From: Streptosporangiaceae bacterium
GTDB lineage: Bacteria > Actinomycetota > Actinomycetes > Streptosporangiales > Streptosporangiaceae
Reading direction: 5' to 3'
Length of the DNA: 64,000 nucleotides
NCBI GenBank assembly: GCA_025934375.1
Contig: JAICYD010000005.1
Span: 1-64,000 of the forward strand
Part shown: piece after piece, positions 1 through 64,000 of the stretch
Layout: every line of letters begins with the position of its first letter
Position numbering within the stretch: position 1 is the stretch's first letter
Made by a program: the position numbers and the translations under genes
The notes under the pieces: model-generated
Told to the model about the DNA's origin: nothing
What the model saw: only the letters and a program-made list of their open reading frames with translations
The model's database searches: none

Positions 1-72
1 CGGTGCTGTCCTCAAGTACGGTGCTGTCCTCAAGTACGGTGCTGTCCTCAAGTACGGTGCTGTCCTCAAGTA
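1..72 (+). repeat. 18-bp tandem repeat, four perfect copies, in frame
   Basis: The unit CGGTGCTGTCCTCAAGTA occurs four times without a mismatch, at 1-18, 19-36, 37-54 and 55-72. In the permease frame each unit reads GAVLKY. The array may continue to the left of the window. It sits where the cytoplasmic N-terminus or first membrane helix of the permease would start. Confidence 0.97.
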
Positions 73-841
73 CGCTGGCGCCGCCCTGCTCGCCGCGTGG
101 GTGCTGTTTCCCATGTACCTGCTGACGATTGGCGCGTTCAGCGTGCAGTCGGCGATCTACCACTATCCCCGCGACATCCTGCCCCCGCTGTCGTGGGGCA
201 CCATGCGGTTCTTCCTCGATTCCCAGGGGGTGGCGACGGCGCTGGGGCGCAGCCTGATCGTCGCCGCGATCACCGCCGCGGCATCGGCGGCCCTGGGGAT
301 CCCGGCCGGGTACGCGCTGGCTCGCTACCGGTTCCGCGGGCGGGACTCCTACCGGGTGACGATCGTGTCGACGCGAGCCTTCCCGGTGGTCGTGCTGTCC
401 ATCCCGCTGGCCGTGTTCGCCTTGCAGTGGGGCATCTACGACACGGTATGGGCGGTGGCGTTCATGCACACCGCGCTGACGCTGCCGTTCGTCGTGCTGA
501 TCAGCTCCAGCGTGCTGGCCGCGATCCCCGCCGACCTGGAGGAGGCGGCTCAGGTGTTCGGGTGCAGCCGCCCGGCGGCGTTCGCCCGGGTGACCTTGCC
601 CCTGGCCATCCCCGGCCTGGCCGCGGCCGGCGGCTTCGCCCTCCTGATGTCCTACAACGAGGTGTTCGCGGCCTCCGTCTTGACGCTGGAGCGGCCCACC
701 CTGCCGGCGTTCGTGCTGAACGCGCTGACATCGTCCCCGGAGCCGTACAAGTACGCGGCCGCGTGGCTGCTGATGGTGCCGACGTTCGTATTTATCTTCT
801 TCATCCGCCGCTACATCCTCGGCGTCGGGCAGGCCCGGTAG
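2..841 (+). CDS. Carbohydrate-type ABC transporter permease (5' end outside window)
   Basis: Inner-membrane permease of a binding-protein-dependent importer of the MalG type. The reading frame is already open at the window edge, so the true start lies upstream; an internal GTG at 101 is not a convincing start because the frame before it encodes normal hydrophobic sequence. Several hydrophobic segments are visible. The cytoplasmic EAA loop that docks on the ATPase reads EEAAQVFGCSRPAAFARVTLP, with its conserved glycine. The protein ends GVGQAR. The ATPase gene follows after 31 bp, so the two form one operon. Solute is probably a sugar or polyol, inferred from family only. The first 72 bases are a perfect 18-bp tandem repeat read in frame as GAVLKY. 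Confidence 0.88.
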   Translation, partial: GAVLKYGAVLKYGAVLKYGAVLKYAGAALLAAWVLFPMYLLTIGAFSVQSAIYHYPRDILPPLSWGTMRFFLDSQGVATALGRSLIVAAITAAASAALGIPAGYALARYRFRGRDSYRVTIVSTRAFPVVVLSIPLAVFALQWGIYDTVWAVAFMHTALTLPFVVLISSSVLAAIPADLEEAAQVFGCSRPAAFARVTLPLAIPGLAAAGGFALLMSYNEVFAASVLTLERPTLPAFVLNALTSSPEPYKYAAAWLLMVPTFVFIFFIRRYILGVGQAR

Positions 842-872
842 ACAACCAGTAGACAAGTAGAGGGGAACCTCG

Positions 873-2009
873 GTGGCCGACATCGTCATCCGCGGGGTAC
901 GCAAGACGTTTGGCCGCGGCCGGGTCGCCGCCGTCGACTTCGTTGACCTGACGGTGGCCGACGGCGAGCTGTTCGTGCTGCTCGGCCCGAGCGGCTGCGG
1001 CAAGACGACGCTGCTGCGGATGATCGCGGGCCTGGAGGCCGCCGACAGCGGTTCGATAGTGATCGGCGACCGGGAGGTGACCACGCTGCCGCCGCGCAAG
1101 CGGGACCTGGCGATGGTCTTCCAGAACTACGCGGTCTTCCCGCACCTGACCGTGGAGCAGAACATCGCCTTCGGCCTGCGGATGAAGGGCGGCGCCGGCG
1201 CCGCCGAGATCACGGGGAAGGTGCGGCAGGCCGCCGACCTGGTCGACCTCGGCGGCCTGCTGGACCGCCGCCCCGCGCAGCTGTCCGGCGGGCAGCAGCA
1301 GCGAGTCGCGGTCGCCCGGGCGCTCGCCGTCAGCCCCTCGGTGCTGCTGATGGACGAGCCGCTGTCGAACCTGGACGCGCTGCTGCGGCTGAAGTTCCGC
1401 TCTGACCTCAAGCGGATCGTCCACGAGCTGGGCACGACCGTCATCTACGTCACCCATGACCAGGTCGAGGCGCTGAGCCTGGCCGACCGGATGGCCGTCA
1501 TGAGAGAAGGGCGGATCGTGCAGGCCGGGCCGCCGCTGGAGGTGTATGACCACCCGGCGTCCACCTTCGTGGGCGGCTTCCTGGGCAGCCCGCCGATGAA
1601 CTTCCTGCCGGTCGCGATCGACGGCGTCGTGTCCCCCGGCCCGCGATCATCGGAGGCGGGCTCCGCCGACGACGGCCCCCGCGCCATGGTGGGGCCCCGC
1701 GGGGATAGCTTCCCCGCCCCCGAGGCCATGCGCGGCTGGTGCGGGCGGGAACTCGTGGCCGGCATCCGCGGCGAGAACATGGACGTGCTCGGCGAGCGCG
1801 CCCCCGGGACCGTCGCCGGGAAGGTCCTGGTCGTCGAGCCGCTCGGCGCGCAAACCCTGGTCACCGTGGCCAGCCAGGACACCGAGGTCAAGGTGCTGAC
1901 CGCGCCCGGCTACACCGCCCCGCCCGGCGGCGACGTGTGGCTGCGCCCCGTCCCCGACAAGGTCCGCTGGTACGACCCCGACTCCGGTGCCGAGCTCACC
2001 GGCCCGTAA
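873..2009 (+). CDS. ABC transporter ATP-binding protein (MalK/UgpC class)
   Basis: ATPase that drives sugar or polyamine-type import together with the permease just upstream. Walker A is GPSGCGKTT near residue 36, the Q-loop region is FQNYAVFPHLT, the signature is LSGGQQQRVAVARAL, and Walker B is LLMDEPLSNLD followed by the switch histidine in YVTHDQ. The C-terminal part resembles a TOBE regulatory domain. It is 378 residues long, normal for MalK-like proteins. The GTG start at 873 has a GAGGGG ribosome site ahead of it. A low-complexity stretch at about residues 250-285 (PGPRSSEAGSADDGPR and following) looks like an insertion between the ATPase and TOBE parts. Confidence 0.93.
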   Translation: MADIVIRGVRKTFGRGRVAAVDFVDLTVADGELFVLLGPSGCGKTTLLRMIAGLEAADSGSIVIGDREVTTLPPRKRDLAMVFQNYAVFPHLTVEQNIAFGLRMKGGAGAAEITGKVRQAADLVDLGGLLDRRPAQLSGGQQQRVAVARALAVSPSVLLMDEPLSNLDALLRLKFRSDLKRIVHELGTTVIYVTHDQVEALSLADRMAVMREGRIVQAGPPLEVYDHPASTFVGGFLGSPPMNFLPVAIDGVVSPGPRSSEAGSADDGPRAMVGPRGDSFPAPEAMRGWCGRELVAGIRGENMDVLGERAPGTVAGKVLVVEPLGAQTLVTVASQDTEVKVLTAPGYTAPPGGDVWLRPVPDKVRWYDPDSGAELTGP

Positions 2010-2062
2010 CCCGCGCCTGCCGCCCAGTCAGCGGCACTACGCCGCGCTCAGCGCTGCTCGTT

Positions 2063-2125
2063 ATGGACGCGCGCCTGCTGGCCACCGCCGACCACGACGG
2101 CACTCGCCTGTGGGCCCTGCCCTGA
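2063..2125 (+). pseudogene. Remnant of a WD40 blade
   Basis: An ATG at 2063 opens a 20-codon frame reading MDARLLATADHDGTRLWALP and then TGA. This matches the end of a WD40 blade (DGxLLATAsxDGTxRLW). No further blade can be read upstream, where the ATPase gene ends at 2009. It looks like the last blade of a decayed beta-propeller gene. An intact eight-blade WD40 gene lies at 53511-54524, but the two are not obviously copies. Confidence 0.55.
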
Positions 2126-2205
2126 CCTCCACCATGCACGCCGATCCACCGCCCGCTCACCTCGTCCATTCCGGCCGCGCCAATCGCCGTCCGGGCATTT
2201 AGTCG

Positions 2206-2214
2206 TGATAGAAT
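2206..2214 (+). promoter_or_regulatory. Possible extended -10 promoter element
   Basis: TGATAGAAT sits in a short AT-rich stretch (about 2195-2260) ahead of the DUF222/HNH gene. TAGAAT is a good -10 and the upstream TG makes it an extended -10. No clear -35 is seen. Transcription from here would give a leader of about 65 nt. Confidence 0.4.
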
Positions 2215-2284
2215 TCGAAGTAGTCCTGTTAATTGTATTTTGTTCTGAAAATGATCATCTGGCGGCCCCGGGGAGGTGTGCGCG

Positions 2285-4363
2285 ATGGCAGGCTTCACGG
2301 CTGGGGACGACAAGCGGCAGCGACCTTCGAGGAGACGATCTTCGGAGGAAGGGTCTTCGGCGGAAGGGCCCCCCGGAGGACGGCCCCCCGAGGATCGCAA
2401 CCCCCGCTGGGAACGGTTCGCGCAGGGCGCGCCGGGCGACGAGGCAAAGCCCAGCGCACGGCAGGTGGCGCTCTTGAGCGAGCTGTCAGGGCCAGATGGA
2501 CGGTGCGCGGGCGCTACCGATGACGAGGTCTTCGGCGTGCTCGGCCAGTGGGACGCGGTGAACTGCTGGGTGGAAGGCCGGCAGCTGGCGGTGGTGCGCG
2601 AGCTCATCCGCCGCCGCCCTGACGAGCGGAACGCGGGCGCGGCGACGGAGCCCGGGCTCCCGTGGGACTGGGATGACCGGCTCGCCCGCGAGATCGCACT
2701 CGAATTGCACGTGTCCGTCCCCGCCGCGCAAAAGCTCGCCTGGGCCGCCTGGGCGCTGGAGGCCCGGCTGCCCCGGATCGGCGATGCCCTTGACAACGGC
2801 CGGCTCCGCCTCGGCAAGGTCAAGATGGTCATCGAGGAGACCGACGTGCTCCTCGATCCCGGCCAGCTCGCCGCGGCTGAGGAGCTGATACTGGCCGGCC
2901 TCGACCGGTGCAGGACCTGGCTGGACCTGCAGCGCCTGGTTCAGCGGGCCGTGGTCACCGTCGACCCGGACGGCGCGCGCAAGCGGCGGGAGCGGGAGGA
3001 AAAGGAGCACGCGCGGGTCCGCTTCTGGCGCGAGGCCGCCGGGACCTGCGCCCTGAAGGGGGCCGGCCTGCCGACCGACGAGGCCTTGAAGGCGTACGCC
3101 CACGTTGACCAGCGCGCCCAGCAGTACCGCGCGGCCGGCGTCAAGCGCCCGATTGACATCCTGCGCGTAGCCGCCTACCTCGACCTACTCAACCTGGTCC
3201 CGGTCGCCGACCGGATCGCCCGCTTTCAGGCCGAGGACATCGCCCAGGACGCCGGCGCGCCCGCCGGGACCACGCGGCCGCCCACCGGGAAACCAAGGCC
3301 AGACCCTACCTCCAACGACGCCGCCGCCCGGCCCGCCTCACCCCAGACAGGCCCGGATGGGGACCCCTGGAATCGCCCGCCCGACGACGGCTTCCCGGTC
3401 GCCGAGGACCCGTGCGGACGGTGCTCGCTGGGCGAGTGCCCCTGCCGCGACTGGGTACCCACCGAGCCCCCGTGCGCCGACTGCGGCCAGGACGCCTGCC
3501 AGTGCGGCCGCCCCGCTGGTGATGGCACCGCGCCTCATGGCACCGCGAGCGAAGGCACCGCGAGCGAAGGCACCGCGAGCGATGCTGCCGCCGGCCCAGG
3601 CTCCGGGAACCCCCCGGGACCCGAGCCGGCCATCGCCGCGGAGGTCAACCTGATCCTGCGTCACCTTGACATCCCGTTCGTCACCGCCGCCGGTTACCGG
3701 CTGCGGGCCGGAGCGGCCCGCAGCCTCGGCACTCTCGACCCCGCCCTGGCCCGCCGGATCGCCGAGGCGGCCGCCCGGCACCCGGGCAGCACGTTCTGCC
3801 TGACCATCGTCAACGCCGACGGTCACGCCATCGGGCATGGCTGCTGCAAGCCCCGTAAGGAACGCCAGTCACGCCGATCCCGCAAGGGCCAGCGGGACGG
3901 CCCGCCACCTCCCCCACCACCAGCATCTAGCTTCACCCTCACCCCTAGTCCGGGCTCCGGGCCGCCAGGCGGCTATGGCTCCTGGATCCTCACGCTCCCC
4001 GGGCGGGCCGGACAGTACGTCGTCGACCTGCACCCGGTTCCGACCGACGGGTGCGGGCATCAGTACGAGTCGGCCCGTCACGACCCGGGCGACCTCCTGC
4101 GGCACCTCGTCACCGTGCGCGATGGCGAGTGCGGCTTCCCGGCCTGCTCCCGGCCTGCCCGGGAATCGGACTTCGAGCATGCGCGGCCATTCGAGCAAGG
4201 CGGCCCCACCTGCGGCTGTAACTGCTGGTCGTGCAGTCGCTCCTGCCATCAGCTCAAGCAGTCCGGCGGCTGGGAGGTCACGGAGATCAGGCCCGGCTAC
4301 CACCAGTGGACCACCCCGTCTGGCCGCACGTTCACCCAAGAGCCCTGGCGATACCCCGCCTGA
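2285..4363 (+). CDS. DUF222 / 13E12-family protein with C-terminal HNH endonuclease domain
   Basis: Large actinobacterial protein of the 13E12 repeat family. The helical DUF222-like region covers about residues 50-330. The C-terminus carries an HNH zinc-finger nuclease motif: CGFPAC, then DFEHARPFEQGG (first His), then an Asn and CHQLK (last His), so the metal and catalytic residues look present. The middle is unusual: a cysteine cluster (CGRCSLGECPC, CADCGQDACQCG), a GTASE repeat and a run of seven prolines. ATG 2285 is chosen because GGGAGG at 2271-2276 is well spaced; the GTG at 2276 overlaps that site. Exact role is unknown. Homologs occur in many copies in actinobacteria and are often treated as selfish or mobile. 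Confidence 0.85.
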   Translation: MAGFTAGDDKRQRPSRRRSSEEGSSAEGPPGGRPPEDRNPRWERFAQGAPGDEAKPSARQVALLSELSGPDGRCAGATDDEVFGVLGQWDAVNCWVEGRQLAVVRELIRRRPDERNAGAATEPGLPWDWDDRLAREIALELHVSVPAAQKLAWAAWALEARLPRIGDALDNGRLRLGKVKMVIEETDVLLDPGQLAAAEELILAGLDRCRTWLDLQRLVQRAVVTVDPDGARKRREREEKEHARVRFWREAAGTCALKGAGLPTDEALKAYAHVDQRAQQYRAAGVKRPIDILRVAAYLDLLNLVPVADRIARFQAEDIAQDAGAPAGTTRPPTGKPRPDPTSNDAAARPASPQTGPDGDPWNRPPDDGFPVAEDPCGRCSLGECPCRDWVPTEPPCADCGQDACQCGRPAGDGTAPHGTASEGTASEGTASDAAAGPGSGNPPGPEPAIAAEVNLILRHLDIPFVTAAGYRLRAGAARSLGTLDPALARRIAEAAARHPGSTFCLTIVNADGHAIGHGCCKPRKERQSRRSRKGQRDGPPPPPPPASSFTLTPSPGSGPPGGYGSWILTLPGRAGQYVVDLHPVPTDGCGHQYESARHDPGDLLRHLVTVRDGECGFPACSRPARESDFEHARPFEQGGPTCGCNCWSCSRSCHQLKQSGGWEVTEIRPGYHQWTTPSGRTFTQEPWRYPA
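3539..3583 (+). repeat. 15-bp in-frame tandem repeat (GTASE), three copies
   Basis: Unit GGCACCGCGAGCGAA at 3539-3553 and 3554-3568, with a third copy at 3569-3583 changed only in the last base. It encodes GTASE repeats inside the disordered linker of the HNH protein. Degenerate relatives (GATGGCACCGCG and CATGGCACCGCG) lie just before it. Confidence 0.92.
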
Positions 4364-4563
4364 GGACAGGGCCGTTGAACCTCGGCCGCCGCCCATCCGT
4401 TTAGCTCAGTAGGACGGGGGCGCCCTGGGCATCGGTTGGGGAACGGCTCAGGGCACCGCCACACGCACGCCCGATCACGGGAATGGGAACCGGGCTCGCG
4501 CGCAGGGTTGGCAACGCGGGGGTAACGCGGCCTGGCCGGAAACGGCAGGAGCGGGAGATTCAC

Positions 4564-4983
4564 ATGACCGACGTAACCAGCGCGTCCGAGGGCGGCCAGC
4601 TGCGCCCGGAAGACGCCGCCACCTTGACGGAGTTCCAGGCTCGCCGCGACGCCGAACTGGACCGGATCGGCGCGGCAAACCGGTCCGGGCGCGGCCGGGC
4701 GCGGCTCGCCTTGGTCATCGCGGGCATGATTCCCTGCGGCGCCCTCTGGTACTGGTTCTGGTGGTACTCGGGCCCGGCGCGGTGGGGCATGAGCTGGGCG
4801 CTCACCCCAAGCGGGGCACTCACAGGGACCCGGTCGCGTTCTCGATCTCGGAGTCGGGGATCCAGTTGCCGTGGAAGCCGGCGTTGTGCCGGTGCGGGAT
4901 ATGGATGCGCGCGACCGGGCCGCCGAGCAGGTCCTGGGCGTGGTAGATCAGCACCTCGCTGGAGTCCGTCGGCAAGTCGATGA
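4564..4983 (+). pseudogene. Small membrane protein ORF, probably truncated at its 3' end
   Basis: ATG 4564 follows a purine-rich site (AGGAGCGGGAG). The first 85 or so residues look genuine: a charged helix (DAATLTEFQARRDAELDRIG) followed by one hydrophobic segment with the residues LALVIAGMIPCGALWYWFWW. From about 4815 the frame becomes Arg/Ser-rich and is simply the reverse strand of the carotenoid-oxygenase gene, which ends at 4820 on the other strand. The overlap is 164 bp. The simplest reading is a small gene whose native end was lost when the oxygenase gene came to lie beside it. A genuine antisense 3' overlap is the alternative. Function unknown. Confidence 0.45.
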
Positions 4984-6310
4984 CGCTGGTGATGAGCCAG
5001 CCGTCGTCTTCGGCGGACTCTGGCGACATGGGCACGAACAGCGTCTCGATGCCGACCCGGCCCGGGCCGTGGTCGAAGAACTCACTGCTGCCGGCGGCCA
5101 GGTCGTGCTTGAGGATGCCGCTGTTGCCCATGCGGGAGTTCATGTAGGCGTACCGGTGCTGGTAGCCGGTCAGCCGCTCGTCATGCCGGGGCATCTCCTG
5201 CGGCCGGTCGGACAGGACCTCCCGGGTCGCCGTCCCCTTCTGCGGGTCGATGATGAACCGGGCCAGGTGCGACTTGGAGTCGGTCGGGCCGGACAGGTCG
5301 TTCTTGAACAGGACGGGAGCGTTGCACGCGTCCAGCGCGACGTTGCCATCGGGCAGGTCGAAGGCGTTCAGGGTGTGGAAGACGCACGCGCCGGGCGCGT
5401 CGGCGTAGCTAATCCTGCCGCCGGCCCCGCCGGGCCCGGAACCGTCCCGGCGGACCAGCCCGAACCGGACCGGGTAGTCCTGGTCCCACATGAACGGGAA
5501 CTCAAGGCCCGCGGCGTGCGCGGCCTCGTTGAACTGGACCGGGCCGTCGAGGAAGATCGCCCACGTGGGCGTGATCGCGCAGTCGTGGATCACCGGGCGG
5601 CCGGTCAGCGGCACCTCCACGCGCTCGCTGACCTTGCCGTCAGCGCCAAGGACCTGATACAGCGCGTGGTCCCACTGCCAGAAGTACGCCACCCCGTGCA
5701 GCGCGCCGGTGCGCGGGTCGCGGTGCGGGTGCGCCGTCCATGAGCCGCCGAGCGTCCCGTCGAAGTCGCAGCGGGCGACCGACTCCAGCTCGTAGCTGAC
5801 CTCGATCGGCAGCACGCCGCCCTCGGCGAAGGAGTACGTGCGGCCGTTGACCGCGAACACGTGCGTCTGCGAGACGTTGGCCTCGACGAACCGCGGCCCC
5901 TTCCGCTCCTTGTAAGGTTCACGGCGGCTGATGACCTCCGGGCCGGGGAGCCGGGGCAGGCCCAGGCTCTTGGTGATCTTGTCGTCGCGCACGAACCGGT
6001 TGCGGTACCACAGCGCCTTGCCGTCCCGTATGCGCACCCCGAAGATCATGCCGGAGCCGATGAACCAGTTGTAGGTCCGCGGGTTCTCCGGGTCGAAGGG
6101 GTTGGCGTTGGAGCCCACGCGCAGGAACCGGCCGTTGAGCTCCCGGGGGATCGTGCCGGTGACCCGCAGGTCGTGAATGGTCATCTCCTGGCGGACCGGC
6201 GCGAACGGTCCCTCCAGGTAGCCGTTGACCGGGGCGTCGCCGCCCTCGATGGCCGCAGGGTCGCTGCTCCCCGTGGATTCGCCGGGCAGGCTCAGGTGCG
6301 TCTTGGCCAT
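4820..6310 (-). CDS. Carotenoid oxygenase / stilbene dioxygenase family protein
   Basis: Non-heme Fe(II) dioxygenase of the RPE65/carotenoid-cleavage family, 496 residues, full family length. The enzymes cleave a double bond in carotenoids, apocarotenoids or stilbenes. The four iron-binding histidines can be assigned to SWTAHPHRDP, VIHDCAIT, VFHTLNAF and the near-terminal GFHGNW. The family N-terminal motif appears as GTIPRELNGRFLRVGSN. The start at 6310 has GAGGAG a few bases upstream. No carotenoid synthesis genes are nearby, so the substrate is open; a plant-derived phenylpropanoid is possible given the benzoate genes 2 kb away, but that is only inference. Confidence 0.9.
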   Translation of the reverse strand: MAKTHLSLPGESTGSSDPAAIEGGDAPVNGYLEGPFAPVRQEMTIHDLRVTGTIPRELNGRFLRVGSNANPFDPENPRTYNWFIGSGMIFGVRIRDGKALWYRNRFVRDDKITKSLGLPRLPGPEVISRREPYKERKGPRFVEANVSQTHVFAVNGRTYSFAEGGVLPIEVSYELESVARCDFDGTLGGSWTAHPHRDPRTGALHGVAYFWQWDHALYQVLGADGKVSERVEVPLTGRPVIHDCAITPTWAIFLDGPVQFNEAAHAAGLEFPFMWDQDYPVRFGLVRRDGSGPGGAGGRISYADAPGACVFHTLNAFDLPDGNVALDACNAPVLFKNDLSGPTDSKSHLARFIIDPQKGTATREVLSDRPQEMPRHDERLTGYQHRYAYMNSRMGNSGILKHDLAAGSSEFFDHGPGRVGIETLFVPMSPESAEDDGWLITSVIDLPTDSSEVLIYHAQDLLGGPVARIHIPHRHNAGFHGNWIPDSEIENATGSL

Positions 6311-6669
6311 CGTTGCTCTCCTCGGCGTCGGCGTCGTGGCGGCTTTCGTTGCGTACCAGCCAGTATGCGCATCGATGTCGCCCAGGTCTTTAGCGGAGTA
6401 TTCAACCTTTGATCTGACTCTCGTATGAAAGTTACAATGCGGACGACCCCGAGCTGCTGGCGCCGGTCCCGAGGCGCGCGGGGGCTGCTAGCGCAAAACG
6501 CCTGTGCATATGCACGGGATTTTGCAGGGGCGCGCGGGCTAGATAGTGCGCGAGGTACGATGGCGGTCGCACGAACTGGGTATATACCTGCAAACCAGTA
6601 AGAATGGGACCACGCGGAGCGAGATGGCGGGTACTGTATGGCACCGTGCAGTAATGCGTCGGGTCGCCC
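6311..6669. other. Intergenic region between divergent genes, no gene seen
   Basis: 359 bp between the oxygenase (leftward) and the ATPase (rightward). It is less GC-rich than the surroundings and must hold both promoters, but I see no convincing -35/-10 pair, terminator or RNA gene. TACTGT near 6632 could be a -10 for the rightward gene. Confidence 0.5.
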
Positions 6670-7125
6670 GTGCCTGACTGGCCGCTGACCTCGTACCTGG
6701 GTCCGCTGGGAGCATTGCCGACCGCGCCCCGGCTGGCCCGTGGTTTCGTCGTCCAGGTGCTCACCAGCTGGGGGCTGACCGAGTCCCTTGACGTCCTTGA
6801 GCTGATCGCCAGCGAGCTCGCCACCAACGTGGTGCGGGCGGCGACCGACGCCGACGGCATCCCCCGCTACGACTTCGACGGTCGGCTGCACCTGATGTGG
6901 CTGCGGCTGCTGTCGGACAAGGACAAGGTCATGCTCGAGGTCTGGGACGACCTCCCGGAGACCCTCGGCGCCCCGGTCACCCGGCACGCCCGCGATGACG
7001 ACGAAACGGGTCGCGGCCTGGACATGGTCGAGATGCTGACCGATGACTGGGGGTGGGAGACGGTTCCCGGCTGGACCGGAAAGCGCGTCTGGGCGATCGT
7101 CTCCGCCAAGTATGAAGACCAGTAG
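6670..7125 (+). CDS. RsbW-like ATP-binding protein (anti-sigma/HATPase_c family)
   Basis: Small single-domain GHKL ATPase of 151 residues, the type found in dozens of copies in streptomycetes. The N-box is ELIASELATNVVRAA (residues about 45-60), and the G2-type loop is DETGRGLDMVEML followed by DDWGWE. The G1 motif with its usual Asp is present in degenerate form (EVWDDLPE). Such proteins usually bind anti-anti-sigma factors or act in signalling. No sigma factor or antagonist gene is adjacent, so the partner is unknown. Start is a GTG at 6670 with no clear ribosome site. Confidence 0.85.
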   Translation: MPDWPLTSYLGPLGALPTAPRLARGFVVQVLTSWGLTESLDVLELIASELATNVVRAATDADGIPRYDFDGRLHLMWLRLLSDKDKVMLEVWDDLPETLGAPVTRHARDDDETGRGLDMVEMLTDDWGWETVPGWTGKRVWAIVSAKYEDQ

Positions 7126-7196
7126 CTTTTGGCTAACGCTGAACGCGCTGCCAAGCCCGCCTCGTAAGTCCTGGGATCCAGCCCCAGGGCGAGCCG

Positions 7197-8051
7197 CTAG
7201 CGGGTCGAGACGGGGTTGAACCCGGACAAGGTCAGGTGGCCGGCGTCGACCGGGATGACGACGCCGGTCACCTTCGCGGCGAGGTCGGAGTTCAGGTACA
7301 GCGCGGTGTCCGCGATGTCCTGCGGGTCCAGCCACGAGGTGCCCTTCAGCAGCGTGTAGTGGAAGCCGCCCTCGTCCATGTCGGCCTCGGTGCCGCCGGG
7401 GTGGCCGGCCAGCATGTCCCACATGCCCTGGTGGTTGGTCATCGGCGTCTTGACGGCGCCCGGGCTGACCGCGTTGCACCGGATGCCGTGGGGGGCCAGT
7501 TCCAGCGCCAGGTTCTTCATCAGCCCGATGAGGCCATGCTTGGCGGCCACGTAGTGCGCGGTGTACTGCCCGGCCTCCAGGGCGTTGACCGACGCGGTGA
7601 TCACGATGGAACCGGACCCGCGCTCGATCATGTGCGGCGCAACCGCCTTGGCCGAGCGCCACACGCCGGACAGGTTAACCCCGACCATTTCCTCCCACGC
7701 CGCATCGGTCAGCTCCCAGAAGTTGCCGAGCGTCCAGATGCCGGCGTTGGCGATGAGGATGTCGATCTTGCCGAGCTCGGCGATCCCCGCCGCGACCGCC
7801 GCGTCCAGCTCGGCCTGGCTGCGGACGTCGGCCTTCATGGCGATGGCCCGGCGGTCCAGCGCCTCGACCTGCCGGACCGTCTCGTCCATGTCCTCGCGGG
7901 TGGCCAGCTTGTAGGAAACGCTCGGCAGCTGATCGAGGATGTCCACGATGATCACATCGGCGCCCTCGCGCGCGCAGGTCACCGCGTGCGCCCGCCCCTG
8001 TCCGCGCGCCCCTCCGGTAATGAAGGCCACCTTGCCGTCCAGCATGCCCAT
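7197..8051 (-). CDS. SDR family oxidoreductase, mycofactocin-coupled type
   Basis: NAD(P)-dependent short-chain dehydrogenase, 284 residues. The cofactor motif is TGGARGQGRAHA at residues 13-24, followed by ADVIIVDI. The catalytic residues are Ser in ITASVNA and YxxxK in YVAAKHG. The GARGQGRxHA signature and the long insert after the second strand (LDQLPSVSYKLATREDMDETVRQVE) are typical of mycofactocin-dependent SDRs, where the cofactor is not exchanged freely. The GGAGG ribosome site before 8051 supports the start. No mycofactocin synthesis genes are in the window. Substrate unknown, probably an alcohol. Confidence 0.88.
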   Translation of the reverse strand: MGMLDGKVAFITGGARGQGRAHAVTCAREGADVIIVDILDQLPSVSYKLATREDMDETVRQVEALDRRAIAMKADVRSQAELDAAVAAGIAELGKIDILIANAGIWTLGNFWELTDAAWEEMVGVNLSGVWRSAKAVAPHMIERGSGSIVITASVNALEAGQYTAHYVAAKHGLIGLMKNLALELAPHGIRCNAVSPGAVKTPMTNHQGMWDMLAGHPGGTEADMDEGGFHYTLLKGTSWLDPQDIADTALYLNSDLAAKVTGVVIPVDAGHLTLSGFNPVSTR

Positions 8052-8269
8052 CGCGGTCCTCCGCTCGCCTCAGCGCGCCCCGTTTCCGGTGCTCGCGGCC
8101 CACTGGCGAGGATGCCGCGTGCGCCGAGGCGGCGCAAGGGAGTCCTCGCGGCCCTGTGCGCGACCCCAATGACGCCACAACGCGACTTGGCCCGCGCCCA
8201 GACCCCAACGCCAAGCACCAACCCCGCGAACCCCGACGCCAAGCGCCCACCACCAAGCGCCTCTTGCTG

Positions 8270-8287
8270 CGCCTCTTGCTGTTATCA
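8270..8287. repeat. Dispersed 18-bp repeat, copy 1
   Basis: CGCCTCTTGCTGTTATCA here is identical to 29950-29967. Here it covers the TGA stop of the 3-hydroxyacyl-CoA dehydrogenase and is preceded by a partial tandem duplication (GCGCCTCTTGCT twice). The rest of the 233-bp gap to 8052 is a short-repeat-rich stretch without a gene. Confidence 0.7.
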
Positions 8288-9895
8288 GGTGGGGTTGCGG
8301 GGCAGGGGCAGCGGCCCGCCGGGGGCGGCCGACAGGCCGGGGCCAGTCAGCGGGCCGCCGCCGGCCAGGACGGCCCGGCGCAGCGCCGGGGCGGCCCGGT
8401 AGTGCCCGTCGCGGTACCAGTTCTCCAGGCTGTCCAAGATCGTGAGCACAGTGCGCGTGCCCCATTGCTGTCCCCAGGCGATGGGCCCGCGCGGGTAGTT
8501 CACGCCCAGCCGCATCGCCACCTCGACGTCCTGCGCCGAGGCGACGCCGCTGGCCACGGCGTCGGTCGCCAGGTTGGCGAGCATCGCCACCGTGCGCGTC
8601 ACGATCATCCCCGGGATGTCGTCGATGACGTGGACGTCCATCCCGGCCTGCCGGAACAGCCCGACCGCCTCGGCGATGCCGGCCGGGGGGCAGCCGTCGG
8701 AGGCCGCGATGGCGATCGCGGACGCGGTGGCGTCATCCAGCGTCCGGTCAACGACGATCACCGGCCGTTCCAGGGCGAAGGACACCGACGACGCGGTGGC
8801 CCCGTTGCACCGGTCGAGCACGACCCCGCAGGGCAACTCCACAGTGCCGTCGAGCAGCCCCATCTCATCGTCGGGGTCGCCCGGCAGCACGCGCACGCCG
8901 GAGCGGGCCAGCAGCGTGCTCAGCGACGTTGGCCCGTACTCGGTGACTAGGCCGGGGACGATGCCGTCCTGGGCGACCACGCGGCTGGCCCGGGCGACCG
9001 GGCCAGCCGCGGCGTGCTCCCCGGAACCGCCCGCGACCGGGTAGCCGTAGCACCCGCGCCCGGCCTTGCGGCCCAGCCATCCCGCCTCGACGAGCGCTCG
9101 CTGCGTGAGGGACGGGGCGAACCGCGGGTCGAAGCCGAACGCGGCCCACACCGACCGGGTGACCGCCTCATTCACGTCGTGGCCGATCAGGTCCATGAGC
9201 GCGAAGGGCCCCATCCGGAAGCCGGCCGCGCCGGTCATGACCGCGTCGATGACCGCGAACGACGCGACGCGCTCCTCATAGGCTCGCCAGGCCTCCGCGT
9301 AGAAGGGGCGGGCGATCCGGTTGACGATGAAGCCCGGCGTGGCCGCCGAGTGCACCACGGTCTTGCCCCACTCGCGGCCGAGCGCCGCCGCCTGCTCGGC
9401 GACCGCTGGCGAGGTCGCCAGGCCCGAGATCACCTCGACGAGCCTCATCGCCGGGACCGGGTTGAAGAAGTGCAAGCCGACCAGGCGCTCCGGGTGGGCC
9501 AGCCCGGCGCCCATCGCGGTCGGCGTGAGCGAGGATGAGTTGGAGGCGAGCACGCAGTCGGTCGCGACCACCCGCTCCAGGCTCGCGAACAGCGTCTTCT
9601 TCGCGGTCAGGTCCTCAGCGATCGCCTCGACGACCACGCTGCAGCCGGCCAGGCCGCTCAGGTCGGCGGCGACGGTGATGTCCAGGGCGTCCGCGTCAAC
9701 GGCGAGCCGGCCCCTGGCGACCTGGGACTTCACCTGGCTACGGATCCGGCCGACGGCGCGCTCGGCGGCCCCCGCGACCGCGTCAAGCAGCCGCACCCGG
9801 CGCCCCGCGACCGCCGCCACCTGCGCGATCCCCGCGCCCATGGTCCCGGTGCCGACCACGGCGACCGGCGGCGCGTCCGGGAACGGCGCGCTCAT
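8285..9895 (-). CDS. 3-hydroxyacyl-CoA dehydrogenase, PaaH type
   Basis: NAD-dependent dehydrogenase of 536 residues with the PaaH layout: an N-terminal Rossmann domain (VVGTGTMGAGIAQVAA, residues 12-27), the 3HCDH C-terminal domain, and a second C-terminal 3HCDH domain ending near residue 500. The catalytic His-Glu pair can be placed in GLHFFNPVPAMRLVEV. In the box and phenylacetate pathways this enzyme turns 3-hydroxyadipyl-CoA into 3-oxoadipyl-CoA, and being last in the box operon supports that role. Its ATG overlaps the stop of the amidohydrolase gene by 4 bp (ATGA), so translation is probably coupled. The C-terminal tail after the second domain is short and proline-rich. Confidence 0.88.
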   Translation of the reverse strand: MSAPFPDAPPVAVVGTGTMGAGIAQVAAVAGRRVRLLDAVAGAAERAVGRIRSQVKSQVARGRLAVDADALDITVAADLSGLAGCSVVVEAIAEDLTAKKTLFASLERVVATDCVLASNSSSLTPTAMGAGLAHPERLVGLHFFNPVPAMRLVEVISGLATSPAVAEQAAALGREWGKTVVHSAATPGFIVNRIARPFYAEAWRAYEERVASFAVIDAVMTGAAGFRMGPFALMDLIGHDVNEAVTRSVWAAFGFDPRFAPSLTQRALVEAGWLGRKAGRGCYGYPVAGGSGEHAAAGPVARASRVVAQDGIVPGLVTEYGPTSLSTLLARSGVRVLPGDPDDEMGLLDGTVELPCGVVLDRCNGATASSVSFALERPVIVVDRTLDDATASAIAIAASDGCPPAGIAEAVGLFRQAGMDVHVIDDIPGMIVTRTVAMLANLATDAVASGVASAQDVEVAMRLGVNYPRGPIAWGQQWGTRTVLTILDSLENWYRDGHYRAAPALRRAVLAGGGPLTGPGLSAAPGGPLPLPRNPT

Positions 9896-10761
9896 GGGGC
9901 GGCCTCGGGGAGCTTGAGGTTGTAGACCGCCGACGCGTTGCCGGCCAGGACCAGGGCGGCGGTCTCCTCATCGGGGAGCGCGACGGCGACGGCGCGCGCG
10001 TTGGCCGCGATGCCCGGCACGCCCGGCCAGTCGGTGCCGAAGATCATCCGGCGGGTCAGCCGCTTCCAGTTGTGCCTGGCGTAGTACTCGCGCAGCCGCG
10101 AAGGCGGCAAGCCGGACAGCTCGATCCACACGCGCTCGCTCGACAACGCCATGAACGCCGCCGCGTCATACCACCAGCCCCGCCCGCCGTGCGCGAGCAC
10201 GACGGACAGGCGGCGGAAGTCGCGCAGCACGTCGTCCAGCAGGACGGGGTCGGCGAACTTGTTCGAGCTGCCGGGGAACACGCTGGTGCCGCAGTGCACC
10301 ACGAGCGGGATCCCCGCCTGCTGGCAGACCTCGTAGGCCGGGTAGAGGGCCGGGTCATTGGCCGCGATGCCGGCGTGCACCGGGTGGACCTTCAGCGCGA
10401 CGGCGCCGAGGTCCAGCTGGCGCCGCAGCTCCTCATCGACCGGGTAGTGCAGGTGCGGGTTGACGTTGGCGATGACCTTGATGCGCTGAGGGTTGCGCGC
10501 GGCGAGCGGCAGCACGTCCTCGATCGGCTGGATGCCGGTCGCCTTGGGGCTGTACTCGGTCATCAGCAACGCGACGTCGACGCCCTCGGCGGCCAGGTAA
10601 TCATCGAGCCGGCCGGGGTCGGCGGTCCCGGCCGGGTCATACACCCGGCGCATCGCGGACGCGTCGCCGAAGTCGTCCGCCCAGTCCTTCCAGGCTGGCT
10701 TCAGCGTCGGCAACCTGGCGACGTGCAGGTGGACATCGACCAGTGGCAAGCCGTCGATCAT
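9892..10761 (-). CDS. Amidohydrolase family TIM-barrel metal-dependent hydrolase
   Basis: 289-residue amidohydrolase-2/ACMSD-like protein. The metal ligands are HLH in DVHLHVAR (residues about 9-13), His in LVVHCG, His in VLAHGG, and Asp in FGTDWPG. Members decarboxylate or hydrolyse carboxylated and ring-cleaved aromatics. It sits inside the box operon, 57 bp after the ligase and overlapping the dehydrogenase by 4 bp. It therefore probably acts on a benzoate-pathway intermediate or hydrolyses a precursor to benzoate. No standard box pathway step needs such an enzyme, so its job is unknown. Confidence 0.82.
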   Translation of the reverse strand: MIDGLPLVDVHLHVARLPTLKPAWKDWADDFGDASAMRRVYDPAGTADPGRLDDYLAAEGVDVALLMTEYSPKATGIQPIEDVLPLAARNPQRIKVIANVNPHLHYPVDEELRRQLDLGAVALKVHPVHAGIAANDPALYPAYEVCQQAGIPLVVHCGTSVFPGSSNKFADPVLLDDVLRDFRRLSVVLAHGGRGWWYDAAAFMALSSERVWIELSGLPPSRLREYYARHNWKRLTRRMIFGTDWPGVPGIAANARAVAVALPDEETAALVLAGNASAVYNLKLPEAAP

Positions 10762-10818
10762 CAGCGCAGTGCCTTCACCAAAAGCAGCGCTCTCGTCATA
10801 AGAGCACTGTAGCGGCCG

Positions 10819-12375
10819 TCACAGGAGCACAGTAGCGGCCTTTGCCCGCAGTTCCACCCGGCGGACCTTGCCGGTCGCGGTCGCCGGGTAGGAGTCCGTG
10901 AAGATCACCCGGCGCGGCCGCTTGAACGACGGCAGCCCGGTCCGGCAGTGCTCGATCAGCTCGTCCTCGGTGACGGTCGCCCCGGCGGTCTGCCCGGGCT
11001 CGAGGATCACGTAGGCCACGGGCTTTTCCAGCCCGTCTCCGTCATGGGCGGCCACCACCACGGCCTGGGAGACCGCCGGATGCGACAGCAGCCGCGCCTC
11101 GACTTCCATCGGGGAGACCCAGATGCCGCTGGCCTTGATCATGTCGCCGGTGCGCCCCAGGCAGGTGTAGTACCCGTCGTCGTCGCGCACGTAGGTGTCG
11201 CCGGTGCGCAGCCACTCGCCCTGGTACACCTGCCGGGAGGCGTCGTAGCGGGACCAGTAGCCGGTCGCCGCCGAAGCGCCCCGCACGAACAAGGTGGCCG
11301 GGACGTCATCGCCCACCTCCTGCCCGCTTTCCTCATCGACCAGCTTGAGGTCATACCCGGGCACCGCCCGCCCGGTGGTGCCCGCCCGCACCTGGCCGGG
11401 GGCGTTGGACAAGAAGATGTGCAGCATCTCGGTCATGCCGATGCCGTCGATGATGTCGATGCCGAAGTGAGCCGTCCACCGCTGGTACAGCGCGGCCGGC
11501 AGCGCCTCCCCGGCCGAGGCGGCCAGCCGGACCCCGGCCATGGCGTCGGCGGGCATCCCGGCCCGCAGCATGTTCGCGAAGAACGTCGGGCCGCCGAAGA
11601 ACAGCGTCGCCCCGTACTTCACGGCCGCCTCGGCGATCAGGTCCGGCCGCGACGGCGCCGCGTTCAGCACCGCTGACGCGCCCGCCGACAGCGGGAACAG
11701 CACCGAGTTCCCCAGCCCGTAGGCGAAGAACGCCTTGGCCGCCGACAGGCACCGGTCCTCCGCGCGGATGCCGAGGACCTGGGCGCCGTAGGTTTCGCAC
11801 ACCACCCGCACCGAGCCATGCCGGTGCATCGCCGCCTTCGGCGTCCCGGTGGTCCCCGACGTGTACAGCCAGAACGCGGGCGCGTCGGCCGAGGTGTCGT
11901 ACACCCTTTCATCCGGCGCGGCCGCCGAGACGTCGCCGAGCAGGTGCACCGGGACCGGGGCGCCCAGCGGGGCGACCGCGACAATCCCCGCGAGCTCGGG
12001 TGCCGCTTCGGCCGCGGCCGAAGCGACCGCCGCGAACTCCGGCGTGACGGCCAGGAACCGCGCCCGGGAGTCGCGCAGCAACTCGGTGACGCCTTCGGCG
12101 CGCAGCATGGTGGAGACCGGGACCGGGATGGCGCCGATGCGCATCGCGGCGAGGTACACCATGACGAACTCCGGCGTGTCGGCCATCAGCATCAGCAGCC
12201 GCTGCTCCGGCTCCAGGCCGACGGACCGCAGCCCGGCCGCGGTCCGGCACGCCATCTCGTGCAGCCCGGCGTAGCTCAGGTCGCCGGCCGCGCCGGCCAG
12301 CGCGACCCGCTCGCCGTCCCCGGCGGCCAGCCGCCGGTCGAGCAGGTAGTCGCACGCGTTGAACAGCTGCCCCAT
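10819..12375 (-). CDS. bclA: Benzoate-CoA ligase family protein
   Basis: AMP-forming acyl-CoA synthetase, 518 residues. The phosphate-binding loop is YTSGTTGTPKAAMH (about residue 170), the adenine motif is GIGMTEMLHIF, the hinge region is WLRTGDTYVRDDDGYYTCLGRTGDMIKASGIWVSP broken into its usual parts, and the catalytic Lys lies in TATGKVRR near the C-terminus. The GMTEMLHIFLSN segment and overall pattern match benzoate-CoA ligases rather than fatty-acid ligases. It supplies benzoyl-CoA to BoxB, encoded 30 bp upstream. A related aryl substrate such as 2-aminobenzoate or a halobenzoate cannot be excluded. Confidence 0.88.
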   Translation of the reverse strand: MGQLFNACDYLLDRRLAAGDGERVALAGAAGDLSYAGLHEMACRTAAGLRSVGLEPEQRLLMLMADTPEFVMVYLAAMRIGAIPVPVSTMLRAEGVTELLRDSRARFLAVTPEFAAVASAAAEAAPELAGIVAVAPLGAPVPVHLLGDVSAAAPDERVYDTSADAPAFWLYTSGTTGTPKAAMHRHGSVRVVCETYGAQVLGIRAEDRCLSAAKAFFAYGLGNSVLFPLSAGASAVLNAAPSRPDLIAEAAVKYGATLFFGGPTFFANMLRAGMPADAMAGVRLAASAGEALPAALYQRWTAHFGIDIIDGIGMTEMLHIFLSNAPGQVRAGTTGRAVPGYDLKLVDEESGQEVGDDVPATLFVRGASAATGYWSRYDASRQVYQGEWLRTGDTYVRDDDGYYTCLGRTGDMIKASGIWVSPMEVEARLLSHPAVSQAVVVAAHDGDGLEKPVAYVILEPGQTAGATVTEDELIEHCRTGLPSFKRPRRVIFTDSYPATATGKVRRVELRAKAATVLL

Positions 12376-12405
12376 CGCAGTGCCGTCCCTTGGTTAGGCC
12401 AGTAG

Positions 12406-13836
12406 TCAGGCGAGGTGAACGTAGTCGTAGTCGAACGGCTGCCCGTTGATGCCGCCGCCCTTGGGAGCACCGCGGGGCGGCGCCAGCCAGGCGGCGATCT
12501 TGCCCCGCTCGAGCACCGGGCGCATCAGCGACCGCACGAACGCCTTGTCAGTGTCCGTGGGCAGCCATGTGCCCTTATTCTGCTCCCACTCGGCGGCCTG
12601 GAGCACCTGCCCGGCGGGAGATACCTCGATCGCGGCGAACGCGCCGACCCGCCGGTTGAACGCCGGGTGCGGCAGCGCCAGCCGCTGCGGCAGCCCGGCC
12701 GATTCCAGGATCCGGTTCCACCGCTTGACGCCGCCCTCGCAGTCGGCGATGTACGCGCGGCGCAAGTCGGTGTTCAGCCCGGTCAGCGCCAGCACCTCGG
12801 CCTGCCCGAGCTGCCCGTCGACCAGCGCGTCGACCATGATGGAGTCGCTGGTCAGCAGGTGATCGTCCTTGCGCCGTTCCTCCATCCAGCGGCCCTTCAG
12901 CCCCGCGGTGTAATAGTTGGCGACGTTGGTGGAGGTCTCCCCGCCGAACAGGTCCAGCGAGACGGAGTAGTGGAAGTTCAGGTACTTCTGGATGACGCTC
13001 AGCGGGATCGCGCCGCGGGCGGCCACGTCATCGGTGTCGTTCTCGGCCATCACCTGCGCGGTGCGCTCGACCACCCGGTCCACCCCGGTGGTGCCCACCA
13101 TCATGTGATGGGCCTCTTCCTTGAGCATGAACTCGCACGTGCGCGACAGCGGGTCGAACGCGGACTCCTTCAGCGTGCCCAGCTGGTACTTGCCGTCCCG
13201 GTCGGTGAAGTAGGTGAACATGAAGAACGACAGCCAGTCCGGCGTCTCCTCGTTGAACGCCCCCAGGATCCGCGGTGAGTCCGCCGAGCCGGAGTTGCGG
13301 CGCAGCAGGTCGGCCGCCTCCTCACGGCCCTCGCGGCCGAAGTAGGCGTGCAGCAGGTACACCATCGCCCACAGGTGACGCCCTTCCTCCACGTTGACCT
13401 GGAACAGGTTCCGCAGGTCATACAGCGACGGCGCCGTCGCGCCGAGGTTGCGCTGCTGCTCCACCGACGCCGGCTCGGTGTCGCCCTGGATCACGATCAG
13501 CCGCTGCAGCTCAGCCCGGTACTCCCCGGGCACCTTCTGCCAGGCCGGCTCCCCCTTGTGCTGCCCGAACGCGATCCGCCGGCCCGGGTCGCGCTCGGCC
13601 AGGAAGATCCCCCACCGGTACTCGCTCATGGGCACGTGGCCGAACTGCGCCCACCCTTCGCCGCGCACGTCGATCGCGGTGCGCAGGTACACGTCCTGGG
13701 TCGGCAGCGTCGGGCCCATGTCCCGCCACCACGACAGGAAGTCCGGCTGCCAGGATTCCAGGGCCCGCTGCAGCCGCCGGTCCTCGTGCAGGCTGACGTT
13801 GTTGGGGATCTTCTCCGCGTAGTCGGGCGTGGTCAT
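12406..13836 (-). CDS. boxB: Benzoyl-CoA 2,3-epoxidase subunit BoxB
   Basis: Diiron oxygenase that adds one oxygen of O2 across C2-C3 of benzoyl-CoA. 476 residues, the usual length. The two halves of the diiron site are visible as EEGRHLWAM near residue 150 and KEEAHHMMVG near residue 240. Other BoxB blocks such as IPNNVSL at the N-terminus and NFHYSVSLDLFGGE are clear. It lies 2 bp after boxC, with its GAGGG ribosome site inside the boxC end. It needs electrons from BoxA, a flavin/iron-sulfur reductase, for which no gene is seen in the window. Confidence 0.95.
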   Translation of the reverse strand: MTTPDYAEKIPNNVSLHEDRRLQRALESWQPDFLSWWRDMGPTLPTQDVYLRTAIDVRGEGWAQFGHVPMSEYRWGIFLAERDPGRRIAFGQHKGEPAWQKVPGEYRAELQRLIVIQGDTEPASVEQQRNLGATAPSLYDLRNLFQVNVEEGRHLWAMVYLLHAYFGREGREEAADLLRRNSGSADSPRILGAFNEETPDWLSFFMFTYFTDRDGKYQLGTLKESAFDPLSRTCEFMLKEEAHHMMVGTTGVDRVVERTAQVMAENDTDDVAARGAIPLSVIQKYLNFHYSVSLDLFGGETSTNVANYYTAGLKGRWMEERRKDDHLLTSDSIMVDALVDGQLGQAEVLALTGLNTDLRRAYIADCEGGVKRWNRILESAGLPQRLALPHPAFNRRVGAFAAIEVSPAGQVLQAAEWEQNKGTWLPTDTDKAFVRSLMRPVLERGKIAAWLAPPRGAPKGGGINGQPFDYDYVHLA

Positions 13837-13838
13837 GG

Positions 13839-15587
13839 TCAGACCCTCTTCCGGTCGAAGGTGGCGCGCTTGCCGGTCCCGTAGGCGCGCAGGGCCCCGT
13901 CGGGGCCGGAGGCGTTGGGCCGGTAGAAGATCCAGTTCTGCCAGGCCGACAGCCGCGCGAAGATCTTGGTCTCGATGGTCTCCGGCCCGGCGAACCGGTA
14001 GTTCGCCTCCAGGCCGGTCAGCGCGTCCGGGGAGAACGAGGCCCGCTCCTCGATCGCGATCCGCACCTCGTCCTCCCAGTCGATGTCGTCGGGAGCGAAG
14101 GTGACCAGGCCGAGCTCCTCGGCCTCCTGCGCCGCCAGCGGCTCACCGCGCCGCTTCATCACGGCGGCCAGCCCGTCCGGGTCGCCGTGGAAGCGGGCCT
14201 GCAGCCGGGTCAGCCCATTGCCCATCAGCAACGAGGCATGAGGCGCCTCGGTGGTGTTGATCGCGCCCGCGGTGATCGTTGCGGGCCCGGCGTCCCCGTC
14301 GGCGTCTTCGAACAGGCCGGCGAGCATGTATGAGCGGTCCGCGGCGAGCGCCAGTTCCAGCAGCGACCCGGCGAAGCAGGACCCCGGCTCGATCAGCGCG
14401 ATCAGCGACCGCGAGGTCACGTCCAGCCGCTTGAGCGTCCGCTTCAGGTACAAGGCGATCTCCCGGGCGAGCCAGTCGGCGGGATTGTCCAGGAGCAGGC
14501 GGTCGTGGGCCAGCACCCGGTCCGGCGATCCAATGGTGCGCAAGACCCAGGTGCCGATCTCGGTCTCGTTGGTGCGCAGGTCCAAGATCAGGTCGTCGAG
14601 CTCGCGGGTCATCGCGAGGGTCCAGAAGCCGGCCCCCTGGGCGTGCACGTCCGCGATGGACGCGGGCGCGTCGCCCGCCGGGCCGTGCACGGTGATCTCG
14701 GCGACCCCCCGCCCCGCGTCCAGCCGCGCCGATACGTGCCGGTAGGAGATCGTGTCGCCGGTTCGCGTCTTGTCCAGCGGGGCGAGCGGTATCCCGGCCT
14801 CGTCACCGGATCGCTCGACCAGGCGGCGGCCTCCGTCACCGGCGCTGCCGCGGGCGATCGCCTGGGCGCGCTCGGATACCTGGTCCTGCCACCGCGCGCG
14901 CGGCACCACCTCATCGACCAGCCGCCAGGTGACTGCCTTCTTGCCGCCGATGCCCTCCGCCTTGGTGGCGAAGTAGTCGGCGATGTCCCGGCGGACGTGC
15001 CGCTTGTCCACCACCCGGGTCAGCCCGCCGGTCCCCGGCAGCACCCCGAGCAGCGGCAGTTCCGGGAGCGAGACGACCGAGGAACGGTCATCGATGAGCA
15101 TGATGTGCTGGCAGGCCAGGGCGAACTCGTAGCCGCCCCCGGACGCCGTTCCGTTCAGCGCGGCGATGTAGACCTGGCCGGAGTTCTCGCTCGCGTCCTC
15201 GATGCCGTTGCGGGTCTCGTTGGTGAACTTGCAGAAGTTCACCTTCCACGAGTGCGACGACGCCGCCAGCATCCGGATGTTCGCCCCGGCGCAGAAGACC
15301 TTCTCCTTGCCGCTGGTCACCACCACGGCCCGCACCCCGGGGTGCTCGAAGCGAAGGCGCTGCACGGCGTCGTAGAGCTCGATGTCCACGCCCAGGTCAT
15401 AGGAGTTGAGCTTCAGCTCATACCCCTCTACCAGGCCGCCTTGCTCGGCGACGTCCATGACCAGCGTCGCGACCTGGCCGTCGGTGGCCAGCCGCCAGTG
15501 CCGGTACGACTCGGGGCTGGTCCTGAACTCCACGCGAGACGCTCCCGCCCCCGCTGCCGGACGTCCCCCGGTGGCTGTGCTCGTCAT
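13839..15587 (-). CDS. boxC: 2,3-epoxybenzoyl-CoA dihydrolase BoxC
   Basis: Ring-opening enzyme of the box pathway; it hydrolyses the epoxide to 3,4-didehydroadipyl-CoA semialdehyde plus formate without oxygen. 582 residues with two crotonase-like halves. The oxyanion-hole segments are KEKVFCAGANIRML and NGTASGGGYEFALACQ in the first half, and a degenerate copy (GSCFAGSLLELALAADR) in the second. The start at 15587 is preferred to upstream codons because AAGGA lies 10 bases ahead and conserved sequence begins soon after. First structural gene of the operon, 62 bp downstream of the PaaX-like regulator. Confidence 0.93.
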   Translation of the reverse strand: MTSTATGGRPAAGAGASRVEFRTSPESYRHWRLATDGQVATLVMDVAEQGGLVEGYELKLNSYDLGVDIELYDAVQRLRFEHPGVRAVVVTSGKEKVFCAGANIRMLAASSHSWKVNFCKFTNETRNGIEDASENSGQVYIAALNGTASGGGYEFALACQHIMLIDDRSSVVSLPELPLLGVLPGTGGLTRVVDKRHVRRDIADYFATKAEGIGGKKAVTWRLVDEVVPRARWQDQVSERAQAIARGSAGDGGRRLVERSGDEAGIPLAPLDKTRTGDTISYRHVSARLDAGRGVAEITVHGPAGDAPASIADVHAQGAGFWTLAMTRELDDLILDLRTNETEIGTWVLRTIGSPDRVLAHDRLLLDNPADWLAREIALYLKRTLKRLDVTSRSLIALIEPGSCFAGSLLELALAADRSYMLAGLFEDADGDAGPATITAGAINTTEAPHASLLMGNGLTRLQARFHGDPDGLAAVMKRRGEPLAAQEAEELGLVTFAPDDIDWEDEVRIAIEERASFSPDALTGLEANYRFAGPETIETKIFARLSAWQNWIFYRPNASGPDGALRAYGTGKRATFDRKRV

Positions 15588-15648
15588 CTCTCGCGTCCTT
15601 ACCTCATTCGCCGGCCACGCGCGCCGATCCACGCCAATCCTGCTACAC

Positions 15649-16557
15649 CTAAGTAAACGTCCACGAATTCTTTGTAGCATTTCCAGCGCGGCCGCGGCAA
15701 CCCGCGGATAACGCCTCGTTCAGCCGCTTCCACTCGCGCCGCGCCTCGTCCAGCCACCGCTCGTGGCACTCGGTGAACAGCCGCGCGGCCCGGGCGCCGC
15801 TCCACCTCGCCGGCAGCAGCTCGCCGGGCAGCGCCGGGTCGATCGACGGGAACCGGCGCCAGGCGTGCACCAGCTCGACCTGGCGGACGAGCACGTCCGC
15901 GGGGGGCGGGCCGCCGAAGCCGGCCAGGAACGTCTCGTACTCGGCCTCCACCTCGGGCAGGTTCCACGCGGTGGCCACCATGGCGCTGGCGTCGCCCAGC
16001 CCGGTCCGGCGGGCCACGAACACGTGCGCGTCGTCGCCGACGCCGGCCTCGCGCAGCACCCGCTCGGCTTCCGCGGCCCGCTCCGGATGCGGGCTAATCC
16101 ACAAGCCGCTGGCCAGCGCGCCGAACCCGGCCCAGGTGAGCCGGGTGCGGACCACGTGCCGCGCGCGCCGGTCGGTGTCGGGGACGCGAGCCGACACGAT
16201 GACCCACCGCTGGTCCCAGGGCCGCTGCCGACCGAAGGAGTAGATGCGCTCGGCGCCGTCGGTCAGCAGCGTGCGCGCCGCCGGCGTCAGGGCCCAGCGG
16301 ACCCGGCGGCCATCCTTGCGCGGCTGGAGCCAGCCGGCGTTGCTGGTGCGCATCAGCGCCTGCCGGGTAGCCTTCTCGGCGATGCCCAGCCGCGCGAACG
16401 CGGCGAGCACCGCCGACGTCCACGCGGTGCCGTCGCCCGGCAGCACGAGCTCGCCCAGGAGGGTAAGCAGCAGGCCACGCGCGCTCGGCGCTCCCGCCTG
16501 GTGCCTGCGCGACACGGTAGGCGCCGCCGGCGCCTCCCCGGAGCTTCCGGGTGCCAC
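15649..16557 (-). CDS. PaaX-family transcriptional regulator
   Basis: 302 residues. An N-terminal winged-helix segment (ARGLLLTLLGELVLP, then EKATRQALMRTSNAGWLQPRKDGRR) is followed by the PaaX effector domain (RWVIVSARVPDTDRRARH) and the C-terminal PaaX_C region with the DVLVRQVELVHAWRRFP block. PaaX in other bacteria is a repressor released by phenylacetyl-CoA. Directly ahead of boxC in the same direction, this one most likely responds to benzoyl-CoA or another aryl-CoA and controls the box operon. The GTG at 16557 has GAGG upstream. The protein carries an Ala/Pro-rich N-terminal extension of about 25 residues. Confidence 0.9.
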   Translation of the reverse strand: MAPGSSGEAPAAPTVSRRHQAGAPSARGLLLTLLGELVLPGDGTAWTSAVLAAFARLGIAEKATRQALMRTSNAGWLQPRKDGRRVRWALTPAARTLLTDGAERIYSFGRQRPWDQRWVIVSARVPDTDRRARHVVRTRLTWAGFGALASGLWISPHPERAAEAERVLREAGVGDDAHVFVARRTGLGDASAMVATAWNLPEVEAEYETFLAGFGGPPPADVLVRQVELVHAWRRFPSIDPALPGELLPARWSGARAARLFTECHERWLDEARREWKRLNEALSAGCRGRAGNATKNSWTFT

Positions 16558-16653
16558 TTAAACGCCTCTAACCGACATGATTAAGTAGCATATAGCCGCG
16601 TCTCCACGGGGTACAGCACCGCGCTGGAAGCCGCCTCGCGCCGCAACGGGGCC

Positions 16654-16689
16654 GGCTCCCCCGGGGGATGGCTCACCCCCGGGGGAGCC
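16654..16689 (-). terminator. Hairpin after the NlpC/P60 gene
   Basis: Perfect 14-bp arms (GGCTCCCCCGGGGG and its complement) around an 8-nt loop, starting 6 bp beyond the NlpC/P60 stop codon. There is no T-run, as is usual in actinomycetes. It separates that gene from the paaX-like gene downstream. Confidence 0.8.
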
Positions 16690-16694
16690 TGCGG

Positions 16695-17234
16695 CTAGTG
16701 AGAGATGGTTCCGAAGGTAACGGTGTTGCCCGCCCAGGAGAACGAGCGGAACCCCACCCTCGAGCCGGTGTGCGGCGAGTCGACCATGTTGTTGCCGCCC
16801 TCGTAGACGCCGGCATGGTACACGTAGCTCCCGGGATTGCTGGAGCTGTGGAAGAAGACCAGGTCGCCGGGCCGCGCGCTCGCATGGCTGATGCGCTTGA
16901 ACTGGCGGAACTGTGCGTCCGCGGTGCGCGCGATGCTCTTGCGGAAGTGCCGGTACACGTACTGGGTCATCCCCGAGCAGTCAAAGCCGGCGGTCGTCGT
17001 CCCCCCGTAACGGTAGGGGATGCCCTCCAGTCGCTTCACGTACGCGGCTACCTGCTGGTTGAAGGTGAGCGTGCTCGCCCTCCACACCGTCACTTCCTGG
17101 CTTGCCCCCGATGTCGGGCTGGCCACCTGGGCCGCTGCGGACGCCGCGCCCGCCGGAAGGGCCATCAGGCCAGCCACCGGCACGCTGAGCACTGCCGTCG
17201 CCAGCGCTGCCCGCGCCAGCCTCGTGCGCGGCAT
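16695..17234 (-). CDS. Secreted NlpC/P60 family cell-wall peptidase
   Basis: Exported peptidoglycan endopeptidase that cuts stem-peptide bonds. 179 residues: a signal peptide (MPRTRLARAALATAVLSVP, then an AGAASA cleavage region near residue 30), a short linker, and the NlpC/P60 domain from about residue 60. The catalytic Cys is in TTAGFDCSGMTQYVY and the catalytic His in YVYHAGVYEG. The start at 17234 is supported by GGGAGG 8 bases upstream and by the signal peptide. There are no extra anchoring domains. The long upstream region with a CRP-like site suggests elaborate control, as for rpf and related wall hydrolases of actinobacteria. Confidence 0.9.
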   Translation of the reverse strand: MPRTRLARAALATAVLSVPVAGLMALPAGAASAAAQVASPTSGASQEVTVWRASTLTFNQQVAAYVKRLEGIPYRYGGTTTAGFDCSGMTQYVYRHFRKSIARTADAQFRQFKRISHASARPGDLVFFHSSSNPGSYVYHAGVYEGGNNMVDSPHTGSRVGFRSFSWAGNTVTFGTISH

Positions 17235-17567
17235 CGCTAGGCGCCTCCCGCTCGCCCGAGGACAAGCCGGCGGTAAGTGCACCAATCCCCTGCCATTGGT
17301 TTTCCCTTCTGTTTTGCCTCTGGAATCCGGGGCGACCATTACCGTGAATCGCGCCCGTACTTGAGTACCATCGGGGATGGTGACGCGTCCGCGAAAGAGC
17401 CATTTAACTACGCTTAGTAATCGCCTATAACAGGTCGATAACTGGCTTTCCCTAATCACTTAGCGGACTGGCCGAAGGCGTGGTCGACAATGCAACGCCC
17501 CAGCTCACAGGCCTAGTCATCGTTGTCATTAGCGGCCTCCCCGACGGCCGGGCACGCCCGTGGCTGA

Positions 17568-17583
17568 TGTGACTAAGGTCACA
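17568..17583. promoter_or_regulatory. CRP/GlxR-like binding site
   Basis: TGTGACTAAGGTCACA is a perfect TGTGA-N6-TCACA palindrome, the consensus of Crp/GlxR regulators. It is 334 bp upstream of the NlpC/P60 start and 535 bp upstream of the TetR gene. In mycobacteria and corynebacteria, Crp/GlxR controls resuscitation and wall hydrolase genes, which fits the left-hand gene. Confidence 0.6.
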
Positions 17584-17996
17584 GTAACGAACCAGGGTAC
17601 CCAGGCGCTGACCGCGCGCGGCCCCGCTCGGCCGAGACGTTACTATCCTGTGATTGGCGTGACCCAAGGGACTACTGTGACTGCGCGATTCCGCGAGGGC
17701 AAGAAAGGGAATGCGGCACCAGTAAATTTCCCCCTAAGCAATACCCTTCCGCATTATGCGGCCCCAGCTCGAATAGCCCCGAGCTCAGTGGTTTCGCGAG
17801 GCCCTCCCGGCGCAGCCAGGAGTCCGACGGAGGCTGCACAGGTCAGGGGGCTTAGGAGGATTGAGGGATTGACGCATCCCCCGGAAAGCACCGTCTATCC
17901 CCGGAGAATTTGGCCCCGGCCGGGTTCCCCTCATCCCGGCCGGGCCTTCGGCCCCACCCCTCCAAGGGCCGTCTACTGGCAGCTCACAGCCTTCCG

Positions 17997-18028
17997 GCTA
18001 TGAGACACGAGACTCAGTGTCTCATAGC
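17997..18028. promoter_or_regulatory. Inverted repeat, probable TetR operator
   Basis: GCTATGAGACAC at 17997-18008 and its exact complement at 18017-18028, separated by 8 bp. The half-site TGAGAC recurs in the spacer (GAGACTCA) and again as GTCTCA at 18055. It lies 90 bp before the TetR start at 18118, as expected for autoregulation. Confidence 0.72.
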
Positions 18029-18117
18029 AGGCCCACTGGACACCAGGTTTCATGTCTCAAAGTAGCCGCAATACTGATAGAACGTGGGGGAAGGCCAGCG
18101 GCGGCGAGGGGGCGCAG

Positions 18118-18945
18118 ATGGCGGACCGCCCGGAACGGGTACCGGCGGATGAGGTCAGGCAGCGCATGCTGGACGCTGGCCGGGCGATCGCGCTGGAGGC
18201 CGGCGTCGGCCTCACCATTGACCACCTGCGGCTCGAGGAGGTCATCGCCCGCGCCAAGGTGCCGCGCAGCAGCGTGTACCGACTGTGGGCCTACAAGGAC
18301 AACTACCTCGATGACCTGCTCATTTACCTGGCCGGGCCGGGCAGCTTTTTCACGAACAGCGAGGTCTTCGACCCGGAGACGTTCGCGATCCTCAAGGGGG
18401 TCATCGCCGGCCACTGGCACCTGGCGGGCACGCTGCCGGGACGGCGCGCGATCTTGTGCGAGACGGTCCGGCTGGCCGCCGCGCGCAACTACCGCGCCCT
18501 CAGCGAGAGCCCGTACTGGCGGATGCACAACGCGCTGATAGCGACGGTCGGCTCCACGCCCGCGGGCGATGCCCGGGACAAGATCGCCGTAGCCCTGGAG
18601 CACGCGCAATTCCAGTCCCGCGTCTCGATGCTGGGCTTGTTCGGCTATCTCAGCGCCGCCCTGGGCCTTCGCTGCCGGGATCCGGGCCGCAGCATCGCCC
18701 ACCTGGTGCTGACGGGCGGCACGCTCATCCAGTCCCTGGCGATCCGGCACGTCCTGGCCCAGGCGGCCCTGCAGCATACCGCCGAGGCCGTCGACACCGA
18801 CCGGCTGCTGAATTCCCCCGTGCCCGGCCCGGGGATCGACGGGGAGCCGGCCGACTGGACGCTGGCGGCCTTCGGCTACCTGGCCATCATGGATGCCTTC
18901 ACCGAGCTGGATCCGGGCTTCATCCCGCCCGACAGCCCCCCTTGA
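18118..18945 (+). CDS. TetR-family transcriptional regulator
   Basis: 275 residues. The N-terminal helix-turn-helix reads TIDHLRLEEVIARAKVPRSSVYRLWAYKDNYLDDLL (in parts), with the usual RSSVYRLWxxKDxL end. The ligand-binding part is helical and large. ATG 18118 is chosen because GAGGGGG ends 5 bases ahead; an in-frame ATG at 18052 lies inside the palindromic operator zone and lacks a ribosome site. The 12-bp inverted repeat upstream is its probable operator. A 35-codon ORF follows after 9 bp. The regulated pathway is not evident: the next full gene is a lipoprotein. Confidence 0.85.
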   Translation: MADRPERVPADEVRQRMLDAGRAIALEAGVGLTIDHLRLEEVIARAKVPRSSVYRLWAYKDNYLDDLLIYLAGPGSFFTNSEVFDPETFAILKGVIAGHWHLAGTLPGRRAILCETVRLAAARNYRALSESPYWRMHNALIATVGSTPAGDARDKIAVALEHAQFQSRVSMLGLFGYLSAALGLRCRDPGRSIAHLVLTGGTLIQSLAIRHVLAQAALQHTAEAVDTDRLLNSPVPGPGIDGEPADWTLAAFGYLAIMDAFTELDPGFIPPDSPP

Positions 18946-18954
18946 GGGGTCGGC

Positions 18955-19062
18955 ATGACGGTCGCCACCGCTGCCGACGACGAGACCCTCACCGTCACGA
19001 AGTTACGCAACGAACTGGCGCGCCTACGCCGACAAGCCGCCCTTACGCGCTATCGTCCGTGA
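18955..19062 (+). CDS. Small ORF of 35 codons after the TetR gene
   Basis: ATG 18955 has GAGGGG 5 bases upstream, overlapping the TetR stop region, so it could be translated by coupling. The product begins MTVATAADDETLTV and continues with KLRNELARLRRQ, a charged amphipathic helix. No family is recognised. The ELARLRRQ pattern resembles the helical end of IS3-type OrfA proteins, so it may be a transposase scrap. Confidence 0.4.
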   Translation: MTVATAADDETLTVTKLRNELARLRRQAALTRYRP

Positions 19063-19235
19063 CGTTAGGTGATAAGCCGCAGGTGAATCTCGTTTCGCTG
19101 CCTGCGCAGGACGGCGGGCAGGTGAGAGCGTTGACCGTTCACGAAACCGGGCAGCACCGGCTAATCACGACATACGGCCGTAAGATATGCCGATTCTGGC
19201 TGCGAGAACCCAGAGGATGCGGTAGACCAGCGGGC

Positions 19236-20972
19236 GTGCCAGTGCTATCCGCTCGCTCCCCTCGCCCGCGCGTCGCGCGAGCCTGCCTCGCGGGGCTGGC
19301 CGTAGCGCTGACGGCGACCGGGTGCTCACTGTTCGCCGGCTCCGGCGCCCACCCGTCGGCCAGCCAGGCGAGCACCGCGGGCAAGGGGGCCGGCCAGGCC
19401 ACCACCAGCCCCGCCAGCGGGCTGCCGGCCGCGGTGACCCGCCCGATGGCCGGGCCCGCCGGGCGCGGCCCGGTCCCCGTCCCCGCCGTGTCGGTGCTCG
19501 CCGGCGGGACCCCGTCTTCGGTGAGCGCGCGGTTCAGCCAGCAGCTCTTCGTCTCCTCCCCCGTGGTCGTGGTGGCCGCCGCGACCTCCGCGGACCCCGG
19601 GTCCCTGCGGGCCGCCAGCAGCGCCGCCGGCCGCGCGCACGCGCCGCTGCTGCTGGCACCGCCTGGGCAAGCACAGCCCTCGCCCGCCGCCGCGGGCCCG
19701 ACTGCTGCGCGCACCGCCACCTCCGCTACCACCCCCGCGAGCCACGCCACTTCCGCCAGCCAGGCCGCCGCCGTCAACGCGGGCCTCATCGCGGCCATCA
19801 AGAGGCTGGCGCCCCAGGTGGTCTTGGTGGCCGGGCTGCCCGCCGCGCCGTTCGCCCGGCAGCTGGGGGCGGACGTCAGCGTGGTGACCAGCGTGTCGCG
19901 GCTACCGCAGACCAGCGCCCCGGCGCCGTTGCGCGGCCTGGCGGTGCTGGTCCCGCCGCCCGGGACCGGGCCGTCGCCCGTGGTCACGGCGGTCACGGTC
20001 ACCGCCCGGGACGCGGGCGCGGCCGTGATTCCCGTCCCCGGCGGGGATCCGCGCGCCGATCCGCCGGTGATCGTCGCCCTCGCCCGCCAGCGTCCCCGTC
20101 AGGTGATCGGGGTCGGCCAGCAATTCGGCGGGGCCGTCGCGCTGCGGGAGCGGGTGTCCATGGCGGTGACCGGCGTGCAGCTTCCCGGTGGCGGCCAGGT
20201 GGTGTTCCCCGGACGCCGGCTGGTCGCGCTGTACGGGCACCCGGGGACGCCGGCGCTGGGCGTCCTCGGCCAGCAGGACCTGGCGGCCAGCGTGGCGCGC
20301 GCGCGGCAGACCGCGGCGAAGTACGTGCCGCTCAGCGACGGCCTCCCGGTCGTTCCCGCCTTTGAGATCATCGCGACCGTCGCCGAGGCGTCCCCCGGCC
20401 CCGACAAGGCCTACTCCGCGGTCACCCCGGTGGCGGACATCGAGCCGTGGGTCCGCCAGGCCAGCGCGGCCGGGATGTACGTGGTGCTCGACCTTCAGCC
20501 GGGCCGGGCGAGCCTGCTCGCCCAGGCTCAGCAGTACGCGCCGCTGCTGCGGCTGCCCAATGTGGGGCTGGCGCTGGACGCGGAGTGGAAGCTGCAGCCG
20601 GCCCAGCTGCCGCTCAAGCAGATCGGGCACGTGGACGTCAGCGAGGTCAATGCCGTGATCAGCTGGCTGGCGACGCTGACCGACACCTACCGGCTGCCGC
20701 AGAAGCTGCTGGTGCTGCACCAGTTCCAGCTGCAGATGATCCGCGACGAGGCCCGCCTCGACACCACCCACGACGACCTGGCGATCGTCGTGCACATGGA
20801 CGGGCAGGGCACCCCGTCGATGAAGCAGGCGACCTGGCGCGCCGTGGTGGCCGCGCTCCCGCATGGCGTGTTCCTCGGCTGGAAGGACTTCCTGGTCAAG
20901 GACCACCCGATGCTCACCCCGGCCCAGACGATGACCGAGACCCCCACCCCGGTCATGATCTCCTACCAGTGA
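19236..20972 (+). CDS. Putative lipoprotein with cell-wall-binding-like N-terminal region
   Basis: 578 residues from GTG 19236. A signal with Arg residues is followed by ACLAGLAVALTATGC, a lipobox with Cys30 as the likely acylated residue. Residues about 35-90 are an Ala/Ser/Pro linker. Residues about 100-330 alternate Val-rich strands and helices (PVVVVAAATSADPGS, APLLLAPPG, QVVLVAGLPAAPF), reminiscent of the PF04122 wall-binding fold. The C-terminal 250 residues form a barrel-like domain with VPAFEIIATVAEASPG, MYVVLDLQPGR, GLALDAEWKL and VHMDGQG, which recall glycoside-hydrolase-like TIM barrels. Function unknown. Start is uncertain because no strong ribosome site is seen. Confidence 0.72.
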   Translation: MPVLSARSPRPRVARACLAGLAVALTATGCSLFAGSGAHPSASQASTAGKGAGQATTSPASGLPAAVTRPMAGPAGRGPVPVPAVSVLAGGTPSSVSARFSQQLFVSSPVVVVAAATSADPGSLRAASSAAGRAHAPLLLAPPGQAQPSPAAAGPTAARTATSATTPASHATSASQAAAVNAGLIAAIKRLAPQVVLVAGLPAAPFARQLGADVSVVTSVSRLPQTSAPAPLRGLAVLVPPPGTGPSPVVTAVTVTARDAGAAVIPVPGGDPRADPPVIVALARQRPRQVIGVGQQFGGAVALRERVSMAVTGVQLPGGGQVVFPGRRLVALYGHPGTPALGVLGQQDLAASVARARQTAAKYVPLSDGLPVVPAFEIIATVAEASPGPDKAYSAVTPVADIEPWVRQASAAGMYVVLDLQPGRASLLAQAQQYAPLLRLPNVGLALDAEWKLQPAQLPLKQIGHVDVSEVNAVISWLATLTDTYRLPQKLLVLHQFQLQMIRDEARLDTTHDDLAIVVHMDGQGTPSMKQATWRAVVAALPHGVFLGWKDFLVKDHPMLTPAQTMTETPTPVMISYQ

Positions 20973-20989
20973 GCAGCCGAGCAGAACGC

Positions 20990-21029
20990 CGAAGGGGCGC
21001 CGGCCGGGTTTCCGGCCGGCGCCCCTTCG
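20990..21029. terminator. Bidirectional terminator hairpin
   Basis: Perfect 18-bp arms at 20990-21007 and 21012-21029 with the loop GTTT, between the converging lipoprotein gene and RND operon. Extremely stable; no T-run. Confidence 0.9.
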
Positions 21030-21051
21030 CGTCCGCGGCCGCCCTGCCTTC

Positions 21052-24000
21052 CTAGCTGACGCCGGCTGGCTGCGGCTCCGGCTGGGTGACCACGCCGCTG
21101 TCGGGCGGGTTCACCGAGCGCCGGTGGCCGAAGGCCAGGTACAGCACCGGGAGGATGAACAGGTTCAGCACCGTGGAGGTGGCCAGGCCGCCGAGGATCA
21201 CGATCGCCATCGGGTACTCGATCTCCTGGCCCGGCCGGTTGCCGTTAACCACCAGCGGCGCGAGGGCCAGCGCGGTCGCCAGCGCCGTCATGAGGATCGG
21301 CGCCAGCCGCTCGGAGGCCCCGCGCAGCACCAGGTCGCGGCCGAACGGCACGCCCTCCTGCTCTTCCAGGTGCCGGAAGTGGGCGATCATGAGGATGCCG
21401 TTGCGGGCCGCGATGCCGAGCACGGTGAAGAACCCGACCAGGGCGCCCAGCGTGATCGTGCCCAGCGACCCCCAGACGGCGAGCACCCCGCCGACCAGCG
21501 CCATCGGCAGCGTCAGCATGAGCAGCCACGCCAGCCGCCAGCTGCGGAACGCCACCTGCAGCAGCAGCAGGAGCGCGATCAGCGTGGCCAGGCCCAGCCA
21601 CAGCAGCCGCGTCTCCGCCTGCTGCCGCTCGGCCGCCTCGCCCTGCAGGGACAGCGAGTACCCGGTCGGCAACTGCTGCTTGGCCATCAGCTGCTTGACC
21701 ACCCCGGCAACCGCGCCGAGGTCGTAGCCGGGCGCCACGTTCGCGTCCACCTCGGTGAACCGGACGCTGTTGTCCCGCGAGATCTGGCTTGGGGTCGGCG
21801 CGATCTTGATCGTGGCCAGCTTGCCGAGCGGGACGCGCCTGCCGTCCGGCGTGTCCACCGGCAGTTTCTCCAGGGCAGCGACGCTGTTGCGGGCGGACGG
21901 GATGGTCCACGCGGCGACGTTGATGACCTGCCCGCCCGAGGTGATCGTCGCCACCGGCTCGCTGGACATCTCGATGGCGGCGAACCGGCGCACGTCACCC
22001 GGGGTTAGCCCGTATTTCTGGGCGACGGCCACGTTGACGGTGACGTCCGCCTCAGGGACGAACTCCAGCGGGGCCGGCTGCACGTCGACCAGGCCCGGGA
22101 CCTTGCTCATCTGCCCGGAGATCTTGCTGGCGATGCTTTGCAGCGTGCCGAAGTCGCTGCCGTAGACGTAGACGGCGACGTTCTCCGTGGTGCCGTTGGT
22201 GAGCACCTCGTCGATCCGCTCGTGCAGGTAGGTCTGCACGTCACTGAACGCGCCGGGGTAGCTGTCGGCGATCGCCCGCAGCTTGTTCAGCGTGACGTCG
22301 TAGTTGGCCGACGGCGACAGGCTCACCCAGGTCTCGGAGAAGTTGACGCCGTTGACCTCCTCGCCGGGGATCGCGATGCCGATGTGGCTGCCCGCGTCGG
22401 TCACGCCGGGGACCGCGAGGACCTGCTTTTGCAGGTTCGCCACCATGCGGGCCTGGTCCGACACCGCGGTACCGGGCTTGGTGACGAAGTGCATGAGGAA
22501 GTCCGGTTCCTTGAACGTCGGGAACAGGTCCTCGCCCAGGTGCGGGTACACCGTCAGGCCGCCGACGATCGCCACCGCGACCACCGCGGGCATGACCCAC
22601 CTGATCGCCCGCCAGGCGCGCGCCCCGTGCCGGCCGCCGCCCAGCAGCGGGCTGAGCACCGCGGCGTACCCGCGCTTGAGCACGCGCATCAGTGGCGGGT
22701 CCTTCTGCCCCAGCTTCGCGCCCGCCATCAGCATCAGGCCCAGGGCGGGCGTCACCGTCAGCGCGACCAGCATGGACGCCAGCACCGCGAGGCCGTAGGC
22801 GATGGCCAGGGGCTCGAAGAACGCCCCGGTCAGCCCGCCGACCACCATGACCGGGATGACCGCGACGATGTTGATGATGGTCGCGTAGAAGATCGCGACC
22901 CGGACCTCCAGCGAGGCGGCCAGCACCAGGTGCAGCGGCGTGGTCTTGTGCCCTTCGGCACGCCAGGCGCGCAATCGCCGCACGATGTTCTCCATGTCGA
23001 TGATCGCGTCATCGACGACGACTCCGACCGCGACCGCGAATCCGGCCAGGATCATCGTGTTGATCGTGGTGCCCAGGGCCGACAACACGATCGCGGCGGC
23101 CCCCAGCGACAGCGGGATGGCCAGCAGGCTGACCAGCGCCGCCCGCCACTGGAACAAGAACGCGATCAGCACGAACACCACGAGGATGCAGCCGATGATG
23201 ACCGCCAGCGTGAGGTTGTGGATCGCCATGTCGATGAACGTCGCCTGGCGGAAGATGTGGCTGTCGACCGTGATTCCTGGCAGCCCCGGCTGGAGCTGCG
23301 CGAGCGCCTGCTGGATGCCGTTGGTGACGTCGACCGTGTTCGCCCCGGGGAACTTCTCGATGACCATCATCAGCCCGGGCCCGCCGTTGATGACCGCGTC
23401 GCCCGCCAGCGGCGGGAAGTCGTACGTCACGTTGGCGACGTCGCCGACCGTGACGAACTTGCCGTTCTTCACGGCCAGCGGCACGCCCGCCATCTGGCTG
23501 GCCAGGTGGATCGGCTGGTCGTTATAGATGTCGAGCTGCTGGTTGCCGACGTTGATCGTGCCCAGTGACCCGACCGCGCCCGCGTTGGTGAACTTCAGCT
23601 CGCCGCTGTCGATGGCGTCCGCGGACGCGGACATGAGCGTGTCCAGCGAGACGTCGTTGGCCGCCATCTTCGCCGGGTCGGCCTCGACCATGATCTGCTT
23701 GTTGCGGAAGCCCCAGGTGGCGACGTTAGCGACGCCCGGCACCGCCATCAGCTTGGGCCGGATGGTGTACTGCGCGATCATCGACAGGTCCATCGGCGAC
23801 AGTGAGCTGGACGTCAGCCCGATCTGCACCACCCGGCTGGTGGCGGACACGATCGGGTACATCTGCGGGAAGTCGCACCACGACGGCAGCGTGTGCGCGA
23901 CCGCCTGCAACCGCTCCTGGACGAGCTGGCGGGCGTGCAGGTTATCGGTGCCGGACCGGAAGTACAGCCAGATCGCCGATAGCTGCGGCTCGGAGCTGGA

Positions 24001-24246
24001 CCTCACGTCGTAAACCCCGGGCACGCCCTGCAGGGCCTGCTCTAGCGGCACCGTGGTCAGGTTCTCGATCTCGTCCGGGGCCAGGCCCACGCATGACGTC
24101 TGGACCTCGACCGATACCGGCGCGAACTCCGGGAACACGTCCACCTTCTGGTGCCCGATGCCGATCGCCCCGAAGTAGAGCATGACGAATGCCAGCCCGA
24201 CCACCACGTACCGGAAGCGAAGGCTCGTCGCGACAATCCAGCGCAT
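21052..24246 (-). CDS. RND efflux permease, CzcA/AcrB-like (complete proton relay)
   Basis: 1064-residue HME/HAE-type RND transporter with the classic two-repeat plan. It has TM1 near the N-terminus (RYVVVGLAFVMLYFGAIG), a porter domain beginning VDVFPEFAPVSVEVQT, a TM2-6 block around residues 340-500 and a second TM block after residue 870. The TM4 proton-relay motif is intact (GVVVDDAIIDMENIVRRL), and TM10 has AARNGILMI with Arg where AcrB has Lys. Such pumps normally span two membranes in Gram-negatives; full CzcA-like pumps are uncommon in actinobacteria. It is the last gene of a three-gene operon. Substrate unknown: metals or small lipophilic compounds. Confidence 0.92.
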   Translation of the reverse strand: MRWIVATSLRFRYVVVGLAFVMLYFGAIGIGHQKVDVFPEFAPVSVEVQTSCVGLAPDEIENLTTVPLEQALQGVPGVYDVRSSSEPQLSAIWLYFRSGTDNLHARQLVQERLQAVAHTLPSWCDFPQMYPIVSATSRVVQIGLTSSSLSPMDLSMIAQYTIRPKLMAVPGVANVATWGFRNKQIMVEADPAKMAANDVSLDTLMSASADAIDSGELKFTNAGAVGSLGTINVGNQQLDIYNDQPIHLASQMAGVPLAVKNGKFVTVGDVANVTYDFPPLAGDAVINGGPGLMMVIEKFPGANTVDVTNGIQQALAQLQPGLPGITVDSHIFRQATFIDMAIHNLTLAVIIGCILVVFVLIAFLFQWRAALVSLLAIPLSLGAAAIVLSALGTTINTMILAGFAVAVGVVVDDAIIDMENIVRRLRAWRAEGHKTTPLHLVLAASLEVRVAIFYATIINIVAVIPVMVVGGLTGAFFEPLAIAYGLAVLASMLVALTVTPALGLMLMAGAKLGQKDPPLMRVLKRGYAAVLSPLLGGGRHGARAWRAIRWVMPAVVAVAIVGGLTVYPHLGEDLFPTFKEPDFLMHFVTKPGTAVSDQARMVANLQKQVLAVPGVTDAGSHIGIAIPGEEVNGVNFSETWVSLSPSANYDVTLNKLRAIADSYPGAFSDVQTYLHERIDEVLTNGTTENVAVYVYGSDFGTLQSIASKISGQMSKVPGLVDVQPAPLEFVPEADVTVNVAVAQKYGLTPGDVRRFAAIEMSSEPVATITSGGQVINVAAWTIPSARNSVAALEKLPVDTPDGRRVPLGKLATIKIAPTPSQISRDNSVRFTEVDANVAPGYDLGAVAGVVKQLMAKQQLPTGYSLSLQGEAAERQQAETRLLWLGLATLIALLLLLQVAFRSWRLAWLLMLTLPMALVGGVLAVWGSLGTITLGALVGFFTVLGIAARNGILMIAHFRHLEEQEGVPFGRDLVLRGASERLAPILMTALATALALAPLVVNGNRPGQEIEYPMAIVILGGLATSTVLNLFILPVLYLAFGHRRSVNPPDSGVVTQPEPQPAGVS

Positions 24247-24323
24247 TAAAAAGGCCCCCCTAGCCCGCTGCTAGCTTCTGGCCACGGCCGCCTGGCCGCC
24301 CCGCCTGCACCCGCCCCGCCATG

Positions 24324-24779
24324 TCAGGTCTCTTCCCCGACGCCGTTCTGCACGCCGAGGAGCTCTTCGGCGCCCGTGGTCACGACCGTCTGGCCGGGCG
24401 TGACCCCCGAGCTCACCACGACCGTGTTGCCGTCGATCGCGGCGACCTTCACGAAGTGCCGCAAGAAGGTGAGCTGCCCGGTGGGCACGTACACGGCCGC
24501 GGTGCCGTCGGGCTCATACAGCAGCGCCGAGTACGGGAAGGTCGCCTTGCCGCCCGCGTTCTCGACCGGGGCGGTCTGCAGGTTGATCCGCTCCTTGCCC
24601 ACCGGGGTGAGCACGACGCTCGGCACCGAGCTGCCCGGGGTGTTCTGCAGCGACGCGGTCGGCGGCCCCGACTGATCGGAGGAGCCGGTCGGCGCGCACC
24701 CCGCCGCCGCGGCCGCCACGATCGCGCCCGCCGCGAGGGCGAGGGGAACCGCGCGGCGCCTGTTCCTGTTCTTAGCCAT
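24324..24779 (-). CDS. Miniature RND adaptor-like lipoprotein
   Basis: 151 residues from ATG 24779: a twin-Arg-rich N-terminus (MAKNRNRRR), a hydrophobic stretch and a lipobox ending AAAAAGC, then a beta domain. The domain closely follows the membrane-proximal end of periplasmic adaptor proteins: ERINLQTAPVE, the strand FPYSALLYEPDGTAAVYV, LTFLRHFVKVAAIDGNTVVVSSG, and VTPGQTVVTTGAEELLGVQNG. The lipoyl and helical hairpin domains that reach an outer-membrane channel are absent. It sits between the two RND genes, 29 bp after the first and 77 bp before the second, so it is probably their outer-face partner. A start at 24803 is possible but would put charged residues further out. Confidence 0.82.
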   Translation of the reverse strand: MAKNRNRRRAVPLALAAGAIVAAAAAGCAPTGSSDQSGPPTASLQNTPGSSVPSVVLTPVGKERINLQTAPVENAGGKATFPYSALLYEPDGTAAVYVPTGQLTFLRHFVKVAAIDGNTVVVSSGVTPGQTVVTTGAEELLGVQNGVGEET

Positions 24780-24808
24780 GATCTGGGTACCTCTCTCAGG
24801 CATCTTTC

Positions 24809-27800
24809 TCAGACGCTCGTCTGGCGGGCCGTGGGCTCCTCAGACGACCGCTGCTGCGGCAGCATCTCCTCGCCCTCGGCGGACTCCGGATCGGGAGCGG
24901 CCAGCGATGAGCCCATCCGCAGGCACGCGGCCGGCAGCGCGAGCACGCCGACGAGCAGCAAGGTGGCCAGGCCGCCGAGCAGCACGCACGCGGCCGGGAA
25001 GAGCAGTTCCAGCCCGGCCTTCCCGTCCGAGACGGCGAAGGGAACCAGGGCCGCGCCGGTCACCACCGCGACGGTGAGCACGTGGCCCGCCGTGGTGGAC
25101 GCCGCGGCCGCGAACCGCGTGGCGAGGTCGGCCGCCCGGTCGTCATGGCCGGACACGCTGGCCCGCACCCGGACGTCAGCCCGGATCCGCGCGATGATGA
25201 TGATGGCCATCCGCGCGGCCAGCGCGAACAGGCCGAGCAGCCCGGCCACCGCGCCCAGCGAGCCCGCCCAGCCGGCCAGGAACAGCACCAGCATCCCGCC
25301 CGACATCGCCGCCGGGATGGACACGAACGCGATCACCGCCAGCCGCCAGCTGCGCACCGCCGCCTGGGTGATCAAGAAGACGCCCAGCAGTGCCGCCAGG
25401 ACGTAGGCGAGGAACGCCGGGAACGACGTGCCCGGCACCACGGTGTCGCCTGGCTGCGCTCCGGCCTGCGTGGCCGCGTCCAGCCCGGCGCCGCTCATCA
25501 CCTGGGTGTTGTACGACATCGGCAGCGCCAGCGAGGTCAGGCGGCTGGAGATGTCCGCGCTCACCGCGCTTATGCTGCGCCCGCTGACGTTCGCGGTCAC
25601 GTCGAGGTACAGGGCCGTGTTGTCGTGCTTGATGTCGGAGGGCTCGTTGGCGACGGCGATGCTCGCGACCTGCCCGAGCCGCACGTGCCCGTTATTGCCG
25701 TCGTCGATCAGCAGGTTCTGCAGGGCCTGCACGCTAGAGCGCACCGACGGGATCGAAAAGACGGTGACGTCGAAGACCTTGTCACTCTCGAAGAAGTTGC
25801 CGACGGTCAGGCCCTCGGTCAGCGTCGCGACCTCGCGCCGGATGTCGCCTGCCGCTAGCCCGTACCGCTCCGCGTTGTCGAGGTTGACGGTGACGGCGAG
25901 GGTCGGCTGCCGGGCCGGGAGCTGAACCTGAGCGCCCTGGACCCCGCTGACCCCGGCCATCACCGACTTGACCTGCCCGGCGACCTTCTCCAGGGTCGGG
26001 TAGTCGGTGCCGAACACGCGAGTCACGACGTCGCCGGGCGGCGTGGTCAGCACGCCGCCGAGGGCATCGCTCTCGTAGGTGGTCACGGTGCCCCGGATGC
26101 CCGGGGTGCCGTTGGCGACCGCCTTGATCGCGGCGAGCGTTGAGTCGTAGTCCGCGTCTGGCTTGATCGTCACCCACAGCTGGCCGGAGTTGGTGGCGAC
26201 GATCTGGTTGGAGGTGAGCGCCCGCCCGAGGGTCGCGCCCACGTCCTGCACGCCGGGGATTGACTCCAGGTCGTTGCTGGCGATCGTGGCGACGCGGTTC
26301 ATCTCGGTCAGCGACATGCTGGGCGAGCCGGTCCACTGGACGACCAGGTTCCGGTCGGCGAAGCTCGGCTGGGCCGGGTGCAGGAACGGTATCCCGGCGA
26401 TCACGGCGATCCCCGCGACCGCGCACAGCGCGGGCACCACCAGGGCTGGCATCCGGCCGATGCCGCGCAGGGTGCGGGAGTAGCCGTGGGACAGCCGGCC
26501 CTGGATCGCCGCGATCGCGCGCGGCGGGTGCTGGGGGCCGACGCTGGAGACCAGCGATGTCAAGGCGGTGGAGATCCCCGCCGCGATGATTACCGACCCG
26601 GCCACGGCCACCAGGTAGGCCACCGCCATGGGCCGCAGGAAGGACGCCGTCGTGCCCGAGGAGACCAGCAGCGGGACCGCCGCCAGCACGGCCACGATGA
26701 GCCCGGCGCCCAGCCCCGGCACGAAGCCTGCGGATGCCGCGTCCGCCACGACCAGTCCGAGGGCGAGCAGCAGCCCCAGGAGCACCAGTGCGTTGAGCGT
26801 GTAGCCCATGACGAACAACAAGATGATCGCCACCGACAGCGACACCGCGATGGACGCCACCGCGACGAACGCGGTCCGCAGTGACATCAGCAGCAGGAGC
26901 AGGGCGAGCGCCGCGAGCACCGCCGCGAGGATGGCGGCGGTCCGCAGGTTGTCGTTCGCGCTGGTGGCGTACGTGCTCGCCTGGAACAGCGACGTGTCAA
27001 CGGTCACGCCCGGCATGCCCGGGGCGAGCTGGGCCAGCGCCTGCCGCACCTCGCGGTTGATCTGCGGCACGCTGGCGCCCGGCAGCTTCTGGATCACCAG
27101 GACCAGGCCCGGGGTGCCGTGCACCAGGGCGTCGCCAATGAGCGGCTGGTGCCCGGTGACGACCTGCGCGACGTCGCCGATCGTGATCTTCGTGGAGTCG
27201 GCGATCGGCAGCCCGGTCATGTTGGCGGGCGTGCCGAACGGCAGGATGTGCCGGATGTCGAGCCGCTGGTTCGATCCCTCGATGTAGCCGCCGGTGCCCG
27301 GGGCCGACCCCTGCAGGTAGGTGATCGGCGAGACGAGCTGGGAGTTACCCGCGGTCTGGACGACCTGCGCCAGCGTCACGTGCTTGGCGGCGAGCTTGGC
27401 CGGGTCCACTTGTACCTGGAGTTGCCGGTCGGCCTGCCCGAAGGTCGAGATGTTGGCGACCCCGTCCAGGCCCAGCAGCTTGGGCACGATGGTCCACCGC
27501 GACAGCACCGACAAGTCGATGATGCTCTGGGTCTTGGAGGTGATGCCGACCAGCATCGTGTTGCTAGTCGTGGACACGGGCTGCACCATCGTCGGCGGGC
27601 TGGACACGTTCGGCAAGATGAACGCCGAGTTCAGCCGCTCCTGCACCAGCTGGCGGGCGCGGTACAAGTCGGTGCCCGGGGCGAAGTGCAGCTCAATGTC
27701 CGATAGCCCGGGGATTGAGTCCGAGGTCATGTCGGTCGTGCCGAGGATGCCGGACAAGAGGTTCTTCTCCAGCGGCACGGTGACAAGCTCCTCGACCTCC

Positions 27801-27973
27801 GGCGCGGAAAGGCCCAGCGCCTCGATCTGGACATCGACGGTCACCGGCGACGTCTCCGGGAGGGTATCGGTGGACATGCGCGGCAACGTCAAGATGCCCG
27901 CGACGATTATCCCGGCCGCTACCGCGATAACCAGGATGCGAAAACGGGTGAAAGCATCAATAACGGTACGCAC
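24809..27973 (-). CDS. RND efflux permease-like protein lacking most proton-relay acids
   Basis: 1054 residues with full RND architecture: porter domain with TDTLPETSPVTVDVQI, two TM blocks and a C-terminal AARMAIIIIARIRADV in TM10. It is clearly a relative of the second pump of the operon. In TM4 the usual VDDAIxxxEN is replaced by VVADAASAGFV, leaving only one acidic residue of the relay. TM10 keeps Arg but loses the usual Asn. The protein is therefore probably not an independent proton-driven pump and may form mixed trimers with the downstream homolog. First gene of the operon, GTG start at 27973. Confidence 0.9.
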   Translation of the reverse strand: MRTVIDAFTRFRILVIAVAAGIIVAGILTLPRMSTDTLPETSPVTVDVQIEALGLSAPEVEELVTVPLEKNLLSGILGTTDMTSDSIPGLSDIELHFAPGTDLYRARQLVQERLNSAFILPNVSSPPTMVQPVSTTSNTMLVGITSKTQSIIDLSVLSRWTIVPKLLGLDGVANISTFGQADRQLQVQVDPAKLAAKHVTLAQVVQTAGNSQLVSPITYLQGSAPGTGGYIEGSNQRLDIRHILPFGTPANMTGLPIADSTKITIGDVAQVVTGHQPLIGDALVHGTPGLVLVIQKLPGASVPQINREVRQALAQLAPGMPGVTVDTSLFQASTYATSANDNLRTAAILAAVLAALALLLLLMSLRTAFVAVASIAVSLSVAIILLFVMGYTLNALVLLGLLLALGLVVADAASAGFVPGLGAGLIVAVLAAVPLLVSSGTTASFLRPMAVAYLVAVAGSVIIAAGISTALTSLVSSVGPQHPPRAIAAIQGRLSHGYSRTLRGIGRMPALVVPALCAVAGIAVIAGIPFLHPAQPSFADRNLVVQWTGSPSMSLTEMNRVATIASNDLESIPGVQDVGATLGRALTSNQIVATNSGQLWVTIKPDADYDSTLAAIKAVANGTPGIRGTVTTYESDALGGVLTTPPGDVVTRVFGTDYPTLEKVAGQVKSVMAGVSGVQGAQVQLPARQPTLAVTVNLDNAERYGLAAGDIRREVATLTEGLTVGNFFESDKVFDVTVFSIPSVRSSVQALQNLLIDDGNNGHVRLGQVASIAVANEPSDIKHDNTALYLDVTANVSGRSISAVSADISSRLTSLALPMSYNTQVMSGAGLDAATQAGAQPGDTVVPGTSFPAFLAYVLAALLGVFLITQAAVRSWRLAVIAFVSIPAAMSGGMLVLFLAGWAGSLGAVAGLLGLFALAARMAIIIIARIRADVRVRASVSGHDDRAADLATRFAAAASTTAGHVLTVAVVTGAALVPFAVSDGKAGLELLFPAACVLLGGLATLLLVGVLALPAACLRMGSSLAAPDPESAEGEEMLPQQRSSEEPTARQTSV

Positions 27974-28659
27974 CTACCGCCCCCTGAGCAGCACGAAGCA
28001 ATCAGAGACGCCCCGGTTGAAGAATCTGGTCACGTTTTCCCGCTCGGCCTCTTAGGCCCTGTCAATTCCCCTAGAGGGGGGAATGCCCCGCTAGATACGC
28101 TAGACGCGCTCGGTTCCCAAATACCTGGTCCGCCAGCCCCGTCCGGCTTGAGAGGAACCGCATATGGCGGCAATACCCGCGCTCATGCCGGACTAGACCA
28201 GAACTGGGAATATAGACAGGTTTCGCTTCGATATACCCTCGCATACCGCGCGAACCGGCCCCTGGTGCACCCCGTCCGGTCCCGCCGCGCGGAGTCCGGG
28301 ATCTCGGGGGCCGGGATGCGACAGCGCCGGCCCCACCGCGACTTGCCGCCGGCCGGCGGCCGGGGCAGGCGCGGGCACCGTCACCGGGACGGGCACCGCA
28401 CAGCGGATGGTGGGCGCGAAGCCGCACGCAAGCCTCCTCAAGGTACATATGAAGGTAAAAAATCTCTAACCATACCTAAGACGCAGAAGTACCCCGACTA
28501 GTTGCCGTTTGACCAGCTTGGTTTAGTCACGATTTGGCGACGACCGTCAGGGTTCCTGCTGACCTGGGCAAACAGGCAGCGTGGCGTTCCGCCAAGCGCC
28601 CCATCCGCCACATCCCGCACAAATCCGCCCCGCGGGGAGGGCAGCGCGAACCGCCCGTC
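27974..28659. other. Intergenic region upstream of the RND operon
   Basis: 686 bp without a credible gene. It should contain the RND operon promoter. On the leftward strand TTGACA at 28060-28065 is a good -35 but has no matching -10 at 17 bp. CCCCTAGAGGGG at 28068-28079 is a perfect 12-bp palindrome beside it and may be an operator. The part at 28440-28550 is AT-richer with no feature that I recognise. Confidence 0.5.
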
Positions 28660-29211
28660 CTACCGAGGAAGAAAAAGGAGGAGCACGTCCCGCACCGATT
28701 CGCCCGCACTGGCCCCCGGGCCGGCCCCGCGGGTGCGGGCGACTTTCCGCCAGCCCCAGGCGCGCAGGGCACGTTGCGCGGCGGTGGCGGCCGGGGAAAT
28801 GGTAATGGTCGCCCGCTCCTCGGGGCGGCCGGCCAGCAGCCGGCGGTGCAGTTCGGCGCCGATGCCCTGCTTGCGCCAGGCCGGCCGGACGATCAGCGTG
28901 GTGAAGGCGAAGGTCCGCCCGGGGCGCTCGGCGGTGAGGTCACCCGGCAGCGGGCTGGTCACGTCCTTCCACCAGGAGGTGGACGCCCGCAGCGGCATGC
29001 CGGCCGCCCAGCCGACAAGGTAGCCGCCATGGCGGGCCTCGGCCAGCGCGAAGCCGGGCTGGCGGCGCCAGACCCGCAGCTGGCGGGCGTCCTCGATGCC
29101 AGCGTCCGGGCACTCCTGCGCGCGCAGGGCCAGCAGGTCATCCTCGCTGGCGGCGGCCCGCGGGCCGTCAAGGAGCCGGAAGGAGATCCCGGCGGCGGTC
29201 ACGTCACCCAT
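28660..29211 (-). CDS. GNAT family N-acetyltransferase
   Basis: 183 residues. Core GNAT motif A reads TTLIVRPAWRKQGIGAELHRRLL, with the acetyl-CoA pyrophosphate loop RKQGIG near residue 115, followed by ERATITISPAATAAQRALRAWGWRK, the motif B helix. The N-terminal half carries GGYLVGWAAGMPL, the expected strand pair. The gene starts 13 bp inside the end of the methyltransferase gene, so they are co-transcribed. Acceptor unknown. The last 30 residues form an Ala/Gly-rich tail ending LLLFLPR. Confidence 0.85.
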   Translation of the reverse strand: MGDVTAAGISFRLLDGPRAAASEDDLLALRAQECPDAGIEDARQLRVWRRQPGFALAEARHGGYLVGWAAGMPLRASTSWWKDVTSPLPGDLTAERPGRTFAFTTLIVRPAWRKQGIGAELHRRLLAGRPEERATITISPAATAAQRALRAWGWRKVARTRGAGPGASAGESVRDVLLLFLPR

Positions 29212-29942
29212 TCTCTCCGGTCGCCAGACCCGGCGAGCCGGTAGACCGTGACCGTCTTGACCGCGACATCCTCGATCGCGGTGAGGACCGGGATCTCGTA
29301 GGCGGCGACCGGGGCCAGCCGGTCCCTGGGCACGAAGGCGCGGCCGGGGTCGGCGACCAGCACGTCGGCGCCCTTACCGTCGGCGGCCTTACCGGTGGCG
29401 GTACTGCCGGTGGCGGTACTGCCGGTGGCCGCCGCGCGCAGGAAGGCCAGCGCGGTCGCGGCCAGCTCGCGCTCGTAGAAGACGTCGGCGGCGAGCACCA
29501 CGTCCGCTCCCCTTATGTCCGGGGCGGCAGTGTCCTGGGCGGCAGTGCGCGCGCCGGCTGCGTCGGCGCCAGCCGCCGACTTCATGTCCAGGTGCCGGAC
29601 GTCGACGGCGACCTCGTTGGCGGCCGCGTTGCCCGCGATGGCGGCCAGGGCGTCCGGGTCGATGTCGGTGGCCGTCACCGCCGCCGCGCCCGCCTTCGCC
29701 GCCGCGATGGCCACCAGCCCGGACCCGGAGGCGACGTCGAGCACGCGCTTGCCGCGCACCACTCCCGGGTTGTCCAGGACATAACGGGCCAGCGCCTGCC
29801 CGCCGGCCCACGGGAACGCCCAGAACGGCGGCGCGTCCCGCCCGGACGCGTCCCACAGCTCCCACGGCGCCTGCGCCGTCGCCAGCGTGACCTCAGCGAC
29901 AAACGGCACCGCAACCCGCGCCAGTCCGTCCGCACCCGCCAC
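29199..29942 (-). CDS. Class I SAM-dependent methyltransferase (ETFB-lysine/PrmA-like)
   Basis: 247 residues. Motif I is VLDVASGSGLVAIAAAKAGA near residue 68, the acidic SAM loop is TATDIDPDALAAI, and motif IV is ADVVLAADVFYE. The upstream PPFWAFPWAGGQALARYVLD block is typical of the small nicotinamide/ETFB-type lysine methyltransferases. Two low-complexity inserts are odd: an Ala/Asp/Thr run before motif IV and GSTATGSTATG after it, the latter made by a 15-bp tandem repeat. GTG start with AAGAGG upstream, that site being part of the 18-bp repeat shared with 8270-8287. Substrate protein unknown. Confidence 0.83.
   Translation of the reverse strand: MAGADGLARVAVPFVAEVTLATAQAPWELWDASGRDAPPFWAFPWAGGQALARYVLDNPGVVRGKRVLDVASGSGLVAIAAAKAGAAAVTATDIDPDALAAIAGNAAANEVAVDVRHLDMKSAAGADAAGARTAAQDTAAPDIRGADVVLAADVFYERELAATALAFLRAAATGSTATGSTATGKAADGKGADVLVADPGRAFVPRDRLAPVAAYEIPVLTAIEDVAVKTVTVYRLAGSGDRREWVT
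29392..29430 (-). repeat. 15-bp in-frame tandem repeat in the methyltransferase
   Basis: Unit CCGGTGGCGGTACTG at 29392-29406 and 29407-29421 plus nine further bases. On the coding strand it yields the GSTAT repeat. Confidence 0.88.
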
Positions 29943-29949
29943 GCGCGCC

Positions 29950-29967
29950 CGCCTCTTGCTGTTATCA
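29950..29967. repeat. Dispersed 18-bp repeat, copy 2
   Basis: CGCCTCTTGCTGTTATCA is identical to 8270-8287. On the minus strand it holds AAGAGG, the likely ribosome site for the methyltransferase at 29942. Confidence 0.7.
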
Positions 29968-29980
29968 GATGGCTCGCCGA

Positions 29981-30026
29981 TATGTTTGGGTTTGCCGGTG
30001 TCATGACACCGGCAAACCCAAACATA
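29981..30026. terminator. Perfect 46-bp palindrome
   Basis: Arms of 22 bp (29981-30002 and 30005-30026) around a central AT, itself within TCATGA, with no mismatch. The arm begins TATGTTTGGGTTTGCCGG. It is only about 45% GC, far below its surroundings. It lies 21 bp beyond the stop of the SDR gene at 30048 and 38 bp before the methyltransferase start. It could be a terminator for the SDR gene, a protein-binding site, or a mobile palindromic element. Confidence 0.75.
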
Positions 30027-30047
30027 ACCGCATGGCGGCGCCGCCGC

Positions 30048-30923
30048 TCAGCTGGCCGGGCCCGGGCGAGGGAGGTCGCGGTACTTGGCCAGCTCCTGGT
30101 AGTCGTAGGCGGCCTCGGGGTTGGCGCGGACGAACTCATCCAGCTTCACCGCTCCGTCACCGACGAGGATGCGCCACCGCCCGGTCCGGACGCCATCGAG
30201 GATGACCGTCGCGGCCTGCGCGGCGGTCATCGGGGCGTTCTCCCGGAAGCCGGCGTTCGCCCGCGCGATTACCTCGTCATCGGTGACGCCGAAGGCCCGC
30301 AGCGAGTTGCCGACGATGTTCGTCGCCACGTGCCCGGGCAGCACGAGGGCCACCTTGACGTGCGGCGCGTTGACCCGCAGGTCCTCGATCAGCGACTCGG
30401 TGAACCCCCTCACGGCGAACTTCGCGGTGCTGTACGCGGTGTGCGGCCAGGCCGGCCCGAGCGAGGCCCAGAACCCGTTGACGCTGCTGGTATTCACGAG
30501 CACCCCCTCGGGGGCGGCGATGAGCAGCGGCAGGAACACCCGCGCGGTGTAGTAGACGCCCCACCAGTTCACCGCGAAGACCCGCTCCCACTGCTCCCGC
30601 TGGTCCTTGATGAAGCTGCCGCCCGCGCCGATCGCCGCGTTGGCGAAGACCAGGTCGACATGATCGCGGCCATGAGTGGCCAGCGCGGCGTCAGCGAAGC
30701 GCCGCACCGCTTCCTCATCGGAGACATCACACAGCTGATGACTCACCGTAACGAAACTGAGGCTCTCCCCCGTTGCCATCTTGATCGTCTCGGCCAGGTC
30801 GCCGGCGTTGACGTCGCAGACCGCGACGTCGCACCCTTGCGCGGCCAGCTGGCGCACCAGCTCCCGGCCCATCCCCGAGCCGCCGCCCGTGACGACCGCG
30901 AACTTCCCGGCAAACGATTCCAT
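30048..30923 (-). CDS. SDR family oxidoreductase
   Basis: Short-chain dehydrogenase of 291 residues. The cofactor loop is VVTGGGSGMGRELVRQLA at residues about 8-25 with CDVNA after strand 2. NAG appears as ANAAIGAGG. The catalytic Ser is in NTSSVNGFW, and YxxxK is YSTAKFAV. The start at 30923 (MESFAGKF) is chosen because the conserved fold begins there; a GTG at 30953 is in frame but adds unconserved residues. It is encoded 38 bp after the TetR gene in the same direction, so it is probably in the same transcript. Substrate unknown. Confidence 0.87.
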   Translation of the reverse strand: MESFAGKFAVVTGGGSGMGRELVRQLAAQGCDVAVCDVNAGDLAETIKMATGESLSFVTVSHQLCDVSDEEAVRRFADAALATHGRDHVDLVFANAAIGAGGSFIKDQREQWERVFAVNWWGVYYTARVFLPLLIAAPEGVLVNTSSVNGFWASLGPAWPHTAYSTAKFAVRGFTESLIEDLRVNAPHVKVALVLPGHVATNIVGNSLRAFGVTDDEVIARANAGFRENAPMTAAQAATVILDGVRTGRWRILVGDGAVKLDEFVRANPEAAYDYQELAKYRDLPRPGPAS

Positions 30924-30961
30924 GCCGCGAGCGTAACCCGCCGTCCGCGGCACTCGCAGGC

Positions 30962-31642
30962 CTACCGGCCTGGCGACGGTCGCAGCCCGGTGAGGAGGCG
31001 GTCAAGCACCTCGCCCAGCTCGGCGCGCATGGTCGCCGGCTCGGCGGCGCGGGCGATGGCCAGGCTTGCCTCGGTGAGCATCGCGATGACCAGCCGCGCC
31101 AGCGCCCCGGTCGGGACCGGGGCCAGGTCGCCGGATTCGACCGCACGGGCCAGCCACTCTTCGAGCAGGTTGCGGCCATATCGGTCGACCAGTTCCTCCC
31201 AGGCCGGGTCGCCGAGCACCCGTGGCCCGTCCACCAGCACGATCCGCTGGAAGTCGCCGCCGGCGACGCAGACGTCGAGGAACGCGGCGACGCCGTCGCG
31301 GATCTCCTGCAGCGCGGACGGCGCCTCGGCGGCCAGCTGCTCGTCGACGAGCTGCAAGGCGACCTCCCCGGCCGCCTCGGCCATGGCCGCGCGGAACAGG
31401 TCGGCCTTGTCCCGGAAATGATGGTACAGCGCGCCCCTGGTCACCCGGGCCTCGGCGACGACCTGCTCGGTGCCGGTCCCGTCGTAGCCATTCGCGGCGA
31501 ACAGCCGCCGCGCCGCCGCGACCAGGGCATCCCGCGTGTCCGCGGCGTGCTCCGCGCGGCGCGCCGCGGGACCCGAAGCTCCCCGTGACCCTGACGGCCT
31601 GTCTTGGGACGGCTGACTTGGGGGTTGCGGTTTCGCGGGCAT
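30962..31642 (-). CDS. TetR-family transcriptional regulator
   Basis: 226 residues. The N-terminal HTH is RRLFAANGYDGTGTEQVV and ARVTRGALYHHFRDKADLF, an excellent TetR match, preceded by a Pro/Gly/Arg-rich tail. The start at 31642 is chosen because upstream in-frame sequence is repeat-like and lies in the operator region. Divergent from hpnH across 152 bp with several inverted and direct repeats, so it probably controls both itself with the SDR gene and hpnH. Confidence 0.85.
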   Translation of the reverse strand: MPAKPQPPSQPSQDRPSGSRGASGPAARRAEHAADTRDALVAAARRLFAANGYDGTGTEQVVAEARVTRGALYHHFRDKADLFRAAMAEAAGEVALQLVDEQLAAEAPSALQEIRDGVAAFLDVCVAGGDFQRIVLVDGPRVLGDPAWEELVDRYGRNLLEEWLARAVESGDLAPVPTGALARLVIAMLTEASLAIARAAEPATMRAELGEVLDRLLTGLRPSPGR

Positions 31643-31708
31643 ACAGCCATCATGTGGCATACAGCTTGTATGTTCAAGGCACGCTGCATGCCACAGGCGC
31701 GCTGTATG
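31639..31708. promoter_or_regulatory. Operator region between TetR gene and hpnH
   Basis: CATACAGCTTGTATG at 31658-31672 is a perfect 6-bp-armed inverted repeat. GCATACAGC occurs directly at 31639-31647 and 31657-31665, and its inverse GCTGTATG at 31701-31708. TGTGGCAT at 31653-31660 pairs with ATGCCACA at 31688-31695. The density of matching half-sites suggests cooperative TetR binding. Confidence 0.65.
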
Positions 31709-31794
31709 ACACGGACAAGCGGTACGAGACAGACACGGTGTACGCAGAGGGTGCACGCTGGCACACGGTGCACGGGACATGAAGGGCGCTAACC

Positions 31795-32796
31795 ATGGCG
31801 ATGCCACTGCACCTCACGGTGAAGCTCGGGACGTACCTGATGAAGCAGAAGGTCAAGGGCGTCAAGAAGTACCCGCTGATCATGGAGCTTGAGCCGCTGT
31901 TCGCGTGCAACCTCAAGTGCGTGGGCTGCGGCAAGATCCAGCAGCCGCACACGCTGCTCAAGCAGCGAATGCCGGTCGAGCAGGCGATCGCGGCGGTCGA
32001 GGAGTGCGGCGCGCCCATGGTCTCGATCGCCGGCGGCGAGCCGCTGATGCACCCGCAGGTCCACGAGATCACCGCTGAGCTGCTCAAGCGCAAGAAGTTC
32101 GTGGTGCTGTGCACGAACGCGATCCTGCTGCCCAAGCACATCGACAAGTTCAAGCCGAGCAAGAACTTCGCCTGGATGGTTCACCTCGACGGCCTCGGCG
32201 AGCGGCACGACGAGGCGGTCGCCAAGGAGGGCGTGTTCGACCAGGCGGTCGCGGCGATCAAGCTCGCCAAGGAAAAGGGCTTCCAGGTCTACACGAACAC
32301 CACGGTGTTCAACACGGACACGCCGCAGGACCTCATCGACACGATGGAGTACCTGAACAACGAGCTCAAGGTCGACCGGATGCAGATCGCCCCCGGCTAC
32401 GCCTACGAGAAGGCCCCCAGCCAGGACCGCTTCCTCGGGGTGCAGCAGACCCGCGAGCTGTTCAGCAAGACGTTCGCCGATGGGCGGCGCAAGAAGTGGC
32501 GGCTCAACCACTCGCAGCTGTACCTGGACTTCCTCGAGGGCAAGAAGGAGTTCGAGTGCACCCCGTGGGGCGTCCCGCTGTACTGCCTCAAGGGCTGGCA
32601 GAAGCCGTGCTACCTGATGGACGACGGCTACGCCGCCACCTGGAAGGAGCTCCTCGAGGACACCGACTGGGACAGCTTCGGCCGCGGCAAGGACCCGCGC
32701 TGCGACAACTGCATGGCGCACTGCGGCTACGAGCCGACCGCCGTCCTCGCGACGATGGACTCCCTGCGCGAAAGCCTCCGCTCCCTCGTCGGCTAA
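31795..32796 (+). CDS. hpnH: Adenosyl-hopene transferase HpnH (radical SAM)
   Basis: Radical SAM enzyme joining a 5'-deoxyadenosyl group to diploptene, the first step to extended (C35) hopanoids. 333 residues, standard length. The [4Fe-4S] motif is CNLKCVGCGK at about residues 38-47. The GGEP SAM-binding block is SIAGGEPLMHP. The C-terminal cysteines (CLKGWQKPCYL and CDNCMAHCGYE) match the extended family domain. GAAGGG lies ahead of the ATG. No squalene-hopene cyclase or other hpn gene is in the window, so this copy is isolated, paired only with a divergent TetR regulator. Confidence 0.94.
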   Translation: MAMPLHLTVKLGTYLMKQKVKGVKKYPLIMELEPLFACNLKCVGCGKIQQPHTLLKQRMPVEQAIAAVEECGAPMVSIAGGEPLMHPQVHEITAELLKRKKFVVLCTNAILLPKHIDKFKPSKNFAWMVHLDGLGERHDEAVAKEGVFDQAVAAIKLAKEKGFQVYTNTTVFNTDTPQDLIDTMEYLNNELKVDRMQIAPGYAYEKAPSQDRFLGVQQTRELFSKTFADGRRKKWRLNHSQLYLDFLEGKKEFECTPWGVPLYCLKGWQKPCYLMDDGYAATWKELLEDTDWDSFGRGKDPRCDNCMAHCGYEPTAVLATMDSLRESLRSLVG

Positions 32797-33374
32797 CGCG
32801 GGAACTTTATGTACCCGGTCGGGGGTGACGTCACCAGGTGGGTGGCGAATACCCCCGTCCCGGCGTAGTTGTAGTCCGACACGATGATCTCCGTGCCGCC
32901 GTCCCGCAGCGAGTCCACCCAGGCGACGTGGCCAACGCCAGCCGAGGCGACCCAGACCGCGACCGCGCCCGGCGCGGGAAGCTCGTTCACCGTGACGCCC
33001 GGCTCCCTGGCGACGCTGGCGATCCACTGGCTGGCGTCGCCCAGGCCGGTGAACAGCCCGGCGGGCACGCGGGCTCGCGACAGCCGCCACGCGACGTACG
33101 ACGTGCAGTTGCGGTACTCATAGCCCCACGGGTCGCTAGGCCGGAAGTCACCGGTCCGGCTGTCGCGGTAGCCCCAGTTGTACAGGTTGCCCGGACGGCC
33201 CGGATCGGCGCAGGCCGGTCCCCCCGCCGCCCCGTACTCGCACGTCGCGCTCGCGTACGGGTAGCCGCCCGCGGTGAGGCCGGCGGCCGGCGGCCCGGCC
33301 CCCTGCCCCGATGTCCCCCATAGTGCGTGGACCAGGAACGCCGGGACGACCGCCCACGCGCCCCAGCCGGTCAC
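32793..33374 (-). CDS. CHAP-domain peptidoglycan amidase/endopeptidase
   Basis: 193 residues from GTG 33374. A hydrophobic N-terminal segment (GWGAWAVVPAFLVHALWG) may be a signal or anchor but lacks positive charges. The CHAP domain covers about residues 60-190: catalytic Cys in YEYRNCTSYVAWRLS, catalytic His in GVGHVAWVDS, and the family end VSDYNYAGTGVF. The start is set by a 4-bp GTGA overlap with a short upstream ORF that has a strong ribosome site, suggesting coupled translation. A longer frame upstream to 33512 runs through repeats and looks unreal. It converges with hpnH, overlapping by 4 bp. Confidence 0.8.
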   Translation of the reverse strand: MTGWGAWAVVPAFLVHALWGTSGQGAGPPAAGLTAGGYPYASATCEYGAAGGPACADPGRPGNLYNWGYRDSRTGDFRPSDPWGYEYRNCTSYVAWRLSRARVPAGLFTGLGDASQWIASVAREPGVTVNELPAPGAVAVWVASAGVGHVAWVDSLRDGGTEIIVSDYNYAGTGVFATHLVTSPPTGYIKFPR

Positions 33375-33481
33375 CGGTGGTCGATGCTGATCGCCAACCC
33401 GAAGTAGGCGACCATCCCCGGCACTGTGGTAGCTGGCACCGTGGTAGCTGGCACCGTGGTAGCCGACGTGAAAGCAGCCAT
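33371..33481 (-). CDS. Short upstream ORF coupled to the CHAP gene
   Basis: 36 codons from ATG 33481, with GGGGGGAGG 9 bases ahead, the best ribosome site in this area. The product starts MAAFTSATTVPATTVP and ends GLAISIDHR. Its TGA overlaps the GTG of the CHAP gene. It contains a 15-bp tandem repeat. It may be a leader peptide, or the original N-terminus of the CHAP protein separated by a frameshift in the repeat. Confidence 0.5.
   Translation of the reverse strand: MAAFTSATTVPATTVPATTVPGMVAYFGLAISIDHR
33427..33467 (-). repeat. 15-bp tandem repeat in the CHAP leader ORF
   Basis: Unit TGGTAGCTGGCACCG at 33427-33441 and 33442-33456, with a partial third copy to 33467. It reads ATTVP in the leader ORF. 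Confidence 0.88.
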
Positions 33482-33603
33482 CGCGTGAGCCTCCCCCCGG
33501 ATCATGGCTCATCGCGACTTCTCATACCCCGCCAGGCGCTCGGCTACCTAGGGCGTGATGGCACGGTTACGTCCCCGCGGCCGGCCGCCCGCGCTGGCCG
33601 CCC

Positions 33604-34698
33604 TCAGCTGGCGTTGAGGGAGAAGTTGTTGATCGAGAACGTCTCGGCCGCGTTGTTGGTCGACACCAGCTCGACGCCGTAGTCGATCTGGCCGATCGTG
33701 GCGCTGCTGGTCAGCCAGCCCTTGCTGATGACGTACTTGAAGATCGACAGCAGGTCGACGGTCCCGGAGGAGAAGTTCTGGTCGGCGACGAAGGCGATGT
33801 AGCTGCCGGCCTTCCAGACCTGGAAGCTGTGCCCGCCGGCCGTCATCCGGCCCATCGTGGAGCCGCTGGGGGCCTGGCCGTGGTTTTGCGTCCAGACCAT
33901 GACCTCGGTCGAGTTGTTGTCGGCCACGCCGTTGATCCACACGTCGAAGGCGTACTCGTAGATGCCGGCCGGGGTACCCGACTGGGCGAACGTCGCGCTG
34001 ATCGTGTTGTAGCTGGTGATCTTCGGCTCGTTGAAGTCCATGTGGACGTTCGGGTAGGTCTTCACCGCGCCGTCGCCGGCGTTGTTGTTCATCGTGGCCG
34101 TGACGTACCAGCTGTGATAGGAGCAGGCGCTCAGCGTCTGCGAGACGCTGTAGTTGCCGACGTTCCACATGTCGTTGGTGACGTAGTAGTTCCCGAACGT
34201 CTGGCCGCCCTGCTGGTCAGAGGTGACGAAGCTGGGCTTGCTGCAGGTACTGGAGGCCGGCGGGACCGGGGCGGAGCCCGACGGGGAACTGCTCGCCGGG
34301 GAGCTGCTGCCCTGGGAGGCCGACGGCTTGGCGCTGGCGCTCTTGCTCGCGGACGGGCCGGCGCTCGGGTGCGGGCTGGTCTTTGGCATGCGGGCGATGA
34401 CCGGGGCGTAGCTGACCGCGTGCCCCGCCCCGGCGCCGGCGCCGCCGTTGCCGCCCGCGCCGCCGCCCGCCGCGCCGCTCGCGCCAGCCGAGCCGGCGTT
34501 CGCGGCGGCCTGGCCGCCCGGGCTGCCGTTACCGCCGCCGAAGACCTGGACCGCCGCCACCAAGGCGGCGGCCACGACCACCGCGGTGACCGCGCTGATC
34601 ACGATGGCCGGCTTGCCCAGCAACGAGGAGCGGCGCGGTGGCCGCGACGGGCCATCCGGCTCCTGATATCCCGGGCCGCCCGGCGGGCGCGTACTCAT
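33604..34698 (-). CDS. Membrane-anchored or secreted GH12-like protein
   Basis: 364 residues from 34698. N-terminal cytoplasmic tail (MSTRPPGGPG), one TM helix (AIVISAVTAVVVAAALVAAV), then a 130-residue Gly/Ala and Pro/Ser linker, then a beta-rich domain. The domain matches the endoglucanase clan C / GH12 pattern: FGNYYVTNDMWN, the nucleophile motif STEVMVWTQ, and the second acid in GVELVSTNNAAETFSINNFSL. GH12 enzymes hydrolyse beta-1,4-glucans or xyloglucan. The first catalytic Glu is present; the second is likely the Glu in GVEL. Start supported by a G-rich ribosome site. Confidence 0.75.
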   Translation of the reverse strand: MSTRPPGGPGYQEPDGPSRPPRRSSLLGKPAIVISAVTAVVVAAALVAAVQVFGGGNGSPGGQAAANAGSAGASGAAGGGAGGNGGAGAGAGHAVSYAPVIARMPKTSPHPSAGPSASKSASAKPSASQGSSSPASSSPSGSAPVPPASSTCSKPSFVTSDQQGGQTFGNYYVTNDMWNVGNYSVSQTLSACSYHSWYVTATMNNNAGDGAVKTYPNVHMDFNEPKITSYNTISATFAQSGTPAGIYEYAFDVWINGVADNNSTEVMVWTQNHGQAPSGSTMGRMTAGGHSFQVWKAGSYIAFVADQNFSSGTVDLLSIFKYVISKGWLTSSATIGQIDYGVELVSTNNAAETFSINNFSLNAS

Positions 34699-34853
34699 CG
34701 TCACGGGTCCCCCCCACGTCCGGTGCAGCTTTCCAGCGAATTCCTCCCGATCGTACCGATTCCCTGGTGGTGGCATGGCGGGAACCCGGCATTCCGGCTG
34801 TATTTGCCACCGTCGCGGGCCGCTAATCCCCTGCCGCGCGCAATGACAACACC

Positions 34854-35720
34854 ATGAGCGAGCATGCTCGACTAGCATCGTCTATGATGCTGGGCATGGC
34901 GCTGGACTGGGCGGACCCGGACCGAGACGACCGCGATGAAGACCGGCAGGCGCGCATCGCCGCGCGCGTCGCCGAGGACATCCGGGTGAAGGGCCGCATC
35001 CCCGGCGAGGCAGTGGCGGGCATCACCGACGGCACGCGGTACACGATCCAGTACCCGCCGCGGGACTACAGCGACGGCGTGCGCGCGGACATCGAGCGGC
35101 TGTGGCGCGAGGGTCACGCCGAGCTGGCGGTGCGCAACTACTGGACCTCGCGGGCCTGGAAGGGCATCAGCACGTCGTGGCGGGAGCCCGGCACCGGGCA
35201 GCTGTTCGAGGTGCAGTTTCACACGCCGCAGAGCCTGGCCGCCCGGGAGCTCACCGACCCCGGCTACCGGCGGCTGCGCGATCCGGCCACCCCTGACGGC
35301 CTGCGCGCCGCGATCATGGCGTTCATCGCGGACGTCTACGCCGGCGAGCCGTCCGCGCAGGCGCCGCCCGCCGAGCGCGAGCGCGCCGAGCGCTGCCGGG
35401 CCCTGGCCGACCGCGCCGCGCGCGAGCGGGTCGCCAGCTTCCGCGCCTCGCGGCAGCCGCCCGCTTGCGGCGAGCGGGTGATCTATTACGCGATCGTGGA
35501 CCGCTACAGCTGCGAGGACCGCCCCGCCGGGGTACTGCGCCGGGTGGAGAAGGGCGACGGGCAGCGGGACGAGGCGTTCGGCCGGGACCTGAGGTGGCGG
35601 CACACCTTCTTGCTGTACTCCTGGGAGCGTGGCAACCTCGACAACAGCCTGCACGAGATCAGCGCCGACCGGGCCGCCCGGCTGACCGACCGGATCCGGC
35701 GGGAGGTCACCGCGCCGTAG
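34854..35720 (+). CDS. Conserved actinobacterial protein of unknown function, two-part
   Basis: 288 residues from ATG 34854; a later ATG at 34896 (MALDWADP) is a possible alternative, and neither has a strong ribosome site. Part one contains TRYTIQYPPRDY, YWTSRAWKGISTSWREPGTGQLFEVQFHTPQS and TPDGLRAAIMAFIADVY, a pattern I associate with hypothetical proteins in Streptomyces, including C-termini of toxin-like proteins. Part two contains YYAIVDRYSCEDRPAGVLRRVE and TFLLYSWERGNLDNSLHEIS. No catalytic motif is assigned. CGAGCATGCTCG just after the first ATG is a 12-bp palindrome that might be an operator. Confidence 0.75.
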   Translation: MSEHARLASSMMLGMALDWADPDRDDRDEDRQARIAARVAEDIRVKGRIPGEAVAGITDGTRYTIQYPPRDYSDGVRADIERLWREGHAELAVRNYWTSRAWKGISTSWREPGTGQLFEVQFHTPQSLAARELTDPGYRRLRDPATPDGLRAAIMAFIADVYAGEPSAQAPPAERERAERCRALADRAARERVASFRASRQPPACGERVIYYAIVDRYSCEDRPAGVLRRVEKGDGQRDEAFGRDLRWRHTFLLYSWERGNLDNSLHEISADRAARLTDRIRREVTAP

Positions 35721-35951
35721 CCGGGCAAGCCGCGGGCGACGCCGGGAAAGGTAACCGATGCCCCGGAAAGGTAAGGGTGGCCCTGGAGTGTCGGCCCGGT
35801 TAAGGTCCTCTTGAAGGATGTACCATCCGAGGTCTCCCTCTCCGCCGTGGCCGTGGCCCGATGCGGCTCGGGCTGTCGCGGCCAGGCGGAGAGGGGCCAC
35901 CGGCTCCCTCCCGCCAAAGTCCGATGCCGTCAGGGTCAGCTGTCGCCAGCG

Positions 35952-36419
35952 TCAGCGGATGGGGAATTCCTGGCCGTGCTCGGATTCCGGGCGGGACCCG
36001 AAGATCCGGCGTTCCGATTCAGCGATGGGGACGTCGTTGATGCTGGCCTCCCGGCGGCGCATGTATCCGTGCTCATCGAAGTCCCACAGCTCATTGCCGT
36101 AGGAGCGCCACCACTGGCCCGCCGCGTCATGCGACTCGTACTGGAAGCGCACCGCGATCCGGTTCGCGTCAAACGCCCACAGGTTCTTGCGCAGCGCGTA
36201 GTCCAGCTCGCGTTCCCACTTGCGGGTCAGGAACGCCACGATCTCCGCGCGGCCGGTGATGAACTCGCCCCGGTTGCGCCAGGCGGAGTCGGCGCTATAG
36301 GCGGCGGCCACGCGCTCGGGGTCGCGGGTGTTCCAGGCGTCCTCGGCGGCCTGCACTTTCCGCGCCGCGGTCTCGGCGGTGAACGGGGGCAGCGGCGGCC
36401 GGTCAGCTATCTCAGTCAC
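35952..36419 (-). CDS. DUF1348 / NTF2-like fold protein
   Basis: 155 residues from GTG 36419. The whole length matches the DUF1348 family: [81 protein letters not shown] (split blocks) and [14 protein letters not shown]. The fold is a small cone-shaped SnoaL/NTF2 barrel; the biochemical role is not established. The GTG is within 44 bp of the divergent YqeY gene and has no ribosome site, so it may be leaderless. The reading frame continues upstream only through Arg-rich shadow sequence. Confidence 0.85.
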
Positions 36420-36463
36420 GGCGCCAACGCTACTAGCGTCTTGCGCGCCGGGATAATGGACGC

Positions 36464-36886
36464 GTGACTCCTGATGAGATCCAGCGGCGACTACGCGAGG
36501 CGCTGCGCGCCGCGATGAAGGCCAGGGACACCGTCGCGGTATCGGCGCTGCGGTCGGTGCTGGCCGCGATCGCCAACGCCGAGGCCGTCTCCGCTCCCGC
36601 CAGCGGCACCGGGCCCTCAGGCAGCACCGGGCCCTCAGGCAGCACCGGGCCCTCAAGCATCACTGCCCCTGGCGGGAACCAGCACGTCGCCGGCAGTACC
36701 GCCGGGCTCGGAGCCGCCGAGGCGCCGCGCCGCGCGCTCACCGGCGCCGACATCACCGCCATCATCGCCGCCGAGGTCACCGAGCGGCGTGCCGTGGCCG
36801 GGCAGTTCGACTCGACCGGGAATGCCGGGCGGGCGGCCCGGCTCCGGCGTGAAGCGGAGGTCATCGAGGGTTACGCCCAGTCCTGA
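36464..36886 (+). CDS. GatB/YqeY domain protein with a repeat insertion
   Basis: 140 residues. The N-terminal helices ([36 protein letters not shown]) and C-terminal half ([35 protein letters not shown]) match YqeY-like proteins, which resemble the tRNA-binding tail of amidotransferase GatB. Between them lies [18 protein letters not shown], produced by an 18-bp tandem repeat, where the family has a loop. GTG start at 36464 has the -10-like GATAAT six bases upstream, fitting a leaderless mRNA. Confidence 0.85.
36608..36661 (+). repeat. 18-bp in-frame tandem repeat in YqeY, three copies
   Basis: Unit ACCGGGCCCTCAGGCAGC at 36608-36625 and 36626-36643; the third copy at 36644-36661 differs in two bases. 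Reads TGPSGS in frame. Confidence 0.93.
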
Positions 36887-36983
36887 AACGCCCGCCCCGT
36901 GGGGCTATGGCGGTACTGGCTCGCGGACTACGATTGAGGCGGCGGCACGGGGCAAAACTGCGCGGAAGGATCCGAGGGCAGAC

Positions 36984-37205
36984 ATGACTGATGATGGCGG
37001 GCAGGGCACCGGCCGGCGGCCGCCGGAGCCGCAGGGGCACTTCGCTGGCATCCCCTACGACTGGCGGCCACCGACTGTTGAGCGGCTGAAGTCCCGATGG
37101 TGGAACCCCGAGGACGCGCGACTGTTCACGCCCAGGGTGTGGGGCTGGGGCTATGACCTCAACCTGTACTGGGTCACCCACCCGAGCAGCTATCGGAACA
37201 GGTAG
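36984..37205 (+). CDS. DUF5808 domain protein
   Basis: 73 residues. The family core is clear: HFAGIPYDWRPPTVERLKSRWWN, then RLFTPRVWGWGYDLNLYWV. DUF5808 is a short actinobacterial segment found alone or attached to membrane proteins; its role is unknown. ATG 36984 has GAGGG upstream. It lies 97 bp after YqeY. Confidence 0.82.
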   Translation: MTDDGGQGTGRRPPEPQGHFAGIPYDWRPPTVERLKSRWWNPEDARLFTPRVWGWGYDLNLYWVTHPSSYRNR

Positions 37206-37237
37206 TCAGCTGGGGTGCGTTAAGGCGTAGCGCGGCT

Positions 37238-37885
37238 TTAGGCCTTCGCCGTGGCCGCGGCGACGGCGGCGCGGACCCGGAATGACCCCGGTATCAGCTC
37301 GCCCTGGGCGCGGGCCATCTCCAGCGCGGCCGACCACCAGGCGAGGTCGTCGAGCAGGACGCCCATCGCCGCGGCCGGCATCGGGCTGGCCGGCTCGCCG
37401 GCCTCGTCGAACGCCTCGCCCACCTGCGGGAGGATCACGGTGTTGCGCAGCGGGACCGCCTCGGCCTCGACGAAGATGTGCGCCAGGTGCTCGATCGCGC
37501 GGATGGCGCCGCTGATGCCGCCGCTGTAGCCGACGGACCCGACGGGCTTATTGCGGAAGCCGAAGGACAGCCACACGGTGTCGATCGCGTTCTTCAGGAC
37601 GCCCGGGACGGAGTGGTTGTACTCCGGCGTGACCACGATGAAGGCGTCGGCCTCCTTCACCTTGTTGTTCCAGGCCTTGACGGCCGGGTCGGAGTAGGTC
37701 GGGTCGTTGAAGTCGCCGATCGTCCCAAAGTGCTCGGCGAAGTGCGGAAGCGGCCAGTCCCGCAGGTCAGCCACCTCGACGTCGAACGTCCCGTGCTCCC
37801 GCGCGGACTTGACGACCCACGGCACCACGGCGTCGGCGGACCGGCCGGGCCGGGTGCTGCCCACGATGATCAGTAGCTTTGTCAT
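37238..37885 (-). CDS. NAD(P)H-dependent FMN reductase
   Basis: 215-residue flavodoxin-like oxidoreductase. The FMN phosphate loop is IIVGSTRPGRSAD at residues 6-18 and the second flavin motif is VTPEYNHSVPGVLKNAID, both diagnostic of the NADPH-dependent FMN reductase (azoreductase/chromate reductase) family. GSVGYSGGISGAIRA forms the third loop. Divergent from a MarR regulator with an inverted repeat between them, so it is likely induced by electrophiles or oxidants. Confidence 0.92.
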   Translation of the reverse strand: MTKLLIIVGSTRPGRSADAVVPWVVKSAREHGTFDVEVADLRDWPLPHFAEHFGTIGDFNDPTYSDPAVKAWNNKVKEADAFIVVTPEYNHSVPGVLKNAIDTVWLSFGFRNKPVGSVGYSGGISGAIRAIEHLAHIFVEAEAVPLRNTVILPQVGEAFDEAGEPASPMPAAAMGVLLDDLAWWSAALEMARAQGELIPGSFRVRAAVAAATAKA

Positions 37886-37903
37886 GACGCTAGGTCTATC
37901 ACA

Positions 37904-37928
37904 AATAGTTTGTGGTGCGCAAACTATT
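37904..37928. promoter_or_regulatory. MarR operator candidate
   Basis: AATAGTTTG (37904-37912) and its exact complement CAAACTATT (37920-37928), 7 bp apart, in the 66-bp gap between the divergent FMN reductase and MarR genes. AT-rich arms in a high-GC setting. Confidence 0.78.
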
Positions 37929-37951
37929 GACCTGCTAGGTAGTCTCTATGC

Positions 37952-38461
37952 ATGGCGGATACCGAGGTCACGGCTGGTTGGCGAGGACAGCAGGTCCTGC
38001 CGCTGATCGAGCACCTGGCCCGGGTGGCGCGGCGCGCCTACGAGGCCGGGCACTTCGTCGAGGCCGGATGCCTGCGGCCCCGGCAGCTCGTCGCGCTGAA
38101 CCTGCTGCGCGAGCACGGCCCGCTGAGCCAGCAGGCGCTGGGCGAGGCGCTGACCCTGGACCCGAGCAACGTCGTCGGGCTACTCAACGAGCTTGAGGAG
38201 CGCGGGCTGATCACCCGGCAGCGCGACCCCGCCGACCGGCGCCGGCACATCGTGTCATTGTCGGCGGCCGGCCAGGCGGAGCTGGCCACCACGGGCGGGC
38301 AGCTGACCGCCGTTGAGGATGAGGTGCTCAGGGGGCTGTCCCCGGCCGAGCGGGCGACCTTGTATGAACTGCTGCAACGGGCGGTCGGCCCGAGCTTCAT
38401 AGGCACCGCCGCGAATGCCTGCAAGGCCACGCCCTGCGGCGAGCCGCCGTCGCAGTGCTAG
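37952..38461 (+). CDS. MarR-family transcriptional regulator
   Basis: 169 residues. Winged helix: LRPRQLVALNLLREHGPLSQQALGEALTLDPSNVVGLLNELEERGLI (blocks), with wing RQRDPADRRRHIVSLSAAGQ. Standard MarR length apart from a Cys-containing tail (TAANACKATPCGEPPSQC). The tail has three cysteines, which could allow redox sensing, though that is inference. Likely represses itself and the divergent FMN reductase through the inverted repeat between them. Confidence 0.9.
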   Translation: MADTEVTAGWRGQQVLPLIEHLARVARRAYEAGHFVEAGCLRPRQLVALNLLREHGPLSQQALGEALTLDPSNVVGLLNELEERGLITRQRDPADRRRHIVSLSAAGQAELATTGGQLTAVEDEVLRGLSPAERATLYELLQRAVGPSFIGTAANACKATPCGEPPSQC

Positions 38462-38943
38462 GCCCTTCTCCTGATCGAGCCCGCCGCTGCCTTGGTCAGC
38501 CCGCGATCTTCCGCTAAGCCCGCCCTCCGGCGGCGGCCGACCGGCCGCGACCGCCGGGGCCTGGTCCGGGCCGGGACCGGCTTGGCGAGGGGCCGCGGGT
38601 GCTCGCCGTCCCCGGCCGCGGGCGGGAGCTCGCCGTTGTCGATGACCCAGCCGGGGCGGACCTTCGGGAAGCGCTGCTGGAGCGTCGCCATCGGCAGCGG
38701 GATCCGCCCGCCCGCCGCCCCCGCCAGGCGCTGGGCGTAATCGGCCTCGGAGGTGAAGATCGTGACCTTCTCCACGGTGCCGTCGCGGTAGCGCGCGTAC
38801 GCGAACACCGCAGCCCAGTCGCCCTCGGGAGGATCCCCGACACCGTCCCGCAAGACGGAACGGACCTCATCATCAAGCTGGCCACCGAACAACCGGGCAT
38901 ATCCGGCGACGGTCAGTTCGAATTCTGTCACGGGCGACGACAT
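38458..38943 (-). CDS. Hypothetical protein
   Basis: 161 residues, family not recognised. Residues 1-95 look like a real folded domain: FELTVAGYARLFGGQLDDEVRS, DWAAVFAYARYRDGTVEKVTIFTSEADYAQRLAG, LPMATLQQRFPKVRPGWVIDNG (blocks). The last 60 residues are Arg/Pro-rich and probably disordered. It converges on the MarR gene with a 4-bp overlap. It has no strong ribosome site. Confidence 0.6.
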   Translation of the reverse strand: MSSPVTEFELTVAGYARLFGGQLDDEVRSVLRDGVGDPPEGDWAAVFAYARYRDGTVEKVTIFTSEADYAQRLAGAAGGRIPLPMATLQQRFPKVRPGWVIDNGELPPAAGDGEHPRPLAKPVPARTRPRRSRPVGRRRRAGLAEDRGLTKAAAGSIRRRA

Positions 38944-39033
38944 GCTTCGAGGTTAACGGGATCTGGTACCGTCACGGGCGAATTGTTGCCAACTTGTTTC
39001 GCCTGGGCTGGCTCGCGCCTGCCCCGCCATCCC

Positions 39034-39687
39034 CTAGCGAAGGGAGTCGATCCAGGCGGCCATGCGACGGGACTCGCGCTCCAGCACCGCCGGGTCGCGC
39101 AGCGCGCTGGTGAGCAGCGCCGCGCCCTGGTAGGCGGCGATCACCTGGATCGCCAGGTCCCGGGCATCGGCGCGGCCCATCGCCGCGAACTGCCGCTCCG
39201 CCCAGTCGATGGGGATCCGGACCAGCGGGGAGGCGTCCGGGGCGCCCGCGCCGTCGGCGTGCTTGGCCAGCTCCTGGCACAAGGTCCCGTGCGGGCAGCC
39301 ATAGCGGGCCACCATCTCGTTCTCCCCGGCCAGCGTGGCGAACAGCGCCTTCAGCCGGGCCGCCGGGTCCGCCTGCCCCGCCTGGATGCCGCCCAGCATC
39401 GAGCCGATGGCGGCCGCGTGCGCCTCGATCACCGCGGCGATGATGTCGGCCTTGGTCTTGAAGTAGTAGTACACGTTCCCCAGCGGGATGCCGGCCGCCT
39501 TGGCGATGTCGGCGAGCGTCGTCGCCTCGACGCCCTGCTGGTGCAGCATCTGGGCGGCGGCGGCGACCAGGCGCTCGCGCTTGCCCGGCCCCCGTCCCGG
39601 CCCCCGGCCCGGTTCCCTGCCGTGTTCCTTGCCCGGGGCGGCGGCCGCGCTCGCCTCGGTGCTCGTCGTCCGATCTGAGTTAGTCAT
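39034..39687 (-). CDS. TetR/AcrR-family transcriptional regulator
   Basis: 217 residues. HTH: QGVEATTLADIAKAAGIPLGNVYYYFKTKADI, the standard TetR recognition helix. The C-terminal domain has YGCPHGTLCQELAKH, seen in a TetR_C subfamily next to transporters and oxidoreductases. A low-complexity GRGPGRGPG stretch precedes the HTH. Divergent from an MFS exporter gene with operator-like repeats between, so it most likely represses that exporter. Confidence 0.88.
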   Translation of the reverse strand: MTNSDRTTSTEASAAAAPGKEHGREPGRGPGRGPGKRERLVAAAAQMLHQQGVEATTLADIAKAAGIPLGNVYYYFKTKADIIAAVIEAHAAAIGSMLGGIQAGQADPAARLKALFATLAGENEMVARYGCPHGTLCQELAKHADGAGAPDASPLVRIPIDWAERQFAAMGRADARDLAIQVIAAYQGAALLTSALRDPAVLERESRRMAAWIDSLR

Positions 39688-39726
39688 CTCACTGACAAGT
39701 GTAGACGCGCGGAGCAACCTCGTCTA

Positions 39727-39742
39727 AGTTAGTTAACTGACT
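39727..39742. promoter_or_regulatory. Probable TetR operator upstream of the MFS gene
   Basis: AGTTAGTTAACTGACT is a near-perfect palindrome (one mismatch) and the motif GAGTTAGTC recurs at 39677-39685 within the TetR start. Both lie in the short divergent gap. Confidence 0.65.
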
Positions 39743-39780
39743 GACTATTGATTACAAGATTACGAAGGAGCCTTGCCGTC

Positions 39781-41325
39781 ATGACGCAAGCCTCGGCACC
39801 ACCCGGCGCGCCCTTCCTCGCAACCCGCGCCGGCCGGCTCACGCTGGCGTTCCTCTGCGTGGTCGCGCTGCTGGACTTCACCGGCATCGCGATCGTCAAC
39901 GTCTCGCTCCCGAGCATCCAGCGCGACCTGCACTTCTCCCAGCAGGACCTGCAATGGGTGATCAGCGGCTACGTAGTTACCTACGGCGGCTTCCTGCTGC
40001 TCGGCGGGCGACTGGCCGACCTGCTCGGCCGCCGGGCAACTCTCGTCATCGGGACGGCGGTGTTCGGGGTCACCGCGATCATCGGCGGCGCGGCCCCGAA
40101 CGCCGGGACGCTCGTCGGTGCCCGGCTCGCCCAGGGCATCGGCGCCGCCCTGATGACTCCGGCCGCGCTGTCCATCCTCACCACGAGCTTCAACGCCGGC
40201 ACCGACCGGGTCAAGGCGCTCGGCGCGTGGGGCGCCATGGGCGGCCTGGGCGGGGTCCTCGGGGTCTTCCTCGGCGGCGTCATCTCCGCCGGGCCCGGCT
40301 GGCGGTGGGTGTTCTACGTCAACCCGCCGCTGTGCGCGGTCGTGATCATCGCGGCGTACCTGCTGATCAGCGGGGAGGCGCCCCGCCGATCGGGGCTGGC
40401 GAGCTTCGACGTGCTGGGCGCGCTGCTGGGCACCGGCGGGATGCTGCTGCTCATCTACGCCCTGGTCAAGGCACCCGAGGATGGGTGGGGGTCGGCACGG
40501 ACGATCGGCGAGCTAGCCGGCGCCGCCGCGCTTTTCACCGCCCTGGTCATCAACGAGCTCCGGCACCCCAACCCGGTGCTGCCGCTATCGATCTTCCGGG
40601 TCAAGGGACTGGCCGCCACCGACGCGGCGAACGTCCTCGCACTGGCCGGGTTCAACTCCGTGTTCTTCTTCATGACCTTGTACATGCAGGAGGTCCTGCA
40701 CTTTTCCGCGCTGCGCGCTGGGGTCGCGTACGTCCCGATCGCGGCCATCGTCGTCGTCGGGTCGATCGGCGGCTCCGGCCTGGTCCCGCGTCTGGGCACC
40801 CGCCCGCTCATCGTCGCCGGCGCGGGCATCGCGACCGGCGGCATGTACTGGATCTCCCGGATCCCGGTGCACGGCTCCTACTGGAGCGACATCTTCCCGG
40901 CGATGATGATCATGGGCCTGGGCCTGGGCCTTGTCTTCGTCGCCGTTCAGATCGCCGGCAACGCCGGCGTGCCACCGGACAAGGCCGGCCTGGCCGGGGC
41001 GCTGATCACCGCGTCCTTCCAGCTTGGCGTGGCGCTCGGCCTGGCCATCTTGTCCGCGCTGGCCACCGCGCGCACGCACTCGCTGCTGGTCGCCCGTCAC
41101 CCGGTCCCGGACGCCCTGGTCGGCGGCTACACGCGGGCGCTGCTGGGCGCCGCCATCTTCGCCGGCGCCGTGGTCTTGATCGGGCTGCGCACCGCCAACA
41201 CCAAGGGCGAGCCCCTGGGCGGGACCCCGGCCGAGATCACCGGGGTGGACGTCCCCGGCGCCGCGGCGAACCGCGTGCCCAGGTCGCCCGCCAGCGCCGG
41301 GGAGGAAACGACGACGTTCGGCTGA
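39781..41325 (+). CDS. MFS drug exporter, DHA2 (14-TM, EmrB/QacA) family
   Basis: 514 residues, about 14 hydrophobic segments. Family motifs: LDFTGIAIVNVSLPSIQRDL in TM1 (motif D1), LLGGRLADLLGRRATLVIG (motif A) and GARLAQGIGAALMTPAALSIL (motif B) followed by GAWGAMGGLGGVLGVFLGG (motif C, antiporter). It exports lipophilic compounds or antibiotics using the proton gradient. AAGGAG lies upstream of ATG 39781. The C-terminal tail is soluble and Pro-rich. Regulated by the divergent TetR. Confidence 0.93.
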   Translation: MTQASAPPGAPFLATRAGRLTLAFLCVVALLDFTGIAIVNVSLPSIQRDLHFSQQDLQWVISGYVVTYGGFLLLGGRLADLLGRRATLVIGTAVFGVTAIIGGAAPNAGTLVGARLAQGIGAALMTPAALSILTTSFNAGTDRVKALGAWGAMGGLGGVLGVFLGGVISAGPGWRWVFYVNPPLCAVVIIAAYLLISGEAPRRSGLASFDVLGALLGTGGMLLLIYALVKAPEDGWGSARTIGELAGAAALFTALVINELRHPNPVLPLSIFRVKGLAATDAANVLALAGFNSVFFFMTLYMQEVLHFSALRAGVAYVPIAAIVVVGSIGGSGLVPRLGTRPLIVAGAGIATGGMYWISRIPVHGSYWSDIFPAMMIMGLGLGLVFVAVQIAGNAGVPPDKAGLAGALITASFQLGVALGLAILSALATARTHSLLVARHPVPDALVGGYTRALLGAAIFAGAVVLIGLRTANTKGEPLGGTPAEITGVDVPGAAANRVPRSPASAGEETTTFG

Positions 41326-41338
41326 CCGGGGACCCCGC

Positions 41339-42160
41339 CTAGACGAGCGGGCGCACCTGCCCGGCGGCCCAGCTCACGTAACCGACGGGATCACCCGCCA
41401 CGGTAGAAGGCTGCCGGGGCTGGAGGACGACGCTGTCGGCTCCCGCCCCGGCCAGCTCGGCCGCCGCGCGCGCCACGTCCGCGGCCGGCTCGTCCATGGA
41501 CGCCTCCAGGTAGACCACCAGGCGGTGCGGGTCGGTGCGGCCCGCCCGGGCGCGGCCTGCGTCGATGCGCTCGCGGGCGGCGCGCAGCTCCGCCGCCCCG
41601 GTCCCCCCGACCAGGACCGTCCCGTCGACGATCTCGCCGGACAGCACCTGCGTGCGCGGCCCGATCGCCCCCGCGAAGATGGGCGGCCCGGGGGACACCG
41701 CCGGTGGGGACACCGCAGGCCACACGAGCGCCACCTCGTCCAGGTGCACGTAGCGCCCGGAGGCGCTCACCTTCTCCCCGCGCAGCAGGGCGCGCAGGGC
41801 GGGAAGGTACTCCCGCAGCAGCGTCATCGGCGACTCGGCCCTCACCCCGGCCTGCCCCATCCACTCCTGCACGCCGTGCCCTACGCCGATGATCGCCCGG
41901 TCCGGGAACATCCGGCACAGCGTCGCGGCCTCCATCGCCGCCAGCGCCACGTTCCGCAGCGGCACCGGCAGCACGCCGAGCCCCACCTTGATCCGCGACG
42001 TCCACGCGAGCGCGGCCGCGCAGGCGGCGATGCCCCCGCCCCAGAAGCAGTCCTCCCACAGCCAGAGCTCATCGAGGCCCGCCTCATCGGCCGCCACGGC
42101 CACGTCACGCAACTGCTCAGGGGGCACGGCCGGCCAGCACACGGCGCCAAGGCTTGTCAT
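41339..42160 (-). CDS. LLM class flavin-dependent oxidoreductase
   Basis: 273-residue luciferase-like monooxygenase of the F420/FMN type. Characteristic blocks: LRDVAVAADEAGLDELWLWEDCFWGG, TSRIKVGLGVLPVPLRNVALAAMEAATL, DRAIIGVGHGVQEWMGQAG, and the ending region with VVYLEASMDEP. It follows the MFS exporter convergently with a 13-bp gap. Cofactor (F420 versus FMN) cannot be settled by eye. The start at 42160 is chosen because family homology begins there; an in-frame upstream extension is unconvincing. Confidence 0.87.
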   Translation of the reverse strand: MTSLGAVCWPAVPPEQLRDVAVAADEAGLDELWLWEDCFWGGGIAACAAALAWTSRIKVGLGVLPVPLRNVALAAMEAATLCRMFPDRAIIGVGHGVQEWMGQAGVRAESPMTLLREYLPALRALLRGEKVSASGRYVHLDEVALVWPAVSPPAVSPGPPIFAGAIGPRTQVLSGEIVDGTVLVGGTGAAELRAARERIDAGRARAGRTDPHRLVVYLEASMDEPAADVARAAAELAGAGADSVVLQPRQPSTVAGDPVGYVSWAAGQVRPLV

Positions 42161-42395
42161 GGCCCCATCTTCCCGCAACCGGAAAAGCTCACGGTAAGCG
42201 TCGTGACCCTCGTGACACGTGAGGCCATAGAGACCGCAGAAGCGCTTGATAGCCACCTCGTGAGCCACGCCGAAGCTCCGCTGGCGTGGAAGGCGACACA
42301 GGGGCGCCTAAGCGGGCTTTCAGGAAACTTCCAGCTGGGCTGCCTAGCATGAGTGCCGACAGTGACAGGAGTCGGACGAGCATGGAGGCGGTACC

Positions 42396-44030
42396 GTGCC
42401 TGACAAGGTGACCATCTCCCACCGCGGCGAGCGGTTCGAGATCGGGCTTGGCAAGCGGCAGTACGCCGTCTGGGCGGTTGACGCGCCCCGGGACGAGCCA
42501 GTCGACCGGTGGCCGGAAACGGCCGAGGGCTGGTCGCAGGCCTGGACCCGGTTCACCACCATCGAGACGCCGGGCACCATCGCCGCCGTCCCGCGCCCGC
42601 GCCACCTGAAGATCCCCGGCCATCTTCTCCATAACGCAACCGGCACCACGCCCGTCGTCAGGCTTCCCGCGATCGCGGCGGGCCTGCTCGGGGCAGGTGC
42701 CCTCCTGGGGATCGCGGGGCTGTTCCCGGACTACTTCAGCGGGCAGCCACTGACCGCGGCGGCCGAGCAATGGGTCCCGCACGTGCTGTACCTGGTGACG
42801 TGGGCGGTCGCCGCCGGCCTCATCCTGGCCGGCCGGCCCGGGACCCAGGCGACGGCCCGGCCGCGGGTCGGGGCGCTACTCGGGACGGGACTCAGCGCGG
42901 TGACGTTCGGCCTGTTCGCGGCGGACCTGGCCACCGGCACGTCCAGTCACGCGGGGGTAGGGGCCGGCTTGATCTTGACCCTCATCGGCTGGGTGGCCTG
43001 CGCCGCCGGGTCGGCGGCGGGCTTGCGCATCCGCCCGCGGGCGCAGGCCGCTTCGGGCACCATCGCGGCGGGCGGGACCCCGGGCACGACCGCGCCCAAG
43101 CGCGGCCGGGCCGACGCCGGGGCGATCGCGCTGCTGACGCTGTGCGCGCTCGGCGCGGCGATCACGTTCATCCCCTCGTGGGACAGCTACACGCTGGCCC
43201 AGGCGTCCAGCAACACCTCGCAGACCGTGACGGCGGGCAACGCGTTCGACAATCCCGGCTGGGTGATCTTCGGCGACATCGCCGCGGTGGTCGCGCTTGT
43301 CGTGGTGGCCATCGCCGCCGCGGCCCGGCGACCCGCCCGGCACGGCTCGGCGCTGCTGGGCGGGGCGATCGTGGCGATGGCCGCGCAGGCTATCTCCGCG
43401 CTAATCCAGGTGGGCCACGCGGCCTCGCCGCAGCTGTTTGGGATTTCCGCCGCGCAAGCGACCGCTAACGGGCTGACCGTCAGTTCCAGCGTGACCTCAA
43501 TATTCTGGGTGTACGGACTGTTCGTGATAGCGCTCGTCATATCCTGCGCCTGGCTGCTCACGACACCGGCTGAACCCGCTGTTCCTACCCAACGCACGGT
43601 GCCTACTCAACACACGGTGCCTACTCAACACACGGTGCCTACTCAACACACGGTGCCCACTCATCCGGAGGGCGGCAATCCGGCCAGGGCCTATCCAGAC
43701 CCCGCCTATCCGGGCGCTTCCTATCCGGTTGCCAGGTCCGCGAACTTCGCTGAATCGCCGGCTGAACCTTCAGCCAGCCTGCCCGGAGATGACGAGCGGG
43801 ATCAACGGGATCAACTGCCCGCGACTGCGGAGTCGCTCCCCGAAGGCGAGATGCCCCCCGAGGACAAGCATGACAACGAGGGCACCAGCGATCACGGGAG
43901 GGCCGCGAACCACTTATACGCGGCGCCCAGGGTCCATGGGCACCGCGTTCGGGTGGCCCCGAACATAGCAAAGCGCCCCCGGCATCGGATGCCTGGGGCG
44001 CTTTCGCATCTGGGTATTTACTACCCATGA
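42396..44030 (+). CDS. Hypothetical multi-pass membrane protein with repeat tail
   Basis: 544 residues, not recognised. An N-terminal soluble part of about 85 residues (KVTISHRGERFEIGLGKRQYAVW) is followed by about eight hydrophobic segments (for example LYLVTWAVAAGLILAG, LILTLIGWVACAAGSAAG, VWVYGL region), then a Pro/Gly-rich tail. The tail contains TVPTQH repeats from an 18-bp array. GTG 42396 has GGAGGC 8 bases upstream. The last 20 residues run through a terminator hairpin and antisense over the end of lsr2 (117-bp overlap), so the natural stop may have been lost. Confidence 0.7.
   Translation: MPDKVTISHRGERFEIGLGKRQYAVWAVDAPRDEPVDRWPETAEGWSQAWTRFTTIETPGTIAAVPRPRHLKIPGHLLHNATGTTPVVRLPAIAAGLLGAGALLGIAGLFPDYFSGQPLTAAAEQWVPHVLYLVTWAVAAGLILAGRPGTQATARPRVGALLGTGLSAVTFGLFAADLATGTSSHAGVGAGLILTLIGWVACAAGSAAGLRIRPRAQAASGTIAAGGTPGTTAPKRGRADAGAIALLTLCALGAAITFIPSWDSYTLAQASSNTSQTVTAGNAFDNPGWVIFGDIAAVVALVVVAIAAAARRPARHGSALLGGAIVAMAAQAISALIQVGHAASPQLFGISAAQATANGLTVSSSVTSIFWVYGLFVIALVISCAWLLTTPAEPAVPTQRTVPTQHTVPTQHTVPTQHTVPTHPEGGNPARAYPDPAYPGASYPVARSANFAESPAEPSASLPGDDERDQRDQLPATAESLPEGEMPPEDKHDNEGTSDHGRAANHLYAAPRVHGHRVRVAPNIAKRPRHRMPGALSHLGIYYP
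43596..43667 (+). repeat. 18-bp in-frame tandem repeat (TVPTQH), four copies
   Basis: Unit ACGGTGCCTACTCAACAC at 43596, 43614 and 43632, with a degenerate fourth at 43650. Reads TVPTQH in frame. Confidence 0.95.
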
Positions 44031-44381
44031 AACTAACTTACCGGTCGCTGCCTGGTACTTCGCAACGAGGTCCGCCGGCACGCGCCCGCGGTCCTTGATG
44101 TCATATCCGTTCTCCCGAGCCCAGTTGCGGATCTCGGTGGTGTTGAGCGCTCCGTTGGCCGACTTAGCGGCCCTACCTGCGCCGCGACCAGCCCGGCGGG
44201 CGGAGCCGCCGACCTTGCGCGCGTGGGTCACGTACCTGCCGAGCGCGGAGCGCAGCTCCTCGGAGTGCTTGGCGCTGAGGTCGATCTCATATTCAGCCCC
44301 ATCCAGCGCAAAGCGCACCGTGCCCTCGGCCTCACCGCCGTCGATGTCGTCAATGAAGAGGGTCTGGATCTTCTGAGCCAC
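43914..44381 (-). CDS. lsr2: Lsr2-family nucleoid-associated protein with extended C-terminus
   Basis: Actinobacterial H-NS-like DNA-bridging protein that silences AT-rich DNA. 155 residues against about 110 usually. N-terminal oligomerisation domain: QKIQTLFIDDIDGGEAEGTVRFALDGAEYEIDL. C-terminal AT-hook-like RGR domain: IRNWARENGYDIKDRGRVPADLVAKYQAA (in blocks). The family normally ends about here. The frame continues another 40 residues through a terminator hairpin, so this tail may be an accident of a lost stop codon. GTG start with GAGGAAAGG upstream. Confidence 0.92.
   Translation of the reverse strand: MAQKIQTLFIDDIDGGEAEGTVRFALDGAEYEIDLSAKHSEELRSALGRYVTHARKVGGSARRAGRGAGRAAKSANGALNTTEIRNWARENGYDIKDRGRVPADLVAKYQAATGKLVSWVVNTQMRKRPRHPMPGALCYVRGHPNAVPMDPGRRV
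43970..44004. terminator. Bidirectional terminator hairpin inside two converging ORF ends
   Basis: AAAGCGCCCC (43970-43979) pairs with GGGGCGCTTT (43995-44004), and GGCAT with ATGCC inside. It lies between the membrane protein and lsr2 and is read through by both annotated frames. Confidence 0.82.
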
Positions 44382-44711
44382 TTGGATAACCGCCTTTCCT
44401 CGATTCGATAGTCATCATATACGACGACTCCGCTGCCCACGCGGCGTCATCCCCACTTCTACGCCACGTGCCCCTTGGCAATTGCCCGGTGCCCGTCCAG
44501 CCCACCGATACCTATGCGTACTTCTTACCTGAGAACGATGGTATCTCATCCAAGGCTAAAGCTGTGACCTGCGCGACATTTTTTGGTTAACCATACGAAC
44601 CGCGACGATTGGTTCAGACCACCGGGGAGAGACCGCGCATAGCGCTCCAGGTGGTTGCCCTGTTCGTAGTTGCTTGGCCGGTGACCAGTTTCCGGCGCAA
44701 CATCCTGGTCT
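44382..44711. other. AT-richer intergenic region upstream of lsr2
   Basis: 330 bp between tenA and lsr2, clearly AT-richer than the window average, with T-rich runs near 44578. It must hold the lsr2 promoter and could be a target for Lsr2 itself. No gene or clear terminator is seen. Confidence 0.5.
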
Positions 44712-45374
44712 TTATACCGGCCAGGTTTCCATGCGGTAGGCGCTATCCCAGAAGAGCCACTCGTATCGGCTCGTCATCCGGTAGTGTCGAGCGACCTTGG
44801 CGCGTTCGGCGGGAAGCAGAACAGACCCGGCCTTATCCGCCTCGGAAAGCACCGCGCGAACGACATCCCCGAACTCCTCGGCGGCGTAAGTGTCGATCCA
44901 GCGCTGGAACCTAGGGTCGGGCGAGCCGCGGCGCAGCAACTCCTTGCCGACCTCCCAGTAAATCCAGTAGCAGGGCAGCACGACGCCGACGCCCTCGGCG
45001 TACGTCCCGCCAAGCGTGGTGGCCAGCAGGTAGCTGGTATAGGCGAGGTTGACCGGGGTGGGCTCGGCCGCCGCGGCCACCTCCGGCGATATGCCGAGCT
45101 CCGGCAGCAGGGCGCAGTGCAATTCCAGCTCGGCGGCGACCGCGTCGGCGGCGTGCCGCGCGAACATCTGCATCGCCTCCGCGCTTGGCGCCCGGGTGGC
45201 CACCACCGCCAGCGACCGCGCGTAGTCACGCAGGTAAATCTCGTCCTGGACGATGTAGTGCGCGAACGCGGCCTCCGGCAGCGTCCCGTCGGTCAGCCCG
45301 GTGATAAACGGGTGCGCGAGGATCGCGGCGTAGATATCGGCGTTAGCTGCCCACAGCTCGTCGGTGAAGGTCAT
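44712..45374 (-). CDS. tenA: TenA family thiaminase II / aminopyrimidine hydrolase
   Basis: 220 residues. TenA salvages thiamine by hydrolysing formylaminopyrimidine to the HMP moiety for ThiD. Conserved blocks: HPFITGLTDGTLPEAAFAHYIVQDEIYLRDYAR and VLPCYWIYWEVGKEL containing the active-site Cys, then FQRWIDTYAAEEF with the catalytic Glu near the end. It follows thiD by 100 bp on the same strand, that gap being occupied by a duplicated thiD-end sequence. No ribosome site is obvious. Confidence 0.92.
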   Translation of the reverse strand: MTFTDELWAANADIYAAILAHPFITGLTDGTLPEAAFAHYIVQDEIYLRDYARSLAVVATRAPSAEAMQMFARHAADAVAAELELHCALLPELGISPEVAAAAEPTPVNLAYTSYLLATTLGGTYAEGVGVVLPCYWIYWEVGKELLRRGSPDPRFQRWIDTYAAEEFGDVVRAVLSEADKAGSVLLPAERAKVARHYRMTSRYEWLFWDSAYRMETWPV

Positions 45375-45474
45375 GCTGGGTTAATAGCATGCCCGCTACG
45401 ATTTGCCCTTCACCGGGCATGCCCCCCGGTGGGTACGGGGGTCGCCCTCCGGGCGATACGCTACGACTTGCCCT

Positions 45475-48609
<3,135 letters not shown>

Positions 48610-48614
48610 GTGCT

Positions 48615-48704
48615 TCCTCCCTTCGCCGGCATTACCCGGATCAGGTTCAACGGTCGGAGGCGCGCCAGCCTCCCTCTCAGCCCCTTGCCGGGACTCCCGT
48701 GGGT
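48615..48704 (-). ncRNA. TPP riboswitch (THI element)
   Basis: On the minus strand the leader of thiO contains the conserved pyrimidine-sensor segment with CTGAGA (complement of 48675-48680) and the pyrophosphate-side segment with ACCTGAT (complement of 48640-48646) followed by CCGGGTAATGCCGGCGAAGG. Together with the 5' CACGGGAGTCCCGG these are hallmarks of the TPP aptamer. The thiO GTG is 6 nt beyond its 3' end with GGGAGG between, so TPP binding probably hides the ribosome site and shuts off thiO-thiS-thiG-thiD. Confidence 0.95.
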
Positions 48705-48714
48705 TAACTACCTA

Positions 48715-48720
48715 ATCATA
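48715..48720 (-). promoter_or_regulatory. Possible -10 for the riboswitch transcript
   Basis: TATGAT on the minus strand, overlapping the last codon of thiE and about 11 nt before the aptamer. No good -35 at 17-18 bp, so weak support. Confidence 0.35.
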
Positions 48721-49369
48721 CGCCGTTCAGCCGGCTCGCGATGGAGGCGGCGGCGGCCGCGGGGTCGGCCGCCTCGGTGATGGCGCGTACTACGACGACG
48801 CGGCGGGCGCCGGCGGCGATCACGTCGTCGAGGCGCTCGGCGCTGATGCCGCCGATGGCGAACCAGGGCCGCGCGGGCTCGCCCGCCGCGACCCCGGAGA
48901 TCAGCTCGAGCCCGGTGCCCGGGCGCCCCGGCTTGGTGGGCGTCGCCCAGATCGGCCCGGCGCAGAAGTAGTCCACGCCGGGCTCGCGCGCGGCGCGCTC
49001 CGCCTGCCCCGGATCGTGGCTGGACCGGCCGATCAGCGTCGCCGGCCCGAGGATCTGCCGGGCGACCTCGACTGGCAGGTCGTCCTGGCCCAGGTGCAAG
49101 ATGTCCGCGCCGGCGGCCAGCGCGATGTCCGCGCGGTCGTTGACCGCCAGCAGCTTGCCGTGCCGGCGGCAGGCGGCCGCGAACACCTCGAGCAGTGCGA
49201 GCTCCTCGCGGGCCTCCAGGCCCTTCTCCCGCAGCTGCACGATGTCCACGCCGGCGGGAAGCACCGCGTCGAGGAACCGCTCCAGGTCCCCGGACCGCCG
49301 CCGGCCGTCCACGCACAGGTAGAGCCGGGCCGAGGCCAGTCGTTCCGCAACGTCCGTCATGGTTCCCAT
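48716..49369 (-). CDS. thiE: Thiamine phosphate synthase ThiE
   Basis: Joins HMP-PP and thiazole phosphate to thiamine phosphate. 217 residues. Blocks: [92 protein letters not shown] and [12 protein letters not shown] 49369 has GGGGGGAG about 7 bases upstream. Lies upstream of the riboswitch in the same direction, so it escapes the translational control applied to thiO. Confidence 0.96.
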
Positions 49370-49422
49370 GGAATCACTCCCCCCGCGCGGCGGCGAATGC
49401 CGCGCGGATTTGCGATATTCTG

Positions 49423-49452
49423 TTGACACTCCGTAGCGATCCTGGGCAGGAT
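49423..49452 (+). promoter_or_regulatory. Housekeeping-type promoter for the GH12-like gene
   Basis: TTGACA at 49423-49428, 18-bp spacer, CAGGAT at 49447-49452 (actinobacterial -10 TAGGAT with one change). Start site would be near 49459, giving a leader of about 22 nt with GGAG before ATG 49481. Confidence 0.65.
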
Positions 49453-49480
49453 GGCCACAGGTAGTAACGGAGTGATATCA

Positions 49481-50278
49481 ATGCTCAACGCTAAGTATCA
49501 ACTCGCGATCAGCGCCGCCCTGGTCATGGCGGCCACGGCGGCGGCGAGTGTTGCCGTCGCCCCCGCCGCGCGGGCCGCCAGCCCTCAGTTGTGCCACTAC
49601 CGCACGGCGCGGGTCAGCGGCGGCTACGTGGTCCAGAACAACGAGTGGGGCTCCAGCGCCTTGGAGTGCCTCATCACTCGCGCCGGCCTGGCCGGCTTCA
49701 CCGTGGTCAGGTCGGCCATCGCCAGGCGAAGCGGCGGGGCGCCGGGCGGCTACCCGTCCATCTACGCGGGCTGTCACTGGGGACTGTGCGCCACTGACGG
49801 GCTGGCCAGCAAGCCGCAAAGGGTGGCGGCGCTGATGCCGGGCAGGCTCGCCAGCCACGTCGCGGTGACCGAGCGGGCCCACCCGGGCAGCGTCTACGAC
49901 GTCGCCTACGACATCTGGGTCAACCAGTCGCCGCGGACGCGCGGCGAGCCCAACGGCACCGAGATCATGGTGTGGCTCGGGCACCAGGGCAAGGTCCGCC
50001 CGGCCGGCGCGATCGTCGCCCGGGACGTCACGATCGGCGGCCGTAAGTACGACGTGTGGCACGCCCGGGGCCGTGCGGCCGGGGGCACCGTCACCTATGA
50101 GCTGATCCGTCACGTGACCGCCCTCGGCCACCTGGACGTGGGCCGGCTGATCCAGGACACGGCGCGCCGCCGCTACACCAGCCCGCGGTGGTACCTGGTC
50201 TCCGTCGAGGCGGGGTTCGAGATCTGGCGCGGGGGCGCCGGCCTGGCCGTCACCCAGTTCGGGGTGCACCTGCAGTGA
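49481..50278 (+). CDS. Secreted GH12-like protein (endoglucanase clan)
   Basis: 265 residues. Signal peptide MLNAKYQLAISAALVM with AAARA-type end near residue 32. The mature domain matches GH12: CHYRTARVSGGYVVQNNEWGSS, YPSIYAGCHWG, the nucleophile in GTEIMVWLGHQG, and the acid/base in EAGFEIWRGGAGLAVTQFGVHL at the C-terminus. Both catalytic Glu are present, unlike the less canonical copy at 33604. Probably a secreted beta-glucanase or xyloglucanase. ATG 49481 is preferred over upstream starts because GGAG is 9 bases ahead and the signal peptide begins there. Confidence 0.85.
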   Translation: MLNAKYQLAISAALVMAATAAASVAVAPAARAASPQLCHYRTARVSGGYVVQNNEWGSSALECLITRAGLAGFTVVRSAIARRSGGAPGGYPSIYAGCHWGLCATDGLASKPQRVAALMPGRLASHVAVTERAHPGSVYDVAYDIWVNQSPRTRGEPNGTEIMVWLGHQGKVRPAGAIVARDVTIGGRKYDVWHARGRAAGGTVTYELIRHVTALGHLDVGRLIQDTARRRYTSPRWYLVSVEAGFEIWRGGAGLAVTQFGVHLQ

Positions 50279-50281
50279 GCG

Positions 50282-51184
50282 TCAGGGGCGCGCGATCGCG
50301 CCCGCTACGCGCGTGACCGCCTCGGCCTCCCAGCCGGGGGCCATGATGTGGACGCCGGCCACCCCAGGGATCTTGCGCAGCTGCTCGATGACCTGGGCGG
50401 CCACCTCGACGCCGGCGGCCTTGGCGTCCTCGCCGGACAGGCCGCGGAGCCTGGCGAACGTCGCCTCGTCGACCTCGACGCCGGGGATGTTCTTGTGCAT
50501 GTGCTCCAGCGCGGCGACGCTGCGCGGCGGCATGACGCCGACGAGCACCGGAGCGCCCGCTAGCACCCCGGACTCCACGTGCGGGATGAACCAGTCGGCG
50601 AAGCGGGCCACGTCGTAGACGATGTTGGTCTGGAAGAACTGCGCGCCCGCCTCGATCTTGCCCGCGATCTTGGTCGCCCCGTCGACGAGCGGGTTCATCG
50701 CGGCGGCCACGAAGAAGTCCGTCGGGGTCGACAGCGCCTCTCCCGCCGCCAGCTGGCCGGAGTTCAGCTGGCGGGCCAGCCGGATCAAGGCGTTGGAGTC
50801 CACGTCGCCGACGAACTTCGCCAGCTCGGCGTACTTGCCGACCTTCAGCGGGTCGCCCGACAAGACCAGCAGGTTCCTCACGCCCACCGCCCAGGCGCCG
50901 AGCAGGTCGGACTGGATCGCCAGCAGGTTGCGGTCACGCGTGGTGATCTGCATGATCGGCTCGACGCCCGCCTCGATCAGCCACGTCGAGGTGACCAGCG
51001 AGGAGACCTTCGGGGTGGCCGCCGGGTTGTCGGTCACGTTCGCGGCATCGACCAGGCCGGCGACCGCCGCCGCCGCGTGGCGAACCGGCTCGCTGACCGG
51101 GTTACCGGGAGGCGATAGCTCGGCCGTCACCACCAGTTTCCTGCCTCCGGTGGGGCCGCCTGCCATTACCTCACGAAACGTCAT
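50282..51184 (-). CDS. metF: Methylenetetrahydrofolate reductase-like protein
   Basis: 300 residues of the MetF TIM-barrel family. Blocks: TAELSPPGNP with the catalytic Glu, VDAANVTDNPAATPKVSS, PIMQITTRDRNLLAIQSDLLGAWAVGVRNLLVLSGDP (in parts), FVAAAMNPLVDGATK, GAQFFQTNIVYDV and PVLVGVMPP. Supplies methyl-THF for methionine or one-carbon transfer. Some actinobacterial homologs act in other methyl pathways, so the classical role is likely but not proven. The start at 51184 agrees with family length; it converges with the GH12 gene (3-bp gap). Confidence 0.85.
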   Translation of the reverse strand: MTFREVMAGGPTGGRKLVVTAELSPPGNPVSEPVRHAAAAVAGLVDAANVTDNPAATPKVSSLVTSTWLIEAGVEPIMQITTRDRNLLAIQSDLLGAWAVGVRNLLVLSGDPLKVGKYAELAKFVGDVDSNALIRLARQLNSGQLAAGEALSTPTDFFVAAAMNPLVDGATKIAGKIEAGAQFFQTNIVYDVARFADWFIPHVESGVLAGAPVLVGVMPPRSVAALEHMHKNIPGVEVDEATFARLRGLSGEDAKAAGVEVAAQVIEQLRKIPGVAGVHIMAPGWEAEAVTRVAGAIARP

Positions 51185-51333
51185 GGTCGCGCCGATCCCT
51201 TCTTCCCCGCCCGCCTCTTCCGCTGCCCGCCTTCTCCCATCTTCTCCGCCAGTGTCCGCGGGCGAAAGGTTCCCGGCCACAACGGCTTCGCCTGGCGTTT
51301 GTCACGGCCCTTGCCCTTATGCGCTCAACTTCA

Positions 51334-52788
51334 TCAGGGTTCGCCTGCCAGGAATGAGCGGACTTGCCCGGCGTAGGGGGCCAGGTCGTACTGGGCCACG
51401 TAGGCGCCGGCCATCCGGACCGGGTCACCGAAGAAGTAATACTCATACAGCGCCTGCCGGCCCGCGAACGCCGACGCGCAGGCGTCCCAGGCCAGCCGGA
51501 AGAGCCGGACCCGCTCCGGGGCGGTGAGCGTGGCCGACTGCAAGTACGTCGCGATGTCGCCCGCCGCCGACCCGGCGAGGTCGGCCTCGGTCGGCAACGC
51601 CATCAGCCCGGACGCGCCCAGCTTGCGCAAGATCTCCGGGAAGCGCTGGTAAAGCCGCGGGTAGAGGTTGCGCGCGGCGTTCAGCGGCTGCCAGGCCGGG
51701 GTGAGCACCCCGAAGTCGTTCGGGGCGGCGTCCGCGACCGCGGCCCGCGAGAACGCCTTGAGGGTCTCCAGGGTCATGATGACCTCGGCGATGTCGCCCT
51801 GTACGTGCGGGAAGCCGCCGATGCCGACCGCCTCGGTCAGCAGCGCGACGAGGCCCAAGATGAACTCGGTCTTGGCGGTTGTCCGGGTCACCACCTGGTG
51901 GGTCATGTGCACCACGGCGGAGGTCGCCGTGTAGAAGCCGTTGCACGCCTCGGGGTCGGCGATGACGAAGCAGCGCTCGTAGGGCACGTGCACGTCGTCG
52001 AAGATCACGACGGCGTCCGGCTCGTCGAAGCGGGAGCCGAGCGGGTGGTCGAAGTGCGAGCGGCCGTAGTCCAGCGTCTCGCGGGCGATGTAGCGCAGCC
52101 CCGGCGCATCGTTGGGGACCGCGAACGCGAAGGCGTATGGCTTGTCCTCGGGGGTGTTGCGCAGCAGCGTCGAGGGGAAGACGAGCAGCTCATCGGCGAA
52201 CGGGCCGATCGTGGCGAGCAGCCGCGCACCACGCACCACGATGCCACTGTCGTCCTCGCGGATGACGTGCGCCGACAGCGTCCCGGCGACCTGCTGACTG
52301 GCGGGCACCGCCCGGTTGGCCTGCGGCGGGACCAGCGTGTGCGTGCACAGCAGGTCCTCCTCGCGGACCTTCTCGTAGTACCGCTTGACGTTCACGCCGA
52401 GCGCCGGGTCAGTCTGGGCGAACCAGTCCTGCGCGGCCGCCAGGGCCATCAGGCCGCTGTTGAGGTAGTCCCCGGTGCGGCCGAGCATGCCGTGCGAGCG
52501 GTCGGCCCAGGCCTTGAACGCCGCCTGGCGCAGCCGCAGGTCATCGGCGGTCTGCGGCACCATGAACGAGGTGCCGACCGGCTCGCTGGTCGTCGGTGAG
52601 GGGTAGGTCAGCACGTCGCGGTAGGCCGGGTCATGCTGCATGTCGTACAGCGCGGCGTAGGTCGCGACGACGTTCCGGAAGGCGGGATGCCCGGCGATGC
52701 CACCGGTCACCGTCTCGCCCATGATGTCCACGTGCGGGCGGGCCTGCGCCAGCCTGTCAAGGAACTGCCGTCCGTTGCGGGCTGCCAT
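51334..52788 (-). CDS. 4-hydroxyphenylacetate 3-hydroxylase (HpaB) family protein
   Basis: 484 residues of the two-component flavin monooxygenase/HpaB family with acyl-CoA-dehydrogenase fold. Blocks: GHPAFRNVVATYAALYDM, DLLCTHTLVPPQANR, the flavin/substrate loop GIVVRGARLLATIGPFADELLVFP, FDDVHVPYERCF and the C-terminal LTAPERVRLFRLAWDACASAFAGRQALYEYYFFGDPVRM (blocks). It hydroxylates phenols with reduced FADH2 supplied by a reductase. No reductase gene is adjacent; the FMN reductase at 37238 is distant. Substrate unknown but consistent with aromatic catabolism or a 4-hydroxybutyryl-CoA dehydratase-like relative. Confidence 0.85.
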   Translation of the reverse strand: MAARNGRQFLDRLAQARPHVDIMGETVTGGIAGHPAFRNVVATYAALYDMQHDPAYRDVLTYPSPTTSEPVGTSFMVPQTADDLRLRQAAFKAWADRSHGMLGRTGDYLNSGLMALAAAQDWFAQTDPALGVNVKRYYEKVREEDLLCTHTLVPPQANRAVPASQQVAGTLSAHVIREDDSGIVVRGARLLATIGPFADELLVFPSTLLRNTPEDKPYAFAFAVPNDAPGLRYIARETLDYGRSHFDHPLGSRFDEPDAVVIFDDVHVPYERCFVIADPEACNGFYTATSAVVHMTHQVVTRTTAKTEFILGLVALLTEAVGIGGFPHVQGDIAEVIMTLETLKAFSRAAVADAAPNDFGVLTPAWQPLNAARNLYPRLYQRFPEILRKLGASGLMALPTEADLAGSAAGDIATYLQSATLTAPERVRLFRLAWDACASAFAGRQALYEYYFFGDPVRMAGAYVAQYDLAPYAGQVRSFLAGEP

Positions 52789-52878
52789 GATTCGGCAACG
52801 TATCCCGCGCTCTCCCGGGGGGGCAACCCCGCGCGCGCCAAACTTGCGGGCGGCTGCCTTGGGGTGGATGCTAAGGCC

Positions 52879-53670
52879 GTGAAGAGGGGGCTGGCCCGCC
52901 GCCGGGCGGTCGCCGCGGCGGCCACGTACCTGCTGGAGCCGAAGAACTGGATCATCGCCACCGTCATCGGCGTGGGCTGGCACTACGGCGGCCGGGGCGG
53001 CCTGGGCTGGGGGCTGGTCGCCGCGCTGTTCGCCGCCATCTTGCCGACGGTGTTCATCACCGTGGGGGTGCGCCGCGGGCGGTGGGCTGACCGGAACGTC
53101 GGGGCGCGCGGGCCACGGCTGATGGTGCTCGCCTTCATCCTGAGCTCGGTCGCGGCGGGGTTCCTGGTGCTCGCCGCGGGCGGTGCTCCCTCCCAGCTGA
53201 CCTGGTACTTCGGGTGCATGCTGGCGAGCGTGGCGATGCTCGCCGCGATCACGGTCGCCTGGAAGATCTCCATCCACTGCGCGGTCGCCGCGGGCGCGGT
53301 GACCCTGCTGGTATTGCTGTACGGGCTGTGGGTGACGCCCGCGTACCTGCTGGTGGGACTCACCGCGTGGTCACGGGTGGAACTGCGCGACCACACCTGC
53401 GCGCAGGTGGTCGCCGGCGCGATCTTGGGCACGGCGGCCGCGGCGGCCAGTTACGCGCTCATGCGCTTACGCCAGCCCTGGGACCGGGCGCACGGCTTCG
53501 CGGCGGACGGCTACCTGGCCCACAGCCGGGCGGTGGCGTCGGCGCTCGCGGTGGCCAGCAGCTTGCCGTCGGGTGAGAACGCGACGAAGTTCACCGCGTT
53601 GGAGTGGCCGGTGAGCGTGCTGACCGTCTTGCCGCTGACCGGGTCCCACAGCCGGACGGTGCTGTCGTAG
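52879..53670 (+). CDS. PAP2-like membrane protein, C-terminus antisense to WD40 gene
   Basis: 263 residues from GTG 52879. Five or six hydrophobic segments; the end of the real part reads LTAWSRVELRDHTCAQVVAGAILGTAAAAASYALM, which matches the C-terminal half of PAP2 phosphatases (SR..l..H...QV.aG...G). The first PAP2 motif (KxxxxxxRP) is not evident, so catalytic activity is doubtful. The last 50 residues overlap the WD40 gene in antisense and look like its reverse strand, so the original stop was probably lost. Confidence 0.7.
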   Translation: MKRGLARRRAVAAAATYLLEPKNWIIATVIGVGWHYGGRGGLGWGLVAALFAAILPTVFITVGVRRGRWADRNVGARGPRLMVLAFILSSVAAGFLVLAAGGAPSQLTWYFGCMLASVAMLAAITVAWKISIHCAVAAGAVTLLVLLYGLWVTPAYLLVGLTAWSRVELRDHTCAQVVAGAILGTAAAAASYALMRLRQPWDRAHGFAADGYLAHSRAVASALAVASSLPSGENATKFTALEWPVSVLTVLPLTGSHSRTVLS

Positions 53671-54524
53671 CTGGCCGAGGCGAGCGCGGTGCCGTCGGGT
53701 GAGAACGCCGTCATGAACACCGAGTCGGTGTGCCCCTCCAGGGTGCGCAGCCCGGCGCCGGTCGCCGCCACCCACAGCCGGACGGTCGCGTCCTCGCTGG
53801 CGGTGGCCAGCAGCACGCCATCCGGGGAGAACGTCGCGCCCCACACGGTCTCGGAGTGCCCCGTGAGGGCCTGGACGCGGGCGCCGGTCGCGCTGTCCCA
53901 CAGCCGCACGGTGCCGTCGAAGCTCGCGGTGGCCACTATCTTGCCGTCCGGTGAGAACGCGGCCGAGGACACGATCCCCTCGTGGCCGGCCAGCACGTGC
54001 CGGCACGCGCCGGTCGCGGTGTCCCACAGCCGGGAGGTGCTGTCTCCCCCGGCGGTCACCAGTATCCGGCCATCGGGTGAGAACCGCGCCGCGTACACGA
54101 TGTCGGTGTGGCCCGCCAGCGTGGGGCCCGCCTGCCCCGTGGTCGGGTTCCACAGCCGCACCGACGCGTCATAGCTGGTGGTGGCCATCATCAGGCCATC
54201 GGGGGAGAAGGCGATGCCGAAGACGGGCAGGGTGTGCCCCTTCAGCTCGTGGATGAGGCGGCCGGAGGCGACGTCCCACACCCGCGGGGTGTCGTCGGCG
54301 CTGACCGTGGCGACGATGGCGCGCCCGGGCGAGAACGCGGCGGCGAAGACCGGCTCGCAGTGGCCCGCCAGCGTGTGCACCGTCTCGCCGGTCGCCACGT
54401 TCCACAGCCGCGCGGTCGTGTCCTCGCTGGCCGTAGCCAGCAGGCTGCCATCGGGCGAGAACGCCACCGAGTTCACGGCCCCCGTGTGGCCGGCCAGGGT
54501 GCGGGCCACTTCGATAACGCTCAT
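53511..54524 (-). CDS. Stand-alone WD40 beta-propeller, eight blades
   Basis: 337 residues consisting almost only of WD40 repeats. Eight blades of about 42 residues each start with a GH pair (AGHTGAV, AGHCEPV, KGHTLPV, AGHTDIV, AGHEGIV, TGHSETV, EGHTDSV, TGHSNAV) and end LWN, VWD, LWN, LWD, LWD, LWV, LWD, LWAR. The repeats are very alike at protein level. No kinase, caspase or TIR domain is attached, unlike many bacterial WD40 proteins. Probably a protein-interaction scaffold. AAGG precedes the ATG. Confidence 0.93.
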   Translation of the reverse strand: MSVIEVARTLAGHTGAVNSVAFSPDGSLLATASEDTTARLWNVATGETVHTLAGHCEPVFAAAFSPGRAIVATVSADDTPRVWDVASGRLIHELKGHTLPVFGIAFSPDGLMMATTSYDASVRLWNPTTGQAGPTLAGHTDIVYAARFSPDGRILVTAGGDSTSRLWDTATGACRHVLAGHEGIVSSAAFSPDGKIVATASFDGTVRLWDSATGARVQALTGHSETVWGATFSPDGVLLATASEDATVRLWVAATGAGLRTLEGHTDSVFMTAFSPDGTALASASYDSTVRLWDPVSGKTVSTLTGHSNAVNFVAFSPDGKLLATASADATARLWAR

Positions 54525-54751
54525 GCCACTCGCCTTCTGGGGTACCTCGCTGGCCCGGGTTACCTCGCGGGCGCGGCCAGCGGTGCTGATGCGCGCGCTA
54601 CATTCTGCACGCTCCAGACGCCAGCGATGTCATTTTCGCGGCCCTGTTAGGCACAATGCATCACTTCGTGACATTCCGGATGCGCTTGCCGACGTTTGCG
54701 GGCATCAATTCCGGCCCGTTACGCCGCGTCCGCGTCGGCTACGCTTCCAGG

Positions 54752-55789
54752 GTGCGTCTGGAGGCGGTGGGCAAGCGGTACGGGGCGCGGCAGCCCTGGG
54801 TAGTGCGGGACGTGAGCCTCGACGTCGGCCCCGGGCGGCTGGTGCGGGTTTCCGGGCGCAACGGCAGCGGCAAGTCGACGCTGCTGAAGGTGGCCGCCGG
54901 GGTCTGCCTGCCGTCGGCCGGCCGGGTAACCGGGCGGCCGAGGGTCGGCTACGTGCCCGAGCGGTTCCCGGGCGGGCTGCCATTTTCCGCGCGGGAGTAC
55001 CTGCTGCACATGGCGCGGCTGCACGGGCTGCGCGGCGCCGCCGGCGGCCGCGCGGTGGATGAGTGGCTGGAGCGGCTCGGCGCCGCCGACTACGCCGGGG
55101 CGCCGCTGCGCTCGCTGTCCAAGGGCATGTGCCAGAAGGTCGCCATCGCGCAGGCGCTGCTGCCGCGGCCGGGGCTGCTGGTGCTGGATGAGGCGTGGAC
55201 GGGGCTGGATCAGGCCGCCAGGGAGACGCTGGACGCGGCCATTACCGAGCGCGTGGCCGACGGGGCGATCTCGCTGTTCGTGGACCACGACCCGGCGCGC
55301 CTGGCCGGGCGGGCCAGCCAGCGCTGGCAACTGGACGGCGCCGGGCGGGTCACGGTGGCCGAGGGCGACAATCCCGGCTCAGCTAACACTGCCCCTGAAA
55401 GCACTGCCCCTGAAGCCACTGATCCTGAAACCACTGCCCATGAAGACACTGATCCCGAAGGCACTGCCCGTGAAGACACGGCCTATGAAAGCACGGCCTA
55501 TGAAGACACTGCCTCCCCGCGGGTCGTGGTGATCGAGGTCGCGGGCCTGGAGGCAGGATCTCTGGCGACCGTGGGCGGCCTGCCCGGCGTGCTGTCGTGC
55601 GATGGCCCGGCCGTTCGCGTGCTGGCCGGCTACTCCGATGACGTGCTGCGGGCGTTGCTGGCGGGGGACGGCGTCCATGTGGCCAGCGTCCGGCCGGAGA
55701 CAGGACCGCCGGACACGGGAGCACCGGACAGGGCAGCAGCGGACAGGGCAGCGGACACAGGAGCAGCGGACAGGGCAGCACAGCGGTGA
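54752..55789 (+). CDS. ABC transporter ATP-binding protein with repeat linker
   Basis: 345 residues. Walker A GRNGSGKST near residue 38, signature LSKGMCQKV (a variant of LSGGQ), Walker B LLVLDEAWTGLD, and H-loop FVDHD. After the ATPase domain (about residue 205) there is a linker of eight T-A/D-x-E-x pentads, then about 75 residues with IEVAGLEAGSLATVGGLPGVLSCDGPAVRVLA, a domain seen after some exporter ATPases, then a PDTGAPDRAA-type repeat tail. GTG 54752 is preferred; TACGCT seven bases upstream suggests a leaderless mRNA. The next gene overlaps by 4 bp and encodes the membrane partner. Confidence 0.85.
   Translation: MRLEAVGKRYGARQPWVVRDVSLDVGPGRLVRVSGRNGSGKSTLLKVAAGVCLPSAGRVTGRPRVGYVPERFPGGLPFSAREYLLHMARLHGLRGAAGGRAVDEWLERLGAADYAGAPLRSLSKGMCQKVAIAQALLPRPGLLVLDEAWTGLDQAARETLDAAITERVADGAISLFVDHDPARLAGRASQRWQLDGAGRVTVAEGDNPGSANTAPESTAPEATDPETTAHEDTDPEGTAREDTAYESTAYEDTASPRVVVIEVAGLEAGSLATVGGLPGVLSCDGPAVRVLAGYSDDVLRALLAGDGVHVASVRPETGPPDTGAPDRAAADRAADTGAADRAAQR
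55388..55507 (+). repeat. 15-bp degenerate tandem repeat in ABC ATPase linker, eight units
   Basis: Units such as ACTGCCCCTGAAAGC and ACTGATCCTGAAACC; every unit keeps AC(T/G)G and GAA. Encodes pentads TAPES, TAPEA, TDPET, TAHED and so on. A second degenerate array around 55700-55785 encodes the Asp/Arg/Ala tail. Confidence 0.92.
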
Positions 55790-56445
55790 TCGCCCTGCTG
55801 CGCTACCAGGCCGCGATCTTGCTGCGCTCGCACCGGTGGATCTTCCCGCTCATCCTCTACGGCTTGCTGGTCGCTGTCAGCGACGAGGGCGCGGTGCCGC
55901 TGGCGGGCGGGCTGGACTGGAGCGCCGCCATGCTCGTCCCGGCCGTCGCGCTGCTGACCAGGTCGATGGTCACCGCCGAGCCGGCCGCCGCGCGGGCCGT
56001 CGTCGCGGCCGCCTGCGGCCCGGCCAGGGCGCAGGTCGCGGCGCTGGCCACCGCGCTGGGGGCCGGGGTGGTGCTCGGGCTGGGCGGCGCCTGCTTTGAG
56101 CTGCTCGCCAGCCAGCGCCCGCCGGGCCACGCCCTCGCCACGACGCTCGGCGGCGGGCTGGCGGTCGCGGTCGTCTGCCTGCTAGTCGGCTCGGCGGCCG
56201 GCGCGGTGTGCAACTTCCCCGTGCTCCGGCATCCCGGCGTCACCTTGCTCAGCACGGTCACGGCGGTGGTGATCGCGCTGGTCGCCGGCATCTCGCCCGC
56301 GGCCGCCGCGCTCAAGCACACCGGGACCGGCCTGGCGGCCGGAGCCGGCCCGCACTGGCCGGGCCTGGTGCCGTCCGCCGCGGCGGCCTGCCTGCTCGCC
56401 AGCACCTGGGCGGTCTCGGCGCTGGCCGCCGCCCGGCGGGGGTAG
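55786..56445 (+). CDS. Membrane protein, probable permease partner of the ABC ATPase
   Basis: 219 residues with about six hydrophobic segments (WIFPLILYGLLVAV, VAALATALGAGVVLGLGG, LAVAVVCLLVGSAAGAV, LLSTVTAVVIALVAGI, AAAACLLASTWAVSAL). Starts with GTGA overlapping the ATPase stop, so they form a two-gene exporter of the ABC-2 kind. Sequence family not recognised beyond that. Substrate unknown. Confidence 0.75.
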   Translation: MIALLRYQAAILLRSHRWIFPLILYGLLVAVSDEGAVPLAGGLDWSAAMLVPAVALLTRSMVTAEPAAARAVVAAACGPARAQVAALATALGAGVVLGLGGACFELLASQRPPGHALATTLGGGLAVAVVCLLVGSAAGAVCNFPVLRHPGVTLLSTVTAVVIALVAGISPAAAALKHTGTGLAAGAGPHWPGLVPSAAAACLLASTWAVSALAAARRG

Positions 56446-56576
56446 GCCACGTGGGTAACCACGAGGGGCAGGCTGGGCGGGCGCTAAACCGAGGGTCCTA
56501 CAGGCGTCGCGCATCGAGGTCGTAGGCTAGCCACCGGGCACCGGGCACCCGGCACCATGACCGCGGGAGGAAGTCC

Positions 56577-57818
56577 ATGACAGAGCCGTCTGTGCTGGGG
56601 ATCGTGCTGGCCGGCGGGGCTGGTACCCGGCTGGCGCCGCTGACCGATGACCGGGCCAAGCCAGCAGTGCCGTTCGGCGGGGTATACCGGCTCATCGACT
56701 TCGCGCTGTCTAACCTGGCCAACGCCGGGATCCGCAAGATGTGCGTGCTGACCCAGTACAAGAGCCACAGCCTGGACCGGCACATCACCACCACGTGGCG
56801 GCTGACCGACCTGCTCGGCAACTACGTGACGCCGGTGCCGGCGCAGCAGCGGCTCGGCCCGCACTGGTACACGGGGTCGGCCGACGCCATCTACCAGTCG
56901 ATGAACCTGATCAATGACGACAACCCGGACCTGGTGGTCGTCGTCGGCGCCGACCACGTCTACCGGATGGACGTGCGCCAGATCATCGCCCAGCACCTGG
57001 AGCACGACGCCGGGGTGACGGTCGCGGCGCTGCCGGTCAGCCGCCAGGACGCCAAGGCCTTCGGCATCGTCGGCGTGGCCGATGACGGGCGGACGATCAC
57101 CAGCTTCCTGGAAAAGCCCGCCGACCCGCCACCGCTGCCGGACTCGCCGGATGAGTCGTTCGCGTCCATGGGCATCTACGTGTTCAGCACCGACGTGCTC
57201 AAGGACGCGCTGCGCCGCGACGCCAAGGACGAAGACAGCCGCCACGACCTCGGCGGGAACCTCATCCCGATGCTGGTCGAGGGCGGGGCCGCGCAGGCCT
57301 ATGACTTCCTCACCAACCAGGTGCCCGGCGCGACCGAACGCGACGCCGGCTACTGGCGCGACGTCGGGACGATCGACGCCTACTTCGACGCGCACATGGA
57401 CCTGCGCAGCGTCGCGCCGCTGTTCAACCTGTACAACGCGAAGTGGCCGATCCTGACGCACATGCCGTCGATGCCGCCGGCCAAGTTCGTGCACGACACC
57501 GGGGACCGGATCGGCCGGGCCATCGACAGCCTCGTCTCCAACGGCGTCATCGTCTCCGGCGGCCTGGTCCGCCAGTCCGTGCTGTCCCCCGGCGTCCGCG
57601 TCAACAGCTGGGCGCGGGTGGAGTGCTCGGTCGTCTTGCACGATGTCCAGGTCGGCCGGCGCGCGGTGGTGCAGAACGCGATCATCGACAAGAACGTGGT
57701 CATCCCGCCGGGCGCGCAGATCGGGGTGGACAAGGAGCATGACCTCGCCCGCGGGTTCGCGGTGTCGCCGGGCGGCATCACCGTGGTCGGCAAGGGACAG
57801 GAGGTGCCCTTGTTATGA
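56577..57818 (+). CDS. glgC: Glucose-1-phosphate adenylyltransferase GlgC
   Basis: Makes ADP-glucose from ATP and glucose-1-phosphate for glycogen or alpha-glucan synthesis. 413 residues. N-terminal nucleotidyltransferase: [76 protein letters not shown] (blocks). C-terminal left-handed beta-helix with [42 protein letters not shown] (blocks). Start with GGGAGG eight bases upstream. Overlaps glgA by 4 bp. Confidence 0.97.
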
Positions 57819-58951
57819 AGGTCGCCCTCCTCACCCGCGAGTACCCGCCCGAGGTCTACGGCGGCGCCGGCGTGCACGTGGAGTACCTGGCCCGCGAGCT
57901 GGCCCCGCTCGTCGGCCTGACGGTGCACTGCCAGGGCGCGGACCGGCCCGCCGCGGTCGCGCACCGGCCCGCGCCCGGCCTGCGGGACGCGGTGCTGCGC
58001 ACGTTTTCCGCCGACTTGTCCATGGCCGACGCGGTCGCGGGCACGGACCTGGTCCACTCCCACACCTGGTACGCCAACCTCGCCGGGCACCTGGCGTCGC
58101 TGCGCTACGGCATCCCGCACGTGATGACCATGCACTCGCTGGAGCCGCTGCGCCCGTGGAAGGCGGAGCAGCTGGGGGGCGGCTATGCCCTGTCCTCCTG
58201 GGCGGAGCAGGTGGCCGCCACCTCCGCCGCCGCGGTGGTCGCGGTCTCCGAGGGCATGCGCGCCGACGTCCGCGCCGCGTACCCCGATATCCCGCCCGAA
58301 CGAATCCGGGTGATCCGCAATGGGATCGACACCTCGCAGTACGCGCCCGACCCCGGGACCGACGTCCTGGTCAAGCACGGCATCGACACGTCGCGGCCGT
58401 ACGTGATCTTCGTGGGCCGCATCACCCGGCAGAAGGGCCTCCCGGTCCTGCTGCGGGCGGCCTCCGCGCTGGACCCGTCCGCGCAGCTCGTGCTGTGCGC
58501 CGGCGCGCCCGACACCCGAGAGCTCGCCGCCGAGGTCTCCGAGCTGGTCGCCGGGTTGCAGGCGTCCCGGTCCGGCGTGATCTGGATCCCGGAGATGCTG
58601 CCCAAGCCGTCAGTGATCCAGCTGCTGACGCACGCGGTAGCGTTCGCGTGCCCGTCGGTGTACGAGCCGCTGGGCATCGTGAACCTGGAGGCGATGGCCT
58701 GCGGGACGGCGGTCGCCGGCTCCTCCGTCGGCGGCATCCCCGAGGTCGTCGACGACGGCGTCACCGGACTGCTGGTCCCCCCCGATGACCCGGCCGCGCT
58801 CGCGGACGCGCTGAACGCGCTGCTGAGCGACCCGGACCGGGCGCGCGCTTATGGCGACGCCGGGCGGGCCCGCGCGGTCGGCGAGTTCAGCTGGTCGGCG
58901 ATCGCGTCCGAGACCGTCGCCCTCTACCGCGAGCTCACGGCCATCCCTTAG
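57815..58951 (+). CDS. glgA: Glycogen synthase, actinobacterial GlgA/GlgM type
   Basis: GT4 glycosyltransferase of 378 residues, the short actinobacterial class, shown in mycobacteria to make maltose-1-phosphate from ADP-glucose and glucose-1-phosphate. Blocks: [75 protein letters not shown] and the nucleotide-binding E-x7-E region [22 protein letters not shown] overlap with glgC shows coupled translation. Confidence 0.93.
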
Positions 58952-59352
58952 TCCTGCTTACGGGCGATGGCCTCGGCCAGCTCTCCCTTGGACATCGTCG
59001 AGCGGCCCTTGATTCCGAGGTCGGCGGCCCGCTTGAGCAGGTCCTTCTTGGTGTTTCCGTAGTAGTCCACGCCGCCGTAGGCCTTGCCGTGGTTCTGGCG
59101 GGCGCGCGGGCTGGCGGCACGCGGGTCCGACGGGCCCTTGTGGTCCTTCGGCTCCCAGTGATCGCCGCGCTTCTCGAAGGTGTGCTTGAGCGCCGCGTAC
59201 GCGACCCGGTTAGCGCGCTCCTCATCGCCGTACTGGTCAAGCGCGCTGTCGTGCGCCTTGGCGAAGGTTTCCTGTGCCTTCTTCGGCGAGCGCCGTATCG
59301 TCCCCGGAAGCTCTCCCGTGATCGGCTCGCCGTCCTTGCCTGTCTTGGGCAT
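58948..59352 (-). CDS. ChaB-family protein with Rho-N-like C-terminus
   Basis: 134 residues. N-terminal ChaB domain: LPGTIRRSPKKAQETFAKAHDSALDQYGDEERANRVAYAALKHTFEK (blocks). Tail: KKDLLKRAADLGIKGRSTMSKGELAEAIARKQ, a SAP/Rho-N helix pair that may bind nucleic acid. ChaB was linked to cation transport in E. coli but in actinobacteria is mostly a stress-linked protein of unknown function. AAGGAGG precedes the ATG. It converges with glgA (4-bp overlap) and is divergent from the gas vesicle operon. Confidence 0.88.
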   Translation of the reverse strand: MPKTGKDGEPITGELPGTIRRSPKKAQETFAKAHDSALDQYGDEERANRVAYAALKHTFEKRGDHWEPKDHKGPSDPRAASPRARQNHGKAYGGVDYYGNTKKDLLKRAADLGIKGRSTMSKGELAEAIARKQD

Positions 59353-59407
59353 CCGGATCCTCCTTCTCTCCCTGCCCGTTCTCCCCGGCCGCGTCTCCCC
59401 CTAGTCG

Positions 59408-59433
59408 CCGGGTATACGCGTCCCGCTACCCGG
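59408..59433. promoter_or_regulatory. Inverted repeat with GGGTAT, possible stress promoter
   Basis: CCGGGTA (59408-59414) and TACCCGG (59427-59433), 12 bp apart, in the gap between chaB and the gvp operon. GGGTAT at 59410 resembles a sigma-B class -10, with GTCT 13 bp upstream. Confidence 0.4.
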
Positions 59434-59486
59434 TGTCCCTGGCTGAAACCAAGGACTCGCTCGTGAGGGCGAATTTCGGCGGGATC

Positions 59487-59511
59487 GTTTTCAGCACCGA
59501 TCGACGGGTAG
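59487..59511 (+). promoter_or_regulatory. Sigma-B/sigma-F class promoter for the gas vesicle operon
   Basis: GTTT at 59487-59490, 15-bp spacer, GGGTAG at 59506-59511. This fits the actinobacterial general-stress consensus (GTTT-N15-GGGTAT or G-N-N-T-N14-16-GGGTAC/T). The start site would be near 59518, some 38 nt before ATG 59556 and its AAGGAGG site. Confidence 0.65.
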
Positions 59512-59555
59512 CGGGCCAGACCATCGCTAGAAAATCCCGTGCGAAGGAGGCTGAG

Positions 59556-60242
59556 ATGAAAGGCAGCACGCGAGCCGCGATGGCGCTTGGCGTCGGCTAC
59601 CTGCTCGGCAGGAACCGCAAGTTGCGCACCGCGACGGTCATGGCCGTCGCCACGGCGGCCGGCGGCACGAACATAGGCAGCCTCGCCATGCGGCGCGGCG
59701 CGAAGATGCTCGTCAGTTCGGGCGTCATGGACAAGGTGCCGCCACAGGTCGGCGACCTCGTGGACGTCGTGCGCGGTGACCTGCTGCAGGCAGGCAAGGG
59801 CGCGGCGACCTCGGCGGTGAGCGGCCGGATCGACTCACTGACGGACTCGCTGCACAGCCGCGCCGAGCGGCTGCGTAACCCGGAGGCCGCCGTCTCCGAA
59901 GGCGCCGACGCCGCCGGTAAGGCGGCTGGCGGTGCGGCGAGGGGAGCCGCCAAGGCGGGACGCGGCGCGGCCGGGTCCGCCGGCTCCGCTACGCGACGCC
60001 TGCGCGGCCGCGGCCGCGATGAGGCCGAAGAGGACCGCGAGGACGAGACGGCTGAAGAGCCGGTGGACGACGAGGCCTACTCCGACGAGGCGGCCGACGA
60101 CGAGGAAGAGTACGCGGACGACGAGTACGCGGACGAGGACTACGACGACGCCGAGCCCGAAGAGGGCGACGACGCCGAGCCCGAAGAGCGGGAAGCGCCC
60201 GCGCGCCGCGCTCGCCGCCCGGTCGCCCGCACGAGGAGGTAG
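59556..60242 (+). CDS. Gas vesicle cluster protein, GvpY-like
   Basis: 228 residues. The N-terminal part (GVGYLLGRNRKLRTATVMAVATAAGG) is amphipathic or weakly hydrophobic and typical of the gvp-linked protein that is often labelled DNA primase by error in streptomycete genomes. A middle helical stretch (QVGDLVDVVRGDLLQAGKGAATSAVSGRIDSLTDSL) precedes an Ala/Gly-rich linker and a highly acidic Asp/Glu/Tyr tail ending in an Arg-rich patch (RRARRPVARTRR). Start by AAGGAGG. First gene of the operon; the next begins 6 bp later. Role unknown; the acidic-basic tail suggests interaction with other vesicle proteins. Confidence 0.72.
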   Translation: MKGSTRAAMALGVGYLLGRNRKLRTATVMAVATAAGGTNIGSLAMRRGAKMLVSSGVMDKVPPQVGDLVDVVRGDLLQAGKGAATSAVSGRIDSLTDSLHSRAERLRNPEAAVSEGADAAGKAAGGAARGAAKAGRGAAGSAGSATRRLRGRGRDEAEEDREDETAEEPVDDEAYSDEAADDEEEYADDEYADEDYDDAEPEEGDDAEPEEREAPARRARRPVARTRR

Positions 60243-60248
60243 CCGGCC

Positions 60249-61421
60249 ATGGCACGCGCAACTGAATCCAAGCCGAGCGGGCCCGTCGACCGGCTCAAGG
60301 TCGAGGCCGGCGGCCTGGTCAACGCGCTGACCGACCGCGCCCTGTCAAAGGTGCAGGGGAAGGTCGAAGGCGCGACCAGCCGCTTGACGGACTTCGCCGA
60401 AGGGGGCGGCGGACCCGGCCTGATGGCCGCGGTGACCGGCGCCCGGAATGCGGCCGAGGGCAAGAGCCCGGCCCGGTCGTTCCTCAGCGCCGGCGTCGCC
60501 GGCGTCAAGGAGAAGGTGAAGGGCATGTTCGGCGGCGGCAAGGGCGGCGGTGGCCGCAAGAAGCTCAAGCTCACCAACATCGTCGAGATGATCGACGTGG
60601 GCGTCCCGGTGCGGGTCGCCTACAACCAGTGGACGTCGTTCCCCGACTTCCCCACCTTCACCAAGAAGGTGGAGACCGTCGACCGCAGCCGCGAGGACGA
60701 GACCAAGCTCAACTGGAAGGCCCAGGTCCTCTGGTCGCACCGGACGTGGGAGGCCTCGATCGTCGACCAGCGGCCGGACGAGCGGATCGTGTGGCGCTCC
60801 AAGGGCCAGAAGGGACATGTCGACGGCACCGTGACGTTCCACGAGCTGGGGCCGTCGCTGACCCGGATCATCGTCGTCCTTGAGTACCACCCGCAGGGGC
60901 TGTTCGAGCGGACCGGCAACATCTGGCGCGCGCAAGGGCGCCGGGTCCGGCTGGAGCTCAAGCACTTCCAGCGGCACGTGATGACCAACACCGCCCTGCA
61001 CCCCGACGACGTCGAGGGCTGGCGGGGGGTCATCGAGGACGGCGAGGTCGTCAAGAGCCACGAGGACGCGCTCGGCGAGGAAGGCCGCGAGCCGGGTGAC
61101 CAGCGGCGTGGCCGTCGGCGGCGTGGCGGGCAAGCTGACGAGGAGAACGACGGCAAGTCTCGCTCCGATGAGCGAGACAGCGAAATGGACGCCGACGAGG
61201 GCGCCGGCGAAGAGCCGGAGGCCGAGTCGGCGGATGAGCCAGAAGACGAGGGCGAGACCGGAGCGGACGACAACGGCCAGCGACGGCCCGCCGTGCGGCG
61301 CTCCAGCCGCGGCAGCGGTAGCGGCAACGGCAGTGCGGGCCGGGGCAGCCGGTCTGGCAGCGGCCGCGGTAGCGGCACCCGGCGTGCCCCCGCCCGCACG
61401 ACACGAGGAGGGGACAGCTAA
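60249..61421 (+). CDS. SRPBCC-family gas vesicle cluster protein, GvpZ-like
   Basis: 390 residues. A Lys/Ala-rich N-terminal 100 residues resembles the preceding gene (GLVNALTDRALSKVQGKVEG). A START/SRPBCC fold follows at about residues 115-245: IDVGVPVRVAYNQWTSFPDFPTFTKKVETV, ERIVWRSKGQKGHVDGTVTF and LTRIIVVLEYHPQGLFE. The tail is acidic then Ser/Gly/Arg-rich and disordered. Such SRPBCC proteins are a fixed part of streptomycete gvp clusters; their ligand is unknown. Its TAA stop directly abuts the gvpA ATG. Confidence 0.8.
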   Translation: MARATESKPSGPVDRLKVEAGGLVNALTDRALSKVQGKVEGATSRLTDFAEGGGGPGLMAAVTGARNAAEGKSPARSFLSAGVAGVKEKVKGMFGGGKGGGGRKKLKLTNIVEMIDVGVPVRVAYNQWTSFPDFPTFTKKVETVDRSREDETKLNWKAQVLWSHRTWEASIVDQRPDERIVWRSKGQKGHVDGTVTFHELGPSLTRIIVVLEYHPQGLFERTGNIWRAQGRRVRLELKHFQRHVMTNTALHPDDVEGWRGVIEDGEVVKSHEDALGEEGREPGDQRRGRRRRGGQADEENDGKSRSDERDSEMDADEGAGEEPEAESADEPEDEGETGADDNGQRRPAVRRSSRGSGSGNGSAGRGSRSGSGRGSGTRRAPARTTRGGDS

Positions 61422-61805
61422 ATGACGACAGGACTACAGCAAGGCGGCGGGGGCGTAGCCTCGCGCCCGAACTCATCCGGCCTGGCCGACGTCATCGACA
61501 CCATCCTGGACAAGGGCCTGGTCATCGACGCGTACGTGCGCGTCTCACTGGTCGGCATCGAGCTGGTGACGGTCGACGCGCGCATCGTGGTGGCGAGCGT
61601 GGACACCTACCTTCGGTTCGCCGAGGCGGTCAACCGGCTCGACATCTCCAAGGAGAAGGAGGGGCTGCCCGGCCTCGTGGGCGACATGGAGGAAGGCGGC
61701 GCCAAGCACAAGACCAAGGGCGCGCTGGACGCGGCGGGCGACAAGCTCCGCGAGCTCGCGTCGGACTCACGTGAAGAGGAGCGCGCGCCCCGCCGGGGGC
61801 GCTGA
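61422..61805 (+). CDS. gvpA: Gas vesicle structural protein GvpA
   Basis: 127 residues. The small hydrophobic shell protein: [53 protein letters not shown] covers the helix-strand-strand-helix core in parts. The C-terminal extension of about 55 charged residues is typical of actinobacterial GvpA and longer than the 70-residue cyanobacterial form. Strong GAGGAGGGG site. Confidence 0.93.
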
Positions 61806-61825
61806 GGGCAAGGGGAGACGAAGGC

Positions 61826-62614
61826 ATGACAACGCAAACCGAGACGGGGATCTACGTGTACGGGATCCTTCCCGGCGACGTGGAGCTGGAGGAGGATACC
61901 CCCGGGGTGGGCGAGCCGCCGTCCCCGGTCCGCCTGGTGAAGTTCCGCGACATCGCGGCGCTCGTCAGCGACGTGGACATCGCCAAGCCACTGGGCACCC
62001 CGCAAGACCTGATGGCCCACGAGGACCTGCTCGACGCGAGCGCGGCCGAGGTGCCGGTGCTCCCGATGAAGTTCGGCGCCGTGGTCGCGAACGAGGACGC
62101 GGTGACCGCCGAGCTCCTCGAGCCGCATTACGACGGGTTCCGCGCGGCGCTGGAGCAGCTGGAAGGGGTCGCCGAGTACGTCGTCAAGGGCCGCTACGTC
62201 GAGCAGGCGATCCTGGCCGAGATCCTGGCCGAGAACCCGGCCGCCGCCGACCTGGCCCAGCAGGCCACCGCGGCCGGCGCCGACCTCATGGCCAGCCGGG
62301 AGCAGCAGATTCAGCTCGGCGAGATGATCGGCCAGGCGGTCGAGGCCAAGCGGGAGCAGGACACCCGGGTGCTGGGCGATGCCCTGGCCGGCCAGGTGAA
62401 CGCGAGCGTGGTGCGCCCGCCCTCCCACGAGCTGGACGCCGTGCATGTCGCGTTCCTCATCGATGTCAATGACGCACGGCGGCTGGAGCAGGCGCTGACC
62501 AAGCTCGCGGCCGACTGGGATGGCCGGGTCGAACTGCAGCTGATCGGGCCGCTGGCGGCGTATGACTTCGTGGGCATGACGCCCCCGGACCCGTCGCAGT
62601 CACCGGGGGGCTGA
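61826..62614 (+). CDS. gvpF: Gas vesicle protein GvpF/GvpL family, first copy
   Basis: 262 residues. N-terminal ferredoxin-like domain TGIYVYGILPGDVELEED and FRDIAALVSDVD, then LMAHEDLLDASAAEVPVLPMKFGAVV, the hallmark segment, and the C-terminal domain VAFLIDVNDARRLEQALTKLAADWDGRVELQLIGPLAAYDFVG (in parts). GvpF is thought to bind the GvpA surface or nucleate assembly. Starts 20 bp after gvpA. Confidence 0.92.
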   Translation: MTTQTETGIYVYGILPGDVELEEDTPGVGEPPSPVRLVKFRDIAALVSDVDIAKPLGTPQDLMAHEDLLDASAAEVPVLPMKFGAVVANEDAVTAELLEPHYDGFRAALEQLEGVAEYVVKGRYVEQAILAEILAENPAAADLAQQATAAGADLMASREQQIQLGEMIGQAVEAKREQDTRVLGDALAGQVNASVVRPPSHELDAVHVAFLIDVNDARRLEQALTKLAADWDGRVELQLIGPLAAYDFVGMTPPDPSQSPGG

Positions 62615-62615
62615 C

Positions 62616-62945
62616 ATGGGGCTGCTGACGCTGCCGTTCAAGCTGCCGCTGCTGCCAGTAAAGGGCTTCCTCCGGCTCGGCGAGCTCATCCAGGAAGAGA
62701 CCGAGCGGCAACTGCACGATCCCGCCCGGATCAGGCGCGAGCTTGAGGAAGCCCAGTGGCAGCGGGCAGCCGGGAAGATCTCCGATGAGGAGCTGAGCCG
62801 GGCCGAGCATGACGCGGTCGCCCGGCTCGGCATGGGCGGTGCCGCCCGTCCCGGCGGTACCGCGCAAGCGGGGGGTAGCGGGGAAACCCGAGACACCGGC
62901 GGTAGCGATACCGCCGGCCCGAGCCGGACTATCGGCGGGAGCTGA
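62616..62945 (+). CDS. gvpG: Gas vesicle protein GvpG
   Basis: 109 residues. Family block at the N-terminus: MGLLTLPFKLPLLPVKGF, then LGELIQEETERQLHDPARIRRELEEAQWQRAAGKISDEEL (in parts), a helical hairpin. The tail is Gly-rich and extended. Starts one base after the gvpF stop. GvpG is an accessory assembly protein. Confidence 0.9.
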   Translation: MGLLTLPFKLPLLPVKGFLRLGELIQEETERQLHDPARIRRELEEAQWQRAAGKISDEELSRAEHDAVARLGMGGAARPGGTAQAGGSGETRDTGGSDTAGPSRTIGGS

Positions 62946-62950
62946 GCATC

Positions 62951-63319
62951 ATGGCACAACGGGACAGCGCTGACCGCGACGATGCCGACCGGCGCGACGC
63001 GGACCAGGGCAACGGCGACCGCGGCCGTCCGCGGCGGCGCAGTTCGCGGACGGCGCAGATCACCGCCGCCGAGGCGGGCCGCGCGGGCATGGAGCAGATC
63101 GCTGAGCTGACCGGCAAGCAGCCGGAGTCCGTGACCGGCGTGGAGCCGGCCGAGGACGGCTGGCTGGTCACGGTCGAGGTGATCGAGGATCGCCGGATCC
63201 CGTCCTCGACCGACATCCTGTCAACTTACGAGACCGAGCTCACGCCGGACGGCGACCTGATCTCTTACCGCAGGCAGAGGCGCTACGCGCGCGGCCACGG
63301 CGACATGACGAGGGGGTGA
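62951..63319 (+). CDS. gvpO: Gas vesicle protein GvpO
   Basis: 122 residues. An Asp/Arg-rich start is followed by the GvpO domain: AAEAGRAGMEQIAELTGKQPESVTGVEPAEDGWLVTVEVIEDRRIPSSTDILSTYETEL (in parts) and DLISYRRQRRYARG. Role in vesicle formation is genetic only. It lies 5 bp after gvpG. Confidence 0.9.
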   Translation: MAQRDSADRDDADRRDADQGNGDRGRPRRRSSRTAQITAAEAGRAGMEQIAELTGKQPESVTGVEPAEDGWLVTVEVIEDRRIPSSTDILSTYETELTPDGDLISYRRQRRYARGHGDMTRG

Positions 63320-63322
63320 CGC

Positions 63323-63724
63323 ATGAGGGGGAACGTGATCCAGTCCGACTCGATGGCCGCCCAGGGCTATTCATCCAGCGCCAGCTCGAGCGGCTCGTCG
63401 ACGACCAACCTGGGCGACATCCTGGAGCGGGTCCTTGACAAGGGACTGGTGATCGCGGGTGACATCCAGGTCAACCTGCTCGACATCGAGCTCCTGACGA
63501 TCAAGCTGCGGCTGGTTATCGCCTCGCTCGACACCGCACGCCAGGTGGGCATCGACTGGTGGGAGGAAGACCCCTGGCTGTCCGCGAGCGCCACCCGTCG
63601 TGCGCGGGCGCGCGACGGAGACGGGGACAGCGAGCTCGAGGAGGAGAACCGGCGACTGCGGGCCAAGGTCCGCGAGCTGGAATCGGGCCAGCCTGGCAAG
63701 AGCCGCGATGATGAGCGCGGCTGA
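63323..63724 (+). CDS. gvpJ: GvpA-related minor protein, GvpJ/GvpS type
   Basis: 133 residues. A Ser-rich N-terminus precedes the GvpA-like core LGDILERVLDKGLVIAGDIQVNLLDIELLTIKLRLVIASLDTARQVGIDWWE (in parts), and a coiled-coil tail (EEENRRLRAKVRELE). The IDWWEEDPW end separates it from GvpA and favours GvpJ or GvpS; the exact letter is uncertain. Such minor proteins cap the conical ends. Starts with GAGGGGGTGACGC before ATG 63323. Confidence 0.85.
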   Translation: MRGNVIQSDSMAAQGYSSSASSSGSSTTNLGDILERVLDKGLVIAGDIQVNLLDIELLTIKLRLVIASLDTARQVGIDWWEEDPWLSASATRRARARDGDGDSELEEENRRLRAKVRELESGQPGKSRDDERG

Positions 63725-64000
63725 CCGCCCCGGCATCTGGGTGTACGCCCTCGTCGACGCCGGCGATGACCTGACGCTGCCCACGGTGGCGGGGGTAGCC
63801 GGGGCGCCGGTGCGGACGGCCCCCCTGCGGGGGCACGGGAGCCTGACCGCCGTAGTCAGCGACGCGGACCTCGCGGAGTTCGGCGAGGACGCGCTGCGCT
63901 CCAACCTGGAGGACCTGGACTGGCTGGCGGCGGTCGCGCAGGCGCACCACGGCGTTATCGAGGCGGTCGCCCATCTGGGCACGGTGCTGCCAATGCGACT
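63711..64000 (+). CDS. gvpL: GvpF/GvpL family protein, second copy (3' end outside window)
   Basis: Reads MSAADRPGIWVYALVDAGDD at 63711, overlapping the gvpJ end by 14 bp, and stays open to the window edge (about 96 codons). GSLTAVVSDADLAEFGED, LEDLDWLAAVAQAHHGVIEAV and GTVLPMRL are diagnostic of the GvpL/F N-terminal domain. By analogy with Streptomyces clusters it should be followed by another GvpA-like gene and gvpK to the right. Confidence 0.9.
   Translation, partial: MSAADRPGIWVYALVDAGDDLTLPTVAGVAGAPVRTAPLRGHGSLTAVVSDADLAEFGEDALRSNLEDLDWLAAVAQAHHGVIEAVAHLGTVLPMR

Follow-up and report, generated by a model that had tools for sequence, protein, structure and literature searches.

A three-gene cassette, A-M-B, encodes two RND proteins, of which B carries an intact proton relay and A a degraded one, and its products probably form one RND efflux complex (to which a probability of roughly 55% is assigned), where B would be the driven and substrate-handling subunit and A a structural partner, most likely in a mixed trimer with B. 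The cassette lies in the window, that is, the whole stretch of 64,000 nucleotides from a Streptosporangiaceae contig that was analysed, and ORF calling places its genes tightly packed on the minus strand: A at 24809..27973 (1054 aa, GTG start), M at 24324..24803 (159 aa), a lipoprotein-like protein that is what remains of a periplasmic adaptor (membrane fusion protein; TIGR01730), and B at 21052..24246 (1064 aa), with the relay DDRRTEN and the porter-cleft residues His-Glu-Glu. A and B share approximately 33% identity, and both are assigned to the RND superfamily by PF00873 (ACR_tran), against which they score 414 bits (E 1.5e-123) and 705.6 bits, respectively, at a gathering cut-off of 28. 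ZneA is the best solved relative by sequence for either protein.

The relay columns were set by alignment with E. coli AcrB, CusA, MdtB, and MdtC and, in the order D407, D408, K940, R971, T978, E414, N415, window A reads ADRTV--. Specifically, Ala410 sits in the AcrB D407/CusA D405 column, Asp411 keeps the second Asp in the D408 column, and Arg921 (25211..25213, minus strand, by alignment) is kept in the K940 column of TM10, while the R971 and T978 columns hold Thr and Val, the relay Arg of TM11 being gone at Thr961 (25091..25093, minus strand, counted from His964 in the AcrB 974 column), and the E414-N415 columns fall inside a deletion of approximately 29 codons. Relay loss in window A, as judged from the alignment, is real but partial: the sequence-only reading, which had considered the proton-relay residues of A lost, is right for the equivalents of D407, R971, T978, and E414-N415, but not for those of D408 and K940, which remain. 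The same reading had described the TM4 motif VDDAIxxxEN as replaced. A contains LGLVVADAASAGFVPG and its partner B contains VGVVVDDAIIDMENIV, so that TM4 reads VVADAASAGFV in A versus VVDDAIIDMEN in B, and residues 405-416 of A (26726..26761, minus strand, computed from the start at 27973) span the motif and the beginning of the TM4-TM5 deletion; the motif is indeed degraded, with Ala410 in place of Asp, but Asp411 is kept and the EN pair has been removed mainly by deletion. The partner at 21052 had been said to retain the motif, and window B does so with every relay residue in place.

The deletion is visible in the distance between the D408 and AcrB-461 columns, which is 29 residues in window A and 58 residues in 56/64 B and 38/64 A proteins, so that window A lacks part of the cytoplasmic TM4-TM5 region. 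Among the 64 cassettes the short form occurs only in window A and in L001, a protein of 87% identity with the same 29 residues. Aligning 'SAGFV' as a replacement of 'IIDMENIV' was ruled out, since 29 versus 58 residues denotes a deletion, and the idea of a frame-shifted remnant of the missing motif was discarded as well, because a stretch of 29 codons, where 58 are usual, is too short to contain it. In other A proteins the TM4-TM5 loop has gained long insertions, the D408-to-461 stretch reaching up to 137 residues. The loop (residues 412-420 of window A) is free to vary in A. Asp411 is the sole charged residue of the TM4 helix of window A and the alignment shows no acidic residue in TM10; therefore, acidic residues that rebuild a relay, which had been named as a refutation of the loss, are not visible in TM4 or TM10 of this protein. 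The AlphaFold model of A, built on 27 aligned sequences with a mean pLDDT of 68.4 (moderate confidence), keeps the architecture expected of the RND superfamily, 12 TM helices and two periplasmic porter/docking insertions, with TM4 and TM5 shortened and a short link between them, and its best PDB match is CusA, with a TM-score of up to 0.79 normalised to the query, in keeping with a CusA-type fold.

A scan of one genome per species returned 54 loci encoding relatives, and the three genes recur together at many of these loci. With A as query and E 1e-60 as the upper limit, matches were obtained in 10/341 genomes of the family, in 6/394 genomes drawn from the class, in 17/396 genomes drawn from the phylum, and in 11/400 genomes sampled from the phylum to which a Ktedonobacterales (Chloroflexota) genome belongs, a genome with an A match not always carrying the full A-M-B cassette. 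Besides the window, 63 cassettes of Actinomycetota and Chloroflexota were collected, with the gene order A-M-B in all of them, and A is directly followed by M and then by B at the cassette loci, apart from a few that a contig end or a frame break interrupts (L098, L101, L102, L103, L116-L118); the conservation of the cassette is read from these sequences.

All 64 cassettes were scored at the seven relay columns D407, D408, K940, R971, T978, E414, and N415, and the decay is strongly asymmetric. The full relay DDRRTEN is found in 62/64 B proteins, the exceptions being the frame-broken L020_B and L036_B with Gln for E414, and in only 3/64 A proteins (L006, L099, and L109). Asp occupies the D407 column in all 64 B proteins and in 37/64 A proteins, a contrast larger than chance would give; in the remaining 27/64 A proteins it has been lost to Gly (15), Ala (7), His (3), Ser (1), or Asn (1). 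The other columns of A have fared unequally, and the loss is partial and stepwise: E414 is kept in 9 of the 64 proteins and R971 in 44, while 59 proteins have Asp at D408 and 58 have Arg at K940. When a tree of A was built without the relay columns, the state of D407 required six changes, five of which are forced by well-supported branches; this tree comes from a quick IQ-TREE search with no bootstrap, seven near-copy or truncated A rows being left out and three A rows of incomplete cassettes being included. The decay is thus repeated and not one inherited accident, with at least six independent losses of the D407 position in A. The proposal that relay residues have gone from one co-encoded RND protein but not from its partner is upheld by the counts of 3/64 and 62/64 and by at least six losses of D407. 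As to whether the substitution is fixed in the clade, a check that had been advised, D407 is lost in 27/64 A proteins and Asp persists in 37/64. Orthologs that keep the motif, which had been named as a refutation, do exist as the three relay-intact A proteins, and they are read as the ancestral state; L006 and L099 stand at the base of A on the same tree. In a FastTree of all rows (with 26 rows removed, namely 13 distant single RNDs, L020_B with its frame break, and near-copies of Arthrobacter and Catellatospora), A emerges as a single clade from within B-like proteins, and MdtB pairs with MdtC outside the group formed by A and B with a support of 100, the outgroup branches being long.

The porter cleft was followed at the columns of CusA M573, E625, and M672, which are named as Cu(I) ligands in PMC8092243. 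His-Glu-Glu occupies these columns in 63/64 B proteins and in 2/64 A proteins (L078 and L079); it is also present in the solo RND of L100 and in L032 and L034, two single RNDs from Gram-negative bacteria. Window A has Gln-Gln-Gly, and the clefts of the three relay-intact A proteins read QQQ, QTQ, and DQN, with His-Glu-Glu already gone. As these three proteins keep the relay without the cleft residues, the comparison suggests that substrate handling may have been lost in A before the relay, although the A proteins of L078 and L079, with His-Glu-Glu, speak against a simple one-way loss.

Conversely, other parts of A are well kept. When the window is compared with L001, A has a dN/dS (Nei-Gojobori) of 0.40 over 804 codons, whereas the values of B and M are 0.25 and 0.72; A is under purifying selection and is not a pseudogene. 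The divergence of A relative to B, measured as the A/B ratio in 43 thinned cassettes, is 0.93 (bootstrap 0.90-0.95) over the N-terminal porter and docking part and 1.24 over the C-terminal part, and it reaches 1.84 in TM2-6 and 1.89 in TM8-12. A finer division used 55 of the 64 cassettes, as did the survey of charges in TM4 and TM10 and the analysis of column conservation, and with domain limits that we assume to follow AcrB it gives ratios of 0.78 for DN, 0.92 for PN1, 2.86 for TM4, 4.0 for TM10, 2.61 for TM11, and 2.69 for TM12. Columns conserved at 85% or more in these 55 cassettes number 31 in A versus 11 in B for DN, 14 versus 44 for PC1, and 2 versus 16 for TM10, and 12 of the 18 columns that are conserved in A but not in B fall in DN and PN1. 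By these ratios and columns, A keeps its periplasmic N-half and docking domain, while constraint has relaxed along the proton path and in the cleft. Fixed differences between A and B (at least 85% in each, 55 cassettes) amount to only four columns, which by themselves do not imply a mixed interface.

The third protein, M, is a shortened adaptor of which the membrane-proximal part is left. Against TIGR01730 (RND_mfp) it scores 27.2 bits over positions 248-313 of 322, below the cut-off of 94.9, and the homology to the family is weak by that cut-off, while the predicted structure points to a membrane-proximal adaptor fold: the AlphaFold core of M has a pLDDT above 90, and Foldseek retrieves the membrane-proximal parts of CusB (3ne5_C, E 9.8e-4), a SilB construct, AcrA, MexA, ZneB, and BesA, one match only having an E below 0.001 and the partial-length TM-scores being 0.34-0.40 by query. 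A profile of M matches the full-length adaptors encoded beside Gram-negative single RNDs in two pieces, e.g., 43-90 and 267-350 in L032, separated by approximately 170-240 adaptor residues; the middle is absent from M, and we take it to comprise the lipoyl domain and the hairpin. M thus resembles the membrane-proximal domain of CusB, ZneB, AcrA, and BesA in sequence and fold and differs from these full-length adaptors in being only approximately 150 aa long, without the middle part. A lipobox-like Cys is present in most M proteins and absent from those of Catellatospora in the alignment. Apart from M, RND_mfp has no match in the host genome, in which (at 92% completeness) no outer-membrane channel of the OEP (TolC-type) family was found. 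Actinomycetota and Chloroflexota generally lack an outer membrane.

The preferred mechanism combines these observations. A and B go back to one old duplication, after which A would have lost first the cleft residues that B conserves and then the relay, piecemeal and independently in many lineages, while B would act as the proton-driven, substrate-handling protomer. The retention of A would be explained by a need for its N-terminal porter and docking domains, A most likely serving as a protomer that is not driven itself but sits in a mixed trimer with B, and M probably caps the complex on its outer face, since there is no outer-membrane channel to reach. The conservation of the cassette, the one-sided decay, the purifying selection, and the anatomy of M are read from sequence; the mixed trimer with its stoichiometry, the lack of transport by A, the position of M, and the substrate are inferred. 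The conservation of the N-terminal porter and docking domains in A fits a structural role, in partial agreement with the division of labour and the structural A subunit suggested by the sequence-only reading: these domains are conserved under purifying selection, but A has also lost the cleft residues, unlike MdtBC, where energy and binding are divided between the two subunits. The more specific form of the mechanism, i.e., an obligate mixed trimer with a pseudo-pump protomer that lost its cleft first and its relay later and many times, served by a hairpin-less mini-adaptor, is put forward tentatively, at slightly worse than even odds.

The closest parallel is MdtBC of MdtABC, with MuxBC and SmeJK among the heterotrimeric HAE-1 systems, which shares two adjacent RND genes, one old duplication, and unlike roles of the subunits, according to PMC4338810, PMC7015380, and PMC10872679; MdtBC is reported to be active as a B2C heterotrimer with two subunits of different roles (PMC4338810, PMC12802153). 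The proposed pump resembles MdtBC, yet it stems from an independent duplication, as MdtB and MdtC fall outside the A/B group, and one subunit has its relay decayed, whereas E. coli MdtB and MdtC both read DDKRTEN. Moreover, MdtBC, reported from Proteobacteria, employs a full adaptor and TolC, whereas M is shortened, and the relay of MdtB matters more while substrates bind MdtC, whereas in the cassette the relay and the conserved cleft residues are united in B. Among HME-RND pumps (CusA, ZneA, CzcA) are the closest solved structures, ZneA by sequence for A and B and CusA by fold for A, and the Asp of the CusA D405 column is present in B. The heavy-metal pump label was nevertheless rejected: A and B score 278.2 and 543.8 bits against TIGR00914 (HME-RND) and do not reach its cut-off of 701.45, the CusA residues D405/E939/K984 correspond to D, R, and I in B and to A, R, and V in window A, so that E939 and K984 are absent, and the Met site of CusA is absent too, being His-Glu-Glu in B and the above triplet in window A.

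The adjacency of A, M, and B also fits two separate homotrimers sharing M, and this counts against the mixed trimer. In such an arrangement, considered unlikely, A would be proton-independent (a valve, a sensor, or a scaffold for substrate or lipid) and would share only the operon and M with B; the A-specific conserved columns, 12 of 18 of which lie in DN and PN1, might just as well be needed for an A homotrimer, and the decayed cleft of A is compatible with it, but A is followed directly by M and B at the cassette loci, contig ends and frame breaks apart, and the adjacent paralogous RND pairs studied so far (MdtBC) form heterotrimers (PMC4338810, PMC12802153). The retention of D407 in 37/64 A proteins, and of D408 and the K940-column Arg in most of them (59 and 58 of 64), also weighs against the preferred reading, and some relay-like function may persist in A. 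Taken further, these counts, both Asp residues being present in 37/64 A proteins, and the complete fold of the predicted model would agree with an A that is still proton-coupled through Asp411 (D408 column) and Arg921 alone, with a changed substrate site. This is judged improbable, in view of the six losses of D407, a column that corresponds to CusA D405, mutation of which stops transport (PMC8092243), of the lack of R971 and T978 equivalents in window A, and of the divergence of TM10, TM11, and TM12, 2.6 to 4 times faster than in B, which is unexpected if they carry protons.

The approximately 29-codon deletion and the faster evolution of the TM helices could also be signs of a decaying pseudogene, or the loss of the motif could be an assembly error. 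Such an origin is very improbable and was rejected, since A has an open frame of 1054 codons and a dN/dS of 0.40 over 804 codons, the same deletion recurs in a second species (L001, 87% identity), and A is retained in two phyla with an N-half as conserved as that of B. For the mixed trimer of B with a non-driven A, published evidence on related pumps points both ways: CusA protomers are proposed to work independently (PMC8092243), which would allow a driven protomer to work beside a dead one, whereas a covalently linked AcrB trimer loses all pump function once a single protomer has been inactivated (PMC8277102), which argues against tolerating a dead protomer, if the A-M-B pump rotates. A natural pump family with a relay-less protomer across two phyla would turn this dispute between AcrB (PMC8277102) and CusA (PMC8092243) into an experiment.

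RND pumps are taught as homotrimers in which every protomer cycles. If true, a pseudo-pump trimer would be a natural test of whether all RND protomers must turn (functional rotation) or can work independently. The cassette also represents an RND system with a shortened adaptor in a host genome where no outer-membrane channel gene was found. A description of the A-M-B cassette was not found in the open-licence PMC literature, as judged by titles and the beginnings of abstracts. A 2024 survey of RND permeases left out Actinobacteria and Chloroflexi by design (PMC10872679), and a duplicated RND pair has been reported from Proteobacteria (PMC7015380). The duplicated pair is known; the decay of the relay in one partner, the hairpin-less adaptor, and the occurrence in Actinomycetota and Chloroflexota set the cassette apart from it.

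Some loci depart from the common arrangement. L100 (Chloroflexota) is an exception, with a single intact RND and neither A nor M; this RND (L100:3955-8127) carries the relay DDRRTEN and the cleft HEE and has a secreted family C gene downstream, and it possibly represents the unduplicated form. L110 has two M-like genes, one on either side of A (7241-7696 and 10943-11554). Two diverged A-M-B cassettes per genome occur as L087 and L088 (G042) and as L010 and L119 (G700, Arthrobacter), each with a degraded A. Family C comprises secreted proteins or lipoproteins of approximately 300 aa with the motifs TDLTKVI.GV and GEYPEEY (e.g., L010:12178-13113 and L108:10840-11748), and its gene lies within approximately 130 bases after B or overlaps B in 27/63 cassettes, is upstream in one more, and is absent from the window; family C is a possible fourth component of the cassette, and six examples (L010, L019, L025, L094, L114, and L085) have no Pfam match. 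Two-component and TetR genes stand beside some cassettes in no constant pattern, and nothing was gained from these neighbours, family C included, as a clue to the substrate. Elsewhere in the window, benzoyl-CoA epoxidation genes (benzoate-CoA ligase, boxB, boxC, and a PaaX-like regulator) are encoded at 10819-16557 on the minus strand, and the hopanoid gene HpnH, for adenosyl-hopene transferase (TIGR03470, 498 bits), lies at 31795-32796 on the plus strand.
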